Shown piece after piece: positions 1 to 64,000 of a DNA stretch of 64,000 bases. The stretch is taken from positions 2,886,001-2,950,000 of the forward strand of contig NC_018868.3 of NCBI RefSeq assembly GCF_000305785.2, given 5' to 3'. Under the pieces are notes generated by a model. It saw nothing but the letters and a program-made list of their open reading frames with translations. It was not told the DNA's origin and did no database searches. The translations under genes and the position numbers were made by a program. How positions within the stretch are numbered: the stretch's first letter is position 1; each line of letters opens with the position of its first letter. This stretch comes from Simiduia agarivorans SA1 = DSM 21679 (GTDB taxonomy: Bacteria > Pseudomonadota > Gammaproteobacteria > Pseudomonadales > Cellvibrionaceae).

Positions 1-2
1 TT

Positions 3-90
3 GTACCGCACGCCAATGTGGCACTCTTTGGGCAGCTTCGCGACTATTGCTTTGGCCATAAATCCATCCGCTCGGTGTGTCAGGAGTGAT
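3..90 (+). CDS. C-terminal end of an unidentified gene (partial)
   Basis: One frame is open from the window edge to a TGA at 88-90 and gives a 28-residue tail ending SIRSVCQE. No family can be recognised from so short a piece, and the assignment rests only on the open frame and on its convergent position relative to cysQ. It could be non-coding. Confidence 0.3.
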
Positions 91-145
91 TAAGAAGTTC
101 CTTAAGCATAGTCAATGATGGCGTTGGGCAAAGACCATTTGGTTA

Positions 146-988
146 TTAGAGGTAGCGTTGCCACGGGAAGCCTATGTCGCCGATGACATAGAAGAACGGG
201 TTCAGAATATCGGCCTTTTGATTGTACCGTAGCACCCGGAAATCCGTGTCGACAACCGCGCCGCCTGCGGCCTCCACAATGGCCTGTGCGGCGGCGGTAT
301 CCCACTCGCTGGTGAGTGCCAGGCGCGGGTAGAGATCGGCGCTGCCGTCGGCCACCAGGCACAGCTTGAGCGACGAGCCCATGTTGTCAGTGGCCACCGG
401 CCGCTGGGTTGCGCGACTGAGTTTATCCATCAGGCTTTGCACAGCGTCCGCGCCATGGTTGCGAGACGCCACCAGGGTAATAGGCTCACCTTGTGAAAGT
501 GCTGCGTCGACTTTGCGGGTGCTGATAGTGGCCAATTCGCCGTCGCGCAAACGGTAACTGCCGTGACCATTGGCACCATAGTAAAGCCAGTTTTTGACCG
601 GCACATAAACCATGCCCAGTACCGGCGCCCCTTCATCAATCAAGGCAATGTTGACCGTGAATTCGCCATTGCGATTGATGAATTCCTTGGTACCATCGAG
701 CGGGTCGATCAGCCAGTAGCGGTGCCATTGGCCACGGGTTTCGTAATCGGGAATGTGCGATTCTTCCGACAGTACCGGGACGCCCGGCAACAAGGGTGTG
801 AGGCCTGCCACCAGAATATCGTGCGCTGCGAGGTCCGCCTGGGTAATGGGTGACTGATCGGCCTTATGATCCACCGCAACTGATTCCGGGGCATTGTAGA
901 CAGCCAGAATGGCATCGCCTGCGTCGCGCGCGATGGCTTCCAATGCCTGAAAAAGTGACTGGATTTGTTCGGAATTGAATACTGACAC
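146..988 (-). CDS. cysQ: 3'(2'),5'-bisphosphate nucleotidase CysQ
   Basis: Predicted Mg-dependent phosphatase of the inositol-monophosphatase superfamily. It removes the 3' phosphate from PAP (and PAPS), recycling the by-product of sulfate assimilation in the cytoplasm or at the inner membrane face. The 280-residue protein has the metal-binding SEES at 74-77, the DPLDGTKEF signature at 95-103 and a C-terminal WDTAAAQAIVEAAGG segment near 230, all typical of CysQ. It is slightly longer than the E. coli protein (about 246 aa), mostly at the ends. It is divergent from the diguanylate cyclase gene with about 60 bp between them. Confidence 0.93.
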   Translation of the reverse strand: MSVFNSEQIQSLFQALEAIARDAGDAILAVYNAPESVAVDHKADQSPITQADLAAHDILVAGLTPLLPGVPVLSEESHIPDYETRGQWHRYWLIDPLDGTKEFINRNGEFTVNIALIDEGAPVLGMVYVPVKNWLYYGANGHGSYRLRDGELATISTRKVDAALSQGEPITLVASRNHGADAVQSLMDKLSRATQRPVATDNMGSSLKLCLVADGSADLYPRLALTSEWDTAAAQAIVEAAGGAVVDTDFRVLRYNQKADILNPFFYVIGDIGFPWQRYL

Positions 989-1047
989 GGCGGGCTCCTT
1001 AGCTTTGTCGTCTATTCTAAAGCAAAGCTCCGTTGCTGAAGAAAAAA

Positions 1048-2268
1048 ATGATCGAATGGTTTGCCGGGTTGCCGGTGCGCACCAAACTCAAAGCCCTGGT
1101 GGCGGGAACCCTGGCACTGGCATTGTTGATGTCCGGGGTGGTGTTTGTGTCCTACGATCGCGCCCGCCAGCTGGACGATACCGTCTCTGCAATGGAGGCT
1201 CTGGCGCAGGTGACGGCCCAGCGCTCACAGGCGGCGCTGGCATTCAACGACAGCCGGCGCGCGCTGGAAAACCTCCAGGGTCTGACGCCGGTTCGGGATA
1301 TTGTGTCTGCCTGTGCCTATAGCGAACGGATTGCCGAGCCGCTGGCCCAGTGGACCAGAAATGACACCAGTGTGTCCGTTTGCTTAAGCGCGCCCGGGCA
1401 AGAGATCAGTGTAGATGGCTTTGTGGTCGCGGTGGCTGTGCAATCGCCCACCGGTGTGTTGGGCGTCCTGACACTGGCGGGGAGCTATCAGTCGCTGGAC
1501 CAGCGGCTGCGCTATCTGGTGCTGAGTTTGCTGGCCATCGGCAGTGCCTGCGTGGTGCTGGCGCTGTGGATGACCCGGCCGTTCCAGCGGATGCTGTATC
1601 GGCCCATTGTCGAACTGGCCTCGGTTGCCCGGCAGGTGGAAAAGGGAGCCGATTTTCAGGTCAGGGCGGTCAAGCTCAGTACCGATGAAGTGGGCGAGGC
1701 CGTCGATGCGTTCAACGCCATGTTGTTGCGGTTGGAAGAAGACAAGCAGGCGCTGGAAAAACTGGCCTATTACGACACCCTGACGGGGTTGCCCAACCGC
1801 CGCCTGTTCATGGAAAAACTGGCGCGCGCCATCGCCCACAGTCGCATGCATGATCTCGCGTTCGGGTTGATTTTCATCGATCTCGACAATTTCAAATGGG
1901 TCAACGATACCCTCGGTCACGACCGCGGCGACTGGCTGCTGAAAGTGGTGGCAGAACGCACGCGCAGCGCGGTGCGCGATATGGATACGGTGGCCCGTTT
2001 AGGCGGCGATGAATTCACGGTCATACTGCTGGAGTTGACAGATCAGGCCCAGGGCGAGCAGCTGTGCCAGGCCATTCTCGACGCGTTGAAACCACCGGTC
2101 ATGCTGGGTAATCACAGCCATCAGGCGGGGGCCAGTCTGGGTCTGGCCGTGTGCGATGGCTACTCGGTCTCCATTGACGGCGCCTTGAAGCAGGCTGATC
2201 TGGCCGTTTACGACGCCAAGGCAGCGGGCAAAAATACCTACCGTGTCTATCAGCGGGGACCGGATTGA
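1048..2268 (+). CDS. membrane-bound diguanylate cyclase (sensor-HAMP-GGDEF)
   Basis: Makes cyclic di-GMP from two GTP. The protein has a TM helix near 19-39, a periplasmic sensor of about 120 residues with three cysteines, a second TM near 158-178, a HAMP linker and a C-terminal GGDEF domain. The active-site GGDEF is intact, and RDMD five residues upstream fits the RxxD inhibitory I-site, so product inhibition is likely. A TTG at 1033 would add five residues. ATG 1048 is preferred, although its ribosome-binding site is weak. The signal sensed cannot be deduced. Confidence 0.88.
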   Translation: MIEWFAGLPVRTKLKALVAGTLALALLMSGVVFVSYDRARQLDDTVSAMEALAQVTAQRSQAALAFNDSRRALENLQGLTPVRDIVSACAYSERIAEPLAQWTRNDTSVSVCLSAPGQEISVDGFVVAVAVQSPTGVLGVLTLAGSYQSLDQRLRYLVLSLLAIGSACVVLALWMTRPFQRMLYRPIVELASVARQVEKGADFQVRAVKLSTDEVGEAVDAFNAMLLRLEEDKQALEKLAYYDTLTGLPNRRLFMEKLARAIAHSRMHDLAFGLIFIDLDNFKWVNDTLGHDRGDWLLKVVAERTRSAVRDMDTVARLGGDEFTVILLELTDQAQGEQLCQAILDALKPPVMLGNHSHQAGASLGLAVCDGYSVSIDGALKQADLAVYDAKAAGKNTYRVYQRGPD

Positions 2269-2323
2269 GGTTTGCCCCTTTGCACAAGCACCTTACAATG
2301 AGGCTTTTTTTGCAGGACATTGC

Positions 2324-3013
2324 ATGAACACCCCGCGCCTAGACTGGCACGCCATTGATACCGTTTTGCTGGATATGGACGGCACGCTACTGGACCTCCA
2401 TTTCGATAATCATTTCTGGCTTACTCACCTGCCCCGGCGCTACGCCGAACTGAAGGGGCTGGAGCTGGCGCATGCGCGCGAGCACCTGATGGAGATGATC
2501 AAGGGGCATGAAGGCACGCTCAACTGGTATTGCCTGGAGTTCTGGTCGGAGGCGCTGGCGGTGGATATCCGCGCGCTCAAGGAGGAGGTGAAACACAAAA
2601 TCTGCATGCGTCCGCATGTGGAACAGTTTCTCACCCTGCTGCGCAAGCTGGGCAAGAAAGTGATCCTCATAACCAATGCGCACCCGCAGAGCCTGTCGCT
2701 CAAATTGGAAGTGACCGCCTTGGACCGCTGGTTGGACGTGGTGATTTCGTCCCACGAATTCCGGGAGCCGAAGGAAGCGCAGGCATTCTGGCACGCGCTG
2801 GTATTGCGCGAACATTTCGACCCGGCCCGGGCACTGTTTGTGGACGATACGGTGCGCATCCTGGATTCGGCCAGAACCTTCGGCATCGGCCATCTGTTGT
2901 CGATTCATCAGCCCGACAGCCAGACTCCGCGCACAGTAGACGCCTACCCTGCCATTCATCATTTTGATGAGCTGCTGCCGGATCTGACCGCGATGGTGGC
3001 GAGCCGTGGATAA
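2324..3013 (+). CDS. yrfG: HAD-family GMP/IMP nucleotidase YrfG-like
   Basis: HAD-superfamily hydrolase of 229 aa. Motif I is LLDMDGTLLDLHFDN near 20-34, motif II is the LITNA stretch near 115 and motif IV is FVDDTVRILDSA near 175-186. E. coli YrfG dephosphorylates GMP and IMP, and the same order yrfG-hslR-hslO-pckA is found here, which supports orthology. An in-frame upstream extension to 2243 overlaps the preceding gene and is unlikely. ATG 2324 is followed by a typical N-terminus. The stop overlaps the hslR start, indicating translational coupling. Confidence 0.85.
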   Translation: MNTPRLDWHAIDTVLLDMDGTLLDLHFDNHFWLTHLPRRYAELKGLELAHAREHLMEMIKGHEGTLNWYCLEFWSEALAVDIRALKEEVKHKICMRPHVEQFLTLLRKLGKKVILITNAHPQSLSLKLEVTALDRWLDVVISSHEFREPKEAQAFWHALVLREHFDPARALFVDDTVRILDSARTFGIGHLLSIHQPDSQTPRTVDAYPAIHHFDELLPDLTAMVASRG

Positions 3014-3401
3014 ACTGAGGCTGGATAAATGGTTGTGGGCCGCACGCTTTTTCAAAACCCGCAGTCTGGCCAAGGGCGCGATTGAAGGTGGCAAGGTCAA
3101 GGTGGACGGCGACCGGCCCAAGGTCAGTAAGGAAATCGCCGTGGGCAACCTGCTCACCATCCGGCGCGGGTTTGACGAGGAGGAGGTTGAGGTACTGGCG
3201 TTGTCGGATCAGCGCCGGGGCGCACCGGAGGCCCGCTTGCTGTATCGCGAAACCGAGGCCAGCCTGGCCGCGCGCGAGGGTAATGCCGCGGCCCGCAAGG
3301 CGATGGCGGGCGAAGTGCACACGGAAGGGCGCCCCAGCAAGAAGCAGCGCCGGCAGATCCATCGCTTTGTCCGGCGCGTGATCGATGAAGACGAGAGTTA
3401 G
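3006..3401 (+). CDS. hslR: heat-shock protein 15 (ribosome-associated, S4 domain)
   Basis: Hsp15 binds free 50S subunits carrying a stalled nascent chain-tRNA and helps recycle them. The 131-residue protein opens with the S4 RNA-binding fold (RLDKWLWAARFFKTRS..., then GGKVKVDG) and ends in a basic tail (PSKKQRRQIHRFVRR), as in E. coli HslR. It starts at GTG 3006 inside the last codons of yrfG (8-bp overlap). Its operon position directly before hslO matches the conserved heat-shock arrangement. Confidence 0.93.
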   Translation: MDKLRLDKWLWAARFFKTRSLAKGAIEGGKVKVDGDRPKVSKEIAVGNLLTIRRGFDEEEVEVLALSDQRRGAPEARLLYRETEASLAAREGNAAARKAMAGEVHTEGRPSKKQRRQIHRFVRRVIDEDES

Positions 3402-3476
3402 GTGTTGTCCTGCCCGCTATACTGAAAGACCCGAGCGCGGGTGTTAAAATCCCGCCTTTTTGCCGTGGAAGCTTTC

Positions 3477-4376
3477 ATGTCTGATACGCCCAAGACCTCC
3501 TCCGACGACAGTCTGAGTCGCTTTATTTTTGACGGTGCCGATATCCGCGGCGAAATCGTCACCCTTGCCGACAGTTACGCGGCCGTGCTGGCGAACAATC
3601 CAGCACCGGCGGCGGTACAACAGCTGCTGGGTGAATTCCTGGCCGCCGCGGCCTTGCTTTCCTCTACGCTCAAATTTGACGGCATCATTACCCTGCAGGC
3701 TCAGGGCGACGGGCCTGTGCCGGTCATTATGGCCGAATGCAATCATCACCACGGCCTGCGTGGCACCGTCCGCCCGCCCGAGGCCGGATTCAGCGACGGG
3801 CTTACCGGTGACCTGGGCGATCTGATTGGCCAGGGGGTGCTCGCCATTACCATCGACCCCGACAAAGGCGAGCGTTACCAGGGGGTGGTGCCCTTGGACA
3901 AGCCCACGCTGGCCGCCTGTCTGGAAGCCTATTTTGCCCAAAGCGAACAGTTAGGCACCCGGATCTGGCTCGAGGCTGATCAGGGGCGCGCAGCCGGACT
4001 GCTCATACAGGCGTTGCCCACCCAGCTGGCAGCAAGTATTGAGGACAATCAGGCGCAATGGGACACAGTTATTGCGCTCGCAACTACTGTAACTCAAAAT
4101 GAATTGTTGTCGCTTGACCATTCATCTAATTTATACAGGTTATTTAATGAAATGCAGGTTCGGGTGTTTGAACCGGCCACCCTGCAGTTCCAATGCACTT
4201 GTTCCGAACAGCGCAGTCTTTCTGCGCTGGCGCAGATTGGCCGCGAAGAATGTGAAGAAATCCTTTCAGAACAAGGGGTTATCAACATAGACTGCCAGTT
4301 CTGTAACCAGCATTACGCATTCGGCGCGGCTCAGATCCGGGCCCTGTTCGAAGATTCACCCCCCACAATGCACTGA
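3477..4376 (+). CDS. hslO: redox-regulated holdase chaperone Hsp33
   Basis: Hsp33 is a cytosolic holdase switched on by oxidative stress when its zinc-binding cysteines form disulfides. The 299-residue protein has the usual N-terminal substrate-binding domain and a C-terminal redox switch with CTC near 239 and CQFC near 272, i.e. the CxC-x(n)-CxxC zinc site. ATG 3477 is chosen because the upstream in-frame extension (from 3441) lies in the intergenic region. It is the third gene of the yrfG-hslR-hslO cluster. Confidence 0.95.
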   Translation: MSDTPKTSSDDSLSRFIFDGADIRGEIVTLADSYAAVLANNPAPAAVQQLLGEFLAAAALLSSTLKFDGIITLQAQGDGPVPVIMAECNHHHGLRGTVRPPEAGFSDGLTGDLGDLIGQGVLAITIDPDKGERYQGVVPLDKPTLAACLEAYFAQSEQLGTRIWLEADQGRAAGLLIQALPTQLAASIEDNQAQWDTVIALATTVTQNELLSLDHSSNLYRLFNEMQVRVFEPATLQFQCTCSEQRSLSALAQIGREECEEILSEQGVINIDCQFCNQHYAFGAAQIRALFEDSPPTMH

Positions 4377-4440
4377 TCTGCCAAAACATAGATTCAGTTA
4401 TTCCCTGTGGGGGTGCTATCGCCCCCGTGAATGAAGTCTG

Positions 4441-4447
4441 TCATAAT
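4441..4447 (+). promoter_or_regulatory. candidate -10 box before the structured RNA
   Basis: TCATAAT lies directly before the GC-rich 5' strand of the structured RNA at 4448 and would start transcription about 6 nt downstream. No convincing -35 box is visible at the usual spacing, so this is a modest call. Confidence 0.35.
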
Positions 4448-4676
4448 GCGCGCCCTTACAAGGGTGCTGTAGCCCTTTGAAAGCGACTCTGGCCCTGACA
4501 TCTTCGGGGTAATGCGCTAGACCTGATTACAGGCATTGCTCCCACGAGGAGCCGCATTGAATGCACGGCCAGTGCAGGAGAGAGTTTCATAACACCCGTT
4601 TGAGCGGGGCGCCGGACCACCGGTACGCCTGACCCGGAATGCCGGGCCAAGGCAATGCTTGCAGATTAGGGCGCGC
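4448..4676 (+). ncRNA. highly structured RNA or leader upstream of pckA, family unknown
   Basis: The 350-bp gap between hslO and pckA has no credible ORF but folds strongly. A perfect 9-bp closing stem pairs 4448-4456 (GCGCGCCCT) with 4668-4676 (AGGGCGCGC). Inside are several hairpins, including AAGGG/CCCTT at about 4459-4478, CCTG-atta-CAGG, GCTCC/GGAGC, CCGG-acca-CCGG and CCCGG-aatg-CCGGG. It does not match the conserved cores of 6S, 4.5S, tmRNA, RNase P or the common riboswitches that I can recall. It may be an independent small RNA or a cis-regulatory leader of pckA. Confidence 0.5.
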
Positions 4677-4728
4677 CCACAAGGCTGCGCTGCAGTTTTA
4701 ACGCATGTACGCTGACAGGACGAGAGAA

Positions 4729-6279
4729 ATGACCCAAGCTTCTGCGACCGTTTATACGGATCTGAGCTCTGCGCAACTGATTGAAGAAGCGCTGAAACGC
4801 GGCGAAGGCCGCCTGACCAATACCGGCGCTCTGCTGGCCGTTACCGGTGAACGCACTGGCCGGTCCCCAGCCGATCGCTTTATCGTTAAAGAACCCACCA
4901 CCGAATCCGCCATTGACTGGGGCAGCGTCAACCGCCCGTTCGATGCCGCTAAATTCGACGCCCTCTGGGCGCGGGTGGAAGATTACATTGGCGGCCGCGA
5001 TCGCTTCGTATCGCACCTGTCAGTGGGTGAGGATGCCGAGCACTACATTCCGGTTAAAGTCACCACCGAGACTGCCTGGCACAACCTGTTTGCCCGCAAC
5101 ATGTTCATTCGTCATCAGCCCCACAACCCCAAGGGCAAGGACGAGTGGCAGATTCTGCACGCGGCCAACTTTGTGTGTGAGCCCGAGCGCGATGGCACCA
5201 ATTCCGAAGGCATTGTGTGCATCAACTTCGCCGCCAAAAAAGTACTGCTGGCCGGCATGAAGTACGCGGGCGAAATGAAAAAATCCATGTTCTCTGTGCA
5301 GAACTTCCTGTTGCCTGCTGCCGACGTGATGCCTATGCATTGCTCGGCCAACGTGGGCAAAGACGGCGACACCTGCCTGTTCTTCGGTTTGTCAGGCACC
5401 GGTAAAACCACCCTCTCAGCCGACCCCGATCGCTACCTGATCGGCGACGACGAGCACGGCTGGGCCAAGGGCGCCGTATTCAATATGGAAGGTGGTTGCT
5501 ACGCCAAGACCATCGACCTGTCACAGAAGAACGAGCCCGTGATCTGGGACGCCATCCGTTTCGGTGCCATTGTTGAAAACGTGGTGGTGAACGACGCGCG
5601 CGTGGCTGATTACTGCGACACCAGTCTGACCGAAAACGGCCGTTGTTCTTACCCGCTGGAGCATGTTGAGCTGCGCGTGGAAGAAAACCGCGCGGGCGAG
5701 CCGAAGAACGTGATCTTCCTGACCTGTGACGTGACCGGCGTGTTGCCACCCGTGTCTATCTTGTCCAAGGAAGCGGCCGCTTACCACTTCCTGTCCGGCT
5801 ACACTGCGCGTGTAGGCTCTACCGAGCTGGGTGCGGAAGCCGGTATCAACCCCACTTTCTCCACCTGTTTCGGTGCGCCGTTCATGCCGCGTCCAGCGCG
5901 TGAATACGCCGAGCTACTGATGAAGCGCATTGAAGACTTCGGCGCTAAGGTTTACCTGGTCAACACCGGTTGGACCGGTGGTGCCGGCGGTGCCAACGGC
6001 ACCGGTAGCCGCTTCCCGATCCCGGTGACCCGCGCTGTAGTAGCGGCAATCCAGAATGGTTCGCTCGAGGGTGTGGCGACCGAGCACCTGGACGCGCTCA
6101 ATCTGGATATTCCGGTGAAAGTGGCGGGTGTGGACGATAAGTACCTGAATCCACGCAAAGCCTGGAACAATGAAGCCGCCTACGATGAGCAAGCGGCTAA
6201 GTTGGCAGGACTGTTCGCGAAAAACATCAAGAAGTTTGCGGTATCGGCTGACATAGAAGCAGCAGGACCCAAAGCATAA
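4729..6279 (+). CDS. pckA: phosphoenolpyruvate carboxykinase (ATP)
   Basis: Converts oxaloacetate and ATP to PEP, CO2 and ADP, the first committed step of gluconeogenesis. The 516-residue protein has the PEPCK-specific P-loop [14 protein letters not shown] and the metal and ATP site GDDEHGW shortly after, which define the ATP-dependent class. ATG 4729 is chosen because a purine-rich AGGACGAGAG precedes it. ATG 4705 would add eight residues. A long structured leader precedes the gene and a strong terminator follows it, so it is probably monocistronic. Confidence 0.96.
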
Positions 6280-6315
6280 GGCGGAATTTGTCTGCCAAGC
6301 GGTGCAAAACAAACG

Positions 6316-6340
6316 GGGCGGCCAATAGGCCGCCCTTTTT
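6316..6340 (+). terminator. rho-independent terminator of pckA
   Basis: Perfect 8-bp stem GGGCGGCC / GGCCGCCC with an AATA loop, followed by five T residues. Confidence 0.9.
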
Positions 6341-6367
6341 GTTGGTGTTGGTTCAATGAAGGGTGTT

Positions 6368-7390
6368 TCAGATTTTGCCCATTTTGTTGTGTTGGGAAAA
6401 ATATTGCATGCCGGCTTTCTCCAGACTGCGATAAACCGAGCCGGGCAATTGCAGCAAGCAAGCGCAAGCGAGTGTGATCAGCGTGCGACCAGGTTCTTCC
6501 TTGAGAATGCGCTTGTCAGTTTTAAGCGCGTCCACTACCAGCTTGAGTGCTTGTTGCTTATTGCCCGATTGCACGGCACGGCGCGCCAGATAACGCAATT
6601 GGTAAGCGCGCGCCAGGCTGCCCCACTGTTGGAAGAATGCAGGGTTGAGTGCGCGGTTTTTTTCGATGCACAGTTCCCATGCGGCGTACTGCTTTTCCAG
6701 ATTGGCGGATAATCCGCTGGCGTTAACGCGATAGTAGGTCAGGCCTTCACGTAGCCCCTCGAATTTGCAGCCGGTACTCAGCGCCAATCGCAACCAATAT
6801 TCAATGTCTTCGGATTGGCGCAGGGATTCATCAAAATAGGTCATCCGGTAGTGGTCGCCAAAATCGGTTTTGCGTCCGGTTTTGATCAGCAAGCTGCGCC
6901 GGATTACCGGGGCAGAACCGTTGCCGATTGGGTTGCGGCAAAAAATATCTTTGACGCTGATATTTTTCACTTTTGGGTGCTGGCCAATACCAAGTTCGAC
7001 ACCCTGTTCGTCCACAAACAGACTGGCGCTGTAGCTGCAACCGAGCTTCGGATCCGTGCGGAAGTGTTCAATGTGGCGATACAGTTTTTCCGGGTGCCAG
7101 TAATCATCAGAATCCAGAAACGCCACATAGAGTCCATTACTGTGGCCGATGCCGGTGTTGCGTGCGCCGGCGAGGCCGCGGTTTTTCTGATGCACATAAC
7201 GAATCCGTGGATCGTTAAAACGGCTCACAATCTCTGCGGTTGAGTCGGTGCTGCCGTCGTCCACACAAATCAATTCAAAGTGCGGATAGCTCTGTTCGAG
7301 CACGGAGGTGATGGCCTGCTCAACGTAAGCTTCTACGTTATACATGGGCATGACCACAGAAAATACGGGTTTGAATAGTGCATTTGTCAT
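6368..7390 (-). CDS. family 2 glycosyltransferase
   Basis: GT-A-fold inverting glycosyltransferase expected to add a sugar to a lipid-linked polysaccharide repeat at the cytoplasmic membrane face. The N-terminal 110 residues have the family signature: SVVMPMYNVE, then VDDGSTDST near 43-51 and the nucleotide-sugar/metal DSDD at 93-96. The C-terminal half is helical and specific to this protein, so the sugar cannot be predicted. It lies one base after the flippase gene on the same strand and is probably cotranscribed from the sigma54 promoter at 8692-8707. Confidence 0.88.
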   Translation of the reverse strand: MTNALFKPVFSVVMPMYNVEAYVEQAITSVLEQSYPHFELICVDDGSTDSTAEIVSRFNDPRIRYVHQKNRGLAGARNTGIGHSNGLYVAFLDSDDYWHPEKLYRHIEHFRTDPKLGCSYSASLFVDEQGVELGIGQHPKVKNISVKDIFCRNPIGNGSAPVIRRSLLIKTGRKTDFGDHYRMTYFDESLRQSEDIEYWLRLALSTGCKFEGLREGLTYYRVNASGLSANLEKQYAAWELCIEKNRALNPAFFQQWGSLARAYQLRYLARRAVQSGNKQQALKLVVDALKTDKRILKEEPGRTLITLACACLLQLPGSVYRSLEKAGMQYFSQHNKMGKI

Positions 7391-7391
7391 T

Positions 7392-8660
7392 TCAATAATC
7401 CTCTGAACGAATTTTTTTCCAGATATAAATAACCGGAATCAGCCAGCTGACGCTGGTGAATGCCACCAACTGAGCCATTGAGGTGGGATCAGTGGGCGCG
7501 AACAACATCAATGACGCGGCCATGAGAATCAGGCAGAAGCTCGCGGCCAATAATTCCAGTGCCGGTTGATTTCTTATGCGCAACAGCATGCCGGTTGCAT
7601 CGATAAACAGCGCCGGTATGGCAGTGGTGCACAGCAACATGACCAGCGGTACCGCCGCCGACCAACGGTCGCCGAACAGGATGTACAGATACACCGGTAC
7701 CGCCAGAATCTGCAGCAGGAACAGCAACGCAATGGCCCGACTGACCGACTGCAACTTGGCATGCGCCAAGACGGCAGATTGCTGGCGGTATTGCTCTGCG
7801 AGATAGGGCGCCAGCCCTCCGAGAAACGCATTGGTGAGCGATTGGCCCAGGCCGACACCGGCATTCTTGGCGAAACTATAGAGACCAAAAAATTCCGGGC
7901 TCAGTAATTTGCCGGCAATGATCAGGTCGGCCTGGAAGCGCCCGAGTCGTACTAATTCAGTGCCGAACACCTTGCCGGAAAAAATGGCGGTGCGGATAAA
8001 TTCGGTGCCGTTACACCGGGTCAACGTCCTCAACGACAAACTTGGAAAGCGCATGAAAACCAACACCCACACCGCGGCAGCAATAATTTTTGCATAGATG
8101 ACCGAGGCTACATCGAGGCCGCCGATCAACAGGCCGATGGTGGCCAAGTTGTCGGCGCTGATGCTCAGGCTGGACGCCAGCGCGTAGGATTTCATGGCGT
8201 TGGACCGTTGCAGTAAAAATACGCGCACCGAGACCAGGGGATACAACAGGTAGGTGAGGCTCGCGAGTTGCAGCAGCGGCGCCAATTCGGGCCGCTCGTA
8301 AAACGCCGCCAGCAGCGGCGCGATCCACCATTGCACAGCAATCATGACCAGACTCAATAACCACTGCTGCTGCCACGCCGCTGCGGCCACGGTGGGGAGC
8401 TCCTGCTCACTGCATTGAATCACCAGGGCACCGCCGCCGGCGCGGGTAAATACGCGCAGCAGTTCCAGCCACATCAACGACAGCGCTGCGAGTCCATAGG
8501 CCTCGGTGGTGAGCAACGCGGCCATCGCAATCACAGTGCCGATCCGGCTTACCTTGGCGATGGCCTCGGCAATGACCATCCAGCGGGTGTTGCACAGCAG
8601 ACGATTGGCCGCGAACAGGGTGCGGAGCTTGTCGCTGGTGCGGATGATGGCTGGGTACAT
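7392..8660 (-). CDS. polysaccharide flippase (Wzx/MOP family)
   Basis: Multi-spanning membrane protein of 422 aa with about 12 hydrophobic segments, resembling the MOP-superfamily lipopolysaccharide/O-antigen flippases that move undecaprenyl-linked repeat units to the periplasm. ATG 8660 has a good ribosome-binding site (TGGAG). A TTG at 8672 would add four residues. It is the first gene of a two-gene unit with the downstream glycosyltransferase and is separate from, but next to, the main EPS operon. A near-consensus -24/-12 promoter lies about 32 bp upstream of the start. Confidence 0.8.
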   Translation of the reverse strand: MYPAIIRTSDKLRTLFAANRLLCNTRWMVIAEAIAKVSRIGTVIAMAALLTTEAYGLAALSLMWLELLRVFTRAGGGALVIQCSEQELPTVAAAAWQQQWLLSLVMIAVQWWIAPLLAAFYERPELAPLLQLASLTYLLYPLVSVRVFLLQRSNAMKSYALASSLSISADNLATIGLLIGGLDVASVIYAKIIAAAVWVLVFMRFPSLSLRTLTRCNGTEFIRTAIFSGKVFGTELVRLGRFQADLIIAGKLLSPEFFGLYSFAKNAGVGLGQSLTNAFLGGLAPYLAEQYRQQSAVLAHAKLQSVSRAIALLFLLQILAVPVYLYILFGDRWSAAVPLVMLLCTTAIPALFIDATGMLLRIRNQPALELLAASFCLILMAASLMLFAPTDPTSMAQLVAFTSVSWLIPVIYIWKKIRSEDY

Positions 8661-8691
8661 GGTTAACTCCAATGAGAATTAACCCGTGTTT

Positions 8692-8707
8692 TGCAGGAAG
8701 CGTGCCG
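8692..8707 (-). promoter_or_regulatory. sigma54 (-24/-12) promoter of the flippase unit
   Basis: Read on the minus strand, CGGCACGCTTCCTGCA matches the sigma54 consensus TGGCACGN4TTGCA at all but two fixed positions, with the invariant GG and GC correctly spaced. It is placed to transcribe the flippase (start 8660). Confidence 0.7.
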
Positions 8708-8772
8708 GAATCAGTCAAGGCCCGGTCTGGCGGGCATCAGCGCATGGCTGTGCGCGGAAATGCGAGGGTTTT

Positions 8773-8786
8773 TTGCAATTTGCAAT
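8773..8786. promoter_or_regulatory. candidate activator site upstream of the flippase promoter
   Basis: TTGCAATTTGCAAT lies about 70 bp upstream of the minus-strand sigma54 promoter and resembles the 13-mer TGCAATCTGCAAA found upstream of two other EPS promoters. It may be bound by the neighbouring response regulator. Confidence 0.4.
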
Positions 8787-8814
8787 GCAATTGGCGTGGC
8801 GCAAACCGGCGGTA

Positions 8815-10281
8815 TCAGGTGCTGGCGTTGGCCTTTTCCCACGCCTGCAGCTTGCGATAAAGCGTTGAGGGGCTGACCCCCAACGCCGCCGCGGCCTGAA
8901 CCACGTTGCCCTCGCAGTGGTCGATGGCATGCTCTATCGCTTCGCGCTCGACCGTGGCCAGGGGGCGTATGGTTTTCGGTTCCGGCGGTGCCGTGGCAAT
9001 TGTGGAGCGCGCTGCTGGTGAGGCAACCGGCGCGTGGGATTCAGCCTCGCCGGCAAGCAATTCATCCAGCTGTTCGGGTTTGAGGTGCAGCGCTTCAACC
9101 AATGCCTGCTCGGTAATGAGCGGTCCCTCGTTCATCACCACCAGATTGTGAATGCAATTGCGCAGCTGGCGTACATTGCCGGGCCAGCGATAGTGGTTCA
9201 GCAGCTGCTGGGCTTTCTGGCTGAAGCCTGCGAAGGCCTTTTTCTCCTGCTCGGCAAACAGCTGCAGGAAATGGTCGGCCAGCAATGCAGGATCGCCTTC
9301 GCGCAAGCGCAGCGGCGGCATATCCAGGGTGACAACCGCCAGACGGTAGTAAAGATCTTCGCGCAGCAAGCCTTGCTCAATGGCTTCTTCCGGGTGTCGG
9401 TTAGTGGCGCAAACGAAGCGGATATCCAGCGCGTCGGCCTTGGTCGCACCCACTTTTTGCACCTGGCCGGTCTGTATGAAGCGCAACAGCTTGGCTTGCA
9501 GGTTGATGTCCATCTCCGCCAGCTCATCCAGGAACAGGGTGCCACCGTGAGCCTGATGCGCGGCGCCGTCGCGATTACTGACGGCACCGGAAAAAGCGCC
9601 TTTGACATGGCCGAATATCTCCGATTCCATCAGGTCTGCCGGTATGGCTGCGCAATTAAGTGCGATAAAGGGCTTGTCGCGCCGGTCGCTCTGGTTGTGG
9701 ATGGCCTGCGCGGCCACCTCTTTGCCTGACCCGCTGGGGCCGGTGATGAACACCGAGGCATTGCTGGACCCGACCCGCTCAATGAGCGAATAAACTAATT
9801 GCATGGGCGCAGAATTGCCTACAAACCCTTCAAATCCACGATTTTTTGGTGCGTTATAGCGCGCCAGCGTGCGTTTGAGCAACGCTCTTTCGGCAATCAG
9901 GTCCTGGGTGGCCATGGCTTGCTGCAGGGTGGCCAGCAGTTGATTGTCGTCCCATGGCTTGTGGATAAAGCCCCAGATCCGGCCCTCGTTAATGGCCGAC
10001 ATGATCAGTGATTCTTCCGAATAGCCGGTGAGTACCAGGCGGATGGTTTCGGGGTATTGGTCGGCAATCTGGGCCAATAGCGTGGCGCCGTCCATTTCAG
10101 GCATGCGCATGTCCGACACCACCACATCGAACGGCTCGTCTGCAAAAGCTGCCAGCGCCGCCTGCCCGCTTTCTACAAATACGCATTCGGCCTGAAAGTT
10201 GCGCATCATGCGGCGCAGACTCTTGAGGATTTGGGGTTCATCGTCGACGAATAAAAACCGTGTGCCGGCGCTCGCTGCCAT
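8815..10281 (-). CDS. sigma54-dependent response regulator of the EPS locus
   Basis: NtrC-type transcription activator of 488 aa. It has a receiver domain at 1-125 with phospho-acceptor D57 and a KPWDD switch segment, an AAA+ ATPase with Walker A GPSGSGKE at 181-188 and Walker B GGTLFLDE at 246-253, and a C-terminal Fis-type HTH. The sigma54-contacting loop is GAFSGA (228-233) instead of the usual GAFTGA, a conservative change. It is divergent from the first EPS operon. Four -24/-12 promoters in the locus make it the likely local activator. No partner histidine kinase is encoded nearby. Confidence 0.88.
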   Translation of the reverse strand: MAASAGTRFLFVDDEPQILKSLRRMMRNFQAECVFVESGQAALAAFADEPFDVVVSDMRMPEMDGATLLAQIADQYPETIRLVLTGYSEESLIMSAINEGRIWGFIHKPWDDNQLLATLQQAMATQDLIAERALLKRTLARYNAPKNRGFEGFVGNSAPMQLVYSLIERVGSSNASVFITGPSGSGKEVAAQAIHNQSDRRDKPFIALNCAAIPADLMESEIFGHVKGAFSGAVSNRDGAAHQAHGGTLFLDELAEMDINLQAKLLRFIQTGQVQKVGATKADALDIRFVCATNRHPEEAIEQGLLREDLYYRLAVVTLDMPPLRLREGDPALLADHFLQLFAEQEKKAFAGFSQKAQQLLNHYRWPGNVRQLRNCIHNLVVMNEGPLITEQALVEALHLKPEQLDELLAGEAESHAPVASPAARSTIATAPPEPKTIRPLATVEREAIEHAIDHCEGNVVQAAAALGVSPSTLYRKLQAWEKANAST

Positions 10282-10298
10282 AGGGTACCTGAAAATGC

Positions 10299-10314
10299 TG
10301 GCCTGATTTGTGCA
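10299..10314 (+). promoter_or_regulatory. sigma54 (-24/-12) promoter of the 10358 gene
   Basis: TGGCCTGATTTGTGCA keeps GG and GC ten bases apart and matches most fixed positions of the sigma54 consensus. Transcription would start about 30 bp before the ATG at 10358. Confidence 0.6.
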
Positions 10315-10357
10315 GGCAGGTTGAAAACCATTTCAGTGTAGTTCAAGGAGCTTGTGT

Positions 10358-11155
10358 ATGAGGGGGCTGGTCCTGAGTTTTGTGGCGGGTGGTTATCATT
10401 GGCGCTACGCCCGTGAGCTGGAAAGCCAGCGCGTGTATGCCGCGCGCATGGGCTATGACTTCCGTCTGGCGGTCTTGCCGGTGTTGCACCGGTTGGGACC
10501 TGAATTGGTCTGGTTCAAAATCCATCTGATCCGGGCGGCGTTGCAGCGGGGTTATGATTGGGTCTTGTTTGTGGACGCCGATGCGCGGATACAATCGGAA
10601 TGCCCACCAGTGGAGCCCTCGCTCCACAAGGATAAATCCATCTACCTGACACGGGGTTATTCCGGTCGGTTCAACTCGGGCGTGATGTTGTTCAGGCGCA
10701 CCAATGCCAGCTTTGAATTTCTCATCACGCTGCTGCGTCACCGTACCGATGTTGTGCCCGCTGAGGACGATGTTGGGTGGGGTGAAAATGGTCATGTGAT
10801 TCATTTCGCCAAGGCCAACCCGTCCGTTCAGGCACTGGACGAACGCTGGAATAACAACGGCCGGCCACTGGCGGCGGACTATATCCGGCATTTCAGCGCG
10901 GGCCCAATGCGCGCCTGTCATAAAGCGGGCGTTATTCCCATGGTCAAGGCGCAGCTAACGGCAATCATCAATCGCCTACTGGTACGGCTGGCACCGCAGA
11001 CCGATCCTTTTGCACAGGCACTGTTGTTTGAACGTTGGGCGCAGGCGTGTTTCCAATCGCCGTCGCAAAATGCAAATGATCGGGTACCTGTTTATCAAAT
11101 TGAAAAAAAAGAGCGCCTTATCGCGCAAAAACACGCTGAAATACTGGCACGCTAA
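10358..11155 (+). CDS. glycosyltransferase, GT34-like GT-A fold
   Basis: Protein of 265 aa resembling the galactosyltransferase GMA12/MNN10 type. The N-terminal nucleotide-binding region is followed by FVDADARIQ, with the DxD metal site at D73 and D75, then a FNSGVMLFRR segment typical of retaining GT-A enzymes and a late histidine (IRHFSAGP). ATG 10358 is chosen for its AAGGAG at optimal spacing; the TTG at 10352 is too close to it. First gene of the rightward EPS unit, followed by the WecG-like gene after about 40 bp. Confidence 0.75.
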   Translation: MRGLVLSFVAGGYHWRYARELESQRVYAARMGYDFRLAVLPVLHRLGPELVWFKIHLIRAALQRGYDWVLFVDADARIQSECPPVEPSLHKDKSIYLTRGYSGRFNSGVMLFRRTNASFEFLITLLRHRTDVVPAEDDVGWGENGHVIHFAKANPSVQALDERWNNNGRPLAADYIRHFSAGPMRACHKAGVIPMVKAQLTAIINRLLVRLAPQTDPFAQALLFERWAQACFQSPSQNANDRVPVYQIEKKERLIAQKHAEILAR

Positions 11156-11196
11156 CTGCAACACCTCTGCGCAACTATTTTTCGGGAGTGCGGACA

Positions 11197-12438
11197 ATGA
11201 TTTCAGTAGGCAGTCATTCAGAGGGTGTTGTGTCGGCAAATGCGATGTTTGACCGGTGCGTCGCCCTGCTTTGTGTGGTGCTCGTTGTGCCTGTGTGGCT
11301 GGTCAATGGCGCATTGGCATTGGCAACGCGACAACCGTTGCTGGAGTGGCATCTCAAACGGGATGATCTTGGCCGGGCGTTGGTGTTGCCGGTATTCAGT
11401 TGTGGACTGTTGCGTGAGTCCGCGTATCTTTTAGCCATCTTCAAAGGCCAGCTGGCGTTGGTCGGCATTGAGCTGGAATGCCATAGCCTCGCGGGCTTTG
11501 GCATCAGTGATCGCTGGCGCGAACAGCCGGCGGGATTGTTTTCCAGCTATGGGACTTTATTGCGCGTAGGCTACGTGGGCCAGTCACCTGCCGAAGCATT
11601 GGATCAACAATGCGAGAATCAGTCACTTCGCGCCTATATTGCCATCCTGGTGAAAGCGGTTGTGAACCGATTGCTGTTTGCCGAATGCGGTTTGCGTTGC
11701 ACAAATGAATTTGATTTGTTGGGTCTCAGGATTCACAACCGCAAGCTGCATGAGGCTGTGACATTTGTCACTGAGGCGCCAAAAAACTCCTGTAAAAAAT
11801 TGTTTTTCGTCAATGTGAATTCGGTCAATCTCGCGCACAACGATGCGCGTCTGACCGATGATATCAACTGCGCTGACCTGGCGCTGGTTGATGGCAGCGG
11901 CGTGCGTATGGCGGCACGGATGCAAGGAATCAAGCTGTTGGACAATATCAACGGCACAGACTTTCTTCCGCATTTATGCGCCGCGATGGCGGAAAAAGGG
12001 CAGCGGCTGTTCCTGTTGGGATCCGCACCGGGCATTGCCGAGCAGGCCGCTTACAATCTCAAAACCCAGTTTCCCTCACTGCAGATTGCCGGGCATTACC
12101 ACGGATTTTTCTCTGCCGATCAGACCGATGATGTGATCGAAATGATCAATGCATCCAAAGCCGATGTGTTATTGGTTGCGCAGGGTTCCCCCAGGCAGGA
12201 GCGCTGGATAAACGCACACAGTGACTGGCTGAAGGTAAATTGTGCCTTGGCAGTGGGTGGGCTTTTGGATTTCACCTCTGGCCGCATTCCACGCGCACCG
12301 CAATGGATGTGCGAAATTGGTATGGAATGGGTATATCGGTTATGGCAAGAGCCGTATAAAAAATTCAATCGCTATGTGATTGGTAACCCGGTTTTTATTG
12401 CCCGATGTGTTGCGCAAAAATTTTTCCGATCCCGCTGA
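11197..12438 (+). CDS. WecG/TagA/CpsF glycosyltransferase fused to a degenerate sugar-transferase domain
   Basis: Residues from about 170 to the end form a GT26 (WecG/TagA/CpsF) domain. It shows FFVNVNSVNLAH, DGSGVRMAARMQG, a GSAPG nucleotide loop and QGSPRQERWI, and transfers the second sugar onto a polyprenyl-linked acceptor. The first 165 residues look like a decayed bacterial sugar transferase: LLAIFKGQLALVGIELE aligns with LFNVVLGDMALIGPRPALE of the neighbour at 12606. The catalytic Asp-Glu pair and the basic residues are gone, so this part may only anchor the enzyme. GTG 11188 is an alternative start. Confidence 0.82.
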   Translation: MISVGSHSEGVVSANAMFDRCVALLCVVLVVPVWLVNGALALATRQPLLEWHLKRDDLGRALVLPVFSCGLLRESAYLLAIFKGQLALVGIELECHSLAGFGISDRWREQPAGLFSSYGTLLRVGYVGQSPAEALDQQCENQSLRAYIAILVKAVVNRLLFAECGLRCTNEFDLLGLRIHNRKLHEAVTFVTEAPKNSCKKLFFVNVNSVNLAHNDARLTDDINCADLALVDGSGVRMAARMQGIKLLDNINGTDFLPHLCAAMAEKGQRLFLLGSAPGIAEQAAYNLKTQFPSLQIAGHYHGFFSADQTDDVIEMINASKADVLLVAQGSPRQERWINAHSDWLKVNCALAVGGLLDFTSGRIPRAPQWMCEIGMEWVYRLWQEPYKKFNRYVIGNPVFIARCVAQKFFRSR

Positions 12439-12463
12439 TTTTTGCAAACCGAATAATTTGCGT

Positions 12464-12476
12464 TGCAATCTGCAAA
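12464..12476. promoter_or_regulatory. candidate activator site TGCAATCTGCAAA
   Basis: This 13-mer occurs identically at 13777-13789. Both copies lie 50-95 bp upstream of a sigma54 promoter, the usual place for enhancer-binding protein sites. Confidence 0.45.
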
Positions 12477-12493
12477 TTTTCGGATGTTTTCGT

Positions 12494-12523
12494 AAAAATA
12501 CCGCCACTTCTGGCGGTATTTTT
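12494..12523 (+). terminator. rho-independent terminator after the WecG-like gene
   Basis: AAAAATACCGCCA-cttc-TGGCGGTATTTTT is a 13-bp perfect stem with a T-run. It separates the 10358-12438 unit from the sugar transferase gene and also overlaps the approach to the next sigma54 promoter. Confidence 0.88.
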
Positions 12524-12524
12524 T

Positions 12525-12540
12525 TGGCATGTGGATTGCA
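12525..12540 (+). promoter_or_regulatory. sigma54 (-24/-12) promoter of the initiating sugar transferase
   Basis: TGGCATGTGGATTGCA matches the sigma54 consensus at all fixed positions except one. It lies about 65 bp before the start at 12606 and just after a terminator, so this gene has its own promoter. Confidence 0.8.
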
Positions 12541-12605
12541 ATACCTGATACAGATAAAAAATTTTCAGTTGATCGAGTGTCGGTCCGTGTTCAGGAGTAA
12601 TCACC

Positions 12606-13271
12606 ATGGCTATTTCAGTTCTGCACATTAATGCGCTTTTTGTTCGTCTGCTTCCCAAGCTGGAATTGGGTAAGTTGCGATTTCCCCTTTGGTTGCAGCG
12701 TGGTCTGGCAACCCTAGGATTGTTGGCCATTTCGCCGCTGCTGTTGCTCACCGCGCTGGCCATCCGGATAGAGAGCCCGGGTGCCGTCATTTACACGCAA
12801 ATCCGCGTGGGTGTTAACGGCCGTCGCTTCCGGATTTATAAATTCCGTTCTATGCGTTGCCCGAACGATCCGAAGTACCCGCCGGCGGAAGCGTTGCAAA
12901 GTGATCGCGAGGGCATTTGCCAGAAAATGTACCGCGACCCGCGCATCACCCGCGTGGGTGCGATTATCCGCAAGCTATCAATCGATGAATTGCCCCAGCT
13001 GTTCAATGTGGTGCTGGGTGATATGGCGCTGATCGGGCCGCGCCCGGCGCTGGAAAGGGAAGTGGCGCAGTACCAGATGCGCGCAATGGAGCGTCTGGAT
13101 GCAATGCCGGGTTTGACGGGTTTGTGGCAGGTTTCCGGCCGAGCCGATACCACCTTTGATGAGCAGATCGATCTGGATTTGCGTTACGTGCGGGGTCAAA
13201 GCCTGTGGTTGGACATGAAAATCCTGTGCCTCACCGTGCCCGCAGTTCTGTTTGGTAAAGGCGCCTATTGA
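12606..13271 (+). CDS. undecaprenyl-phosphate sugar-1-phosphate transferase (EPS initiation)
   Basis: Monotopic phosphoglycosyl transferase of 221 aa that transfers a sugar phosphate from a UDP-sugar to undecaprenyl phosphate and starts the EPS repeat unit. It has one hydrophobic re-entrant helix near 33-55, the KFRSM motif at 79-83, the catalytic D127-E128 in SIDELPQLFNV, LIGPRPALE at 142-150 and PGLTGLWQVSGR. It lacks the extra N-terminal membrane domains of WcaJ/WbaP, so it is the short PglC-like form. A palindrome covers its stop codon. Confidence 0.9.
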   Translation: MAISVLHINALFVRLLPKLELGKLRFPLWLQRGLATLGLLAISPLLLLTALAIRIESPGAVIYTQIRVGVNGRRFRIYKFRSMRCPNDPKYPPAEALQSDREGICQKMYRDPRITRVGAIIRKLSIDELPQLFNVVLGDMALIGPRPALEREVAQYQMRAMERLDAMPGLTGLWQVSGRADTTFDEQIDLDLRYVRGQSLWLDMKILCLTVPAVLFGKGAY

Positions 13272-13280
13272 TCAATAGGC
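13263..13280. repeat. 18-bp perfect palindrome over the stop codon
   Basis: GCCTATTGATCAATAGGC spans the TGA of the sugar-transferase gene. Its role is unknown; it may add to termination together with the hairpin at 13294-13316. Confidence 0.6.
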
Positions 13281-13293
13281 CAACTAAAAACTG

Positions 13294-13316
13294 AAGCCGC
13301 GCATCGCGCGGCTTTG
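13294..13316. terminator. probable bidirectional terminator
   Basis: AAGCCGCG / CGCGGCTT hairpin between the convergent sugar transferase and the 13328 gene. The T-run is short on the + strand, while TTTTT appears on the minus strand after the stem. Confidence 0.65.
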
Positions 13317-13327
13317 TGTGCTTGAGC

Positions 13328-13729
13328 TCAACTGCCCAACAGCCATTCCCACGCATGTTGATCCGGTAACAGGTCTATGCCGGCGAAACTTTTCAACAGG
13401 TAGAGCAACACCAACGCGAGCGGAATGGCGATCACCAACAGTAAATACAGCATTACCGCCAGGCTCATGCCACTCATGTGACGAAGGCGGGCATCTTCAC
13501 GGTTGCGGGTACTGGAGCGGCGGTCCCGTCCCATCAGCAACACAACATAAAATCGCGCGAAGTAGAGTGAGGGCGTGAGCCGGATATCAACCGGATGCTG
13601 CTTGCCCGGCGCAGAAGCGCTGATAGCGACCCGCAGCGCTTCCAGCTGGACCAGGTTCAGACTGGCGAAAACCTTGGGGTCCAATTGGGAAAACACATGC
13701 TGGGTAAATGGATCGACCGGTTCACTCAT
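13328..13729 (-). CDS. small membrane protein of the EPS locus, unknown function
   Basis: Protein of 133 aa from ATG 13729; upstream in-frame codons reach 13801 but look non-coding. The N-terminal half is soluble (MSEPVDPFTQHVF...), the middle holds a basic stretch (GRDRRSSTRNR), and one long hydrophobic segment near 95-118 (AVMLYLLLVIAIPLALVLLYLL) makes it a single-pass membrane protein. I do not recognise a family. It is divergent from the export lipoprotein gene and sits inside the EPS cluster, which suggests but does not prove a role there. Confidence 0.65.
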   Translation of the reverse strand: MSEPVDPFTQHVFSQLDPKVFASLNLVQLEALRVAISASAPGKQHPVDIRLTPSLYFARFYVVLLMGRDRRSSTRNREDARLRHMSGMSLAVMLYLLLVIAIPLALVLLYLLKSFAGIDLLPDQHAWEWLLGS

Positions 13730-13776
13730 AACGTTTACTTTTAAAGGAAAATATTCAATCGCATTTTGGTTATATG

Positions 13777-13789
13777 CAATCTGCAAAGG
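13777..13789. promoter_or_regulatory. candidate activator site TGCAATCTGCAAA
   Basis: Second exact copy of the 13-mer at 12464-12476. It lies about 81 bp upstream of the sigma54 promoter at 13870. Confidence 0.45.
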
Positions 13790-13869
13790 GCGCGTTTTCA
13801 TATTGGTAATAATTTGTGGAAAACGCCAATTGGAAATATTTTTCTCAATAAAAACAATAAGTTATGTTT

Positions 13870-13885
13870 TGGCACGGCTTCTGCA
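13870..13885 (+). promoter_or_regulatory. sigma54 (-24/-12) promoter of the main EPS operon
   Basis: TGGCACGGCTTCTGCA differs from the sigma54 consensus at a single fixed position. It lies 55 bp before the ATG at 13940. Confidence 0.82.
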
Positions 13886-13939
13886 TTATCAAGGATAACC
13901 GGCGTTTATCGCCCTGAATCAAATCCCCAAGGATGCACT

Positions 13940-15208
13940 ATGCTGACTCAACGCTTACCACTGGCCACTGCTTTGCTGATCGCGGCAATGTCGGGTCTGG
14001 TGGCCTGTACCCAGCATCATTCGCTGCCTTCACCGGATAACCCCAGTGACAAGTTCTATGGCACGCGCCATGAGACGGGTGAGCACGTCAGTCATGCCGT
14101 TGAGTCGCCGCGCGTCTATGCCTCCAATCTGGATTGCAGCGCCGCCGACAGTCGTTATCAGACTGCCCATTTCCGCGCTGATCGTGCGTTGATTGCCTAT
14201 GAAGCGGCCAGCGGCCAGACCCAGGTGCAGCAGATTTTCAATCGCGAATTACCCTTGAGTCCGGGCGATCTGATCGATGTCCAGATTGAAGACGGTGAAG
14301 GCTTTGCCGGTCACTACATTGTGAACCCCGATGGCAGTCTGAAATTACCGCACCTGTCGGCCCTGGACTTACAGGGTGCCAGCGAAGCGGAGGCTTCACG
14401 TCGGGTTGAAATGGCGCTGGTGCGCGCTGGCCTGTTTCTGCCAGCCACCGCACGCGTGAGTGTGCGCGTGCTGCAGTGGGCACCGGTAGAAGTCACGGTG
14501 ACGGGTGCGGTGTTTGAACCGGGCCGCGTGCGCATCAATGAAAACAATCAGGAAAGTGTGATCGCAGATCGCGTGGCGGCGTTTGGCGACTATGCCGAGC
14601 GCCGTTCGCTGGTAGAAGCGTTACGTGCCGCATCGGGCATTCGCCCGGATGCCAAATTGGATCAGGTGGTATTGGTACGCAACGGCTGGCAGCTGGAACT
14701 GGACATGAGCGGTGTGTTCACCGGCGAACCAGTGCGCGATGTGGCACTGGTGGCGGGCGATCAGATCGTGGTGCCCACCACCGGCTGTTTCCAGCCGCAG
14801 TTGGTGCGGCCCTCGCAAATTACACCCAAGGGTTTCCGGGTTTTTATGTCTAATCTGATTGCACCGGCGCTGGATAACGCGAGTGCGGCAGTGGGTCGCT
14901 ACAGTTCCAGCCTGCCCTATGGCACGCGCCTGTTACAGGCTGCCGTTTCGGCTAACTGTGTGGGTGGTACTCAGCTGACGAATGCGCCGCGCAAAGTGGT
15001 GTTGGCCAGCCTGAACCCTTTGACCGGTCAGATGCAGGTGGTGGAGCGCAGTGTGGAGCAATTGATGCGTAATGCGCATCGCGAGGATATCAATCCTTAC
15101 CTGATGCCGAACGATGCACTGGCATGTTACGACTCGGACGTCACTAACCTGCGAGACTTTGCCCGCAGTCTCACCGACCTGATTGCGCCTGTGCGCCTGC
15201 TGATGTGA
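13940..15208 (+). CDS. outer-membrane polysaccharide export lipoprotein (Wza-like)
   Basis: OPX-family protein of 422 aa forming the outer-membrane exit channel for the polymer. It has a lipoprotein signal with lipobox LVAC (Cys near 24), a polysaccharide biosynthesis/export domain (LSPGDLIDVQI ... GHYIVNPDGSLKLPHL) and an SLBB-like segment (VTVTGAVFEPGRVRI). ATG 13940 follows an AAGGA ribosome site; the longer upstream frame is not coding. It opens an operon with the Wzz-like, Wzy-like, pyruvyltransferase and GT2 genes. Confidence 0.88.
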   Translation: MLTQRLPLATALLIAAMSGLVACTQHHSLPSPDNPSDKFYGTRHETGEHVSHAVESPRVYASNLDCSAADSRYQTAHFRADRALIAYEAASGQTQVQQIFNRELPLSPGDLIDVQIEDGEGFAGHYIVNPDGSLKLPHLSALDLQGASEAEASRRVEMALVRAGLFLPATARVSVRVLQWAPVEVTVTGAVFEPGRVRINENNQESVIADRVAAFGDYAERRSLVEALRAASGIRPDAKLDQVVLVRNGWQLELDMSGVFTGEPVRDVALVAGDQIVVPTTGCFQPQLVRPSQITPKGFRVFMSNLIAPALDNASAAVGRYSSSLPYGTRLLQAAVSANCVGGTQLTNAPRKVVLASLNPLTGQMQVVERSVEQLMRNAHREDINPYLMPNDALACYDSDVTNLRDFARSLTDLIAPVRLLM

Positions 15209-15215
15209 GACGGTT

Positions 15216-16604
15216 ATGAATAATTTTCCTGTCATTTATGAACCAAAGCCGGAGCGGGTGCCGTTCTGGCGCCGGCGTCCGCACCGCTACGTGTGGGTCG
15301 CGCTGGTCGGTTACGGTGCGTTGATTGCTATCCTGATGCTGTATATGAGCCGCACCCCGATTTACGACAGCGCCCATGCGCTGGTATTGCCCGGCAGCGG
15401 CTCGTCCAGCAATTTCAATATCGATGAAGTGGGTACCGCTAATCAGGACACCCGCACGCCGTTCGGCAGCGTGGAAGTCAGTCCTTTGGCGAACTACCGC
15501 GAAATCATTAAGAGTCGCAATGTGCTGTTGCGCGCGGCGGACCTGTTGCGCGTGCACCCCACCTTACTGGACATGCCGCGGGTGGAATTGCGCGAGCGCA
15601 CCTCGATCATGATGGTGCACACCGAAGGCCTGAGCGGCGAGCGCGCGCAGGAAATCGGTTGGGCGTTTTATGAGGCGTTTCAGGCCGAACTGGAACGCTT
15701 GCGCAAAGACGAAGTCGCGCGCCGCGACGATGGTGTTCAGCAGGCTTTGGCGGGATATCGCGCAGAATTGGAGCGCACGCGCCAGGCCATTGTGGAATTT
15801 CAACAGCGCTCCTTGTTGGTGTCGGAAGACCAGATGACCCAACTCATGGTGACCCTGTCCAGCGTCAAAGAGCAGCAACTGACGTTGGCTTCAAGCGCAC
15901 GCAATACCGAAGATTTCGTTCGCCAGTTGAGTCTGGACCTGGGCATTTCACCCTCGTTGGCCGGCCAGGCATTTGCGTTGCAAAGTGACGCCGCATTCCG
16001 CGGCTACCTGAAAGAACTCGATGCCAGTGCCATGCTGTTGGCCGAATATTCTTCGCGCTGGGGTGAGCAGCATCCGAAAGTGGTGGCGCAGTCGCGTCGT
16101 TACGACAAGGCGCTGTCTTCATTAAAAGTGCGCTCGGTAGCGCTGGTGGGCGCGCAGGTGTCGGATGCGCTGCAAACCACCGACCTGCAGGCGTCACCCG
16201 AGCGCGCACAATTGTTCGCCACGCTGGTGGACAGCTTTGCCAAACTCCAGGGCATTGAAGCCGAGCGTCAGGAAATGGTGCGGGCCGAAATGACGCTGAC
16301 CGACCGATTGAAAATTTATTCGCGCGAAGCGGCCGAGCTCGAGCGCCTGCAGCGCGATCATTCGCTGGCAGAAGCCGTGTACACCTCAGCGGCGGCGCGC
16401 TTGCAAGCGGGCAAGGCGGACATTTTTGCGTCTTACCCGGCGGTACAACTGTTGTCTGTGCCCAGCATGCCGGAAAAACCCAAAAACCCCAGCGTGAAAA
16501 TTGCCGCCGCAATCGGCGTGCTGGGATTCCTGTTCATTACCTTTGCGTTGTTGACCCTATGGCACCGTTCTCGCTTGATCGCGCTAATCTTGAAGAACAG
16601 CTGA
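15216..16604 (+). CDS. polysaccharide co-polymerase / chain-length determinant (Wzz-GNVR type)
   Basis: Inner-membrane PCP protein of 462 aa. TM helices lie near 26-46 and 434-455, flanking a large periplasmic region rich in coiled coil (about 150-400). A PEKPKNPS proline-rich stretch stands directly before the second TM, the hallmark of Wzz proteins. No Walker motifs follow TM2, so it lacks the tyrosine autokinase domain and no separate kinase is seen nearby. It starts 7 bp after the export gene. Confidence 0.85.
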   Translation: MNNFPVIYEPKPERVPFWRRRPHRYVWVALVGYGALIAILMLYMSRTPIYDSAHALVLPGSGSSSNFNIDEVGTANQDTRTPFGSVEVSPLANYREIIKSRNVLLRAADLLRVHPTLLDMPRVELRERTSIMMVHTEGLSGERAQEIGWAFYEAFQAELERLRKDEVARRDDGVQQALAGYRAELERTRQAIVEFQQRSLLVSEDQMTQLMVTLSSVKEQQLTLASSARNTEDFVRQLSLDLGISPSLAGQAFALQSDAAFRGYLKELDASAMLLAEYSSRWGEQHPKVVAQSRRYDKALSSLKVRSVALVGAQVSDALQTTDLQASPERAQLFATLVDSFAKLQGIEAERQEMVRAEMTLTDRLKIYSREAAELERLQRDHSLAEAVYTSAAARLQAGKADIFASYPAVQLLSVPSMPEKPKNPSVKIAAAIGVLGFLFITFALLTLWHRSRLIALILKNS

Positions 16605-17836
16605 TCTTCTGGGCTTTGGCACTGCATTACCCGGTATATGTGTTCGGGGGCTTGTATGTGTTGGGTTCGGTGTTGGGTTGGTTGTTGCTGGCGGTATTTT
16701 TGCTGCGCGGTTTTCTTACCGACGGCGCCAGCAGCCGCGGCGCGTTACGTCGCATCTCGCCACTGGTGTGGTTCTGGGTGCTCGGTATGCTGGCCATGCT
16801 GGTCGCCCTGTGGGTTGCCCATATCGATCGCCAATTGGGTACCGGCATGGCGATCAAATCCACCATTGGTTGGGCCAAGGGTTGGGCGTTGCTGGCGTTG
16901 TTTCCGTTGTTGGGCGTTATTCTGCGCGTGCGCCCGGCGGTGTTGGTGCGGGGTGTCAGCATCGCCGCTGCCAGCGCACTGCCCTTTGCCGCCTTGGGTA
17001 TCCTCGCTTACGGCGCGGGGATGAGTGGCGATTTATACCATTCACCGTTAAAAGCGGTGGGTGGTCCCGGCGAGGTGTTTCACATCCGTCTGTTCGGTAT
17101 TAACCCGGAAACCGGTCGGCCCCGCTGGCAGTTCATCGGGCCCTGGGCGCCTGCCGCCGGTCTGATGGCGTGTTTTTATCTGGCCATCATCCTGCGTGAA
17201 CAAAACGCTTTCTGGCGCCGTGCCGGCATCGCGGGTGCTTTGTTCATGGTGTTGTTGAGCCAATCGCGTGCGGGGCTGGCAATCTTTGCCATTATCCCGG
17301 TGTTGTCCTGGGGTATCGGTCGCTTGCGCGAGCCCTGGGTGCTGCTGTTACTTGGCCTGGGATTACCGGCCCTGGTGCTGTTGGGCGAGCCCGTTTACCA
17401 GGCCGGTATGGATGCCTATACCCAAGTGAAGGAAAGCCGCCCGGGCTCCACCCGGGTGCGCGCGGCGCTGGCCCGCATTGCATTGCAACGCTGGGAATAT
17501 GAAGCGCCCATCTGGGGCCACGGTATCGTGGAGCGGGGCCCGAAAATTGTGGAATACATGCCCATTGGTACTCACCACAGCTGGTATGGCCTGCTGTTCG
17601 TCAAGGGCATCGTCGGCTTGTTGGCACTGGCACTGCCCATGGCGCTGACCTGCGTGTACTTGCTGTACCTGGCACAAAAATCGCGGCTGGCACAAACCGG
17701 TATGGTGCTGTGCATCATCATGGTGGCCTACAGCTTTTTTGAAAATCTCGAAATCCTTTCTTATCTCTACTGGCCTGCACTTTTCTGGTTGGGCGTATCG
17801 CTTCAACCCGGGCAGCCAAGCGCTAAAGGAGCGTGA
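16559..17836 (+). CDS. O-antigen ligase/polymerase-like membrane protein (Wzy)
   Basis: Multi-spanning membrane protein of 425 aa with about 10-11 hydrophobic segments and a long periplasmic loop near 290-340 (SRPGSTRVRAALARIALQRW ... GTHHSWYGLLFVKG). This is characteristic of the Wzy_C/O-antigen-ligase family that polymerises repeat units. The start at 16559 overlaps the preceding gene by 46 bp in another frame. No later convincing start exists, so the overlap is probably real and implies coupled translation. Confidence 0.82.
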   Translation: MAPFSLDRANLEEQLIFWALALHYPVYVFGGLYVLGSVLGWLLLAVFLLRGFLTDGASSRGALRRISPLVWFWVLGMLAMLVALWVAHIDRQLGTGMAIKSTIGWAKGWALLALFPLLGVILRVRPAVLVRGVSIAAASALPFAALGILAYGAGMSGDLYHSPLKAVGGPGEVFHIRLFGINPETGRPRWQFIGPWAPAAGLMACFYLAIILREQNAFWRRAGIAGALFMVLLSQSRAGLAIFAIIPVLSWGIGRLREPWVLLLLGLGLPALVLLGEPVYQAGMDAYTQVKESRPGSTRVRAALARIALQRWEYEAPIWGHGIVERGPKIVEYMPIGTHHSWYGLLFVKGIVGLLALALPMALTCVYLLYLAQKSRLAQTGMVLCIIMVAYSFFENLEILSYLYWPALFWLGVSLQPGQPSAKGA

Positions 17837-17838
17837 CA

Positions 17839-18939
17839 ATGCAAAGTCTTTACCTGAGTGGTTACTACGGCATGAAAAACAGCGGCGATGATGCACTCAT
17901 GCTGGCGGCAGCCATGGGCGCGCGTCAATTCCTGAATGTGCAGGACCTGGTGGTGGGCAGCTTTTCACCCGTCCTGTTACCGGAAATTGACTACCGGCCG
18001 GCGGCGTTGCGGGAACCACAGCGCATCCGAGGCGAAAACCGCATCCGCAATTATTTTCATGCAGTGGGTTGCGATGCCGTGCTGTTTGGCGGCGGTTCGG
18101 TGTTCCACACGGCCCAGGACATCAATGTGAAGCGCCACATGGCGCGTTTATCGGGTGTGGCGTTTGCGCTGGGCGTCGGTGTGGGACCGTTCAGGGATAC
18201 GGCGGCCGAGCGCGCCTGTCAGGCGTATCTGCGCGCGGGTCATCGGATCCGCGTGCGCGATCAGGTGAGTTATGAGATTGCCACCGCGTTGGCGCCGGAG
18301 GCCGACATAGGTTTGTCATTTGACCTGGCACCGCTGTTGTTGACTCACCCTGCGGCCAATCTGATCGAGCCGGCCAAGCGCCAGGGCATTTGTGTGTGTT
18401 TGTGCCCGCGCGAGCGGTTGCAGGGCAATGCCATGGCCGAGGCCAAGCGCATCCGCGCGCTCGCCACGGCGTTAAACCGGGTGGCCGCAGAAACCGGCGA
18501 AAAGGTGACTCTGCTCGATTTCAACGGTCACCCCGAGCTGGGAGACCACGCGGTTCACCGGGAACTGGCGGCGCTGTTGTCGCCCGGTGTACTGGCATCG
18601 CATATTGCCTACAACGGCGACCCGCTTCGCGTTTTGCAAAGCCTTTCGCATTTCAAGGTGATCATCGGCATGCGCTTGCACGCCGCCATTCTGGGATTCA
18701 TGGCCCAAACCCCGGTATTGGCGCTGAACTACCACAGTAAATCGGAAGGCTGGTGCGAGCAGATAGGGTTGGCACGCAACCTGCAATTCTCTTGTGGCAA
18801 GGCCTCTGAAGCACAACACAGTGCGGAGGATATTCAGGCCATGACCACAGCGCTGATTGACGGATTGTCACAAGGTTTTCAGCCACCGGTCATGAACAGA
18901 GATGAGGCATTGCAAAAATCTTTATTGAACTGGAGATAA
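17839..18939 (+). CDS. polysaccharide pyruvyltransferase family protein
   Basis: Protein of 366 aa of the CsaB/WcaK family, which adds a pyruvyl ketal from PEP to a sugar of the repeat unit and gives the polymer negative charge. It begins SLYLSGYYGMKNSGDDAL, a typical N-terminus of the family, and has FGGGSVFH near 80 and the late GMRLHAAILGFMAQTPVLAL motif with the conserved RLH. ATG 17839 has AAGGAG at good spacing; GTG 17833 overlaps the previous stop. It lies within the EPS operon. Confidence 0.88.
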   Translation: MQSLYLSGYYGMKNSGDDALMLAAAMGARQFLNVQDLVVGSFSPVLLPEIDYRPAALREPQRIRGENRIRNYFHAVGCDAVLFGGGSVFHTAQDINVKRHMARLSGVAFALGVGVGPFRDTAAERACQAYLRAGHRIRVRDQVSYEIATALAPEADIGLSFDLAPLLLTHPAANLIEPAKRQGICVCLCPRERLQGNAMAEAKRIRALATALNRVAAETGEKVTLLDFNGHPELGDHAVHRELAALLSPGVLASHIAYNGDPLRVLQSLSHFKVIIGMRLHAAILGFMAQTPVLALNYHSKSEGWCEQIGLARNLQFSCGKASEAQHSAEDIQAMTTALIDGLSQGFQPPVMNRDEALQKSLLNWR

Positions 18940-18943
18940 CACA

Positions 18944-19879
18944 ATGCGAACGCCTGTTGAATTTTCTGTCGTGATTCCTTTGTACAACAAACGCGACAAC
19001 ATTATTGAAACGCTTTCCTCTGTCGTGCAGCAAACTTACGCGCCACTGGAAGTGCTGGTGATTGATGATGGCTCTACCGATGGCAGTGCTGAAATCGTCA
19101 TGCACGCCATGGAGACCAACGCCGAGATGGCCTGTGTCCGTTTGGTGGGCAAAGCCAATGGCGGTGTATCGAGCGCCCGCAATCTGGGTATCCAATTGGC
19201 TTCAGGTAATATGGTCGCGTTCATGGACGCAGACGACAGCTGGGAAGCCCATTTTCTTGAAGAGGTTGCCATGTTGGCGCAGCGTTATCCGAACGCAGTG
19301 GCCTATGCCACCAACTACCAAAAGCGCCTTAACGCGAGCCATTACGTCGATCCGAAAATCCGTGGGCTCGAGTGCAAAACCAAGCCCCATTTGATGAACA
19401 ATTATTTTGAAATCTGTGCCCAGGGTGACCTGCCGTTTATGACCTCTTCCATTGCGGTACCCAAGGCGGTGTTGGCGGCGGTGGGTGGTTTTCCCGAAGG
19501 CGAGCCCATGGGTGAAGATCAGGATATGTGGTCGCGTCTGGCCATGCAGGGTCAGATTGCTTACAGCCCGCGGGTGTTGGCGTTCTATCATCTGGACGCA
19601 TTTGACCGCGCCTGCGTGCGCAATGTGCCCAAGCAGGAATGCCCGTTCAGCCTGCGTTTGATGGAGCAGGTCAATAACGGGCGCATTCCGTCAGAGCGAG
19701 CCGAGCGGGTGTTGCGTTATACCGCCACACACTTGCTGCACCTGGCGCGTGAAAATATCCGCGCCGGCGATTTCGACGTAGCGCAGCAATTTCTCAATAA
19801 TGAGCGCACCCGGTTGCTGCCGGCCAAACGCTGGCGGTGCCTGTTCGATCTTACCGTTGCCCGGCGCGCGGCCGCGTGA
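18944..19879 (+). CDS. family 2 glycosyltransferase
   Basis: GT-A inverting glycosyltransferase of 311 aa, last gene of the EPS operon and 4 bp after the pyruvyltransferase. It has FSVVIPLYNKRDNI at the start, VIDDGSTDGS near 40 and the metal-binding DADDSW near 92, then a helical C-terminal part. Acceptor and sugar are unknown. It is distinct from the GT2 at 6368-7390 but shares the same N-terminal fold. Confidence 0.88.
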   Translation: MRTPVEFSVVIPLYNKRDNIIETLSSVVQQTYAPLEVLVIDDGSTDGSAEIVMHAMETNAEMACVRLVGKANGGVSSARNLGIQLASGNMVAFMDADDSWEAHFLEEVAMLAQRYPNAVAYATNYQKRLNASHYVDPKIRGLECKTKPHLMNNYFEICAQGDLPFMTSSIAVPKAVLAAVGGFPEGEPMGEDQDMWSRLAMQGQIAYSPRVLAFYHLDAFDRACVRNVPKQECPFSLRLMEQVNNGRIPSERAERVLRYTATHLLHLARENIRAGDFDVAQQFLNNERTRLLPAKRWRCLFDLTVARRAAA

Positions 19880-19888
19880 TTGCAAAGG

Positions 19889-20599
19889 CTAAAACGAAAA
19901 ATCCTTGTGCTCCTGGTACAGGGATTTTTTAATGGGTAACGGAATAAGTTTGTCATCCACAAGCACCGGCAGCGTTTCGCCTGCCGACAATTGTGGCCCG
20001 GCGGGCAATGCAATGGTCAGGTCACACGGCGCCTTGGCGCAGGGCAACAGCGCATCGGTTTGCAGTATCCAGTCCTGGTCCGGTTTCGGGCCGATCCGGT
20101 ACACCAGAAAGTCGCCGTGTTTACCCGGTAGCTGCCAGAAACGCGCGCGCGGGTCGCGCTCGCCGTCAGCCTGCAGGTGCCGATAGATCAATGGCTGATC
20201 CAATAGCAGCGTGACATCGGAAAATTGCTGCTCACCGCCGCGTTCAAAATGGCCGGCGTAGATGTCCACCACAATGGCAAAGGGAAAACGACCGGCAGGA
20301 TTCAGGTCGGCCAATGCAAAGGGCTTGGGTGCGAGTGTGATCAACCCATCGAATTGTTCGCGCCATTGTCTGAACGCTTGCGCCTCGGCGGGCACGTCAA
20401 ATCGCACCGGCATGACAATCTGCCGGTCGTGCGGGTGGTGATAAAGACCCAGGTGAGACGCGTACAAAGGTTCGTCGCCAAACAGCACCATGCCGTGCAC
20501 CGCGGTGGTGTTGTGGTCTGTGTGTGCGGGTGTTTCCGCCCGGGCGATCAGGGCCACCAGCAGCAGGCTGCACATCAGTAAACGGAACAATCTTTTCAC
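19889..20599 (-). CDS. exported protein of unknown function (CsiV-like possibility)
   Basis: Protein of 236 aa with a clear signal peptide (MKRLFRLLMCSLLLVALIARA) and a periplasmic remainder rich in His, Pro and Gly, including HTDHNTTAVHGMVLFG and YHHPHDRQIV. No TM beyond the signal and no recognised catalytic motif. It is convergent with the EPS operon (9 bp apart) and divergent from the DUF3080 gene. It is not clearly part of either unit. Confidence 0.65.
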   Translation of the reverse strand: MKRLFRLLMCSLLLVALIARAETPAHTDHNTTAVHGMVLFGDEPLYASHLGLYHHPHDRQIVMPVRFDVPAEAQAFRQWREQFDGLITLAPKPFALADLNPAGRFPFAIVVDIYAGHFERGGEQQFSDVTLLLDQPLIYRHLQADGERDPRARFWQLPGKHGDFLVYRIGPKPDQDWILQTDALLPCAKAPCDLTIALPAGPQLSAGETLPVLVDDKLIPLPIKKSLYQEHKDFSF

Positions 20600-20648
20600 C
20601 TATTCATTGCGTAAGTCGGTATTGTTACGTATTTCCCGGATAAACGCA

Positions 20649-21674
20649 GTGGCGAACACCGCAAACGCAATATTGAAGATCACATGGGTGGCGCTTTGCC
20701 TGACCAGTGCAGCCTGTTCGCGCGATCCGTTGAAAAATGACCTGGACGATTACCATTACCGCCTGGGTAACACGCTCAACCAGAGCCTGACTGCGCCGGC
20801 ACCGCCGCCGCTTTTGCCCTTGCCGGGCCGGCGCGACGTGCGGATACCGGCGCCCGAACAGCACATCGACCTGATTGATTTCCTGAAGCTTTCCCAGTGT
20901 GACCTGCAGCGTCTGGTGGGCCAGCGCAACGGTGCGCTCGGCCGGGTGATGACTGACAGCCAGCAATGGCTCTACGACCGCGCATTCGTGCGCCTGGGCT
21001 TGCAGTGTCTGCCTGCCATCGACGACCCGGAACTCAAGGCGGCGGTGGCGGCGGCCATTGAGGCCAAGCGTGCGTTCCGCCCTGCCCTTACCCACAACCT
21101 GTTGTGGGCGGGGCCGGAGTTACGGGCGTTCTTGTCCTATGGTGGGCAAGGCGTGGCGACGGATGTGGCCAGTGCGCGCTTGCAGGCGTCGGCACTGGAC
21201 CAGTTGTATCAACTGCTGAGTCAACCGGCGCCGGATGGCGCCGCGCTGGAAACCACGCTCGCGCAATTGCTGGCGCCCAATGGCGGCGGCCAGTTGCTGG
21301 TGCAGTTGCAGTTGGCAGAGGCTTATCTGATCCCGGCGACCCGGGCTCTGGTGGAGGCACCGTCACTGTGTCCGCAGGGCAAACTCACCCGTCGCGGCGA
21401 GGTGCTCGGCAATGTATTCCGGGTCATCTATATCGAGCGTATTCAACCGCATCTGAGCGGCTTGGATCAGCAGTTGCGCCAGCTCCAGCCGGCGCTCGCA
21501 CAACATCGCGCATGGGTGTCATCGCCCGCGCTGGCACGCTATTGGTCTGCGCATTGGTCGCTGGCAGGCCCCGCCGACACCAGCACCGCGGCGCGCTTCC
21601 GTCAGGCGGTAGCGGCCCATACCCGGGCCTGGCAATTGCGACTGGGCGAGTGTGGCTTGCGACCGGGCGCATGA
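20649..21674 (+). CDS. DUF3080-family lipoprotein
   Basis: Predicted lipoprotein of 341 aa. From GTG 20649 the N-terminus reads MANTANAILKITWVALCLTSAAC, a good lipoprotein signal ending at a lipobox Cys. The body is rich in Leu and Ala, and the DLIDFLKLSQCDLQRLVGQRN and LLWAGPELRAFLSYG stretches match what I recall of DUF3080. Function unknown. TTG codons upstream (about 20607) are alternative starts. It ends 61 bp before the S10 peptidase gene and could be cotranscribed with it. Confidence 0.72.
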   Translation: MANTANAILKITWVALCLTSAACSRDPLKNDLDDYHYRLGNTLNQSLTAPAPPPLLPLPGRRDVRIPAPEQHIDLIDFLKLSQCDLQRLVGQRNGALGRVMTDSQQWLYDRAFVRLGLQCLPAIDDPELKAAVAAAIEAKRAFRPALTHNLLWAGPELRAFLSYGGQGVATDVASARLQASALDQLYQLLSQPAPDGAALETTLAQLLAPNGGGQLLVQLQLAEAYLIPATRALVEAPSLCPQGKLTRRGEVLGNVFRVIYIERIQPHLSGLDQQLRQLQPALAQHRAWVSSPALARYWSAHWSLAGPADTSTAARFRQAVAAHTRAWQLRLGECGLRPGA

Positions 21675-21735
21675 ATCATTGGTCGCTTTGTTCGTCTACC
21701 CTTGGATGCATGAAAAACTCTATAAGGTGATCCCT

Positions 21736-23214
21736 ATGCGCTTGCTGGCCTGTGTGCTACTGCTGGTGCCTTTGTTTGCGTGGGCAGACGAGGCAGAAAA
21801 ATCCAACGACCCCTTCCCCGAAGAAATTATCAAGGTCACCAGCCATAAGGTGACCATCAACGGCAAGAAAGTGGAGTACCAGGCCACCGCCGGCATTTCG
21901 TTCGTGTTCAATGACGAGCACGAAAAAATCGGCAACATTTTCTACACCGCCTACACCAAAAAAGGTGAAAAGCCAGGCTCGCGCCCGATTACCTTTGCTT
22001 ATAACGGCGGCCCGGGTTCCGCGTCTGTGTGGTTGCACATGGGCACACTCGGCCCCAAGCGCGTCATGTTCGACAAAGAAGGCTTCCCCCTGCCGCCGCC
22101 CTATAAGGTGGTGGATAACGAATACTCCATTCTGGATAAAACCGATCTGGTATTTATCGACCCGGTGGGCACCGGTTATTCGCGCGCCGGTGGCAAAGGC
22201 ACCAATGAAAATTTCCACGGCGTGTGGGAAGACGTGGCCACGGTGTCGGAATTCATCCGCCTGTACATGACCCGCAACAACCGCTGGAGCTCGCCCAAAT
22301 ACCTGATCGGCGAAAGCTACGGCACCCTGCGCTCTGCCGGTATTGCCCACCACATGAGCGAAAAAATGGGCGTGTATTTCAATGGCGTGATGCTGATTTC
22401 AAGCGTGCTGAACTACGCCATCGAAAATGACCCCAATGATCCCACCCAGATCATGTCGCCCATCAGTATCTTCCCGGCCTATACCGCCACTGCCTGGTAC
22501 CACAACAAGCTGAGCCCCGAGCTGCAGAAAGATCTGGACGCTACACTCGCACAATCGCGCGAATTTGCCCTGGGTGAATTGGGCAGTGCGCTATTGCAGG
22601 GTGACTGGGCAAGCCAGGCACAAAAAGACGCGGCGATCAAAAAGTTTGCCGCGCTGACCGGCCTGTCGGAAGCCTTTGTACGCGAGCAGCAGCTGCGCGT
22701 GAGCCTGAAAGAATTCGTACACGAACTGCGGCGCGATGAAGGCCTCACCGTGGGCCGGCTCGACAGCCGTTTCGTCACAGAGCAATTAGACGCCATGAAC
22801 GAACCCGGCTATCGCGACCCCAGCTACATGGCGATTCACGGCCCTTACACGGGCGCGATCATGAGTTATCTGAAGTCCGATCTGCAGTTCGACAGCGACC
22901 TGCGTTACCACATTCTCGGTGGTGGCGTGAAAAGCTGGAACTACAAGGAATTTGCCGACGACATGTTCGACATGAGCCACAAGCTCAAGGCCGCCATGTT
23001 GCGCAACCCGGACATGAAAGTGTTTGTGGCTAACGGCTATTACGATCTTGCCACGCCTTTCTTTGCCACCGAGTTCAATTTTGCCCACATGGGCCTGCCG
23101 GATGCGCTGAAGAAAAATGTGACCATGACTTACTATGAATCCGGCCACATGATGTACATCCGTCACCACGATCTGGTGAAACTGAAGCAGGACCTGGACG
23201 CGTTTATTCAGTAA
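21736..23214 (+). CDS. exported serine carboxypeptidase (peptidase family S10)
   Basis: Secreted or periplasmic alpha/beta-hydrolase peptidase of 492 aa with a signal peptide ending AWA-DE near residue 17. Visible are the oxyanion-hole region YNGGPGSASVW at 89-99, the nucleophile S194 in GESYGTLRS, a late Asp in GYYDLATPF and the catalytic His in YESGHMMY. Bacterial S10 proteins of this length are common in Gammaproteobacteria and may degrade peptides from the C-terminus. ATG 21736 follows AAGGTGA and gives the signal peptide; upstream in-frame starts do not. Confidence 0.9.
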   Translation: MRLLACVLLLVPLFAWADEAEKSNDPFPEEIIKVTSHKVTINGKKVEYQATAGISFVFNDEHEKIGNIFYTAYTKKGEKPGSRPITFAYNGGPGSASVWLHMGTLGPKRVMFDKEGFPLPPPYKVVDNEYSILDKTDLVFIDPVGTGYSRAGGKGTNENFHGVWEDVATVSEFIRLYMTRNNRWSSPKYLIGESYGTLRSAGIAHHMSEKMGVYFNGVMLISSVLNYAIENDPNDPTQIMSPISIFPAYTATAWYHNKLSPELQKDLDATLAQSREFALGELGSALLQGDWASQAQKDAAIKKFAALTGLSEAFVREQQLRVSLKEFVHELRRDEGLTVGRLDSRFVTEQLDAMNEPGYRDPSYMAIHGPYTGAIMSYLKSDLQFDSDLRYHILGGGVKSWNYKEFADDMFDMSHKLKAAMLRNPDMKVFVANGYYDLATPFFATEFNFAHMGLPDALKKNVTMTYYESGHMMYIRHHDLVKLKQDLDAFIQ

Positions 23215-23647
23215 CGCCGGCGGGCCTGAAAATATACGCCGGGCGCGCCACCCGTGCCGGCCACAGGGCGTTGACCCGGCGTAGCTCCGCCTCACTCAGG
23301 GGTTGATAACCCCGTCCATAGGGCCACCCGTAACCCCAGCGGAAGCGGGTGGGCCAGAAGGGCGAGCCGCCCACTCTGACCCCCAGAAACATGATATTGC
23401 CCACCAGTGCCTGGTTTTTTGCCAGCACGCACTGCTCCAACTGGCGATCGGCCCACACCCGGCTGTGCCAGTCACCGCCGGCCCAGTAGGCCGCATCGTG
23501 GGCCACGCAGCAGTCGCGCCAGAGGCTTGGCTGGTCGTGGGTACCATCGGGAAACTGGCTGCAGCCATCGGTGCGGAAGGGCGCCAGTTCGGCCATCGCC
23601 GGCAGGGCGACCAGCAGTGTGACCAGCGTCCAGGTGTTCTTGTACAT
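23204..23647 (-). CDS. exported phospholipase A2-like protein
   Basis: Protein of 147 aa with a signal peptide (MYKNTWTLVTLLVALPAMA) and a compact Cys-rich motif: DGCSQFPDG, then WRDCCVAHDAAYWAGG. CCxxHD is the catalytic signature of secreted phospholipase A2, where His and Asp are the catalytic residues and the first segment resembles the Ca-binding loop. Bacterial proteins of this type are poorly characterised, so lipid hydrolysis is an inference. Its 3' end overlaps the S10 peptidase gene by 11 bp on the opposite strand. Confidence 0.65.
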   Translation of the reverse strand: MYKNTWTLVTLLVALPAMAELAPFRTDGCSQFPDGTHDQPSLWRDCCVAHDAAYWAGGDWHSRVWADRQLEQCVLAKNQALVGNIMFLGVRVGGSPFWPTRFRWGYGWPYGRGYQPLSEAELRRVNALWPARVARPAYIFRPAGVTE

Positions 23648-23807
23648 TCGGGTCACCGGCGTAGAATCGGGCGCAAAATCATAACAATAAACCGGCGGCT
23701 ATCCGGCATTTTTACCAGCCGTTTTTGCGCTCAGCATTGGCTAAGCTTAGACGAACAGCGCCTGTCGCTTCGCATGCCGGGCCGCCACTGACTTTGGAAA
23801 CCAACCC

Positions 23808-25208
23808 ATGACAGAGCTTTCTCCCCTGTGCCACTACGATGTTGTTGTTGTGGGGGCTGGCTTTTCTGGTCTCCAGGCCAGTCGCCTGCTGGCGCGAAAA
23901 TACTCGGTATTGTGCCTGGAGGCGGCCGCGCAGGTGGGTGGCCGGGTGCGCAATCACACCTTTGCCAACGGCGATACGGTGGACATCGGCGGGCAATGGC
24001 TCGGCCCGGGTCAGGATCGCATGTACCGGTTGGCATCCGACCTCAGGTGCGAGATCTTTCCGCTTTACAACCGGGGCGACAACCTGTTTTACGACGGCAC
24101 CCGGCTGCACCGATACCACGGCACTATTCCCAAGCTCAAACCCCATGTGCTGCTCGATCTGGGGCGCATGATCCGCCGGTTTGAACGCATGGCCCACCAG
24201 GTGGACCCGGCCAAGCCCTGGGCTCACCCCAGGGCGGCGGAATGGGATGCCATGACCCTGCACAGCTGGATCAACCGCACCGGCTGGTCGGCGCAGGCGC
24301 GCGAGGTGTTCCGCATCGGCATTGGCGCTGTGTTTGCCGCCGAGCCTCACGAAATCAGCCTGTTGCATGCCCTGTTTTACGCGGCCAGCGGCGAGAGTCT
24401 GGAGCATCTGCTGGCCGTGGCCGGCGGTGCCCAGCAAGACCGCATACACGGTGGGACCTGGGCCATGTGCAAGGCAATGGCCGATGAACTGGGCGACGCC
24501 TGCCAGCTCAACGCCGTGGTGGAGTCCATCAGCTACAAGGCCGACGGTGTCAGCTTGTGTTACCGCCAGGCCGGCGCGCCGGTGTGCGTGTCGGCGCGTT
24601 GCGTGATTCTGGCCATGCCGCCCAACCAGATCAACCGGCTTCAATTCGACCCGCCCCTGCCCGCCTGGCGCGATCAGCTGTTCCAGCGCATGCCCGGCGC
24701 CAGCTGCATCAAATGCGTCGCCCGTTACGAGCAGGCGTTCTGGCGCGACCAGCGACTGTCCGGCCAGGTGGCCAGCACCCAGGGGCCGGTGCGGGTGGTG
24801 TTCGACAATGGCGAAAAAGGTAAGTCTGCCGGCCTGTTGATGGGCTTTGTGGAAGGCGATACGGCGCGCGCGTGGAGCGATAAGCCCGACGACTGGATCC
24901 AACAACAGGTGCTGGAAACCTTTGCCCGTTTCTTTGGTGAAAAAGCCCTGCATCCCACAGAGTTTGTGCTGAAAAACTGGGCCAGTGAGCCTTTTATCCG
25001 CGGATGCTATGCGGCGCTGATGGGCCCGGGCACCTGGACCAGCGCCGGCAAGCGACTGCGCAGCCCGGAAGGCCCCATCCATTTTGCCGGCACTGAAATG
25101 GCCACGGAATGGTTTGGCTATATGGAAGGTGCTCTGCAGGCGGGTGAGCGGGTGGCCAGTGAAGTGCATGCGCGGCTCAGCCGGCACCTGGAGCAGGCCA
25201 TCAAGTAA
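23808..25208 (+). CDS. flavin monoamine oxidase family protein
   Basis: FAD-dependent amine oxidase of 466 aa. The N-terminal dinucleotide-binding fold is VVVVGAGFSGLQASRLLA with a following acidic residue (CLEAAAQVGGRV), then the family-specific DIGGQWLGPGQDRM. Near the C-terminus is HFAGTEMATEWFGYMEGALQAG, the FAD-binding end typical of MAO-like enzymes. The substrate amine is unknown. Its stop codon overlaps the ATG of the C69 peptidase gene, so the two are cotranslated. Confidence 0.88.
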   Translation: MTELSPLCHYDVVVVGAGFSGLQASRLLARKYSVLCLEAAAQVGGRVRNHTFANGDTVDIGGQWLGPGQDRMYRLASDLRCEIFPLYNRGDNLFYDGTRLHRYHGTIPKLKPHVLLDLGRMIRRFERMAHQVDPAKPWAHPRAAEWDAMTLHSWINRTGWSAQAREVFRIGIGAVFAAEPHEISLLHALFYAASGESLEHLLAVAGGAQQDRIHGGTWAMCKAMADELGDACQLNAVVESISYKADGVSLCYRQAGAPVCVSARCVILAMPPNQINRLQFDPPLPAWRDQLFQRMPGASCIKCVARYEQAFWRDQRLSGQVASTQGPVRVVFDNGEKGKSAGLLMGFVEGDTARAWSDKPDDWIQQQVLETFARFFGEKALHPTEFVLKNWASEPFIRGCYAALMGPGTWTSAGKRLRSPEGPIHFAGTEMATEWFGYMEGALQAGERVASEVHARLSRHLEQAIK

Positions 25209-26236
25209 TGTGCGATACCTTTGCCTTTGCGCACGGCGGCGGCGTTTGGTTTGGCAAAAATTCCGACCGCGAACCGGATGAGCCGCAACGGGTTGAATAT
25301 GTGGCGCCGGTTACTGGTGACCCCTCAGCCAGCTTGCCGGTCACCTACATCACCATCGACCAGCAGCCCGACCGCTTCGGTTACCTGATGGGCCGGCCCG
25401 ATTGGCTCTGGGGCGCGGAAATGGGGGTAAACGATCAGGGCCTGGCCGTGGGTAATGAAGCGGTGTTTACCGCGGGCGCGGGCCAGGCGGAACCGGCACT
25501 GCTGGGCATGGACCTGGTGCGTTTGGCGTTGGAGCGGGCAGCCACGGCGCGCGACGGCGTGACGGTGATTACCGGATTGCTTGCGCGTTATGGCCAGGGC
25601 GGCGCGGCCGGCTATCGCAACAAGCGCTTCCGCTACGACAACAGTTTTCTGCTCGCCGACGCGCGCGAGATCTGGCAAGTGGAAACCGCGGGTAAGGCCT
25701 GGGTTGCCCGGCCTTATTCCCTGGCGGCCATCAGCAACAGCTTTTCCTTGCAACCGCCTTTCAGCCTGCATTCACCGGATCAGCCGCCGCAACAGCCGTT
25801 CCGCTATCGCAATAAGCGCCTGATGACCTGGTTGGCCGGTGCAGAACCGCGCCGGCAATGTGCGCTCAGGCTCGCCGGCCGGTTACAAAAGCAGGCGGCC
25901 GTGGAAGCAGCCGAGGTGATGGCTATTTTACGCACCCACGCAAGGGCTGATCGCCCGACCGGCAATCGGGATTTGTGCATGCATGCCGGCGGGCCGCACC
26001 GTCCGAGTGAAACCACCAACGCCATGGTGGCCTGGTTGGGACCTGCCGGACCCAAGGTGTGGTTTACCGGATGCCCTCAACCGTGCTGCAGTGAATTTCA
26101 GCCTGTGGCATTTGACGCCATACAGGTGGCGCAGACTTTTGGTGAGGGCTTTTGGGAGCAACAGCGTGGTTTGCTGGATGGCCTTACATCATCGGAACGG
26201 CGCGAGCGGCGGGCATGGGCTGGCCGCCCGCGCTGA
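25208..26236 (+). CDS. C69-family dipeptidase/secernin-like hydrolase
   Basis: Ntn-hydrolase of 342 aa with Cys at residue 2 (MCDTF...), the nucleophile of family C69 after removal of Met, followed by WFGKNSDREPDEPQ, the conserved segment of secernin/PepD-like proteins. There is no signal peptide, so it is probably cytosolic. ATG overlaps the TAA of the amine-oxidase gene by one base (TAATG), which points to a joint pathway handling an amino compound or peptide. The actual substrate is not evident. Confidence 0.8.
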   Translation: MCDTFAFAHGGGVWFGKNSDREPDEPQRVEYVAPVTGDPSASLPVTYITIDQQPDRFGYLMGRPDWLWGAEMGVNDQGLAVGNEAVFTAGAGQAEPALLGMDLVRLALERAATARDGVTVITGLLARYGQGGAAGYRNKRFRYDNSFLLADAREIWQVETAGKAWVARPYSLAAISNSFSLQPPFSLHSPDQPPQQPFRYRNKRLMTWLAGAEPRRQCALRLAGRLQKQAAVEAAEVMAILRTHARADRPTGNRDLCMHAGGPHRPSETTNAMVAWLGPAGPKVWFTGCPQPCCSEFQPVAFDAIQVAQTFGEGFWEQQRGLLDGLTSSERRERRAWAGRPR

Positions 26237-26245
26237 CCACCGTGC

Positions 26246-26596
26246 TCACACGTCTTGCTTGTTTTTCCTGCCCGCGCGTTGCCGGGCGCGCCAGATACGT
26301 GCCAGCAAAACCAGCACCAGGCCCAGCACAAACAGGCTGAGTGCCCCGGGCTCTGGTACGTAGACATTGTCGCTATGGGTGATGAAGGGCGCAGGATAGG
26401 TGTTGGCTGGCAAGAACAGTGGGGCCGCCGGAATCTCGGGTTGCGGGGTTTCCGCCAACGCCAGCCAGGGGTATTCAGGCGCTTCGGTCACCGTTTGCGG
26501 CGGTTGCTCCGCGAGCGTGATGGGTTCGCCCCACACCGGCAGCACGACCAAGCCCATTGCCAGCAGCAATGCAGCGTTCAGACCTCGTCTGTTCAT
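26246..26596 (-). CDS. short PEP-CTERM sorting-signal protein
   Basis: Protein of 116 aa with an N-terminal signal peptide, a Pro-rich exported middle and a C-terminal tripartite PEP-CTERM signal: VPEPGALSLF, a hydrophobic helix (VLGLVLVLLARIW) and a basic tail (RARQRAGRKNK). Such proteins are cut and anchored by an exosortase (EpsH/XrtA), which usually lies in an EPS locus. No exosortase is seen in the window. The mature region is only about 60 residues, so this may be a small surface or matrix protein. Convergent with the C69 gene. Confidence 0.75.
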   Translation of the reverse strand: MNRRGLNAALLLAMGLVVLPVWGEPITLAEQPPQTVTEAPEYPWLALAETPQPEIPAAPLFLPANTYPAPFITHSDNVYVPEPGALSLFVLGLVLVLLARIWRARQRAGRKNKQDV

Positions 26597-26704
26597 GGCC
26601 AGTGCGCCCCCAGATCACTTTGTCGCACGATAGTACCACTTGATTTTGTGGGCTGTCATCTGTTGTGTTTTGTGGGAGTGTTGACGAGGGGAGATCAAGG
26701 CAAT

Positions 26705-26731
26705 GCCGTTTTTGTCTGGAGTCAAAAACGG
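26705..26731. repeat. hairpin next to a decayed repeat copy
   Basis: CCGTTTTTG / CAAAAACGG, a 9-bp stem with an 8-base loop, directly before the first copy of the long repeat at 26730. Confidence 0.55.
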
Positions 26732-26824
26732 TAGATGCTGGTTGCTATTGGTCGAGTCAGGCGGTGCTTCTCTTTACAGCCTTGGGCATCTTATAGAAAG
26801 CCCTGTTCTTTTGGGCGGGGCTTT
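26730..26824 (+). repeat. diverged direct repeat, copy 1 (tRNA-flank copy)
   Basis: About 95 bp recognisably similar to 27041-27138. They share ATGCTGGT, GGTCGA/AGTCGA, CAGGCGGTG, TCTCT, CCTTGGGCA/CCCTGGGCA and a GC-rich hairpin ending GGGGCTTT. It appears to be an older, decayed duplicate of the sequence flanking tRNA-Phe. The 26597-27040 stretch contains no convincing gene otherwise. Confidence 0.6.
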
Positions 26825-26927
26825 GAGGGTGGTGGTATTGGCGGACAAATTTGCCGGGAGCAAATTTGGGCAGCTTTGCTGGCCGGAGGGCGAGCCGCAG
26901 GACGCGGTGAGCCAACTATCGGAATAG

Positions 26928-27022
26928 CCTATGGGCTGTTCTGACCCTGCGGGCTGATGTGAAAGGAGTCGTCGGGGCGGAAGCATCGTAACAGCCTAAG
27001 GGCTGTTACGCCCCTGCGGGCT
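26928..27022 (+). repeat. 30-bp direct repeat pair in the pre-tRNA gap
   Basis: GCCTATGGGCTGTTCTGACC at 26928 and GCCTAAGGGCTGTTACGCCC at 26993 begin two 30-bp near-identical segments, both ending CTGCGGGCTG. The second contains the hairpin AACAGCCtaaGGGCTGTT. Confidence 0.55.
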
Positions 27023-27040
27023 GCGCGCTATCGCGCTTGT

Positions 27041-27138
27041 GGCTAAATGCTGGTCGCATTTAGTCGAACCAGGCGGTGGGTCTCTCTACGCCCCTGGGCA
27101 CCATACAAAAAAGCCCCGCTCTTTCGAGCGAGGCTTTT
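27041..27138 (+). repeat. direct repeat, copy 2, ending in an inverted tRNA-Phe 3' fragment
   Basis: Second copy of the 26730 repeat. Its part at 27075-27103 (GGTGGGTCTCTCTACGCCCC and onward to the CCA) resembles the T-arm and acceptor end of tRNA-Phe, but in inverted orientation to the real tRNA. Confidence 0.6.
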
Positions 27139-27143
27139 GTGTA

Positions 27144-27158
<15 letters not shown>
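27089..27158. repeat. long inverted repeat made of two tRNA-Phe 3' ends
   Basis: The arms 27089-27107 and 27140-27158 are perfect 19-bp inverted copies (CGCCCCTGGGCACCATACA). Between them lies the tRNA terminator hairpin. The right arm is the 3' end of the real tRNA gene. Confidence 0.85.
27106..27138 (-). terminator. terminator of tRNA-Phe
   Basis: On the minus strand, GCCTCGCTC-gaaa-GAGCGGGGC followed by TTTTTT directly after the tRNA 3' end. The A-run on the other side would let it work in both directions. Confidence 0.75.
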
Positions 27159-27220
<62 letters not shown>

Positions 27221-27371
27221 TTCCCGCTAGCGCGAGAGGCGCGTATTAAACCCGCATGGGCAGGTGGAGTCAAGGCCCGGTTGGGGCTTTTTGGCAGAAA
27301 GTCTTGCTGGTCTGTGGGATTGGATCGTCACAATTACAGGTTGCTCAAAAGCTGTACAGTGGAGGTGTTTT

Positions 27372-27701
27372 GTGAAGGCAAAAGAACTGTTAACCGAGTG
27401 GGAAAATACCACCGAGCGCTGGAAAGGCGAGGTGGAGTATGTGTTGAATCTGCCGGCTAAGGATGCGGCGCGGTTGGAGGCATTGGCCGCCTTGTACCCG
27501 GCGGTGGATAAAACCACGCTTATCAACCAATTGATTCACGCTGCGTTGGAGGAGATCGAGTCTTCCATGCCTTATGTGCAGGGTCCCAAAGTGGTCGCCC
27601 ACGATGAACTGGGCGATCCTATGTATGAGGATGTGGGACTGACGCCGGAATACCTCAAGCTGAGGGCAAAATTCGCCGAGCAGTTCCGCCAGGCCGGCTG
27701 A
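27372..27701 (+). CDS. small cytosolic protein, ribbon-helix-helix-like, unknown function
   Basis: Protein of 109 aa starting at GTG 27372, which has GGAGGT upstream; the longer in-frame extension is not supported. The segment YVLNLPAKDAARLEALAALYP followed by DKTTLINQLIHAALEEIE looks like a short beta strand and two helices, as in ribbon-helix-helix DNA-binding proteins. The acidic C-terminus (MPYVQGPKVVAHDELGDPMYEDVG) is of a kind often seen in Pseudomonas-type hypothetical proteins. Function is not known. Convergent with yggX. Confidence 0.7.
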   Translation: MKAKELLTEWENTTERWKGEVEYVLNLPAKDAARLEALAALYPAVDKTTLINQLIHAALEEIESSMPYVQGPKVVAHDELGDPMYEDVGLTPEYLKLRAKFAEQFRQAG

Positions 27702-27713
27702 ATTCTTACCTGC

Positions 27714-28001
27714 TTATGCGCCGGGTGACGAGTCGCTCGGCGGCACATAGCCTTCGGCTTGGTCGAAGTCCTGGCCCGACAGGAATTTATCCATCTGCTC
27801 CTGCAAATAGGCGCGTGCGGTGAGATCCATCAGGTTCAGGTGCTTTTCGTTGATCAGCATGGTCTGGTGCGCCAGCCATTCCGACCAGGCTTTCTTGCTC
27901 ACATGCTCAAACAGGTCCTGACCTTTGGCACCGGGAAACGGCGGCACGGCCAGGCCTTCGAGTTCCTGTTGGTATTTGCGGCAAAAAACGGTTCGGCTCA
28001 T
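27714..28001 (-). CDS. yggX: probable Fe(II)-trafficking protein YggX
   Basis: Small cytosolic protein of 95 aa linked to protection of iron-sulfur clusters and to iron handling under oxidative stress. The N-terminus [24 protein letters not shown] with the conserved Cys7 and the [17 protein letters not shown] segment are diagnostic. Its start overlaps the stop of the substrate-binding-protein gene (ATGA). In many Gammaproteobacteria yggX directly follows mutY; here one gene has been inserted between them. Confidence 0.95.
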
Positions 28002-28753
28002 GGTGAATTGACTTCGGCTGAGTGGGACGGGGATTCTACCACTGCTGGCCATTCAATGTGGGCGCTGCCGAGCTTGCGTTTCAAAAAGCCGTTGGCTCGC
28101 AGTTCAAGCAACTTTTCACTTGCTGCCACGGCCAGCAGCCGGCCCATCCTGTCATCGGCAAAACTGTAACAAAGGGCTTTGTCGATCAGTGGGTGATCCA
28201 CCGCAAAGGTGGGCATGGCCAGCCCGTCTGACTGTGCTATTTCTGCAATTTCCGCTGGGCTGGCAATAATCGCATCAACTCTTTGTCCATTCAGCATACG
28301 CAGCGCATTGCGCTGATTGACGGCCATGACTTTCTGAGCAGTAAGCGACTGGGGTAACGCGTAGTGATAGCCCCGCACAAGGCCGAGCTTCAGGCCGTTA
28401 AGCCCGGACAGCGCGGTGATGGCCGGGCGGTCGGGCGGGGTAAAAATGTAGCGCTTGATCTGCGCAAACGGAATGCTTTTGACAGATGTAACCGGGGGGC
28501 TCACATCACAAAAGTCGGGCACAAACGCGCGGACCTGACCGGCACGGTACATCTGATCTGCGCGCACCGGCGGCACCACATGGGTTTTAATTGTCGCATT
28601 GAAACGGCGCTCCAAAAAACTGACAACTTCCAGGTGGACCTCATACAAGGGGCCTTTGCCTTCCGCCTCCATGTAAACCGGCACTTCCATCGCAACAAAA
28701 TGCCATTCGGGCGTGGCGCCCTGCAAGCTGCCAGCCCAGAAACACAGGAGCAT
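27998..28753 (-). CDS. solute-binding protein family 3-like periplasmic protein
   Basis: Protein of 251 aa similar to the bacterial extracellular solute-binding family 3 (amino-acid ABC-transporter type), with [16 protein letters not shown] and the [17 protein letters not shown] hinge region. From ATG 28753 the signal peptide is short. An upstream in-frame ATT (28777) or CTG (28774) would give [20 protein letters not shown] and a better signal. These codons overlap the mutY stop and have GGAG upstream, so a non-AUG start is plausible. No permease is nearby; many such orphans sense rather than transport. Confidence 0.7.
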
Positions 28754-28770
28754 CAGAATGGCGGTTGCTT

Positions 28771-29829
28771 TCAGAATAGTGGATCTCCGTTGGCCATTAA
28801 GTCGATGAGTTTTTTTACCGGCGCCGCCAGGCCCAGCGTGCCGGGTTTGGCGGGTGCGACCCAGCGTTGGGCTTTTTCATTAATTACCGACGGGGTGGAT
28901 GCTAATTGCAACACCACCGGTTCAATGTCCAAATGGTAATGGCTGAAGGTATGGCGCCAGCCGGCGATTGTGTGGTGCTGTTCAACCGGTCCCAGCTGCC
29001 TTTCAGTCCAGTGTAGCGCAGATTCCCCTGTGGCCAGTTCCGGCAGGCTCCAGAGTCCGCCCCAGATACCGGAGGCCGGCCGTTGTTCCAGCAGCAGTTC
29101 ACCGGCGGGGTTGCGGATCATGAGCAGCTGCACGCTTTTTTCAGGTAATACTTTTTTCGGCTTTTTACCCGGAAAGTCGGCGATGCGGCCGGCACCGGAT
29201 GCCACGCAACCCATTTGTACCGGGCAGCGTTCGCACGCCGGTTTGGTGCGCGTGCACAGGGTGGCGCCGAGATCCATCATGGCCTGGGTGTAATGGCCGG
29301 TGCGCTCAGTTGGTGTGGCGGCCTCGGCGTGTTGCCAAAGCGTATTGGCCACCTGAGTTTGCCCGGGCCAGCCTTCTACGCCGTGATAACGCGCCAGCAC
29401 CCGTTTAACATTGCCATCCAGAATGGCCGCGTGCTGGCCGTAGGCGATTGCAGCGATGGCGCCGGCGGTTGAGCGGCCGATGCCCGGCAGCGCCGACAGC
29501 TGTTCTACGGTTTTCGGAAACCGCCCCTTGTAGTCGGATGCCACCTGCTTTGCCGCTTTGTGCAAATTGCGCGCGCGGGCGTAGTAGCCAAGGCCGGTCC
29601 ACAGATGCAGCACGTCATCAATGGGTGCGTCGGCCAATTGTTTTACAGTGGGGAAGCGTTGCATAAACCGGGTGAAGTAAGGAATTACCGTGCTCACCTG
29701 AGTTTGCTGCAACATGATTTCCGAAACCCACACGCGATAGGCGGTGATATTTTTCTGCCAGGGTAAATCCTTGCGGCCGTACTGGTCATACCAGCGCAGT
29801 ACGGCCGCAGCGTTCAGCACTTGGGTCAT
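28771..29829 (-). CDS. mutY: adenine DNA glycosylase MutY
   Basis: Removes adenine mispaired with 8-oxoguanine or guanine. The 352-residue protein has the helix-hairpin-helix ([19 protein letters not shown]), the catalytic Asp in [13 protein letters not shown], the 4Fe-4S ligand pattern [17 protein letters not shown] and a C-terminal Nudix-like domain that reads 8-oxoG. Length and order agree with E. coli MutY. It follows the AsmA-like gene with a 4-bp overlap and precedes the SBP gene and yggX. Confidence 0.96.
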
Positions 29830-31931
29830 TCTTTCTTTTTGCCACCGAACAGGTTTTTCAACAACTCTTTGGCTTCCGGATTTTTTTCCAGGTGTTTATC
29901 CAGTTGCTTGTCTAACTCTTTATTGACCTTGGACTTCACCTCATCGCGGTACATGTCTTCAATTGCCGCCATATCCGGTGCGCAAGAGCGCGCATTGAGT
30001 TTGGCGAAACTGTCTTTGCAGCGGATGGGGAGTTTTTTATTGAGCAGCTTTTTATTGGCGATAGGGCAATTCAATAACGCATTGGCCGCTTCATCGATAG
30101 TGAGGTCAAATTTGAAATCGAGTCCGCCTTTGGCGAGATCCACCACGCCCAAACCGCCCATGGCCATGGATTCCACGCCACCGTTCATGGATTTAACCGT
30201 GAGCTTCTGATTGGCCAGTTGGATCTGGCTGGTGAGCGTTTGCAGTTTGGTGAAGTCCGCCCACTCAATGGCGGGCATTTCCTTGCGCTGCGCCAGCATA
30301 GCCAGTTCGCACAAACTCTTTTCCAGATTCATGCTGTGCAGCAACATCTGTTGGCTTTGCAGGCCGATATCGGCCGTGAGGGCTTCTGCCAGCGCGGTGG
30401 ATGTAGCGCCGCGGGATTGACCCTTTACCGTAACGGCGCCACTACCCGACACCAGGGGTGCAACTTCGAAATCCTGCAGCAGTTTTTCCAGCGGCATTTT
30501 ATTGCCCGTGGCATTAAAGCTGAGTGTCGCTTCATCTTTGCGCGCATCGAATACCCCATTGGCATTGAGCGGGCCTTCGTGCAGGCGGGCATCAAAACTC
30601 TTCAGCTGGATCAAACCGGCTTTGGCGATGACTTTGGTTTTGACTTGCTGGAACGGCAGGCCTTTAACGGTCATTTTGTCAAAGCCGGCCAGCAGATCCA
30701 GGTTGAGTGCGCGCAATGCCTCCAGTGGCAAGGCATCGCTAGCGGCCGGCTTACTCTGGCGGATGGCTTTTTTGCCGCCGGCACCGGCGGCGCCAGCTGT
30801 ATCTGCTTCAGGTGGCGGCAGGTAGTGATCCAGATTGATGGCATCGCCCTGGATGTCCACCAACAACGCGGTGGTTTCAAAATCGGTAATGCCCGCTTTG
30901 CCTTTGATGGTGCTGCTGTCCACCAGAATGGTCAGGGGCTCCAGCATCAGTTGTGTGCTGTCGCCTTTAAACGGCGAGGCTAACGACACTTCGTGCAGCG
31001 CGCGTGCGTCTGCCATTGGCGGCAGCGGGCTGCCGAGTGCAATCATCAGTTTTTGCAGGTTGGTGGGCGCTAGTGTCAGATCACCCGAGTAGCGCACGCC
31101 CTCGCCGCCCAGCAACAAAATAGCATCGGCACTCAGGTCGGCTCGGGCACTGGTGCCGGCGTGGGTCAGGGTCACAGGGGCTTTAAGGCCTTCAATAATC
31201 ACCTGATCCAGCGCTTCCGGCAGGCGCAACGTGAGGTTGGCGCGGGTCTCGCCTTTGAGCGTTGAAGCTTCGGGCCGCACCAGCGTAAAGGCGGTGTTAA
31301 GGCTGACGGGAATGGCCGAGCCATCCAGCTTCAGGTCGGTGATTTCTGCGCCCAGATCGGTCAGGCTCAGGTGGATGCCGTCGGCTTTGGCAAAGCTCAA
31401 CTGGCTGTCCTGCAGTGTGAGCCGGGCCAATTGCAACTGTTGCGCCGCATTGAAAGGCTGTCGGGCATTGACCGCTCGCACGTTGCCCAGCTGGTGCGCC
31501 CGTGCTATGGCGGGTACCAGTACGGGTGCGTGTTCCGCCGCGGCCACTTTGCCGAGAGACTGCCAATTGCCCACGCCGTGCTTGTTCACCTTCAGATCTA
31601 TTTTGGCGCCAGTCAGGGTGATGCCGTCGATTTTTACTTCCTGGCTGAACAGGGGTATCAACTGGACCGCAACCGCAAAGCGGTCGATGGCGGCAATGGG
31701 GGTGTCTGGCGCTTCGGGTGCGCTTACCGCCACCTGCTCTGCTTTGATGGCAATGCGGGGCCAGAGCTGCCAGCCCAGGTCGCCATCCATTTTCAGGACC
31801 ACATTGTTCCTGGCGGCGAGCTCGATGATCTGGGGCTTATATTTGTTGGGGTCGAATGTCAGGACCAGCGCGATTGCAGCCAGCACCAACAACAGAATCA
31901 GAATAAATAGGATTTTCAGGGCGCGTGCCAT
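29826..31931 (-). CDS. AsmA-family protein
   Basis: Large inner-membrane-anchored protein of 701 aa. One N-terminal TM ([21 protein letters not shown]) is followed by [17 protein letters not shown], the typical start of AsmA, and a long beta-rich periplasmic part. The AsmA C-terminal domain lies near 580-640, and a charged tail ends [10 protein letters not shown]. Family members are implicated in phospholipid transport and outer-membrane homeostasis. ATG 31931 is chosen because MARALK directly precedes the TM; an upstream ATG adds 15 unlikely residues. Cotranscribed with mutY. Confidence 0.88.
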
Positions 31932-32093
31932 AGTTCCTCCTGAGCGTGGCGATGGGGGCCAGTGTAAACCAACCACCGGAGGCTTTTACGCTGGCCGGGC
32001 AAATTTTTGCTTTACTTGGTTTTCAGCGGTTCCCCCCTTGGCCCAATACCGTTAGAATGCGCGACTTTCCACTATAGGAAACAGGTGATCACT

Positions 32094-33179
32094 ATGGGAA
32101 ACAAGACCCCTTTATATGAAAGCCACAAGGCCATGGGCGGCCGGGTGGTGGATTTCGGCGGCTGGGACATGCCAGTGAACTACGGCTCGCAGGTGGAAGA
32201 GCACCATAAGGTGCGCACCGATGCCGGCATGTTTGACGTTTCCCACATGACCATTGTGGATGTGACCGGCCCCGAGGCCAAAGCCTACCTGCAGAAGCTG
32301 CTGGCCAACGACGTGGCCAAGATTGAATCGGCCATCGGCAAAGCCATGTACACCGGCATGCTGAACGAGCAGGGCGGCGTGATCGACGACCTTATTGTGT
32401 ACTACCTGGGCGACTGGTATCGCACAGTAGTGAACTGCGCCACCCGCGAAAAAGACCTGTCATGGATGGGCAAGGTAGCGGCCGATTTCGACGTGACCCT
32501 GACCGAGCGCCCGGCGCTGGCTATGGTGGCAGTGCAAGGCCCCAATGCCATTGCCAAGGCCCAGCAAGTGCTGCCCGCTCACGCCGATACCATTGCCGCA
32601 CTCAAGGTGTTCCAGGGCGCGGAAGCCGGCGACTGGTTCATTGCCCGCACCGGCTACACCGGCGAGGATGGCCTGGAAATCATGGTACCCGAGACGGAAG
32701 TGGTCGCCTTCTGGCAGGCACTGGCCGACGCCGGCGTGCAGCCCTGTGGCCTGGGCGCGCGCGATACACTGCGCCTGGAAGCCGGCATGAACCTGTACGG
32801 CTCCGACATGGATGAGACCATCTCGCCGCTGGAAGCCAACATGGCCTGGACCATTGCCTGGGAACCGGCCGGGCGCGATTTCATCGGCCGCAAAGCGCTG
32901 GAAGCCCAGAAAGCGGCGGGCGTTGCGCGCAAGCTGGTGGGGCTGGTGCTGGAAGAAAAAGGCGTGCTGCGCGGTCACCAGAAGGTGATTGTGGAAGGCA
33001 CTGACCAGACCGGTGAAGTCACCAGTGGCACCTTCTCGCCCACCCTCGGCTATTCTATTGCTCTGGCCCGCGTACCGGCCTCCATCGGCGATTCCTGTCT
33101 GGTGGAAATGCGTAACAAACAGGTGCCTGTGAAGGTGGTAAAGCCCAGTTTTGTTCGCAACGGCAAAAAATTAATTTAG
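32094..33179 (+). CDS. gcvT: glycine cleavage system T protein (aminomethyltransferase)
   Basis: Transfers the methylene group from the H-protein aminomethyl-lipoyl arm to tetrahydrofolate and releases ammonia. The 361-residue protein begins [21 protein letters not shown] and has [18 protein letters not shown] and the C-terminal [18 protein letters not shown], all conserved in GcvT. ATG 32094 is chosen from similarity of the N-terminus; an extension to 32007 is in frame but not conserved. Followed by gcvH after 49 bp; gcvP is not in the window. Confidence 0.96.
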
Positions 33180-33228
33180 AATCCCCTTTTTATAAGATTG
33201 ACCGCGACGCCCGCGAGAGGAACCCCCA

Positions 33229-33618
33229 ATGAGCGAAATTCGCAAAGAACTCAAATACCTGTCCAGCCACGAGTGGGCGCGTATTGAAGAAGATGGCACC
33301 GTTACCATCGGCATTTCAGATCACGCACAGGAAGCGCTGGGCGACGTGGTCTATGTAGAAACGCCGGAAGTCGGCTCCACTGTGAATGCCGGTGAAGAAG
33401 CCGGTGTGGTGGAATCGGTAAAGGCCGCCTCTGACATCTACTCGCCCATTTCCGGTGAAGTGATTGCCGTCAACGAAGCACTCGAAGACGCGCCAGAAAC
33501 CGTTAACAGTTCACCCTACGACGACGGTTGGTTCTTCAAAGTGAAGCCCAACGATTTGTCGGAACTGGATGACGCCCTCGACGCGGCTGGCTACCAGGCA
33601 GCTTGCGAAGACGAGTAA
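33229..33618 (+). CDS. gcvH: glycine cleavage system H protein
   Basis: Lipoyl carrier of 129 aa that shuttles the aminomethyl intermediate between the P, T and L proteins. The lipoylated lysine lies in [18 protein letters not shown], and [20 protein letters not shown] precedes it as expected. It is in operon with gcvT and is followed by a strong terminator, so gcvP must be expressed from elsewhere. Confidence 0.97.
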
Positions 33619-33633
33619 GTCGTCAAATAAAAG

Positions 33634-33660
33634 AACCCCGCTAAAACGGGGTTTTTTTTT
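33634..33660 (+). terminator. rho-independent terminator of gcvTH
   Basis: AACCCCG / CGGGGTT stem with a short A-rich loop, followed by nine T residues. Confidence 0.93.
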
Positions 33661-33755
33661 GCTCTGGTTTTCTGATTGTGCTGTTCAGGCGCCATCAACG
33701 GGCCCTGAAGCGTCTATAGTGGTATTTACCAAGTGGTAGTACTCAGATAACAGCC

Positions 33756-34436
33756 ATGCCCACCATGAAAAGCCAGATCCGCTCGTGGATTGCCCCTTGT
33801 CTCAGCCTTGTGCTCGCAGTACTACTCCCTTGGGGACAACTGCTGGCGGCCACGCCCGTTGTGATTCTCGATGCTGCAGGTTTACCGTTACCGGATGCGG
33901 TGCTGGTGGTCCCGGGCCAATCCGGTCCGGCGCCGGCGGGGCCGTTTATTGTGGATCAGGTTGATCTGACGTTCGTCCCCCATGTGCTGGTAATTCCCGT
34001 AGGGGCTGAAGTGGTATTCCCGAACAGCGATCGTACCCGGCACCACGTCTATTCCTTTTCGGCGCCCAATCAATTCGAATTAAAACTTTACAGGGCTAAA
34101 GATGCCCCGCCGGTCAAATTTGATGAGCCCGGAATCGTAGAGTTGGGCTGCAATATTCATGACGAGATGAAAGGGTATCTCTTCGTCACCCGCGAAAACG
34201 TCTTTGGTGTCAGCGATGCGCAAGGCAAAGTGGTATTCAACGACCTCGCGGCTGGCGCAAGCGAGGTTATCGTATGGCACCCGGCAATGGGCACGGCTGC
34301 ACCACAACATTACGCACTGGCGCCGGAAATACGTACTGATATAAGGCCGGTGAGGCCTGATCCTGCACCAAAGAGCGATCTGCGTGACAGGCTCAGGCGG
34401 TTTAAAACCCAAGCCACGGAGCCTGCTGGTGACTAG
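33756..34436 (+). CDS. exported cupredoxin-domain protein (methylamine-utilisation type)
   Basis: Periplasmic protein of 226 aa with a signal peptide ending LLA-ATP near 31. The plastocyanin-like fold has candidate copper ligands H96/H97 (TRHHVYSFS) and C132, H135 and M138 in GCNIHDEMKGYLF, a type-1 copper pattern. The C-terminal part (about 145-200) resembles a carboxypeptidase-regulatory-like beta sandwich, which is often fused to this domain. ATG 33765 is an equally good start. It overlaps the next gene by 8 bp, so it is tied to the EAL protein. Confidence 0.8.
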   Translation: MPTMKSQIRSWIAPCLSLVLAVLLPWGQLLAATPVVILDAAGLPLPDAVLVVPGQSGPAPAGPFIVDQVDLTFVPHVLVIPVGAEVVFPNSDRTRHHVYSFSAPNQFELKLYRAKDAPPVKFDEPGIVELGCNIHDEMKGYLFVTRENVFGVSDAQGKVVFNDLAAGASEVIVWHPAMGTAAPQHYALAPEIRTDIRPVRPDPAPKSDLRDRLRRFKTQATEPAGD

Positions 34437-36702
34437 CCTTCGCAGCCAACTGGTGTTGGCGTTTTCCGGTTTGCTGGTGGCGGCGTTGGTCTCTATTACC
34501 TGGGTGGTAATCAATACCACGCGTGCAGCGGCGGATAACTTTGCCGAACGGGAATTAGCAATTGCCGAGAAAGTCTTTATCGAGCAATTGTTAAATAACC
34601 AGCGCCAGCTCACTGGTCGCGCCCGCTTGCTCGCAGAGGATTTCGGGTTTAGGAAAGCCATTGCAACCGGTGAGCAGGAAACATTGATCAGCGTGCTGGC
34701 CAATCACGGTGATCGTGTAGGGGCAACACTGGTGATGTTGGCCGAGCCCGATGGAAAGATTGTGCTGGCTAGCCATAATCTGGATGCATCTGATAGACGA
34801 TTGCGCGACGTGATGGCCAGTGGCAGCAACGCAACAAGCCAGATACTGGTGGCGGAAGGCAATGCATTTCAATTGGCATTGGTGCCTGTCATGGCGCCCA
34901 ACCTGATCGCCTGGGTGGGATTGGGGTTTGCCATTGATCAGGCGGCGCTGGATGCACTGAAAGCAATCACAAAAGCCGAGGTTGCGCTTGAAATAGGCGG
35001 ACGTTTGTCATTGTCTACCACGGCGCAGATACATCGCAAAACCTCCATTGCCGAACTACAGGCGTCTGCTGATTGGTTGGTGCGCCAGGTCAAACTGGAT
35101 ACATCTGATCCTGCGGACCTCAATGCCTATTTGTTGGCTTCACCGGCTGAATTGTCCGCGCCTTTTGCCCAGCTCCAACAACAAATGCAGCTAATTGCTG
35201 TGTTCGCTTTGGTGATTACTATTGCTGCGGCTGTCATGCTGGCGAAATCCATCGCCCAGCCCATAGGCTTTCTGGTAAGTGCCGCAGACCGTATCGCCAG
35301 CGGTGACTATGACAAACCCGTTGAACAATTCCGTAGTGAAGAATTGGGCCGACTGGCGAAAGCGCTCAATGCACTTCAATCTGCTGTCAAACACCGTGAG
35401 GCGCACATTCTTCATCAAGCGACACACGATGAAGAATCGGGTTTGCTCAATAGCTATGGATTGCGCGAGGCACTGGCAGAGCTGTTTAAGGACGACAAAG
35501 TGTTTTCATTTAGCCTGGTCTCATTGGAGAACTATAGCCGCATCAGTGACCTTTATGGCTATAGCTTTGTGCGTAAGCACCTGCCGGTTCTGGCTGAACA
35601 GCTGGTGCAGCGGCTGGATGCTGATAGTCTGGTTGCGAGGGTGGCTCGGGATCAATTGGCAGTGGTCGCTAAACAACCGATAGAATCACTGAATTCAGCC
35701 CTGGCTGACGCCATGGCAGCGCCATGGCCGGCAGGCCAGGTGCAAATACAGTGGGATATCAAACAGGGATTAATGGCTTGTCCCGAAGCCGCCGCTGATA
35801 GCGAGCAATTGTTACGTCGGGCCAATGTGGCACTCAAACAAGCACGATTGCGGAATATCCCCGCGTTTACTTATCAATCGGGTTTGGACGAACAGTACCT
35901 GAGAAAACTCAATATTACGCAACGTCTGCAACGGGTGACGGAAACCGGTGGGCTTGAATTGCACTATCAGCCCCAAAGTTGCTTATCGACCAGAAAAATT
36001 GTGGGTGTCGAAGCGCTCTTGCGTTGGAATGACCCGGAATTGGGACCGGTATTTCCGGATGAGTTTATTCCGCTTGCTGAGGAGACTGGCACGATCAGTT
36101 CACTGACCCAATGGGTGTTGAATCAGGCACTGAATGACATAAAAGCGTTGGCATTGGATTATCGGTTGGCGATGGTTTCGATCAATCTATCCGCTAATGA
36201 TCTGCTGGATGCAACTATGATTCAAAAGCTGTTGGCTGCGCAATTATCGATAGCTGGTAGCGCAACCCAGCTGGAATTTGAAATTACGGAAACCGCTTTA
36301 GTGCAGGATGCTGATACTGCGGTGCATCACCTGCATCAGATGGAGTCTGCAGGTATCGGGCTTGCAATGGACGACTTTGGTACAGGCTATTCATCATTGT
36401 CGCAATTGAAGCGGCTTCCGGTGAGCAAACTCAAAATAGACAAATCCTTTGTGCTCAGTCTGGTGGATGATGCGGATGACCAAAGTATTGTAAAGGCCAC
36501 CATTGCGATGGCTAAAGCGCTGTCTTTGAAAGTGATTGCAGAAGGCGTAGAAAACCAAGTCTCTGCCCAACTTCTACAGCAATGGGGCTGTGATGTGATG
36601 CAGGGCTACTACCTTGCGAAACCTATGCCCCTGAACAGACTAATTCAATGGCTGAAAGAATATAATGAATCACATTTTCCTCAAGAAACGGTGGGTAACT
36701 AG
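34429..36702 (+). CDS. membrane-bound EAL c-di-GMP phosphodiesterase with degenerate GGDEF
   Basis: Protein of 757 aa. It has an N-terminal TM, a periplasmic sensor of about 230 residues, a second TM (MQLIAVFALVITIAAAVMLA), HAMP, a GGDEF-like domain whose signature is replaced by VARDQL, and a C-terminal EAL domain with EALLRW, the DDFGTGYSSLSQLKRLP loop and KIDKSFV intact. Net activity should be hydrolysis of c-di-GMP. GTG 34429 has GGAG seven bases upstream and overlaps the cupredoxin gene; GTG 34384 is an alternative. The cupredoxin partner suggests a redox or metal signal, which is inference. Confidence 0.85.
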   Translation: MTSLRSQLVLAFSGLLVAALVSITWVVINTTRAAADNFAERELAIAEKVFIEQLLNNQRQLTGRARLLAEDFGFRKAIATGEQETLISVLANHGDRVGATLVMLAEPDGKIVLASHNLDASDRRLRDVMASGSNATSQILVAEGNAFQLALVPVMAPNLIAWVGLGFAIDQAALDALKAITKAEVALEIGGRLSLSTTAQIHRKTSIAELQASADWLVRQVKLDTSDPADLNAYLLASPAELSAPFAQLQQQMQLIAVFALVITIAAAVMLAKSIAQPIGFLVSAADRIASGDYDKPVEQFRSEELGRLAKALNALQSAVKHREAHILHQATHDEESGLLNSYGLREALAELFKDDKVFSFSLVSLENYSRISDLYGYSFVRKHLPVLAEQLVQRLDADSLVARVARDQLAVVAKQPIESLNSALADAMAAPWPAGQVQIQWDIKQGLMACPEAAADSEQLLRRANVALKQARLRNIPAFTYQSGLDEQYLRKLNITQRLQRVTETGGLELHYQPQSCLSTRKIVGVEALLRWNDPELGPVFPDEFIPLAEETGTISSLTQWVLNQALNDIKALALDYRLAMVSINLSANDLLDATMIQKLLAAQLSIAGSATQLEFEITETALVQDADTAVHHLHQMESAGIGLAMDDFGTGYSSLSQLKRLPVSKLKIDKSFVLSLVDDADDQSIVKATIAMAKALSLKVIAEGVENQVSAQLLQQWGCDVMQGYYLAKPMPLNRLIQWLKEYNESHFPQETVGN

Positions 36703-37561
36703 CCTGATTCTGTTTTTATGTGCGCCAATGCTTGCAGCGGCCCAAAGCAAGATATTGGCTACGCCCGGTGCAATGCAGTTGGAAGGCTCGGCGGGTGGCG
36801 GTATTGTTCCCTGGGCCGTGATTGGCAGCTACGGCCACGAAGACGAATGGGGTGCTAGTGCGGCACTCACCAAGGTTCAGGTGAATGACCTCTCCATTAC
36901 CAGCGCCGGCTTTTTGCTGGGCGTTGATAATCGCTGGGAATTCAGTGTGGCATCGCAGCAGCTGCGCTTGGGTGCGGATGCCAACGCAGAACTGGCGGCC
37001 GCCACCGCTGGCGCCTGGACCAAACTCACCGTACAGCAAGATATCTTCGGCGTTAAAGCCCGCCTTGCCGGTGATCTGATTTATGGTCAAATGCCGCTAA
37101 TCGCCGTAGGTCTGCAACACAAGGTAAATCGCGATGCAGAGCTCGCCACACAAGTACTGGGCGCGCATACCAGCCGCGACAATGACTATTACGTGAGTGC
37201 CACCAAGCTTTATCTGGACGCGCTTGCCGGTGGCAACCTGCTGGTGAATGCCACCGCCCGCTATACCGCCGCTAATCAGGCTGGCCTGCTCGGCTTTGGC
37301 GCCAATGGCAAATTGTCGCCCCGTTGGGTGCCCGAACTGAGCGTGGGCTGGCAATTTGCCAGTCATTGGCTGGTGGGAATGGAATACAGAAAACTCCCCA
37401 ATGGCCTCGCCTCGGCGCCCGAATCGCGTTGGGCCGACGCGTTTGTTGCCTGGTTCCCGAATAAGCGTATGTCGGTGGTGGCGGCCTATGCGGATTTGGG
37501 TGATGTGGCCCTGTGGCCAGAACAGCGTGGATGGTATTTATCGGTACAAATCAATAATTGA
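36665..37561 (+). CDS. DUF3034-family outer-membrane-like protein
   Basis: Exported protein of 298 aa with a signal peptide (about 1-26, ending AAA-QS). The start of the mature part, ILATPGAMQLEGSAGGGIVPWAVIGSYG, fits DUF3034 as I remember it. The rest alternates hydrophobic residues in beta-strand fashion and ends with aromatic residues (GWYLSVQINN), as expected for a beta-barrel. Its start overlaps the EAL gene by 38 bp in another frame. Function unknown; it co-occurs with the cupredoxin and truncated hemoglobin genes. Confidence 0.78.
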   Translation: MNHIFLKKRWVTSLILFLCAPMLAAAQSKILATPGAMQLEGSAGGGIVPWAVIGSYGHEDEWGASAALTKVQVNDLSITSAGFLLGVDNRWEFSVASQQLRLGADANAELAAATAGAWTKLTVQQDIFGVKARLAGDLIYGQMPLIAVGLQHKVNRDAELATQVLGAHTSRDNDYYVSATKLYLDALAGGNLLVNATARYTAANQAGLLGFGANGKLSPRWVPELSVGWQFASHWLVGMEYRKLPNGLASAPESRWADAFVAWFPNKRMSVVAAYADLGDVALWPEQRGWYLSVQINN

Positions 37562-37577
37562 AAAAAAGAGTTAAACC

Positions 37578-38006
37578 ATGCGATTGCTATTTTGTTTTCT
37601 GGTATGGATTTTGGCGGGTTGTGCCAGCCAAAATACGGACAATCTCTATGAGCGGCTTGGTGGCGAACAAGGTATAATAACCATTGTGGACAACTTGCTT
37701 TACGTTATCGCGGAGGATCCGATTATCCGGCCTTTGTTTGAAAAAACCGACCTTGATCGATTTCATGAAAAGTTGTCAGAGCAATTGTGCGAAGTCGCTG
37801 GAGGCCCCTGTATTTATACCGGAGACGACATGGTAGAAGTGCATGCCGGGATGGCTATGAACAACCGGCATTTTGATGCGATGGTGACGGCGCTGGACCA
37901 AGCAATGCAGGATGCCGGTGTAACGTTCAGCGCGCGTAATGCCATGCTCGCCAGGCTTGCCGCTCTGCATGAACAAGTGATGCAAGAAACTGTCATTCCA
38001 AACTAA
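37578..38006 (+). CDS. group 1 truncated hemoglobin, predicted lipoprotein
   Basis: Protein of 142 aa. The signal ends in lipobox LAGC (Cys near 15), so the globin would sit at a periplasmic membrane face, which is unusual. The globin part has NLYERLGGEQGI, FEKTDLDRFHEKLSEQLCEVAGGP and HAGMAMNNRHFDAMV, with the proximal heme histidine in MNNRHFD. Group 1 truncated globins bind O2 and NO. It is the last gene of the cupredoxin-EAL-DUF3034 cluster, 16 bp after DUF3034. Confidence 0.85.
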   Translation: MRLLFCFLVWILAGCASQNTDNLYERLGGEQGIITIVDNLLYVIAEDPIIRPLFEKTDLDRFHEKLSEQLCEVAGGPCIYTGDDMVEVHAGMAMNNRHFDAMVTALDQAMQDAGVTFSARNAMLARLAALHEQVMQETVIPN

Positions 38007-38183
38007 TATGCAGCAAGGAAGAACCCTATTTTCAGAATACTTCTGTACTGAACTTACTGTGGCAAATTTCTTTTTTATTGAAAGTGGCGTACTTCTATTG
38101 AACACTATTAATGCGGATGTTGGTAAAATTCGTTCGGCCACGCGCAATCTAGATCTGCACGTAAAGAAGCTCAGGTTAATACA

Positions 38184-38513
38184 ATGATTAAGCATATTAC
38201 TATTGCATTTCTTGTTTCTATTTTTTTGTTTTCCAGTGGTACACTAGCTAAAAATTCCAATTCTGAAGATAAAAAGTTGCCGCCTGGATTGGAGAAAAAA
38301 CTTGAAAAAGGTGAAGCGTTGCCACCAGGTTGGCAAAAAAAGCTCATCGTAGGTCACCGCCTTGATGATGGGGTATATCGGCGGGGGCGTGTCATACATC
38401 GGGGCGACAATGGTGAAGTCACCATTGAAGTAGAAGATGAGGTTATCCGTGTCATCGAAAATACCCGCGAAATCCTGGAGATTCTGACGGGCAAGCACCA
38501 GTCGCATCGCTGA
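38184..38513 (+). CDS. exported small RcnB-like protein, unknown function
   Basis: Protein of 109 aa with a signal peptide (ends TLA-KN) and the repeated motif LPPGLEKKLEKGEALPPGWQ, seen in a group of small periplasmic proteins distantly related to RcnB. The C-terminal half is a small beta-rich domain (VIHRGDNGEVTIEVEDEVIRV). It stands alone between the globin gene and the cassette array, and a strong palindromic terminator follows. The 38007-38183 gap before it holds nothing recognisable. Confidence 0.7.
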   Translation: MIKHITIAFLVSIFLFSSGTLAKNSNSEDKKLPPGLEKKLEKGEALPPGWQKKLIVGHRLDDGVYRRGRVIHRGDNGEVTIEVEDEVIRVIENTREILEILTGKHQSHR

Positions 38514-38542
38514 GTTTTAATGAAAAGCGCTGAATAAAACCC

Positions 38543-38568
38543 AAAAAGTCGCCAGCTGGCGACTTTTT
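38543..38568. terminator. bidirectional rho-independent terminator
   Basis: A perfect 26-bp palindrome whose arm is AAAAAGTCGCCAG, with an A-run before and a T-run after it, so it can act on both strands. It isolates the cassette array from upstream genes. Confidence 0.9.
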
Positions 38569-38747
38569 ATATTTAACGTTAAAGAAATATCGGCGGTTCC
38601 CTGGCAGCCATTATCAAGAAAGTCACTTTGTGCATTACCCAGAAACCGTTAGTAGGGTCCAAAACGCTGGTAGCCTTGCCTGCATTGCTAGCTCCTTTGC
38701 CGTCCGGATCAAAATAACCCTATTAGAGCTAGGGTCTTTTGGGCTGC

Positions 38748-38875
38748 ATATATAGACAACGATGCTACATATAGACATGCTACATATAGACAATGCAGAT
38801 ATAGACAAAATTAATAGAAATTGTCTAAATGTGGCATGCGATTGTCCAGATGTAGCATATTGTCTATATGTGGAC
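38748..38875. repeat. clustered direct and inverted repeats at the left edge of the cassette array
   Basis: The left half has four ATATAGACA units, three of them 15-19 bp apart and joined by GCTAC (38750-38810). After an AT spacer the right half has three inverted units starting TTGTCTA or TTGTCCA and containing ATGTGGC or ATGTAGC. The whole can fold into one long imperfect hairpin. The 38569-38893 gap contains no gene. It could be a protein-binding array, a non-autonomous element or a decayed attachment region. Confidence 0.7.
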
Positions 38876-38908
38876 GGGTCTGTTAATCACACTGTTATGT
38901 TTCGTGAG

Positions 38909-39232
38909 ATGAAAAAGTACCTCTTTGCTTTAGCTGTTTTAGTGGCCCCATTGATAATGTGGGTTGCAGTAGAGTCTGCCGGAAAAGCCTATTTAAACTG
39001 GGCTATGCAGCCACTAGCGCCATTGATTGAAGTTGTCCAAAGTTCAAATGCTAGTGGGCCGATCTCGGACTCAGAAATATCGGAAAAATATGGAATAGAC
39101 GCCAGTGTTCTACGTGCAGAATCTGCAAAGAGAAGCAAATGGAGTCCTTACGTAATAGGCTTCTTATTGTTTGTATTTGTGATGTTTGTGGCCATTGAGG
39201 CTCTATGGTTAAAAAGAAGATTAAAAACATAA
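38909..39232 (+). CDS. cassette 1: two-TM protein, unknown function
   Basis: Protein of 107 aa with a hydrophobic N-terminus (YLFALAVLVAPLIMWVAV), a middle region with ISDSEISEKYGIDASVLRAES and a second TM near the end (VIGFLLFVFVMFVAIEALWL). No family recognised. ATG 38909 is preferred; ATG 38897 inside the cassette boundary GTTATGT is in frame and would add four residues. The longer upstream frame crosses the recombination core and would not be part of the cassette. First gene of the array. Confidence 0.6.
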   Translation: MKKYLFALAVLVAPLIMWVAVESAGKAYLNWAMQPLAPLIEVVQSSNASGPISDSEISEKYGIDASVLRAESAKRSKWSPYVIGFLLFVFVMFVAIEALWLKRRLKT

Positions 39233-39288
39233 CAAATAAAGGCAAACCGACGCGCAAAATGCGCACGCGGTTGCTTTAGGCGTTATGT
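39227..39288 (+). other. attC site 1
   Basis: R'' ACATAAC to R' GTTATGT, 62 bp, stem GGCAAACCG / CGGTTGCTT. Nearly the same as the site at 53293-53354. Confidence 0.9.
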
Positions 39289-39302
39289 AAAAATTGATCG
39301 AA

Positions 39303-39608
39303 ATGTTTAGTACGCTGAATAAATATGTAGGCTTAATTTGCATTCTTCTTTTGCCTGTAGTTATAGCCATCGTCAGCATCAAAGATCCTGAGGAGCATTC
39401 AAGAGCTGGAATTGAATGGATATTTGCGCTGTTGGGTATATGGCTGCCTTTCTATTGTTTTAGATGTATAGAAAAAGGCCACATATTTTTACCAAGTGTT
39501 AATGACATACACTTAGCGAAAGAGCCAATCGTGTTTTGGATATTTATAGCTCTACATATGGCGGTGTCATTAGCAATTTTTAGGAATATAGTAAATGTCA
39601 TTACATAA
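39303..39608 (+). CDS. cassette 2: membrane protein, unknown function
   Basis: Protein of 101 aa with three likely TM helices: YVGLICILLLPVVIAIVS, WIFALLGIWLPFYCF and FWIFIALHMAVSLAIF. No recognised family. ATG 39303 is chosen; a TTG at 39294 would add three residues. The stop TAA is part of the attC R'' core (ACATAAC). Small membrane proteins of this sort are frequent among cassette genes, but that gives no specific role. Confidence 0.65.
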   Translation: MFSTLNKYVGLICILLLPVVIAIVSIKDPEEHSRAGIEWIFALLGIWLPFYCFRCIEKGHIFLPSVNDIHLAKEPIVFWIFIALHMAVSLAIFRNIVNVIT

Positions 39609-39677
39609 CAAAGGCGGCCAATTCGCGACTGACGCCGCTGGACTCGCTTTCGCTCGCCCTTGCCGCCGGCGTTATAA
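39603..39677 (+). other. attC site 2
   Basis: R'' ACATAAC to R' GTTATAA, 75 bp, with the GGCGGCCAATTCGCG ... CCGCCGG arms. A diverged relative of the GGGTGGCCAATTCGCGG group. Confidence 0.88.
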
Positions 39678-39693
39678 ATTTTAGGACAAATAG

Positions 39694-39951
39694 ATGAGTA
39701 ATATCGCAAATGCGCTTCTGGGTGTCATGGGTTGGTTAGAAATCCTTGAGGCTGAAGAGTTAGACGAAGATATGATAGTAAAAATACAAGAAGAGTTGGC
39801 ATCTGCATTCGCAGAGTTCACTGAACAGGAGCGTGAGATCATGCGAGTTCAAGCTAATTCATGTCTTAAAGAATCCGTAGAGGTTAATTCTCCCCCTGAT
39901 TGGATTAACTTTTATAAAAATGTTGTTTCCAACTATGGGTTGGAAGACTAA
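39694..39951 (+). CDS. cassette 3: small acidic protein, unknown function
   Basis: Soluble 85-aa protein that is predicted to be largely helical and strongly acidic (ILEAEELDEDMIVKIQEELASAF, then FTEQEREIMRVQA). Its size and charge resemble small immunity or antitoxin-like proteins, but no family can be named. Starts at ATG 39694, 17 bp after the R' core. The IS3 element lies directly after its attC. Confidence 0.65.
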   Translation: MSNIANALLGVMGWLEILEAEELDEDMIVKIQEELASAFAEFTEQEREIMRVQANSCLKESVEVNSPPDWINFYKNVVSNYGLED

Positions 39952-39952
39952 T

Positions 39953-40033
39953 TTATAACAAAGGCAGGCAAAGTAGGCCGCGAAAAGCGCGGCCCGGACT
40001 CGCTGTCGCTCGCCTTTGCTGCCGGCGTTAGAT
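39953..40033 (+). other. attC site 3 (IS element inserted at its edge)
   Basis: R'' TTATAAC to R' GTTAGAT, 81 bp. The 3-bp target duplication (ATT) of the IS3 element is at 40032-40034, overlapping the last bases of R'. Confidence 0.88.
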
Positions 40034-40099
40034 TTCCAAGTTACCCACGAATAGTAGACACCCTGTATAGTTATATTAAGCCTATATGGAGGTGTCCTT

Positions 40100-40408
40100 A
40101 TGGCACGCAAAAAGCATCAGCATTACACCGAAGAATTCCGTAAAGAAGCGATAAAGCGCTCTGAACAGCCGGGTGCTACCCAAGCTTCCGTTGCGAAGGA
40201 GCTTGGGATTAGTGCCCAGCAGATCGCCAACTGGAAGCGTCAACTCACCCGCCTATCTGATAAGCAATTCAATACCTTGGATGGTGTGGATTACTCGAAG
40301 AAAGAAAGTGAGGAGATGCGTGAACTACGGCGAGAGAATAAGCGCCTGAAAGAGGAGATGGAATTCTTAAAAAAGGTGTCTGCGTACTTCGCGAAAAACC
40401 AAGAGTGA
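40100..40408 (+). CDS. IS3-family OrfA (element A, copy 1)
   Basis: 102-aa DNA-binding subunit with a helix-turn-helix (TQASVAKELGISAQQIANWKR) and a C-terminal leucine-zipper coiled coil (RELRRENKRLKEEMEFLKK). A slippery A6G run at 40369-40375 allows a -1 frameshift into orfB, whose frame is open from there, giving the OrfAB transposase. Confidence 0.93.
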   Translation: MARKKHQHYTEEFRKEAIKRSEQPGATQASVAKELGISAQQIANWKRQLTRLSDKQFNTLDGVDYSKKESEEMRELRRENKRLKEEMEFLKKVSAYFAKNQE

Positions 40409-41271
40409 AGTACGCATTGATTTTGGAGTATGTTGGCCAATACAGCATATCCCTGATGTGCGATGTACTAGGCGTACATAGATCTGGCTTCTATCGCTGG
40501 TGGGATGCTCCTAAAACCAAACGTGAGGCTCGTAAGGAAGAGTTAGGCGAACTGGTGAAAGACACCTTTGAGGAGTTTGAGGCTGCCTATGGAGCCCCAA
40601 GAATCGCTCAGGAGCTGAACGACCTAGGGCATAGGTGCTCAGTCAATTTTGTAGCCAAAATCATGCAGGAACAGGGTATTTTGGCCAGAAACGGCAAAGC
40701 CTTTAACTATGGCGGCCACGCATTAACGATGCACAATGTTGCGGACAACCTCCTTTGGCGCGACTTTTCGACTGACCGGCCGAATCAAAAATGGGTCACA
40801 GATATCACGTATGTTTGGGTGAAGAATCAGTGGCTATATCTGGCAACTGTAATGGATCTGTATTCCCGTCGGATTATTGGCTGGAGCCTCGATACCGGCA
40901 TGACTGAGCAGCTCATAACGCGGGCAATGCAGATGGCGATTGATGCCAGAGGTGTGGCACCAGGTCTCATCGTCCATTCGGACCGAGGCACACAGTACCG
41001 CTCAAATAGCTACGTTGGCTTCTTGGAAAAGCACAAGATCACGCGCAGCATGAGTAGAAAGGGTAATTGTTGGGACAATGCAGTAATGGAGTCGTTCTAT
41101 GCACGACTAAAGGTTGAGCTTATCTATGCCAAGAACTATCAGTCGATTGGTGAAGCTCGTTCGGGTATATTTGGGTACATTGAAGTCTTTTATAATCGCA
41201 AGAGAAGGCATTCAGCGAACGATGGGCTAAGTCCCGTTGATTTCGAAGAGAACGCAGCAATAGCTGCATAA
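40405..41271 (+). CDS. IS3-family OrfB transposase (element A, copy 1)
   Basis: 288-aa integrase-core transposase. The DDE residues are visible in KWVTDITYVWV (D), LIVHSDRGTQY (D) and DNAVMESFYARLK (E), with the N-terminal HTH_21-like region around AAYGAPRIAQELNDLGH. It can start at GTG 40405, overlapping the orfA stop, or be made as a frameshift fusion. Intact and probably active, given three identical copies. Confidence 0.95.
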   Translation: MKYALILEYVGQYSISLMCDVLGVHRSGFYRWWDAPKTKREARKEELGELVKDTFEEFEAAYGAPRIAQELNDLGHRCSVNFVAKIMQEQGILARNGKAFNYGGHALTMHNVADNLLWRDFSTDRPNQKWVTDITYVWVKNQWLYLATVMDLYSRRIIGWSLDTGMTEQLITRAMQMAIDARGVAPGLIVHSDRGTQYRSNSYVGFLEKHKITRSMSRKGNCWDNAVMESFYARLKVELIYAKNYQSIGEARSGIFGYIEVFYNRKRRHSANDGLSPVDFEENAAIAA

Positions 41272-41308
41272 GTAGAGTGTCTACTTTTTGTGGGGAACAC
41301 CAATTTAT

Positions 41309-41689
41309 ATGGAACTTACATACGCGATAATGTGGGCTATTTCCATGGTTCTTGGGATTTTGATTGTCCCATTGATTCTCGAGATGGTGATTAAACCTAA
41401 GAGTCAAACCAGAAAGTCAGTAATAGCCAGGGTGATTTTTTCTTCAGGGGTAATATTCCTAGTTTCTAACGTGGCAACTTTAATATTGCTGTTGTTAGAG
41501 GCTGTTTTCGAAAAAGTGTGTAATGTCCCTGTAGCAGATGAGATACCATGTAGTGAGTGGATCTATCATTTCGCCAGCTGGGCACAGGAATGGGCCGGTT
41601 ACCCATTTCTTCTGGTCTTTTTTGGTGTTTATTTGGTTTTGATGTTTAGATTCGGAAAGAATGTTGGGTATAACAGCAAAAAAATCTAA
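41309..41689 (+). CDS. cassette 4: membrane protein, unknown function
   Basis: 126-aa protein with three TM helices (MWAISMVLGILIVPLILEMVI, VIFSSGVIFLVSNVATLILLLL and YPFLLVFFGVYLVLMF) and a loop with two cysteines (CNVPVADEIPC). No family recognised. Its start lies 6 bp after the IS end, so the IS has separated it from its original attC-side leader and may now drive it. The stop TAA is in R'' of attC 4. Confidence 0.65.
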   Translation: MELTYAIMWAISMVLGILIVPLILEMVIKPKSQTRKSVIARVIFSSGVIFLVSNVATLILLLLEAVFEKVCNVPVADEIPCSEWIYHFASWAQEWAGYPFLLVFFGVYLVLMFRFGKNVGYNSKKI

Positions 41690-41758
41690 CAAGGGTGGCC
41701 AATTCGCGGCTATCGCCGCGGGACTCGCTTTCGCTCGCCCTTGCCACCGGCGTTATGT
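41684..41758 (+). other. attC site 4
   Basis: R'' ATCTAAC to R' GTTATGT, 75 bp, with arms GGGTGGCC and TTGCCACC and an inner CGCGGC/GCCGCG stem. Virtually the same as attC 5 and attC 15. Confidence 0.93.
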
Positions 41759-41779
41759 GCAAATGGATTACGCATTGCA

Positions 41780-42157
41780 ATGAAAAGGATATTGTTGGTA
41801 CTGCTAGTAGTTTTTTCGCTTTCTGTTAAAGCTGAAGTGCTGTGGAAGCCGGAGGCTATTTCATATCAGTTGAAGCAAGCTCATAAAATTCTTGGGTATG
41901 GGCTTATGCTTGAGCTTAATCAAGCTTTGAATTCAGGAGAGAAAGGCTGGAGGCAGTCAAGAATCGATGTTCCAGAAAGCTGGGTGGGTGCTTTGATAGA
42001 AATGAAGGGTGGCACGATCTATATTACGGTCGGCACAGACATCTACTACCTTAATTCAACCAATAAAGGCGAGCTTAGTTTTGCCATACTAGATGGTGGG
42101 AAAAAAACAGATGCTAACTTGCTGGAAATTTGGGCCAAATATGCAAAAAGCACATAA
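41780..42157 (+). CDS. cassette 5: exported protein, unknown function
   Basis: 125-aa protein with a signal peptide (MKRILLVLLVVFSLSVKA-EV). The mature part is mixed alpha/beta (IDVPESWVGALIEMKGGTIYITVGTDIYYL). No known family. ATG 41780 gives the signal peptide; the longer in-frame extension runs back through attC and is rejected. The stop TAA lies in R''. Confidence 0.68.
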   Translation: MKRILLVLLVVFSLSVKAEVLWKPEAISYQLKQAHKILGYGLMLELNQALNSGEKGWRQSRIDVPESWVGALIEMKGGTIYITVGTDIYYLNSTNKGELSFAILDGGKKTDANLLEIWAKYAKST

Positions 42158-42226
42158 CAAGGGTGGCCAATTCGCGGCTATCGCCGCGGGACTCGCTTTC
42201 GCTCGCCCTTGCCACCGGCGTTAGGT
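42152..42226 (+). other. attC site 5
   Basis: R'' ACATAAC to R' GTTAGGT, 75 bp; the internal sequence matches attC 4. Confidence 0.93.
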
Positions 42227-42232
42227 GTTCGA

Positions 42233-42709
42233 ATGGCTAAAGATACGCCTTCGATGGCAAAGAATAAGATCAAAAGAAGTTTGGGCGCAATTTGCGATCC
42301 CCACCCTTCTAAGAAAGAAGAAGATGCTCTTTGGATGTATTTCAATTTCCAATGTGCCTATTGCGGTATTCTGATTGAAAGAGCATCGAGAACCGGCCAT
42401 CTTGATCATCTTATTCCTGCTTCTGAAGGCGGAACCAATAGCATCTATAACCATGCTCTTTCGTGTGCAAAGTGCAATGGCGATGAGAAGCGGGAGGGAG
42501 AGTGGGATTCCTTTTTAAAAGTAAAGGCATTATCGAACGAGATTTACGAAATAAGGAAGAATAAGATCGAAGCGTGGTTAAAGAAATCTCCCAAAGTCTT
42601 AAACGATCCTGACTTCATTGCAATGCGGGATAGGATCATAAATAAAGCCATCGCTGATTTTGATGTCGCCGTCTCGAAAATGAGGGAGCTAAGAAATAAA
42701 TGCACCTAA
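42233..42709 (+). CDS. cassette 6: HNH endonuclease domain protein
   Basis: 158-aa protein with a zinc-type HNH nuclease core: CAYCGILIERASRTGHLDHLIPASEGGTNS..., then HALSCAKCNGDEK. Two CxxC pairs bind zinc, and the HLDH and the later NHA supply the catalytic His/Asn. The C-terminal half is helical and charged. HNH cassettes could act in defence or in DNA processing; nothing here tells which. ATG 42233 is preferred over an in-frame extension into attC. Stop TAA in R''. Confidence 0.82.
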   Translation: MAKDTPSMAKNKIKRSLGAICDPHPSKKEEDALWMYFNFQCAYCGILIERASRTGHLDHLIPASEGGTNSIYNHALSCAKCNGDEKREGEWDSFLKVKALSNEIYEIRKNKIEAWLKKSPKVLNDPDFIAMRDRIINKAIADFDVAVSKMRELRNKCT

Positions 42710-42797
42710 CAAGGCCAGCCAACAACGGCAGCGCAAAAGACGCGCTGCCTCGACTCGCTGCGCGTTGCTTCGCTCGCGGTTGCTGGCGGCGTTATAC
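42704..42797 (+). other. attC site 6
   Basis: R'' ACCTAAC to R' GTTATAC, 94 bp, arms GGCCAGCCAACAACGGCAGCGC / GCGCTGCC and GCTGGCGGC. Near-copy at 44604. Confidence 0.9.
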
Positions 42798-42826
42798 GAT
42801 AAAGGAAGAATGAGCTCTGGAGCGTC

Positions 42827-43138
42827 ATGAAGTTTATTAAGGGAAAGGAATTTAAGTCGGATCGGCCTTGGGGTTCTGAATTAATTGCATCAATGAACGG
42901 GATTTCAACCAAAATCCATTGGACTGATGAACCATACAAATGGCACGTCAATGATGGGGAGGAAGTGTTTGTAGTCCTTCATGGTTCAGTAGAGATGCGC
43001 TACAAAAGTGAGTCCGAAGAGCTATCCAAAATCATGGAGTCAGGAGACATATTTTTTGCGTCCATAGGCACAGAACATGTGGCTCACCCAATAGGCGAGG
43101 CCAGAATACTGGTAATAGAAACTGAAGGCAGCGTATAA
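42827..43138 (+). CDS. cassette 7: cupin-domain protein
   Basis: 103-aa single-domain cupin. It has motif 1-like WHVNDGEEVFVVLHGSVEMRY with EE and one histidine, and motif 2-like GDIFFASIGTEHVAHPIG with His ligands. Cupins of this size bind a metal and may be isomerases or binding proteins; the substrate is unknown. ATG 42827 is 29 bp after the recombination core. The stop TAA belongs to R'' of attC 7. Confidence 0.82.
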   Translation: MKFIKGKEFKSDRPWGSELIASMNGISTKIHWTDEPYKWHVNDGEEVFVVLHGSVEMRYKSESEELSKIMESGDIFFASIGTEHVAHPIGEARILVIETEGSV

Positions 43139-43218
43139 CAAGTGTATTTTGTACGCCGCTAAAAGCGCGGCGGGACGGCTCCGCTGTCGCTCCGCCGCCC
43201 CAAATACAGGTGTTAACT
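43133..43218 (+). other. attC site 7
   Basis: R'' GTATAAC to R' GTTAACT, 86 bp, with a strong GCCGC/GCGGC inner stem and GTATTTTG / CAAATAC outer arms. Near-copy at 53802. Confidence 0.92.
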
Positions 43219-43229
43219 GTCTCGACTGA

Positions 43230-44138
43230 ATGATGAAGATTACTCAGATAACAAGAAGAGATCTCTTTGATGCGATTATCATCGAGAGAATAGACTGGGC
43301 AGGATCACTTGAAGAGCCTGAGTTTTTGGCTCGCTTGTATAATCTTCAAGAGATCGAATCAACGGATCAGAGGTTTCCAGATGCGGCCGGTGATATTTGG
43401 CAGCATAGAGTTAGAAACTATGACTGGGATGAGTATTGGGTTTTTAATGATTCTCGATTCCAACTTATGAATGGAGATGACGAAATATTGCTTCGTTTTC
43501 TGGCGGAGACCGTTCATCCTATTGTTCGGTCAGATGCAACAGAATCGCAACGTTTGGTTCAGCTATATAATAAGTTTTTACGAAATGATGGATTTGAACT
43601 GGCAGAAAAAACTCGTATTTCCGGAAAGCCAATTTACATAGGAAGAAATGTAGGTACCGTCTCACTGCCTGGAATGTCGTCTGCAAAAGAAGTTCTTAGC
43701 GGCACAGACTTAGTTTATGTTGCTCAACAGATTACTCGTATGGAAGCGGCGGTTAATAACGATCCTAGTTTAGCTATTGGAACAGCAAAAGAATTAATAG
43801 AAAGCTGTTGTAAAACTATTCTCGCAGAAAGAGGAGTTGCAGTAGGAAGCTCTGATGATGTGCCTAAGCTTGTAAAGGCAACAGTAAAGGAGCTAAAGCT
43901 AACGCCAAGTGACATTCCTGACGAAGCTAAAGCGGCTGATTCGATTAGAAAGCTTTTGAGTAATTTGGCTTCGGTAGCAAGCGGCATTGCAGAATTGAGA
44001 AACAAATACGGTACAGGTCATGGTAAAGAAGGTAGTACCAAAGGATTGAGTTCGCGTCATGCGAAGCTAGCTGTTGGAGCAGCGTCAACGCTGGCGGTCT
44101 TTCTAGTTGAAACTCACCGTGTACAGAATGACAGTTAA
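43230..44138 (+). CDS. cassette 8: abortive-infection family protein (Abi C-terminal domain)
   Basis: 302-aa soluble protein. The C-terminal 140 residues fit the Abi_C domain: DPSLAIGTAKELIESCCKTIL, then VKATVKELKLTPSDIPDEAKAADSIRKLLSNLASVASGIAELRNKYGTGHG and late AVFLVETH. Such proteins are often encoded as phage-defence genes that halt growth of infected cells. The N-terminal part (VRNYDWDEYWVFNDSRFQL) carries the unknown sensing or effector portion. It is the largest non-IS gene of the array. ATG 43233 is an alternative start. Confidence 0.78.
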   Translation: MMKITQITRRDLFDAIIIERIDWAGSLEEPEFLARLYNLQEIESTDQRFPDAAGDIWQHRVRNYDWDEYWVFNDSRFQLMNGDDEILLRFLAETVHPIVRSDATESQRLVQLYNKFLRNDGFELAEKTRISGKPIYIGRNVGTVSLPGMSSAKEVLSGTDLVYVAQQITRMEAAVNNDPSLAIGTAKELIESCCKTILAERGVAVGSSDDVPKLVKATVKELKLTPSDIPDEAKAADSIRKLLSNLASVASGIAELRNKYGTGHGKEGSTKGLSSRHAKLAVGAASTLAVFLVETHRVQNDS

Positions 44139-44189
44139 CAAACGCAAGCATCCGACTCGCTACGCTCCCGGCTGTTGCGGGCGTTATGC
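44133..44189 (+). other. attC site 8
   Basis: R'' AGTTAAC to R' GTTATGC, only 57 bp. Its inner sequence is the same as attC 14 (48079). Confidence 0.9.
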
Positions 44190-44201
44190 ATAAGGCTGGA
44201 T

Positions 44202-44609
44202 ATGCTGAATAAGAAAGTACTTATTGTCGTATTTATTCTATTGCCATGTCTTGGGTTGACGATCTTGCCTATCTGCGCCATTGCTAGCGGCTACTTTATG
44301 CCAAGTCAGGAGCATTTGCTCAGAGCGAGAGACCGTTTGCCTGTTGGGAACATACTGCAAATAGGGTTTTCCTCTGGAAGTGTGAAATGCGATGGAGAGA
44401 AGTGCGATTACAGACAAAGCTTTGATCAAAAACAATACATAAGCACCGGAGATCCGGCTAAAGTTGTTAGCATTAAGAAAGGATATGATGGTGTTTGGTC
44501 CATATCGGAGTCCCGCTTAACTTTAGCTTCCGGCCTTTCTCTCTTGGCTCTTTATATGATTGTATTCGCAGGGCTCACGTACTCGGTAAGAAGTCTTAAA
44601 AATGCATAA
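44202..44609 (+). CDS. cassette 9: two-TM protein, unknown function
   Basis: 135-aa protein with TM helices at both ends (VLIVVFILLPCLGLTILPICAIASGYF and LSLLALYMIVFAGLTYSV) and a soluble loop of about 70 residues with two cysteines (VKCDGEKCDYRQ). No family recognised. ATG 44202 is chosen; the longer frame would start in attC. The stop TAA lies in R'' of attC 9. Confidence 0.65.
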   Translation: MLNKKVLIVVFILLPCLGLTILPICAIASGYFMPSQEHLLRARDRLPVGNILQIGFSSGSVKCDGEKCDYRQSFDQKQYISTGDPAKVVSIKKGYDGVWSISESRLTLASGLSLLALYMIVFAGLTYSVRSLKNA

Positions 44610-44700
44610 CAAGGCCAGCCAACAACGGCAGCGCAAAAAAAAGCGCGCTGCCTCGACTCACTCCGCGTTGCTCCGTTCGCGGCTGCTGGCGGCGTTATAC
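44604..44700 (+). other. attC site 9 (IS element inserted at its edge)
   Basis: R'' GCATAAC to R' GTTATAC, 97 bp, a near-copy of attC 6. The IS target duplication ACG covers 44699-44701. Confidence 0.9.
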
Positions 44701-44766
44701 GTCCAAGTTACCCACGAATAGTAGACACCCTGTATAGTTATATTAAGCCTATATGGAGGTGTCCTT

Positions 44767-45075
44767 ATGGCACGCAAAAAGCATCAGCATTACACCGAAG
44801 AATTCCGTAAAGAAGCGATAAAGCGCTCTGAACAGCCGGGTGCTACCCAAGCTTCCGTTGCGAAGGAGCTTGGGATTAGTGCCCAGCAGATCGCCAACTG
44901 GAAGCGTCAACTCACCCGCCTATCTGATAAGCAATTCAATACCTTGGATGGTGTGGATTACTCGAAGAAAGAAAGTGAGGAGATGCGTGAACTACGGCGA
45001 GAGAATAAGCGCCTGAAAGAGGAGATGGAATTCTTAAAAAAGGTGTCTGCGTACTTCGCGAAAAACCAAGAGTGA
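44767..45075 (+). CDS. IS3-family OrfA (element A, copy 2)
   Basis: Protein identical to the OrfA of copy 1: 102 aa with HTH and leucine zipper, and the same slippery A-run before the stop for -1 frameshifting. Confidence 0.93.
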   Translation: MARKKHQHYTEEFRKEAIKRSEQPGATQASVAKELGISAQQIANWKRQLTRLSDKQFNTLDGVDYSKKESEEMRELRRENKRLKEEMEFLKKVSAYFAKNQE

Positions 45076-45938
45076 AGTACGCATTGATTTTGGAGTATGT
45101 TGGCCAATACAGCATATCCCTGATGTGCGATGTACTAGGCGTACATAGATCTGGCTTCTATCGCTGGTGGGATGCTCCTAAAACCAAACGTGAGGCTCGT
45201 AAGGAAGAGTTAGGCGAACTGGTGAAAGACACCTTTGAGGAGTTTGAGGCTGCCTATGGAGCCCCAAGAATCGCTCAGGAGCTGAACGACCTAGGGCATA
45301 GGTGCTCAGTCAATTTTGTAGCCAAAATCATGCAGGAACAGGGTATTTTGGCCAGAAACGGCAAAGCCTTTAACTATGGCGGCCACGCATTAACGATGCA
45401 CAATGTTGCGGACAACCTCCTTTGGCGCGACTTTTCGACTGACCGGCCGAATCAAAAATGGGTCACAGATATCACGTATGTTTGGGTGAAGAATCAGTGG
45501 CTATATCTGGCAACTGTAATGGATCTGTATTCCCGTCGGATTATTGGCTGGAGCCTCGATACCGGCATGACTGAGCAGCTCATAACGCGGGCAATGCAGA
45601 TGGCGATTGATGCCAGAGGTGTGGCACCAGGTCTCATCGTCCATTCGGACCGAGGCACACAGTACCGCTCAAATAGCTACGTTGGCTTCTTGGAAAAGCA
45701 CAAGATCACGCGCAGCATGAGTAGAAAGGGTAATTGTTGGGACAATGCAGTAATGGAGTCGTTCTATGCACGACTAAAGGTTGAGCTTATCTATGCCAAG
45801 AACTATCAGTCGATTGGTGAAGCTCGTTCGGGTATATTTGGGTACATTGAAGTCTTTTATAATCGCAAGAGAAGGCATTCAGCGAACGATGGGCTAAGTC
45901 CCGTTGATTTCGAAGAGAACGCAGCAATAGCTGCATAA
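45072..45938 (+). CDS. IS3-family OrfB transposase (element A, copy 2)
   Basis: Identical in sequence to the 288-aa OrfB of copy 1, with the full DDE triad. It starts at GTG overlapping the orfA stop or is made as a frameshift fusion. Confidence 0.95.
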   Translation: MKYALILEYVGQYSISLMCDVLGVHRSGFYRWWDAPKTKREARKEELGELVKDTFEEFEAAYGAPRIAQELNDLGHRCSVNFVAKIMQEQGILARNGKAFNYGGHALTMHNVADNLLWRDFSTDRPNQKWVTDITYVWVKNQWLYLATVMDLYSRRIIGWSLDTGMTEQLITRAMQMAIDARGVAPGLIVHSDRGTQYRSNSYVGFLEKHKITRSMSRKGNCWDNAVMESFYARLKVELIYAKNYQSIGEARSGIFGYIEVFYNRKRRHSANDGLSPVDFEENAAIAA

Positions 45939-45981
45939 GTAGAGTGTCTACTTTTTGTGGGGAACACCAACGTGAAGTGAA

Positions 45982-46350
45982 ATGAAACATATTTGCCCAA
46001 ATTGTGGTTCCAAATTTAGTGCTCAAGAAGCGCTCTGCGAAGATTGGAGAAATCCAAAAAGAAGTCTTGGGTGCCCCAACTGCAAAGTATGGTTAAAGCA
46101 CGCTGACCATAGAGCAGAGCTAAAAAGGAATTTCTGGTTCTTGTTGGTAATTGCAATCGTGATAACTGTAAATGCTCTTATAAAAGAGTTGGAAACAGAT
46201 TGGCTTAGTTATGGATATGCCATTGTGATTGCTATCTCCATTGTTGCTTTCATATTGATTAATTATAGGCTTAATGGTAACAGCCAATTAGTTAAACCTA
46301 AATGGAAGCAGTCTCCTTTAGAGATTGTCGATGATGATGAAAACGTATAA
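45982..46350 (+). CDS. cassette 10: zinc-ribbon protein with two TM helices
   Basis: 122-aa protein. It starts with a zinc ribbon (HICPNCGSKFSAQEALCEDWRNPKRSLGCPNCKVWL, two CxxC pairs), followed by two TM helices (FWFLLVIAIVITVNALI and AIVIAISIVAFILINY). The function is unknown; membrane-bound zinc ribbons are common in uncharacterised bacterial proteins. The gene starts 12 bp after the IS end. The stop TAA is in R''. Confidence 0.7.
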   Translation: MKHICPNCGSKFSAQEALCEDWRNPKRSLGCPNCKVWLKHADHRAELKRNFWFLLVIAIVITVNALIKELETDWLSYGYAIVIAISIVAFILINYRLNGNSQLVKPKWKQSPLEIVDDDENV

Positions 46351-46416
46351 CAAACGCAAACAAACTGGCCTATCGGCCTCGACTCGCTACGCTCGCGTTT
46401 GTTGCGGGCGTTATGC
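46345..46416 (+). other. attC site 10
   Basis: R'' GTATAAC to R' GTTATGC, 72 bp, arms AACGCAAACAAAC / GTTTGTTGCGGGCGTT. Confidence 0.9.
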
Positions 46417-46433
46417 GTAAACAAGAAGGATCT

Positions 46434-46739
46434 ATGTGGAAAACAATCGGGACACTTTTTCTGTTTATATTATTTTTTGTTTCTGGTTACTTAGTCGCAT
46501 CTTGGAATTTCGTGTACGGAACAACATACGTACTAACTGAATCAATCGTTCTTGAAAGTGGACAGGCCGTAGGTGAACTCCCGGCCGGCACTGAATTGCA
46601 TTATCAGTCCATGGCGCATGGTGAAATAGATTATTACGTGTTTGTACGCATGCCCCTGAAGAAATCTATGGAAATTAGGAAAAAGGTCGAGGTAGATACC
46701 TATAACGGAATAAAGAGGTTAAAAGGTGGCTTTGAGTAA
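46434..46739 (+). CDS. cassette 11: membrane-anchored small protein, unknown function
   Basis: 101-aa protein with one N-terminal TM (IGTLFLFILFFVSGYLVASW) and a periplasmic beta-rich part (AVGELPAGTELHYQSMAHGEIDYYVFVRM). ATG 46434 has AGAAGG upstream; the in-frame ATG 46413 lies inside the R' core. No family recognised. Confidence 0.65.
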   Translation: MWKTIGTLFLFILFFVSGYLVASWNFVYGTTYVLTESIVLESGQAVGELPAGTELHYQSMAHGEIDYYVFVRMPLKKSMEIRKKVEVDTYNGIKRLKGGFE

Positions 46740-46742
46740 TCC

Positions 46743-46832
46743 GCATAACAAGTGGCTATTGGTGGCCGCACAAAATACGTGCGGCGGGACGGCTACGCTG
46801 TCGCTCCGCCGCCCCAAAGCCAGGCGTTACAA
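46743..46832 (+). other. attC site 11
   Basis: R'' GCATAAC to R' GTTACAA, 90 bp, GTGGCTATTGG ... CCAAAGCCAG arms and a GCGGCGGGACGGC core shared with sites 7, 16 and 19. Confidence 0.88.
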
Positions 46833-46849
46833 GTCTTAGGTATTGAGCA

Positions 46850-47266
46850 ATGATCGAAATTGAATTCGAAGAACCAAAATTAGAAGTATGTGAATGTTGT
46901 GGTAATACGACCACTCGATTAACTCGCTTCGTATACCAAGATGGCGATGCTTTCGCTGTTTACTATGTTTTATTCACTGACGGCCATGAGGATAAAGTTG
47001 CATACTCCTTAATAGGTTTGGGTGAGTGGGGTGAAGGTGGTGAGCCAGAAATGCGTACCGCCTTCGCTGTGAAAATCTGGGACAACAATGACAATTGGGC
47101 AGTAACCGTCACAGATAAAGAAGAATCACCTTGGAGTCATGTAGAGTTCCTAGGGAAAATTGTTAACCGCGAAGAGGCGCTACAGCACCCTTGGATCAAG
47201 GACGTTTACCATATTACTGATCATATCGTTGCTGAAGATAAGCCAGTAATAGAGTTCTTCGCATGA
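46850..47266 (+). CDS. cassette 12: soluble protein with N-terminal CxxC, unknown function
   Basis: 138-aa protein, acidic, with CECCGN near residue 14 (possible metal site) and alternating beta strands (AFAVYYVLFTDGHEDKVAYSLIGLG, FAVKIWDNNDNWAVTVTDKEESPW). The WxHVEFLGKIVNREEALQHPWIKDVYHITDHI end is well structured, so it is probably a real enzyme-like or binding fold. I do not recognise the family. It ends just before attC 12 and does not borrow the R'' stop. Confidence 0.68.
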   Translation: MIEIEFEEPKLEVCECCGNTTTRLTRFVYQDGDAFAVYYVLFTDGHEDKVAYSLIGLGEWGEGGEPEMRTAFAVKIWDNNDNWAVTVTDKEESPWSHVEFLGKIVNREEALQHPWIKDVYHITDHIVAEDKPVIEFFA

Positions 47267-47272
47267 CCCAAC

Positions 47273-47372
47273 TTGTAACAAGCGGCTGCACCGGACAAAT
47301 TTCCGCTGTCACCTTTTTTGCGTGGCAAAAAAGCCGCCATCAAAAATTTGCTCGGTGAGCCGGGCGTTATAT
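47273..47372 (+). other. attC site 12
   Basis: R'' TTGTAAC to R' GTTATAT, 100 bp. Contains the long stem CCTTTTTTGCG / TGGCAAAAAAGCC, different from all other sites in the array. Confidence 0.85.
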
Positions 47373-47395
47373 GCTGATCGTAGATGAGATCTTAA

Positions 47396-47689
47396 ATGAT
47401 ATTTGCAGAACTAGATTATCCTGAAAGTTATGAAAATATTCATGATGAGCTGGTTAATTTTATCAGCTTAGAGTTTAGCAATGTACAGTCAGGGCTTCAG
47501 GGTGATTCATGGATATGGATTTTCAGTGAAAGTGAAAAGGTGGTCATCGACACATTCCTATCTATGAAGCATGAAATCAAATCTGACCATCTCAATTCAA
47601 GGTTGGTGATCGAAGTAATTAACCATTTGAAAAAAAGGTTTGTGGTTAATGTGTATGGCACTCCGGAGCCAGAGCCTCATGAAGAATAG
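47396..47689 (+). CDS. cassette 13: small soluble protein, unknown function
   Basis: 97-aa protein with alternating helical and beta segments (NIHDELVNFISLEFSNVQSG, DSWIWIFSESEKVVIDTF, RFVVNVYGTPEPEPHEE). Acidic and without Cys motifs. No known family; size and charge would also suit an immunity protein, but there is no toxin partner beside it. Confidence 0.62.
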   Translation: MIFAELDYPESYENIHDELVNFISLEFSNVQSGLQGDSWIWIFSESEKVVIDTFLSMKHEIKSDHLNSRLVIEVINHLKKRFVVNVYGTPEPEPHEE

Positions 47690-47695
47690 ATGTGC

Positions 47696-47758
47696 ATATA
47701 ACAAGCAAAAGCAAGCCGACGCGCAGAAACGCGCGCGCGGCTGTTTTGGGCGTTAGGC
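47696..47758 (+). other. attC site 13
   Basis: R'' ATATAAC to R' GTTAGGC, 63 bp, arms GCAAGCCGACGCG / CGCGGCTGTTTTGGGC. Confidence 0.88.
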
Positions 47759-47763
47759 AAATC

Positions 47764-48084
47764 ATGAAATTTCAAGGTGCAAATATTCATCTACAAAAGA
47801 TGGCTACTAAGACTTTGTGTCAATTTTGCATTGATCACGGTATGAAGGAATCTCCAAGCGTCATTAGTATAAAGGAGTGTCTTGAATGCTTGGAGCGAGG
47901 AGATCTTGAGTTGGCGTACTATGCGTATAAGACAGTCCCTCTGGGTGGAAACAATTGCTTCAATGACCGTTTTGTCAAGGCGTCGTACCCTCATGAAAGT
48001 GACAGTTACGCGAATGGTGTGTTTCATGCGTTAATATATTATTGGTGGAATACTATGAATGGATCGGTAGTAAAAAATGCCTAA
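47764..48084 (+). CDS. cassette 14: small soluble protein, unknown function
   Basis: 106-aa protein from ATG 47764; an upstream in-frame extension runs through attC 13. Helical with several cysteines (LCQFCIDHGM, KECLECLERGDLELAYYAYKTV) and a conserved-looking end SYANGVFHALIYYWWNTMNG. No recognised family. The stop TAA lies in R'' of attC 14. Confidence 0.62.
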   Translation: MKFQGANIHLQKMATKTLCQFCIDHGMKESPSVISIKECLECLERGDLELAYYAYKTVPLGGNNCFNDRFVKASYPHESDSYANGVFHALIYYWWNTMNGSVVKNA

Positions 48085-48135
48085 CAAACGCAAGCATCCG
48101 ACTCGCTACGCTCCCGGCTGTTGCGGGCGTTAAAA
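48079..48135 (+). other. attC site 14
   Basis: R'' GCCTAAC to R' GTTAAAA, 57 bp. Its interior is the same as attC 8. Confidence 0.9.
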
Positions 48136-48148
48136 CTCAGGAGTATCG

Positions 48149-48733
48149 ATGGAACCGATTACCTTAACTGCATCATTTGCAACAGTTGTTAGCTTGCTAG
48201 GCACTTATAAAGCTGAAAGTCGTGTGATTGAGGGAGATGAGTTTAAAGATTTCATGCAATGGCTGATTGAAACAAATCATATTGAAATTAAAAATTTATT
48301 AGAAGTTAACACTAAAGCAACTATCGGGATAAAGGCCTTGTTAAACCAAGATAGAGAGCTGTTGTTTCAAAAGCTTGGGGCCATTGATGAATTGCTCAGT
48401 CTTATTGCTAGTCGAGTAGATGGATTTAGCGAAGTAAGTAATGCGATTCACCCTAATAGCGAAATTTCAGAGCAAGCTGTTTCTATCCTTAGGCAGTTTG
48501 TTGAGTCTGAGGGAAGTAAGTTTCTAAAGTCTGAAGCTATGAATCGCGGTCCGGTTTTTCTAATAATAGGGGGAAAAGGTGGTCAAATTGACTACACCGA
48601 ACCCCAGTTCATCGATGACGATTTGAACACGCTAGTTGGTATCGGGTTGCTTGCACAAGATTACAATAGCAAAGGACAGCCCTTATATGGGATTACAAGA
48701 GCTGCGGTTAAGTTCCTTGCCACACTGCAATAA
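48149..48733 (+). CDS. cassette 15: coiled-coil protein with C-terminal winged-helix-like part
   Basis: 194-aa protein. The N-terminus is moderately hydrophobic (TLTASFATVVSLLGTYKAE), then comes a long helical region (FKDFMQWLIETNHIEIKNLLEVN ... LLFQKLGAIDELLSLIASRV), and the end (DLNTLVGIGLLAQDYNSKGQPLYGITRAAVKFL) looks like a winged-helix DNA-binding or effector-module fold. No family can be named. The second IS3 type lies in its attC just downstream. Confidence 0.65.
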   Translation: MEPITLTASFATVVSLLGTYKAESRVIEGDEFKDFMQWLIETNHIEIKNLLEVNTKATIGIKALLNQDRELLFQKLGAIDELLSLIASRVDGFSEVSNAIHPNSEISEQAVSILRQFVESEGSKFLKSEAMNRGPVFLIIGGKGGQIDYTEPQFIDDDLNTLVGIGLLAQDYNSKGQPLYGITRAAVKFLATLQ

Positions 48734-48835
48734 ATGTTTTAACAAGGGTGGCCAATTCGCGGCTGTCGCCGCGGGACTCTAGACTTGCACCACTTTGACG
48801 GACAGTAAATTACTGTCAGTCAAAAGAGGTGTGTT

Positions 48836-49201
48836 ATGGGAATAACAAAGAAGAAACACTACGACAGCTACACATTGGCCTTTAAGGTCAAAGCGGTCAG
48901 AGAAAGTAAAAAACGAGGCGTTAAGGCCATAGATGTGGCGAACGCGCTTGGTATTCATCCGGTTATGTTGTATAGATGGCGACAGGAGTATAAGGAAGGT
49001 CGCCTATCGGAGAACAAGCATATGAAGGTGCCGGAGCCCCCACCTAAAAAATCTCGCGAAGACAGCGACAAGCTTAAAGTGGCCGAGAGGCGCATTAAGG
49101 AGCTTGAGAAACGCTTGGCGGCTAAGGAAGAAGAGGTCGTCATTTTAAAAAAGGCAAAGCGGTTCTTCTTGGAACAGCGCAAGAAAGATATGCGTTCATA
49201 G
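48836..49201 (+). CDS. IS3-family OrfA (element B)
   Basis: 121-aa DNA-binding protein with a helix-turn-helix (VKAIDVANALGIHPVMLYRWR) and a coiled-coil zipper (AERRIKELEKRLAAKEEEVVILKK). An A6G slippery run at 49147-49153 allows -1 frameshifting into orfB, which is open from there onward. Confidence 0.92.
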   Translation: MGITKKKHYDSYTLAFKVKAVRESKKRGVKAIDVANALGIHPVMLYRWRQEYKEGRLSENKHMKVPEPPPKKSREDSDKLKVAERRIKELEKRLAAKEEEVVILKKAKRFFLEQRKKDMRS

Positions 49202-50025
49202 AGGAGAACCGCGACGTTCATAAAGTCGTGACGATGTGTGAACACCTTGATGTTTCGACCAGTGGTTACTATGACTGGCGCGAGAGGAAGCCGAGTGAGC
49301 GAGCCCAGTACGACGCTATCCTGGTGAGCCAGATATGTCGCATGCATGTTGGCCACCAAAAAAACTATGGCGCGATACGGGTGCACCCTTACTTAAGGGC
49401 GCGCGATTACGCCTGTAGTCGGCGCCGGATCAATCGCTTGATGAAGGCACATGGCATACGCTCTATTTATCATGCTCAGCGTCCGCGTCGTTACAAAGGA
49501 GCAAATGCTCCAGTATCGGATAACATATTGGCTGCTCGACCAAAAGCTGCGCAAGTAGGCGAAAGCTGGGCTGGAGACATGACCTATCTGAAGACGGCGG
49601 AAGGGGAGCTGTATATGGCTGCGGTCTTGGATCTCTACAATCGCAAGGTCGTTGGCTGGGGCTTTTCCTCAGCCCATAATAGTGATCTGGTTGAGGGCGC
49701 ACTACAGATGGCGCTGGCGATGGAGGAGCGGCTTCCAGGTTGCATCTTCCACAGCGACCAAGGCTCAGAATATCGATCGGATGAGTATCGCAGGCTGCTT
49801 CAAGATTCAGATATGGTGAGCAGCATGAGCAGGGCTGGAGTGCCTACAGACAATGCGTACGTAGAATCGTTCTTTAAAACGTTGAAAAATGAGCTGGTTC
49901 ATCATTGGAAATTCAAAAGCAAGATAGAATGCGTTGCCCGAGTTGTTGATTACGTTGGGTTTTATAATAATAACCGCTTACACTCGGGTTTAGATTATGC
50001 AACACCAAATTCATATCAAGGGTGA
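49147..50025 (+). CDS. IS3-family OrfB transposase (element B, frameshift region to stop)
   Basis: DDE transposase with SWAGDMTYLK (D), CIFHSDQGSEYRS (D) and DNAYVESFFKTLKNE (E). The reading frame is open from the slippery site at 49147; the first ATG is at 49228 and a GTG stands at 49222. The product is probably made as an OrfAB fusion. Coding sequence intact. Confidence 0.92.
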   Translation, partial: KKGKAVLLGTAQERYAFIEENRDVHKVVTMCEHLDVSTSGYYDWRERKPSERAQYDAILVSQICRMHVGHQKNYGAIRVHPYLRARDYACSRRRINRLMKAHGIRSIYHAQRPRRYKGANAPVSDNILAARPKAAQVGESWAGDMTYLKTAEGELYMAAVLDLYNRKVVGWGFSSAHNSDLVEGALQMALAMEERLPGCIFHSDQGSEYRSDEYRRLLQDSDMVSSMSRAGVPTDNAYVESFFKTLKNELVHHWKFKSKIECVARVVDYVGFYNNNRLHSGLDYATPNSYQG

Positions 50026-50160
50026 ATCAATAGGTGTCCGTGAAAGTGGTGCAAGTCCACTCGCTTTCGCTCGCCCTTGCCACCGGCGTTAAATTCCCAA
50101 GTTACCCACGAATAGTAGACACCCTGTATAGTTATATTAAGCCTATATGGAGGTGTCCTT

Positions 50161-50469
50161 ATGGCACGCAAAAAGCATCAGCATTACACCGAAGAATTCC
50201 GTAAAGAAGCGATAAAGCGCTCTGAACAGCCGGGTGCTACCCAAGCTTCCGTTGCGAAGGAGCTTGGGATTAGTGCCCAGCAGATCGCCAACTGGAAGCG
50301 TCAACTCACCCGCCTATCTGATAAGCAATTCAATACCTTGGATGGTGTGGATTACTCGAAGAAAGAAAGTGAGGAGATGCGTGAACTACGGCGAGAGAAT
50401 AAGCGCCTGAAAGAGGAGATGGAATTCTTAAAAAAGGTGTCTGCGTACTTCGCGAAAAACCAAGAGTGA
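50161..50469 (+). CDS. IS3-family OrfA (element A, copy 3)
   Basis: Protein identical to the OrfA of copies 1 and 2, 102 aa, with HTH, zipper and slippery A-run. Confidence 0.93.
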   Translation: MARKKHQHYTEEFRKEAIKRSEQPGATQASVAKELGISAQQIANWKRQLTRLSDKQFNTLDGVDYSKKESEEMRELRRENKRLKEEMEFLKKVSAYFAKNQE

Positions 50470-51332
50470 AGTACGCATTGATTTTGGAGTATGTTGGCCA
50501 ATACAGCATATCCCTGATGTGCGATGTACTAGGCGTACATAGATCTGGCTTCTATCGCTGGTGGGATGCTCCTAAAACCAAACGTGAGGCTCGTAAGGAA
50601 GAGTTAGGCGAACTGGTGAAAGACACCTTTGAGGAGTTTGAGGCTGCCTATGGAGCCCCAAGAATCGCTCAGGAGCTGAACGACCTAGGGCATAGGTGCT
50701 CAGTCAATTTTGTAGCCAAAATCATGCAGGAACAGGGTATTTTGGCCAGAAACGGCAAAGCCTTTAACTATGGCGGCCACGCATTAACGATGCACAATGT
50801 TGCGGACAACCTCCTTTGGCGCGACTTTTCGACTGACCGGCCGAATCAAAAATGGGTCACAGATATCACGTATGTTTGGGTGAAGAATCAGTGGCTATAT
50901 CTGGCAACTGTAATGGATCTGTATTCCCGTCGGATTATTGGCTGGAGCCTCGATACCGGCATGACTGAGCAGCTCATAACGCGGGCAATGCAGATGGCGA
51001 TTGATGCCAGAGGTGTGGCACCAGGTCTCATCGTCCATTCGGACCGAGGCACACAGTACCGCTCAAATAGCTACGTTGGCTTCTTGGAAAAGCACAAGAT
51101 CACGCGCAGCATGAGTAGAAAGGGTAATTGTTGGGACAATGCAGTAATGGAGTCGTTCTATGCACGACTAAAGGTTGAGCTTATCTATGCCAAGAACTAT
51201 CAGTCGATTGGTGAAGCTCGTTCGGGTATATTTGGGTACATTGAAGTCTTTTATAATCGCAAGAGAAGGCATTCAGCGAACGATGGGCTAAGTCCCGTTG
51301 ATTTCGAAGAGAACGCAGCAATAGCTGCATAA
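50466..51332 (+). CDS. IS3-family OrfB transposase (element A, copy 3)
   Basis: Identical in sequence to OrfB of copies 1 and 2, 288 aa with an intact DDE triad; GTG start overlapping orfA or a frameshift fusion. Confidence 0.95.
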   Translation: MKYALILEYVGQYSISLMCDVLGVHRSGFYRWWDAPKTKREARKEELGELVKDTFEEFEAAYGAPRIAQELNDLGHRCSVNFVAKIMQEQGILARNGKAFNYGGHALTMHNVADNLLWRDFSTDRPNQKWVTDITYVWVKNQWLYLATVMDLYSRRIIGWSLDTGMTEQLITRAMQMAIDARGVAPGLIVHSDRGTQYRSNSYVGFLEKHKITRSMSRKGNCWDNAVMESFYARLKVELIYAKNYQSIGEARSGIFGYIEVFYNRKRRHSANDGLSPVDFEENAAIAA

Positions 51333-51378
51333 GTAGAGTGTCTACTTTTTGTGGGGAACACCAGTTTAAAGGAGAGCT

Positions 51379-52221
51379 ATGAGTTTACTGATGAATATCT
51401 CTTTTGATTGTGAGTGCGGTGAGCATGTAAATGAAATAGTGTACGTACAACCCCCAGACTTCTCTGCTGAAAAGACCAAAGACAGTCAGACAGATTCTTG
51501 GCAAGAAGTGTACTGCCCTTCGTGTGATAAGGAATACACCATACAGGTTACAAATACATTTTATGGAGCTATGGCATCTACTGACTCCGGTAACATTGAT
51601 ATAAATTATGGAAACCCATATTACCCAGGGGATGATCAGGACGAGCTAAATTGGGTTATAGAAAGCCAGAATCAGATAGATATTTTCAAAGCTCAGATAT
51701 CCAGTGTGGAAAGACTTCTATCAATTGAGATTGAGGGTGATGCAAAATTTAGCATGCAGGTCATGCTGTATGGGCATGTGGTTGCTGCAGTTGAGGCGTA
51801 TTTATCTTCTACTTTTATTCATAATGTAACCAATTCAGATCGCCTAATACGCAAGCTTGTTGAAACTGATCCGACATTTTCAAAGCGCACATTTACGTTA
51901 AAAGAAATATTTGAAAAGAGGGAGTCAATTAAGCTTACAGTTGCCAACTACCTCAAAGACATAATCTTTCATGACTTGAAGAAGATAAAGCCAATGTATC
52001 GAGATGTATTCGAATACGATTTTGGTGACATATCTTGGCTGTTTCAGGCTGTGCTAGTCAGACATCATTGTGTCCATCGTGCTGGGTACGATAAAGATGG
52101 TAATAAAATTGAAGTATCGGATGAGGTTCTTAGGGATTTAGTTTTCAAATCGGTTGAGTTAGTAGAGGCTTTAGAAGTTCGGGCAAAAGAAATTGAATTT
52201 GATAACGAGTTACCGTTTTAA
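51379..52221 (+). CDS. cassette 16: zinc-ribbon protein with HEPN-like C-terminal domain
   Basis: 280-aa protein. The N-terminal 50 residues hold four cysteines (CECGE, then CPSCDKEY) forming a zinc ribbon. After a linker, a helical domain runs from about 120 to 275 with VAAVEAYLSSTFIHNV and ends in the motif LVRHHCVHRAG, which fits the Rx4H signature of HEPN ribonucleases (RiboL-PSP type). HEPN proteins cleave RNA in toxin-antitoxin and antiphage systems, so a defence role is possible. No partner NTase/antitoxin is adjacent. It starts 15 bp after IS copy 3 with AAGGAGAG upstream. Confidence 0.72.
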   Translation: MSLLMNISFDCECGEHVNEIVYVQPPDFSAEKTKDSQTDSWQEVYCPSCDKEYTIQVTNTFYGAMASTDSGNIDINYGNPYYPGDDQDELNWVIESQNQIDIFKAQISSVERLLSIEIEGDAKFSMQVMLYGHVVAAVEAYLSSTFIHNVTNSDRLIRKLVETDPTFSKRTFTLKEIFEKRESIKLTVANYLKDIIFHDLKKIKPMYRDVFEYDFGDISWLFQAVLVRHHCVHRAGYDKDGNKIEVSDEVLRDLVFKSVELVEALEVRAKEIEFDNELPF

Positions 52222-52311
52222 ACATAACAAGCGCATCTTGTTCGCAGCACAAAAGTCGTGCTGCGGGACGGCTGCGCTGTCGCTTCGCCGCCCCAAATGC
52301 GGGCGTTAGCC
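52222..52311 (+). other. attC site 16
   Basis: R'' ACATAAC to R' GTTAGCC, 90 bp, GCGCATCTTGTTCGCAGCAC / GTGCTGCGGGAC inner stem, the end as in sites 7, 11 and 19. Confidence 0.9.
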
Positions 52312-52318
52312 AAATACC

Positions 52319-52816
52319 ATGTCCAAGAAACTTAAGACGAAATATAGAGAGTACGTTGATCATCCACGGTACGGTCGCAAGCCGATATACTCTGGTAGTA
52401 AAATGACCGCTGAGATGGCAGCAGATGCCCACTGGAGCTTTGACAAGGAAAATGTGTTTCCTGAAACCGCTATCCCTGCAAATACAGATAAGCAAAACTA
52501 CTCCATATTTCCACGTAAGTTTTATGTGGATATAGAGCGGTGTTGTACCCAGTGTAAACGTTGGTTCATATTTTTTTCGGTAGAGCAAAGGTTTTGGTTT
52601 GAAGAGCTGGGCTTCTATGTAGATGCTGATTGCACCAAATGTATTGACTGTAGAAAAAATGATCAGAACTTTAAATTAATGCAGAAGAGGTACCAGGTGC
52701 TAAACGTGAAATCAGACCGGAACGCAAAAGAGACGTCAGAGCTTAAAAAGATCGCGTTAGAGTTATTTCAACTTGGGTATATCAAAGATAAAACCAAGGT
52801 GGATCGAATTGGCTAA
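52319..52816 (+). CDS. cassette 17: zinc-ribbon domain protein, unknown function
   Basis: 165-aa basic protein. It starts with YREYVDHPRYGRKPIYSG, typical of a family of uncharacterised zinc-ribbon proteins, followed by ERCCTQCKRWFIFFSVEQRFWFEELGFYVDADCTKCIDCRK with three CxxC pairs. The C-terminal helix is charged. It may bind nucleic acid or protein; no activity can be inferred. Stop TAA lies in R'' of attC 17. Confidence 0.7.
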   Translation: MSKKLKTKYREYVDHPRYGRKPIYSGSKMTAEMAADAHWSFDKENVFPETAIPANTDKQNYSIFPRKFYVDIERCCTQCKRWFIFFSVEQRFWFEELGFYVDADCTKCIDCRKNDQNFKLMQKRYQVLNVKSDRNAKETSELKKIALELFQLGYIKDKTKVDRIG

Positions 52817-52885
52817 CAAGGCAAACCATCCGACCAAAAACACTCGCTCCGCTCGCGTTTTGGTCGGCTGTTTGCGGCGTTATGA
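52811..52885 (+). other. attC site 17
   Basis: R'' GGCTAAC to R' GTTATGA, 75 bp, inner stem ATCCGACCAAAA / TTTTGGTCGG. Confidence 0.9.
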
Positions 52886-52895
52886 GCAATAAGAG

Positions 52896-53327
52896 ATGAA
52901 GAGTATCGTTCTTACAGCGCTATTGGTATCAAGTTTTGCGACAGCTAGTGGCGGTCCAGAGATCGTAGAACTAACTCATTCATCGGCAACCGATCTTGGG
53001 TTTACTATATCGACTAAGGAAGAAGGATCATCGATACAAGTCGTGCTCAGAGGTCCAGCACAGAGTAATGATTCATGCACGGCATCAAGAAGCGGTGTCT
53101 TCCTGTTGGATTCCCAGGGGCAAGAGATCATAACTTACATTACTGAACTGCCGGTTTCACCAATGCAACCGGAGGCATCGGGTTATTACATTGATAAGGG
53201 TCAAACTATGGGTGTATTCATAGATTATCTGTGCTCAAAAGGTGATATTGCTTTGGGTAAGCGGTACACAGTGCCATCAATTAGTAATTGGCTCATAACA
53301 AGTAAAGGCAAACCGACGCGCAAATAG
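52896..53327 (+). CDS. cassette 18: exported protein whose C-terminus is encoded by attC
   Basis: 143-aa protein with a signal peptide (MKSIVLTALLVSSFATA) and a beta-rich mature part with two cysteines (NDSCTASRSGVF, IDYLCSKGDIALG). The frame continues through R'' and the left arm of attC 18 and stops at TAG 53325-53327, so the last residues (ITSKGKPTRK) come from the recombination site. No family recognised. Confidence 0.68.
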   Translation: MKSIVLTALLVSSFATASGGPEIVELTHSSATDLGFTISTKEEGSSIQVVLRGPAQSNDSCTASRSGVFLLDSQGQEIITYITELPVSPMQPEASGYYIDKGQTMGVFIDYLCSKGDIALGKRYTVPSISNWLITSKGKPTRK

Positions 53328-53354
53328 CGCGCGCGGTTGCTTTAGGCGTTATAT
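53293..53354 (+). other. attC site 18
   Basis: R'' TCATAAC to R' GTTATAT, 62 bp. Near-copy of attC 1. The left part overlaps the coding end of cassette 18. Confidence 0.9.
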
Positions 53355-53360
53355 TTTTCG

Positions 53361-53807
53361 ATGAAAGAACTTAAGGCTTACATTTCGATAGTTGGCGCAA
53401 GTGTCGTTTGTGTAGTATTTGTGTATGTATTCTTTGGGATATATCTACAATATGATGCGCAGAAAAAGTCGCAGGAGGTAGATGCAAGTATTGATCTCTG
53501 GCTAAAGAATAAGCCAGAAAGATACTCATATACTATTCGCGAAGGTTGTATGCTCTACGACTCCTATCAAGTAATACACCTTGGAAACGAAGTTAAGTAT
53601 TTTGATCTGCAAAAGAAAGAGTATCCGTTTGACTACATGCAGATAATCGATGTTTTCGAGAGGTTAAAAAAGGCCAAAAGTGAAGCGAACACTCTTGAAG
53701 TGGAATATCACCCATTAGGGTTTCCAAAGAGCATAAAAGTGGACTGGGATTACGAAACATACGATGATGAGTGTTTCATCATTGTTGAAGATTTTCAGCA
53801 AATATAA
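53361..53807 (+). CDS. cassette 19: DUF6174-like membrane-anchored protein
   Basis: 148-aa protein with an N-terminal TM (ISIVGASVVCVVFVYVFFGIYL). The exported part reads WLKNKPERYSYTIREGCMLY ... YFDLQKKEYPFDYMQIIDVFERLKKAK, then VEYHPLGFPKSIKVDWDYETYDDECFII. The W-x-YSYT, Cys, length of the loop and the final H-P-x-G-FPKSI-VD pattern match DUF6174 as I recall it. Function unknown. Stop TAA lies in R''. Confidence 0.7.
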   Translation: MKELKAYISIVGASVVCVVFVYVFFGIYLQYDAQKKSQEVDASIDLWLKNKPERYSYTIREGCMLYDSYQVIHLGNEVKYFDLQKKEYPFDYMQIIDVFERLKKAKSEANTLEVEYHPLGFPKSIKVDWDYETYDDECFIIVEDFQQI

Positions 53808-53887
53808 CAAGTGTATTTTGTACGCCGCTAAATGCGCGGCGGGACGGCTCCGCTGTCGCTCCGCCGCCCCAAATACAGGCGTTAAGT
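53802..53887 (+). other. attC site 19
   Basis: R'' ATATAAC to R' GTTAAGT, 86 bp, near-copy of attC 7. Last well-preserved site of the array. Confidence 0.92.
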
Positions 53888-53889
53888 GA

Positions 53890-54291
53890 ATGAAGAGAAT
53901 AAATTTCGAGCCTACGATACTTGGGGTTGCAAATTTCGCAATGTATATAGGGGGCGTTATGGCCTTTTGGGCAATTGCATTTGCAGGTAGCTGCCCGGCA
54001 AAGGGTCGGTGTGGCGCCCCAATTGAGCCGATGCTGGTATTTATAGTGTTGCATTGGTTGGTGGTAGGGTTTGTTATAAAGAAAAATCTTACAGTTGCAA
54101 AATGGATGATGGTGTTTACTGGGGTAGTGCCTTTTTTTTCGATGGGGTTTGTCTATTACTATTCGAGCGAAGATATGTATCAGTATCTAAATATATATAG
54201 CGTATATCTGTTCGTGTTCGGGTTAGTGTATACGGCGTACCTATTTTTTAGCCGTGAAGTAAGAGAATATGAAAGAAATAAAAACACCTAG
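53890..54291 (+). CDS. cassette 20: four-TM membrane protein, unknown function
   Basis: 133-aa protein with four TM helices (LGVANFAMYIGGVMAFWAIAF, MLVFIVLHWLVVGFVI, WMMVFTGVVPFFSMGFVYYY and YSVYLFVFGLVYTAYLFF) and a short Cys-containing loop (GSCPAKGRCGAP). No family recognised. Its stop TAG corresponds to the degraded R'' of the following site. Confidence 0.65.
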   Translation: MKRINFEPTILGVANFAMYIGGVMAFWAIAFAGSCPAKGRCGAPIEPMLVFIVLHWLVVGFVIKKNLTVAKWMMVFTGVVPFFSMGFVYYYSSEDMYQYLNIYSVYLFVFGLVYTAYLFFSREVREYERNKNT

Positions 54292-54365
54292 CAAGGGTGG
54301 CTAATTCGGGGCTATCTCCGCGGTACTCCATACACTCGCCCCTGCCACCTGCATTTTGGTTAAAT
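54286..54365 (+). other. attC site 20 (degenerate)
   Basis: A relative of attC 4/5 (AGGGTGGCTAATTCGGGGCTATCTCC ... CCCTGCCACCTGCATT) with several changes: R'' reads ACCTAGC and the GGCGTT before R' is lost. Probably inactive. Confidence 0.75.
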
Positions 54366-54375
54366 CAGGATTAAA

Positions 54376-54654
54376 GTGAAATGCGCTATCGGGGTTATTT
54401 CTGTAGTTATTTTAGTGTCGATATTTTTTCTCGCTAAAGAGTGGGATGAGTGTTCTTTTACTGAAGAATATGCAACAGAGATAGTTATTCGGTCTTTGTC
54501 AAAGTCGCAGAACTCAAAGAATTTGAGTGATCCGAGTTTCATAGAGGGCGATTGCTCTTATAGCTATTTGTACAAAGACGAAAATAGCGAAATATCTTAT
54601 GTTTTTACCAGTTGGGGTGAGGTGCATAAATGGGATTATGTGCGTGATAAATAG
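54376..54654 (+). CDS. cassette 21: small membrane-anchored protein, unknown function
   Basis: 92-aa protein from GTG 54376 with an N-terminal TM or signal (AIGVISVVILVSIFFLA) and a short exported part containing two cysteines (DECSFTEEY, EGDCSYSYLY). The cysteines and the YVFTSWGEVHKWDYV end suggest a secreted beta fold. No family recognised. An overlapping ATG at 54381 is in another frame. Confidence 0.55.
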   Translation: MKCAIGVISVVILVSIFFLAKEWDECSFTEEYATEIVIRSLSKSQNSKNLSDPSFIEGDCSYSYLYKDENSEISYVFTSWGEVHKWDYVRDK

Positions 54655-54660
54655 CGCAAG

Positions 54661-54850
54661 TCATAACAGTCGGATTGGTATGCCTTACTAAACACCTGCG
54701 ATAGATTTAGTATTTTAAGATGTAGTCAGATATGATGTCGAAAGAGATAACCTCGAAAGCATTTTTGTTTCTGCGCTTGAGAAAATATGATTTCTCTTAA
54801 CAATGCAATGGTCCGGTTCGCCACCATAGATTCTGTTTAAGGCGTTAGGT
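54661..54850 (+). other. possible long or decayed attC
   Basis: Starts TCATAAC (54661) and ends GGCGTTAGGT (R' at 54844-54850), 190 bp, but without clear pairing between the arms. It may be two remnants of sites or a deleted cassette. No gene is visible in it. Confidence 0.3.
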
Positions 54851-54854
54851 GGTG

Positions 54855-55181
54855 ATGAAGATTATAATTTTTTCAATAGCTCTCTTGATTTCATTGACCT
54901 CCTGTACGGCAAATAAACTGAATAAGACAGATTCAGAATGTGTATTTAAGCCGCTTACTCAGGAAGAATATTATGAACTTAAGGAACTTGCGTTACTTCC
55001 AAGAGAGGTACAGGTTTGTGTCAGCCAATATATAGACGAGCATCGAGAGAAGAGATGTCTTATATGTTCCAAGAAATCGGGAAGCGATGAGTGCCTTGGT
55101 CGAGGGTATACGACATATATGCATGTCGAATACAATGTATGGATTCAGGCATATTCAGAGTGCCAGAAAATGAAAAACTAA
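54855..55181 (+). CDS. cassette 22: small lipoprotein, unknown function
   Basis: 108-aa protein with signal MKIIIFSIALLISLTSC, i.e. a lipobox LTSC. The mature part is Cys-rich (CVFKPLTQEEY, CVSQYIDEHREKRCLICSKKSGSDECLG), which suggests disulfides in the periplasm. No family recognised. It follows an R' core at 54844. A CTAACAAACG directly after its stop looks like a lone R'' half without a right arm, the end of the array. Confidence 0.62.
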   Translation: MKIIIFSIALLISLTSCTANKLNKTDSECVFKPLTQEEYYELKELALLPREVQVCVSQYIDEHREKRCLICSKKSGSDECLGRGYTTYMHVEYNVWIQAYSECQKMKN

Positions 55182-55262
55182 CAAACGAGTGTGATTTTGT
55201 TAGAGCTTTTGGCATGAACAACTTTCGTTTCACTTTATATACATATCAATAGGGAAATTCCG

Positions 55263-55538
55263 ATGTTAAGAGCGCTGCTGTGCGGGTTGTTGGTCGTGTG
55301 GGTTTCGGGCTGTGTTACGGTACCTGTCTCAGAAAAGAAGACCTATACCTGTGAATTGTCTACCGACAAGAAGGTGTTAAAGGTTATTGACGTGGCTGAG
55401 GCGACCAATACCTACTATGACGTTGTTGGCTTGGCGCTGTCGCCCATTCTGGTGCCCACCACTGCTATCGTTTCCGGTGCTTATGTCCTGATCAATAATA
55501 CGTATCACTTGGGCGAAGAAGCCATCAAGTGTGGTTGA
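55263..55538 (+). CDS. small lipoprotein, unknown function
   Basis: 91-aa predicted lipoprotein with the lipobox VSGC (Cys 17), a short Cys-containing mature part (YTCELSTDKKVLKVIDVAEAT) and a hydrophobic stretch near 55-75 (VVGLALSPILVPTTAIVSGAYVLI). Codon use and base composition return to those of the chromosome here, so it seems to be outside the cassette array. No recognised family. Confidence 0.65.
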   Translation: MLRALLCGLLVVWVSGCVTVPVSEKKTYTCELSTDKKVLKVIDVAEATNTYYDVVGLALSPILVPTTAIVSGAYVLINNTYHLGEEAIKCG

Positions 55539-55587
55539 TTGGTCTTTCCTGATGCCGTGATCGCCCCGTTCGATGAGTATCACTCAT

Positions 55588-55618
55588 GTCTGCCGCCGCT
55601 ATTAGAGTGGCGGCAGAC
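55588..55618. terminator. hairpin between the lipoprotein and tetR genes
   Basis: GTCTGCCGCC / GGCGGCAGAC, a 10-bp perfect stem between convergent genes. It has no T-run, so it is a candidate rather than a clear terminator. Confidence 0.5.
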
Positions 55619-55636
55619 ACCATAAATTAACGTCAC

Positions 55637-56176
55637 TCAGTCGCTCACCTTGCGACAAACCTCAAATAATTCCTTCACCAGATCTTCATCATCCAACGCG
55701 CGGGCGATGGCCATGCCGCCAATCATCAGCACGCTGGCTTTGATGGCGGCCTGGCGTTTCTCTGGCGTTTTGGAAAATTGCTCGATAAACCCGCGGAATA
55801 CATGGGTATACGCGGCCCGCACTTCAGGATCGCGTTGACTGACGTCGGTGGTAAGAAAGGCCAGTGGGCAGCCCAGGGTTTCGCCGCGGCGGTGAGTTTC
55901 GCTCAGGTAGCCGTTAATCATGGACTGGCGGTCGGGGCGCTCAGGCAGGCTATCCAGCAGTGCCTGTTGTGCCCTGCGGGCAGCATGGGGAATGGCTTCG
56001 GCGTATAGCGCGGCTTTGGATTTGAAATGGGCGTAGAAGGCCCCGCGCGTGAGCCCCGCTGCCTCCATCACCTGGTTGACGCCCACCTGTTCATAACCGT
56101 AGCGGGTAAACAGCCCCGCCGCCGCGTCCAGGATGGCGTTGCGCGTGTCTTGTTTATGAGATGCCGACCAGCCCAT
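55637..56176 (-). CDS. TetR-family repressor
   Basis: 179-aa regulator. The N-terminal HTH is typical (TRNAILDAAAGLFTRYGYEQVGVNQVMEAAGLTRGAFYAHFKSKAALYAEA), and the ligand domain is helical with GCPLAFLTTDVS, as in the NemR/AcrR-like group that often controls detoxification genes. It is divergent from the GST-like gene, and a palindrome in the 85-bp gap is a probable operator, so it likely represses both itself and the GST. Confidence 0.9.
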   Translation of the reverse strand: MGWSASHKQDTRNAILDAAAGLFTRYGYEQVGVNQVMEAAGLTRGAFYAHFKSKAALYAEAIPHAARRAQQALLDSLPERPDRQSMINGYLSETHRRGETLGCPLAFLTTDVSQRDPEVRAAYTHVFRGFIEQFSKTPEKRQAAIKASVLMIGGMAIARALDDEDLVKELFEVCRKVSD

Positions 56177-56190
56177 GGTGTGATTCCTGA

Positions 56191-56210
56191 AATATGATGT
56201 TGATCATATT
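56191..56210. promoter_or_regulatory. probable TetR-family operator
   Basis: The perfect inverted repeat AATATGAT-gttg-ATCATATT lies between the divergent tetR and GST genes, 15 bp from the tetR start and 51 bp from the GST start. Confidence 0.8.
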
Positions 56211-56261
56211 GTCATTTTGATTAGGCTGTTTCAACACACCCCGATCAAAGGAGACACAGGG

Positions 56262-56903
56262 ATGACCGTGCATATTTATGGTCCGCAATTCAGTAATTTT
56301 GTTCGCAGCGTGCAGTGGGTCTGTGAGGAGAAAGGCATTGATTACCAGATTGGCTTCGAACTCCAGGACAGCCCGGTAGAGTTCAAGGGCGAGCAACACC
56401 GGGCCTGGCACCCCTATCTTAAATTACCCGTTCTGGTGCACGAAAACCGCGCGTTAGCGGAAACAGCGCCGATTTGCCGCTATCTGGACAATGCCTTTGA
56501 CGGCCCGGCGCTACAGCCAGTAGATGCCTGGGCCCGTGCGGAATGCGATAGCTGGTGCCAGCTGGTGAGTATTTACATCGATAAGGCCATCGTGCGCGAT
56601 TACCTGCTCGAGCTGTATTTTCCCAAAACGGACGACGGCAAACCCAGAATGGACGTGGTGATGGCAAACCTGCCGGCGGCAAAAGCCGCGCTTGCGGTGT
56701 TGGCGCAGCAGCTGGGCAATAAGCCCTACCTCATGGGTGAGCACTTTACTCTGGTTGATGCTATCGCGGGGCCCATTGTCTGCTACGCCGCGGGGCTGGA
56801 AGGTAAAGTTGCGCTGGTAGACGCCGCGTCGCCATTGCGTGCTTACGTTGCGCGTTTGCAGGCGCGTAAAAGTTCAGCCAAGGTATTGCAAGTCACGGGT
56901 TGA
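56262..56903 (+). CDS. glutathione S-transferase family protein
   Basis: 213-aa cytosolic protein. The thioredoxin-like N-terminal domain (VHIYGPQFSNFVRSVQWVCEEKGIDYQI) includes the HPYLKLPVLVHENRALAETAPICRYLD segment with the cis-Pro and the ETA glutathione-contact residues. The C-terminal domain is helical (YLMGEHFTLVDAIAGPIVCYA). Probably detoxifies electrophiles; the substrate is unknown. ATG 56262 has AAAGGAGA upstream. Controlled by the divergent TetR-type gene through the palindrome at 56191. Confidence 0.88.
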   Translation: MTVHIYGPQFSNFVRSVQWVCEEKGIDYQIGFELQDSPVEFKGEQHRAWHPYLKLPVLVHENRALAETAPICRYLDNAFDGPALQPVDAWARAECDSWCQLVSIYIDKAIVRDYLLELYFPKTDDGKPRMDVVMANLPAAKAALAVLAQQLGNKPYLMGEHFTLVDAIAGPIVCYAAGLEGKVALVDAASPLRAYVARLQARKSSAKVLQVTG

Positions 56904-56958
56904 TTGACGCCGATCACTCGCCCTAACATAGCGCCTCTTATTCACAGGAAGTGGCGCT

Positions 56959-58650
56959 ATGACCATTATTGGCATTGATCTCGGAACCACCAACAGTGCC
57001 TGTGCCATCTGGCAGGACGGCGAGGTCAGATTTATTCCCAACCGGCTGGGTGAATTGTTGACCCCCAGCGTGGTCAGTATTGACGACAAAGCCAAGGTGC
57101 TGGTGGGTAAAGCCGCCAAAGAGCGCCTGGTGTTCAAAAGCGCTGACACGGTGGCGGCGTTCAAACGCATGATGGGCAGTGATCATCGCGCCCAGTTGGC
57201 CGGGCGCACTTTCTCGGCCATCGAGTTATCCACGCTGGTACTCAAATCCCTCAAAGAAGATGCCGAAACGTTTTTAGGTGAAGCGGTGACCGATGCGGTG
57301 ATCAGCGTACCGGCCTACTTTAACGACAACCAGCGCCAGGCCACCAAAACCGCCGCCGAACTCGCCGGCCTGAAAGTGGAGCGACTGATTAACGAACCCA
57401 CCGCCGCCGCCATGGCTTATGGCCTGCACGAAAAGAAAGAAGGCACCTTCATGATCCTGGATCTGGGCGGCGGCACCTTCGATGTATCCATTCTTGAATT
57501 TTTTGACGGCGTCATGGAAGTACATGCCAGTGCCGGTGACAATTACCTGGGCGGCGAAGATTTTGTCGAGGCCATGGTGCAGGCTGTGTTGTCTGAATTC
57601 AATGTATCTGACGATGCCCTGACGTCTGTCCAGCGCCAGCAATTGTACGTGTTGATGGAATCGGCCAAGCGACGGGTGAGTGCCGCGCCCAGTCAGACGC
57701 TGACGCTGGATCTGCCCGCGGGTAAGACCGAATGGGAACTGACCGCCCAGTGGTTTGCCGATGTGACCGCACCGTTGCTGCTGCGCGCGCGCCGGCCCAT
57801 CGAACAAGCGCTGCACGATGCCAAACTCAAGCCCGCCGACATTGATGAAGTGGTTTTGGTGGGCGGTTCTACCCGCTTGGGTGTATTCCGTTCGGCCGTC
57901 GGTCGGTTATTCGGTCGCCTGCCCGCCTGTCATCTGGACCCGGATACCGTCATCGCCGCGGGCGCTGCCATTCAGGCGGGACTGAAATCGCGCGATGCGG
58001 CGCTGGATGACGTGGTGCTCACCGATGTTTGCCCTTATACCCTGGGCACCGGCGTGCTGAATAGCGACAGCCCGGAACAGGGCAGCTATTTTATGCCGAT
58101 TATTGAGCGCAACAGCGTGGTGCCGGTAAGCATTGTGCGCCGCGTTTACACGGCCCATGATGATCAGGCCGAAGTGTTGATTGATGTTTATCAGGGCGAA
58201 AACCGGTTGGTGAGAAAAAATGTTCACCTGGGCGATTTACGGGTACCAGTGCCCAAAGCGCAAGCCGGCAAAGAAGCCATCGACATTCGCTACAGCTATG
58301 ACATGAACGGTTTGCTGGACGTGGATGTGACGGTGGTGTCGAACGGAAAAACTTTTTCAACGCTCATTGAACACACGCCGGGTCACTTGAGCGAGGCCGA
58401 TAAGGCGGCCGCGCTGGAAGCCCTGGCCACGCTGAAATTTCATCCGCGCGACGATGAAAAGAATCGCGTGTTGTTGGAAAAGGGCGAGCGGTTGTACGAA
58501 TCCTCGTTGGGCGAGCGACGGGAATACATTTCGGCATTGCTGGGCCAGTTTGACCGTGCATTGGATAGCCAGCAACCGCTGGAAATCAGCAAGGCACGCG
58601 CACTGCTGAAACAAAAACTGGAAGAGCTTGAAACGGAAGACTGGCTCTGA
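56959..58650 (+). CDS. hscC: Hsp70-family chaperone HscC
   Basis: 563-aa DnaK-like ATPase, shorter than DnaK (about 640 aa) as expected for HscC. The nucleotide-binding domain shows IGIDLGTTNSACAIW at the start, ILDLGGGTFDVSILE and VVLVGGSTRLG; the substrate domain is short and ends LEELETEDWL. HscC works with dedicated J proteins. The next gene encodes a J-domain protein and starts at the last base of the hscC stop (TGATG), so the pair is translationally coupled, like the E. coli hscC/djlB/djlC association. Confidence 0.92.
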   Translation: MTIIGIDLGTTNSACAIWQDGEVRFIPNRLGELLTPSVVSIDDKAKVLVGKAAKERLVFKSADTVAAFKRMMGSDHRAQLAGRTFSAIELSTLVLKSLKEDAETFLGEAVTDAVISVPAYFNDNQRQATKTAAELAGLKVERLINEPTAAAMAYGLHEKKEGTFMILDLGGGTFDVSILEFFDGVMEVHASAGDNYLGGEDFVEAMVQAVLSEFNVSDDALTSVQRQQLYVLMESAKRRVSAAPSQTLTLDLPAGKTEWELTAQWFADVTAPLLLRARRPIEQALHDAKLKPADIDEVVLVGGSTRLGVFRSAVGRLFGRLPACHLDPDTVIAAGAAIQAGLKSRDAALDDVVLTDVCPYTLGTGVLNSDSPEQGSYFMPIIERNSVVPVSIVRRVYTAHDDQAEVLIDVYQGENRLVRKNVHLGDLRVPVPKAQAGKEAIDIRYSYDMNGLLDVDVTVVSNGKTFSTLIEHTPGHLSEADKAAALEALATLKFHPRDDEKNRVLLEKGERLYESSLGERREYISALLGQFDRALDSQQPLEISKARALLKQKLEELETEDWL

Positions 58651-59963
58651 TGAACCCCTGGCAACTACTTGAGCTCGAACCCACTGATGATGCCAGGGCG
58701 ATCAAACGCGCTTATGCTAAAAAGTTAAAGCTCACGCGCCCGGATGATGACCCGAAAGGCTTTCAGGCGCTGAACGAGGCCTATCAGCGCGCCCTGCAAT
58801 TGGCTAAGCGCCAGGCGGCAATTCAAACCGCAGATGGGCCCGTAGCCGCGCCGCCAAACGAACCGGCAACCGATGCCGGTTCTGCAACAAACGGCGAGGC
58901 AAGCCCTGATACGGATGCAAAGGAAAACAACGCATCTGCACCGGTAGGCAATACGGATCCGGAGACACCACCGCGCGGCGCTTTAACCGCCAGCGAACGG
59001 GCCCAGGCGGATGCGGACCGGCGCGCGGCGGAACGTGACGCCCATGCCCGGGCGGAAGCCGCGGTGGCCGCAGCGCGGGATCAGGCACTGAACGAAACGC
59101 TGCAGGCGGCGTTGGCGTTGGTGCAGGGCCCGCATTGTAACGACCGCAAGCGCTGGTCGTTTGTGGGGCAATCGCAATGGATTCTCGATCCGCAATACAA
59201 TCAGCGTTTGAGCCGCGGCTTGATTGCCATGGTGGTCGATCGGCTCGACCCGCTCGACCCGAGCGCGAAACAGGCCGCCATCAGCGATGATGTTCTGCGC
59301 TATCTGAATCAATTGTTCGAATGGTCGGACCAGCCACGCGCTCTCGCCCAACTGCTGTCGGAAAAGCAATTTGATCAGTTGAAGCAGCGCTTGTCTGTGT
59401 TAAGTGATCAACCGCTCCTGAAAGCGGGTCAATGGCAACAAGGCAAAAAGTTCTCTGTGCGTGGCCAGGCGGTGCCGCGTTTGCCCGAATATGTGTTGGC
59501 CGGTATGTGGGTGCGTTTTTGGGCGCTGGCACTGGACCTTTTTCTGGTGTACATGTTCCTCAGTTTTACCTATGTGCCCCTTGCCAGGCACGTGTTCACC
59601 GAGATGAGCGCATCGCCCGAATTTTACGCGGTGCTGATGGTGATTCCCGGTTACTTCCTGATGGCGTGGATTATGGAGTCCGGGCCTTTGCAGGCAACGC
59701 CGGCCAAACATTTGCTGAATTTGCGAATCACCAATCGCCGGTTTGAACGCATCGGTTTGTTGCATGGGGTGGCCCGGAGCCTGGCGTTCTTATTCAATTG
59801 TTGTCTTTGGAAGTTGGGTTACTTTATCAACCTGTTTCTCAAAGGCGAGTTGATTCACGATCGGCTCAGTCGCACCTATGTGATCAATCTCGGCAGAAGT
59901 CTGGATGAGCAATTCCTGAACGACTGCCGGGATTCCATGCAAGGCTGGTTCAGGCGGCGCTGA
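58650..59963 (+). CDS. J-domain protein with RDD membrane domain (HscC partner)
   Basis: 437-aa protein. The N-terminal J-like domain ([23 protein letters not shown]) has RPD (30-32) in place of the canonical HPD, followed by [18 protein letters not shown] linker rich in Ala, Pro and Glu follows (about 60-150). The C-terminus has an RDD domain with TM helices ([41 protein letters not shown]) that anchors it in the membrane. Next to hscC it is the likely co-chaperone recruiting HscC to the membrane. The HPD change may mean specialisation for HscC. Confidence 0.85.
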
Positions 59964-62250
59964 GCGGCGCCTTCAGCCATTTTTGCCGCAGTGCCTTGGT
60001 GGCATTGACCATGATTGCCAGTGCCGCACGGGTCTCATCCCAGGTACGGGTTTTCAAACCACAATCGGGATTGACCCACAAACGCTGGCGGGGAATTCTG
60101 GCGGTGGCTTTTTCAATCAGTGATTCAACCCATGCCTGCGACGGTAAGTTGGGCGAATGGATATCGTAGACCCCGGGACCTATTTGATTGGGGTAAGCGA
60201 AATGTTCAAACGCTGCCAGTAACTCCATGTTCGAGCGCGACGTCTCAATGGTGATCACATCGGCATCCAGTGCGCTGATGGCTTCGATGATGTCGTTGAA
60301 TTCCGAATAACACATGTGGGTGTGAATCTGGGTGCTGTCCCCTACTCCGCTGCTGGCAAGCCGGAAGGCGTGCGCGGCCCAGGCCAGATACGTTGGCCAA
60401 TCGCTATTGCGCAGCGGCAGACCTTCGCGCAGGGCCGGCTCGTCAATCTGAATGATGCCAATGCCTGCGGCTTCCAGGTCCTGCACTTCATCGCGGATGG
60501 CGAGCGCCAGTTGCTGCGCGGTGTGTTCGCGCGGTTGGTCGTCGCGCACGAAAGACCAGCATAACAGTGTTATCGGCCCGGTCAGCATGCCTTTCACCGG
60601 TTTGTCGCTCAGGCTTTGGGCATAGGTGGCCCATTCAACGGTCATGGGGTGCGGGCGGCTGATGTCGCCGACAATAATCGGTGGCTTCACGCAACGAGAC
60701 CCGTAACTTTGCACCCAACCGTGCGCGCTGAAGACATAGCCGTCTAACTGTTCGCCAAAATATTCCACCATGTCGTTGCGCTCGGCTTCGCCGTGCACGA
60801 GCACATCCAGGCCGAGTTGTTCCTGAATGACGATGGCACGTTTGATTTCTGCGCGCATCAGGCTGTTGTAGTCGTGTTTGTTCAGTTGCCCGCGCTTGTA
60901 AGCGGCACGCGCTTTACGGATTTCCGGTGTTTGCGGAAAGGAGCCTATGGTGGTGGTGGGCAGCAACGGCAATTGCCAGCGTTGTTGCTGCAAAGGCTCG
61001 CGTTCGGAAAACGGCGTGGCGCGCAGGGCGTCGCTGTCTTTGAGTGCGGCCAGACGCTTGCGTAGCGCCGGGTTGTGGACTCTGGGTGAATCCCGGCGCG
61101 CGGTTTGGATGGCGCGTGCGTCAGCGAGTCGAGCTTGGATGTCCGCGTGCCCGGGGCTCAATAAGGCGTCGCGCAACAGTGTTAGTTCGTCCAGTTTTTG
61201 TTGGGCGAAGGCGAGCCAGGGTTTAACGTCGGCCGGCAATGTGGTTTCGCGCTCCACGTCATAGGGCAGGTGCAGCAAGGAACAGCTGGGCGCCAGCCAC
61301 AAGCGTTCGCCGAGTTTAGCGTGCAGCGGTTTGAGCGTGGCCAATGCGGCATCCAGATCCGCGCGCCAGATATTGCGGCCATCGACAATGCCTACTGACA
61401 ACACTTTATGGGCACTGAGCCGGTCCACCACACGGGTGATTTCCGATGCGCCGCGTACGGCATCGATGTGCAGGCCGGCCACGGGCAATTGAATGGCGGT
61501 GCCAAGATTGTCTTGTAGCGGACCAAAATAACTGGCCAGCAGGGTGTTCAGTCCCTGCACCTGTATCTGGTGGTAGCTGGGCTCAAAGGCCGCCTGCCAG
61601 GGGGCCGGTAAATCGAGCGCGAGGATGGGTTCGTCTATTTGCACCCAGGTGGCGCCGGCGTCTTTCAGTGCGGCCAACAGCTGGCGGTAAACCGGTAATA
61701 GCCGCGGCAGTAAATCCAGTTTGTCCGCGCTGTCGCCCTGGCTGAATTTGCCTAACCACAGGTAACTGAGTGGCCCGAGAATGACGGGCTTGGGATTAAA
61801 ACCGGCCGCTTTGGCTTCGGCGGTTCCATCAATGATCTGTCGCCAGGCCAAGCGGAAGCGCTGGTCGGGTTCGAACTCGGGCACCAGAAAATGGTAGTTG
61901 GTATCAAACCATTTGGTCATTTCGCTGGCGGCATGGCAGCAAGCCGCCTGTTGGTCGCGCCCGCGCGCAACCCGGAACAGCGTATCGAGGTCGGTGTCGC
62001 CCTGGCGATGGCGCTCGGGAATCACATCCAGCGTGGCAGACAGGGTCAGCACCTGGTCGTACCAGGCAAAGTCGCCTACCGGCACAAAATCCAACGCCGC
62101 TTGTTGTTGCCAGTGTGTGTGCCGCAGTTGGCGGCCGGTGTGTTCCAATGTGGCCCGGTCGGACTGACCGGCCCAGTAGTGCTCGAGCGCAAACTTGAGT
62201 TCACGCCCCTGCCCGATACGGGGAAAGCCCAGGTTATGAAGTGTTGGCAT
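59950..62250 (-). CDS. metE: cobalamin-independent methionine synthase MetE
   Basis: Transfers the methyl group of 5-methyltetrahydropteroyl-triglutamate to homocysteine. The 766-residue protein starts [20 protein letters not shown] and has the zinc-site residues in [11 protein letters not shown] (His and Cys) and in [10 protein letters not shown] (Cys), close to the end. ATG 62250 is chosen from the family N-terminus; the longer in-frame extension is not coding. It is divergent from metR, the usual arrangement in which MetR activates metE with homocysteine as co-regulator. Confidence 0.97.
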
Positions 62251-62348
62251 GGTGGTATCTCGGTCAATGGATGATGGCGGCATTGTTCGAATCCTGATAA
62301 CTTGAATCAAACTGATTGTTCTTGTTTTAAGTATTAGGAAAATTAATA

Positions 62349-63299
62349 GTGTCGCTGAACCTTGATATCCGGCAGCTCCGGACCCTGTTGGCGCTGCGCG
62401 ATACCGGCTCTTTGGTGGAAGCCGCCGACCGCTTGTGCCTGACCCAGTCGGCACTGTCGCACCAGGTGAAGGATCTGGAGTCCCGCTTGGGGCAGCCGGT
62501 ATTTATCCGCAAAAGCCGGCCCGTGCGTTTCACTGAACCGGGCCAGCGGCTGTTGTTGTTGGCGGAAGAAGTGATCGCCGCGCTCGACAACGCCGAGCGC
62601 GATATCACCAAATTACTGCACGGCGAGGCCGGCCGGTTGCACATGGCGATTGAATGCCACAGTTGTTTTAACTGGTTGATGCCAGTGATTGATCAGTTCC
62701 GGCCGCACTGGCCGCAGGTGGAATTGGACTTCAGCGCCGGCTTTACGTTTGAACCGTTGCCTGCACTGGCGCGCGGCGAAGTGGACTTGGTGGTGACCAC
62801 CGATCCCATGCCGTTAAAGGATGTGGTGTACGAGCCACTGTTTGATTGCGAAATGCAGCTGGCGGTGTCGCCCCGGCACCGGCTGGCCCAGCGTGAACGT
62901 GTGCAGCCCCATGACCTGGCCGATGAATTGCTCATTACCTATCCGGTGGCGCCTTCCCGGCTCGATATCATCAACCGGTTTTTGCAGCCGGCACAGATTC
63001 AGCCGACCCTGCGCACCACCGAAATGACCTTGATGATGGTGCAGATGGTGGCCTCGGGGCGCGGTGTGTGTTGTCTGCCCAATTGGGTGTTGGCAGAGTA
63101 CGCCAATCTGGGGCAGTTGCAGTGTTTGTCGCTGGGCGAAGGCTTGTGGACCCGCGTGCAATTGGGATTGCGGCGGGAAACCCGCGCCATGCCCTATGCT
63201 GAAGAATTCATCCAGCTGGCGCGCGCGCATTGTGTTAAAACCTTATCCGGCATTGTGCCGTGCCAGACACCCAACGCGGGGGAAACGCTTGATGGCTAA
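62349..63299 (+). CDS. metR: LysR-type activator MetR
   Basis: 316-aa LysR-family regulator of methionine biosynthesis. The N-terminal winged HTH is [43 protein letters not shown], followed by the linker helix and an effector domain. Start GTG 62349. Position back to back with metE (98-bp gap) identifies it as MetR. No clear TGAA-N5-TTCA box is obvious to me in the gap, although AT-rich half-sites exist (for example TTGAATCAA at 62302). Confidence 0.92.
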
Positions 63300-64000
63300 G
63301 AAAACCGGTTCACCCTGGTTGCTGTTTTTATTTGCACTGCCGTTTGCCGGTGTAGGCGTCGGCCTGTTGTTTTTCAGCGTGCTGCCTTCGCTGTATGAGT
63401 GGCAAAGCATGAAAAGCTGGCAGCCAGTAGCCGCCCAATTGACCCATGCAGAACTCAAAACCCATCGCGGCGACGACAGCGATACCTATCAGGCGCTGGC
63501 GCGTTATCAGTATCAAATGCAGGGTGTGCAATACCAGGGTGACCGGGTGGGTATTATGTCTGGCGCGGATAATATCGGCCGCTGGCAACAGGATCGCGCG
63601 TACGAATTGCAGCGGCAGTTACATCAAACCATTACTGTGTATGTGAATCCGGATGATTACAGTGAGTCTGTCATCTACCCGGACCTGCGTTGGGGGATGC
63701 TGGGTTTTAAACTGGTTTTTGTGGTGGTGTTTGGCGGTGTGGGTGTAGGTTTGATGATTGCTACCCTCGTTGGCCGTAAAAAAACGCAAGCGCGTCAGGC
63801 GCGCAAAGAAGCAGGCCAGGCACTCTGGTTGCAGGAGCCCGACTGGGCCAACCCGGTATCCTCCGGTGGCCGTTCGGGCTTTTATGGGCTGCTATTTTTT
63901 GCAGTAATCTGGAACGCGATTTCCATGCCGCTGCTGTTTGTCATCCCCGACGAAGTGCGCAGCGGCAATACGCCGGCGTTGATTGGCCTGCTGTTTCCGT
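63292..64000 (+). CDS. DUF3592-type membrane protein (partial, runs off the window)
   Basis: Open frame from ATG 63292 to the window end. It has an N-terminal TM (LLFLFALPFAGVGVGLLFF), a soluble domain (TYQALARYQYQMQGVQYQGDRV ... HQTITVYVNPDDYSESVIYPDLRWG), a second TM (KLVFVVVFGGVGVGLMIATLVG) and the beginning of another (LLFFAVIWNAISMPLLFVI). The VYVNPxDYSESVI and RY-Y motifs match DUF3592. Overlaps the metR end by 8 bp, so it is cotranscribed with metR. Confidence 0.8.
   Translation, partial: MAKKTGSPWLLFLFALPFAGVGVGLLFFSVLPSLYEWQSMKSWQPVAAQLTHAELKTHRGDDSDTYQALARYQYQMQGVQYQGDRVGIMSGADNIGRWQQDRAYELQRQLHQTITVYVNPDDYSESVIYPDLRWGMLGFKLVFVVVFGGVGVGLMIATLVGRKKTQARQARKEAGQALWLQEPDWANPVSSGGRSGFYGLLFFAVIWNAISMPLLFVIPDEVRSGNTPALIGLLFP

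Follow-up and report, generated by a model that had tools for sequence, protein, structure and literature searches.

Insertion sequences of the IS1111-attC group, such as ISKpn4 and ISPst6, are reportedly the subject of work by Tetu and Holmes in 2008 and by Post and Hall in 2009. In the available excerpt of PMC11187229, these elements are of the IS110/IS1111 type, are inserted in attC, and have a DEDD transposase and a seekRNA. The group IIC-attC introns are retroelement ribozymes for which the attC bottom strand is presented as a stem-loop (excerpts of PMC7923331 and PMC8876359). In the literature searched, as far as its accessible text extends, only these two kinds of element, IS1111/IS110-type insertion sequences and group II introns, are named as attC-targeting. 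Site selectivity has also been described within the IS3 family: IS1397, ISKpn1, and ISPsy8 target REP palindromes, with the transposase as the likely specificity determinant (PMC1525189, in excerpt). An IS3-family element of 1261 bp resides in the cassette array of the Vibrio cholerae chromosomal integron (PMC11023631, in excerpt), and in a survey of plant microbiomes, IS3 transposases comprise 23% of the transposases associated with cassettes (PMC11089894, in excerpt). IS30 picks hot-spot sequences or IS inverted repeats, according to the accessible part of PMC9333248.

Here, we describe a computational analysis of a 64,000-nucleotide stretch of the Simiduia agarivorans genome, hereafter the window, and of relatives of an insertion sequence that it carries in three copies. 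We present evidence that a clade of IS3-family insertion sequences probably has the integron attC core as its target.

Results

The three copies noticed in a preliminary description of the window were recovered at a length of 1267 bp (Table 1); the 1268 bp given there included one base (T, T, and C at copies 1, 2, and 3) that belongs to the target. Judged from its predicted proteins and ends, the element is a member of the IS3 family, with an rve/DD(35)E OrfB, a helix-turn-helix OrfA, terminal repeats, and a short target duplication. OrfA matches PF01527 (E=5e-14), and OrfB matches PF00665 (rve; E=3.6e-30) and NF033516 transpos_IS3 (E=8e-101, 338 bits against a cut-off of 160), with D193 and E229 separated by 35 residues. 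The profile matches of both proteins are to IS3, rve, and HTH families, with no IS110-type (DEDD transposase) match among them. The two reading frames overlap by 4 bp, and the 27-bp terminal inverted repeats are imperfect, their four outermost bases being mismatched.

Table 1. Positions of the insertion sequence copies, their targets, and neighbouring attC sites in the window
Feature	Position	Strand	Remarks
attC preceding IS copy 1	39953..40033	+	core G 40027
Target duplication ATTT, IS copy 1	left 40032..40035, right 41303-41306	+	
IS copy 1	40036..41302	+	1267 bp
Left inverted repeat, IS copy 1	40036..40062	+	CCAAGTTACCCAC..GTAGACACC
OrfA	40100..40408	+	102 aa, HTH_Tnp_1; copies 2 and 3 alike
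A6G heptamer	40369..40375	+	candidate -1 frameshift site, from sequence only
OrfB	40405..41271	+	288 aa, rve core, DD(35)E
Right inverted repeat, IS copy 1	41276..41302	-	TGGTGTTCCCCAC..GTAGACACT on minus strand
attC preceding IS copy 2	44604..44700	+	core G 44694
Target duplication ACGT, IS copy 2	left 44699..44702, right 45970-45973	+	
IS copy 2	44703..45969	+	1267 bp, same sequence as copies 1 and 3
attC preceding IS copy 3, 5' part	48737..48779	+	separated from 3' part by second element
Second IS3-family element, within attC preceding IS copy 3	48780..50059	+	1280 bp
attC preceding IS copy 3, 3' part	50060..50094	+	core G 50088
Flanks of IS copy 3	ATTC left 50093..50096, GTTT right 51364-51367	+	no duplication
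IS copy 3	50097..51363	+	1267 bp, same sequence as copies 1 and 2

At the left, the copies adjoin GTTAG/ATTT, GTTAT/ACGT, and GTTAA/ATTC, respectively, and in all three the first IS base lies 9 bases past the G of the attC R' core, in the cassette orientation, although the neighbouring attC sites are unlike one another in sequence; the preliminary description was correct on the shared position and orientation and on the difference between the attC sites. It was also right that IS sequence is placed in front of the downstream cassette gene. An outward promoter was not supported, as one promoter-like site was found around copy 1 compared with 2.2 expected in shuffles. IS3-family elements duplicate 3-5 bp of target, and the matching duplications reported earlier at copies 1 and 2 are indeed present, with a length of 4 bp rather than 3.

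The host genome (4.30 Mb) contains eight matches to the element: five identical copies, two at 98%, and one left-end remnant. All eight occupy the same position relative to an attC core in the same orientation, an agreement that is beyond chance. There are 777 occurrences of GGCGTTA in this genome and 61 matches to a strict attC pattern. The bias toward attC is not accounted for by the core alone, and a second factor is therefore assumed.

To relatives we applied an OrfB identity threshold of at least 48% and the requirement of a readable left end, which yielded 100 distinct insertions. Rows with no readable left end or with a left flank of fewer than 50 bases were left out (among the rows left out were L012/L155, L020/L161, L036/L147, L059, L100, L114, L116/L123, L117, L120, L121, L134, and the Gilvimarinus copies L017, L044, and L052), as were rows sharing an identical 50-bp left flank, and L181 (43% identity, no core). 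This count removes exact flank duplicates only, and an old insertion common to two diverged genomes could be counted twice. The matrix that located left ends was seeded from the ends of loci known to lie beside attC, and made no use of the flank.

The core was present at -9 in 86 insertions and at -10 in 4, giving 90 of 100 with the core on the left-end side, as against 2 with it on the right-end side. A majority of copies elsewhere or in mixed orientations was thus not found. Core-adjacent insertions made up 16/16 of those with at least 75% OrfB identity, 43/49 at 60-75%, 18/21 at 55-60%, and 13/14 at 48-55%. All 86 copies with the core at -9 have a C immediately before the core G, and 85 of them have an A at position 4. 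A left-side core was absent from ten insertions (L054, L124, L164, L165, L166, L167, L168, L176, L222, and L227), six of which have a perfect duplication. Of 82 copies, 34 have a perfect 4-bp duplication (2.2 expected on re-pairing) and 48 do not. Among plasmid-collection loci (eight), the left end was readable in seven, all with the core at -9; L134 has no readable left end. Viral contigs contributed one in-clade contig (L202/L209), equal in length to the contig that carries L078, and a short 64% piece, L210.

In a tree of OrfB, all 65 core-adjacent rows fall inside one clade of 72 (support 100/100), and 31 more distant relatives fall outside it. As a control, the 260 bp expected to contain the left end were examined in 29 outgroup loci, and CGTTA was present, at whatever position, in 3. 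The elements occur in marine bacteria, and hosts of the clade include Vibrio, Pseudoalteromonas, Marinobacterium, and Cellvibrionaceae, among others. The data thus support the earlier suggestion that an IS3/DDE element is directed to the edge of attC, and do so for an entire clade.

The presence of an attC hairpin partner was scored by a shuffle test with core and arm held fixed (p<=0.05), and was significant in 67 of the 90 core-adjacent copies (4.5 expected). In the 23 copies without a significant partner, inspection by eye found nine attC-like sites (L097, L098, L104, L107, L139, L162, the second copy of L169, L170, and L172), one right half of an attC (L141), and three non-attC-like sites (L051, L122, and L136); ten were given no class (L041, L045, L096, L115, L118, L180, L184, L189, L195, and L225). 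The shuffle test replaced an attC score with 163 background sites that separated poorly (about 17 of 101 rows past the 99% line). The first attC scores were dropped because their GTTRR rule misses GTTAT and their background held real attCs.

Within Vibrio, position 5 of the core is T in 31/34 hit compared with 77/150 unhit attCs (p=1.1e-5), and position 6 is a purine in 34/34 compared with 102/150 (p=1.6e-5; tested after the counts were known); GTTAT is favoured among the hit sites. Outside Vibrio (13 hit and 64 unhit attCs), there was no preference at position 5 (p=0.55) and a trend only at position 6 (p=0.09). A few copies lie at CGTTA-type sequences outside attC. L176 lies within the end of a related IS, one base in from its tip.

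Discussion

The preliminary description had proposed the core or the folded attC as the feature common to the target sites. The core has held up better: the determinant looks closer to the core bases (CGTTA, then a purine at position 6), assisted by attC context, than to the fold alone, because copies use cores without a visible attC (L122, L136, L051, and, inverted, L222) and because hits in Vibrio favour certain core bases. The transposase, probably through the helix-turn-helix part of OrfA, would read these bases; the element would move by copy-out paste-in, the route of the IS3 family, its ends being joined with a 4-bp stagger between core positions 5/6 and 9/10. Context may add to the preference, be it through the remainder of the site, the attC fold, or a tolerance of insertions there. 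Insertion takes place downstream of attC, ahead of the next cassette gene, and duplicates the straddled bases, which leaves attC whole and makes the IS the 5' portion of the cassette that follows; the IS can then move with this cassette, in an integrase step that we infer. One case of a unit bounded by core sites is consistent with such movement: in a Vibrio genome (G1001), an identical 1914-bp block, an IS-bearing cassette, occurs twice behind different attCs, which indicates that the IS also rides with cassettes. We propose tentatively, at somewhat less than even chances, that an IS3/DDE transposase has evolved to read the integrase's own core, maybe in folded attC, and that mobility is two-tiered: the IS would transpose to the 5' edge of cassettes, leaving every attC unharmed, and the integrase would then disseminate it within those cassettes, through arrays and between bacteria.

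Alternatively, the transposase or transposition complex might recognise attC in its folded state, either as a cruciform or on the single-stranded bottom strand, with the core bases merely forming the foot of the hairpin. The strong preference of the host-genome copies for attC over other GGCGTTA sites points this way, as do a cut that spans the point where the R'/R'' stem ends, the variable arms of hit sites, and, by eye, L167 and L118, which sit on the R'' side of a hairpin resembling attC. We nevertheless consider recognition of the fold unlikely, given that the cores without visible attC carry perfect duplications, that L141 offers half a site, and that core positions 5 and 6 distinguish hit from unhit Vibrio attCs, which fold alike.

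Placement by the integron integrase, either by recruiting the transposase or with the IS being simply a cassette, is improbable: plain cassette movement produces no target duplication, whereas the copies have differing 4-bp duplications, the downstream genes vary between copies, and some copies are at cores outside attC, even though the insertion point adjoins the integrase's own core and one IS-bearing cassette recurs behind two attCs. Still less credible is near-random insertion followed by selective retention in cassette arrays, where copies do little harm; it might contribute to the excess at attC over other GGCGTTA sites, but it cannot produce a phase exact to the base and one orientation across 90 of the 100 insertions. 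Finally, although five identical host copies and the lack of a duplication at copy 3 indicate that recombination between copies probably occurred, multiplication of one event by homologous recombination or assembly error is the least plausible account, since each host-genome copy has left and right flanks of its own, copies 1 and 2 have their own perfect duplications, which refute it for these two, and other genera show the pattern too.

Set beside IS1397, ISKpn1, and ISPsy8 by published description alone, and that in excerpt, the present element is likewise a site-selective member of the IS3 family with its target in a repeated palindrome, but the target is the attC core and not REP. L176 resembles the choice of inverted repeats by IS30, which in the excerpted account is of another family with another hot spot. 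The V. cholerae IS3 element, compared by its description in the accessible part of PMC11023631, has two copies in opposite directions, one of them in a cassette coding sequence, and no target duplications. The group IIC-attC introns are also mobile and found at attC sites but, in the excerpts available, are retroelement ribozymes. As in the IS1111-attC group, the copies here are inserted at attC, but with a DDE transposase of the IS3 type, 4-bp duplications, and an insertion point just outside the functional site. Because of that insertion point, the IS itself can join the cassette pool: it is incorporated into a cassette while attC stays unbroken, and may then travel with that cassette. Such entry into the pool might account for a share of the IS3 transposases found in cassette arrays. 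Targeting of attC by insertion sequences is known, in the literature as partly available, for the RNA-guided IS1111/IS110 type, and a DDE clade with the same kind of target would represent an independent solution to attC recognition, tractable as a protein-DNA problem.

Results

An IS3-family element placed beside attC sites

The window carries three identical copies of the main IS. Counted from the G of the R' core of an attC, each starts exactly 9 bases on, and each lies in the cassette orientation that the preliminary description had stated. The copies are one base shorter than the 1268 bp given there, the first base being assigned to the target. The target duplications reported for copies 1 and 2 are present, at a length of 4 bp rather than 3 bp (ATTT/ATTT and ACGT/ACGT); copy 3, with flanks ATTC and GTTT, is without one. 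The element encodes an OrfA of 102 aa with an HTH_Tnp_1 domain and an OrfB of 288 aa with an rve core, in which the second D and the E are spaced by 35 residues. The two frames overlap by 4 bp, with an A6G heptamer upstream of the overlap, and the 27-bp inverted repeats match from the fifth base inward, the four outer bases being different.

Positions of the IS3-family elements in the window
Feature	Position	Length	Direction	Remarks
Main IS, copy 1	40036-41302	1267 bp	cassette direction	identical to copies 2 and 3
Main IS, copy 2	44703-45969	1267 bp	cassette direction	identical to copies 1 and 3
Main IS, copy 3	50097-51363	1267 bp	cassette direction	identical to copies 1 and 2
Second element	48780-50059	1280 bp		IS3-family; splits the attC before copy 3

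A search of the Simiduia genome, one contig of 4.30 Mb, returned eight matches to the main IS. Five agree with it at 100% and two (1288 and 1289 bp) at 98%, and the eighth is a left-end remnant of 117 positions. Each of the eight begins 9 bases past the G of an attC core, and all share one orientation. The genome contains GGCGTTA 777 times, and the strict attC pattern TAACAAN{38,68}GGCGTTA matches 61 times (reversed control, 8), although by eye at least 4 of the 61 fall in copies of the second element rather than in attC, and attCs of other lengths escape the pattern. If all GGCGTTA sequences were equal targets, the probability of finding eight of eight at attC would range from 1.4e-9 (61 attCs) to 1.9e-6 (an assumed 150 attCs).

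Core placement is conserved among relatives of the element

Matches were found in 8 of 58 relatives, 15 of 390 genomes of the order and 4 of 369 genomes of the class, the Simiduia genome being counted each time, and in 19 of 196 genomes of Vibrio, the genus of locus L023. One scan of genome contigs confirmed 379 stretches, of which 80 were retained, and further loci came from the genomes behind 35 loci and from a plasmid collection. The resulting 227 loci were reduced to 101 distinct insertions, using a left-end matrix blind to flank sequence, and the 100 with an OrfB identity of at least 48% form the counted set.

The core G lies 9 bases before the left end in 86 of these 100 insertions and 10 bases before it in 4. 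The proportion of core-adjacent copies is 16/16 at OrfB identities of 75% or more, 43/49 at 60-75%, 18/21 at 55-60% and 13/14 at 48-55%. Tabulating distance and orientation across the copies, the check proposed in the preliminary description, bore out the placement: 90 of 100 have the core on the left-end side, and orientation is divided 90 versus 2. Among the 86 copies with the core at -9, C precedes the core in every case and A occupies position 4 in 85. In an outgroup control, CGTTA occurred in 3 of 29 loci within the 260-bp stretch expected to hold the left end.

To test for an R''/L'' partner, the core and the arm were kept constant while the remaining sequence was dinucleotide-shuffled; 67 of the 90 core-adjacent copies possess one at p<=0.05, where 4.5 were expected. 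Among the remaining 23 are two Simiduia copies at attCs that the second element interrupts, some copies whose sequence runs into the end of a contig, and three (L122, L136 and L051) whose sites resemble non-attC sequence. A perfect 4-bp duplication flanks 34 of the 82 core-at-minus-9 copies readable on both sides (2.2 expected on re-pairing); for the other 48 we assume recombination between copies and decay.

A tree of 105 OrfB rows (core at -9 or -10 in 65, no core in 9, and 31 outgroup rows), in which the attC label denotes the core only, places all 65 core rows and seven coreless rows in one clade of 72 (stem 0.59; support 100/100, in a bootstrap that is not fully settled). L054, L181 and the 31 outgroup rows fall outside it. 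The core label needs six changes because the coreless rows are scattered within the clade. One basal branch (L051, L053, L043, L136, L041 and L045) has CGTTA cores, with an attC detected in L053 and L043 only, and these six rows suggest that core reading may have come before the attC preference.

The core sequence as the likely target signal

The preliminary description left the common feature as either the core or the folded attC. The attC scan demanded G.CGTTA, and core positions 1-4 are therefore fixed by construction. In Vibrio loci, T at position 5 is found in 31/34 hit versus 77/150 unhit attCs (p=1.1e-5), and a purine at position 6, a grouping picked once the counts were seen, in 34/34 versus 102/150 (p=1.6e-5); positions 7-9 do not differ between the same 34 and 150 attCs. 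Outside Vibrio, no preference appears at position 5 (13 hit versus 64 unhit, p=0.55), and the purine at position 6 is a trend only (12/13 versus 42/64, p=0.09). These base differences, together with the use of cores outside attC, favor a reading of the core sequence by the element. The core alone would not yield the bias toward attC, and either context or selection must therefore add to it. Among the papers listed from the open-licence PMC library, we found none that describes attC targeting by an element of the IS3 family; this does not prove that none is in print.

Consequences for cassettes

Insertion keeps the upstream attC whole and turns the IS into the start of the next cassette, so that, as had been proposed, IS sequence precedes the downstream cassette gene. 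No support was found for an outward promoter of the main IS. In the Vibrio genome G1001 (L228 and L229), two loci separated by 37 kb carry an identical 1914-bp block, made up of a core, a shortened 1187-bp IS, cassette DNA and an attC. Both occurrences start at GGCGTTAT and stop at the next core; the attCs that precede them differ, as do the neighbors on both sides. The duplicated block is a footprint of cassette movement.

A copy is also located at an attC on the 74-kb Vibrio campbellii plasmid NZ_CP050482.1 (L128), downstream of a gene annotated as an aminoglycoside phosphotransferase family protein; its transposase is annotated in pieces.

A second element within attC sites

All four matches to the second element in the Simiduia genome lie inside attC, at GACTC|GCT or no more than one base away, and by eye the three having both ends show 3-bp duplications (CTC, ACT and CTC). 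A 64% relative in genome G023, which belongs to the same family as the host, also appears, by eye, to be inside an attC. The second element had no match in viral contigs and none in plasmids at E<=1e-90. It is possibly a separate attC-targeting lineage. The main IS is also present at the core of two attCs split by the second element (L104, 48780-51363, and L107), in both cases without a perfect target duplication.

Exceptions to core placement

Ten of the 100 insertions have no core on the left side. Perfect duplications flank L124 (GGCGTAAT), L166 and L168, whose sites are not attC-like; L164, L165 and L227 lack both core and duplication; and the OrfB tree places L054 outside the clade. L167 lies at the R'' side of an attC; L222, from Vibrio, is on a contig that differs from that of its five sister copies, at a site that by eye is not attC. 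Both carry a core spaced from the right end as it otherwise is from the left, and the IS is therefore inverted.

L164-L166, from the genomes of the Colwellia-type loci L027-L029, have the core on neither side, unlike the adjoining branch, L170 (Shewanella locus L031); specificity may have been lost in L164-L166, or their flanks may have recombined. The L118 copy (genome G176), which counts as core-adjacent, adjoins a long hairpin at GTTGG|GCGT; by eye, its target seems to be the outer (R'') end of an oppositely directed attC.

The last of the ten, L176, is a 57% relative from the genome that supplied the Haliea salexigens locus L014. It interrupts a 66% relative one base in from the latter's right tip and is flanked by a perfect duplication, ATGG; this insertion at the tip of a related IS recalls the targeting of inverted repeats by IS30.
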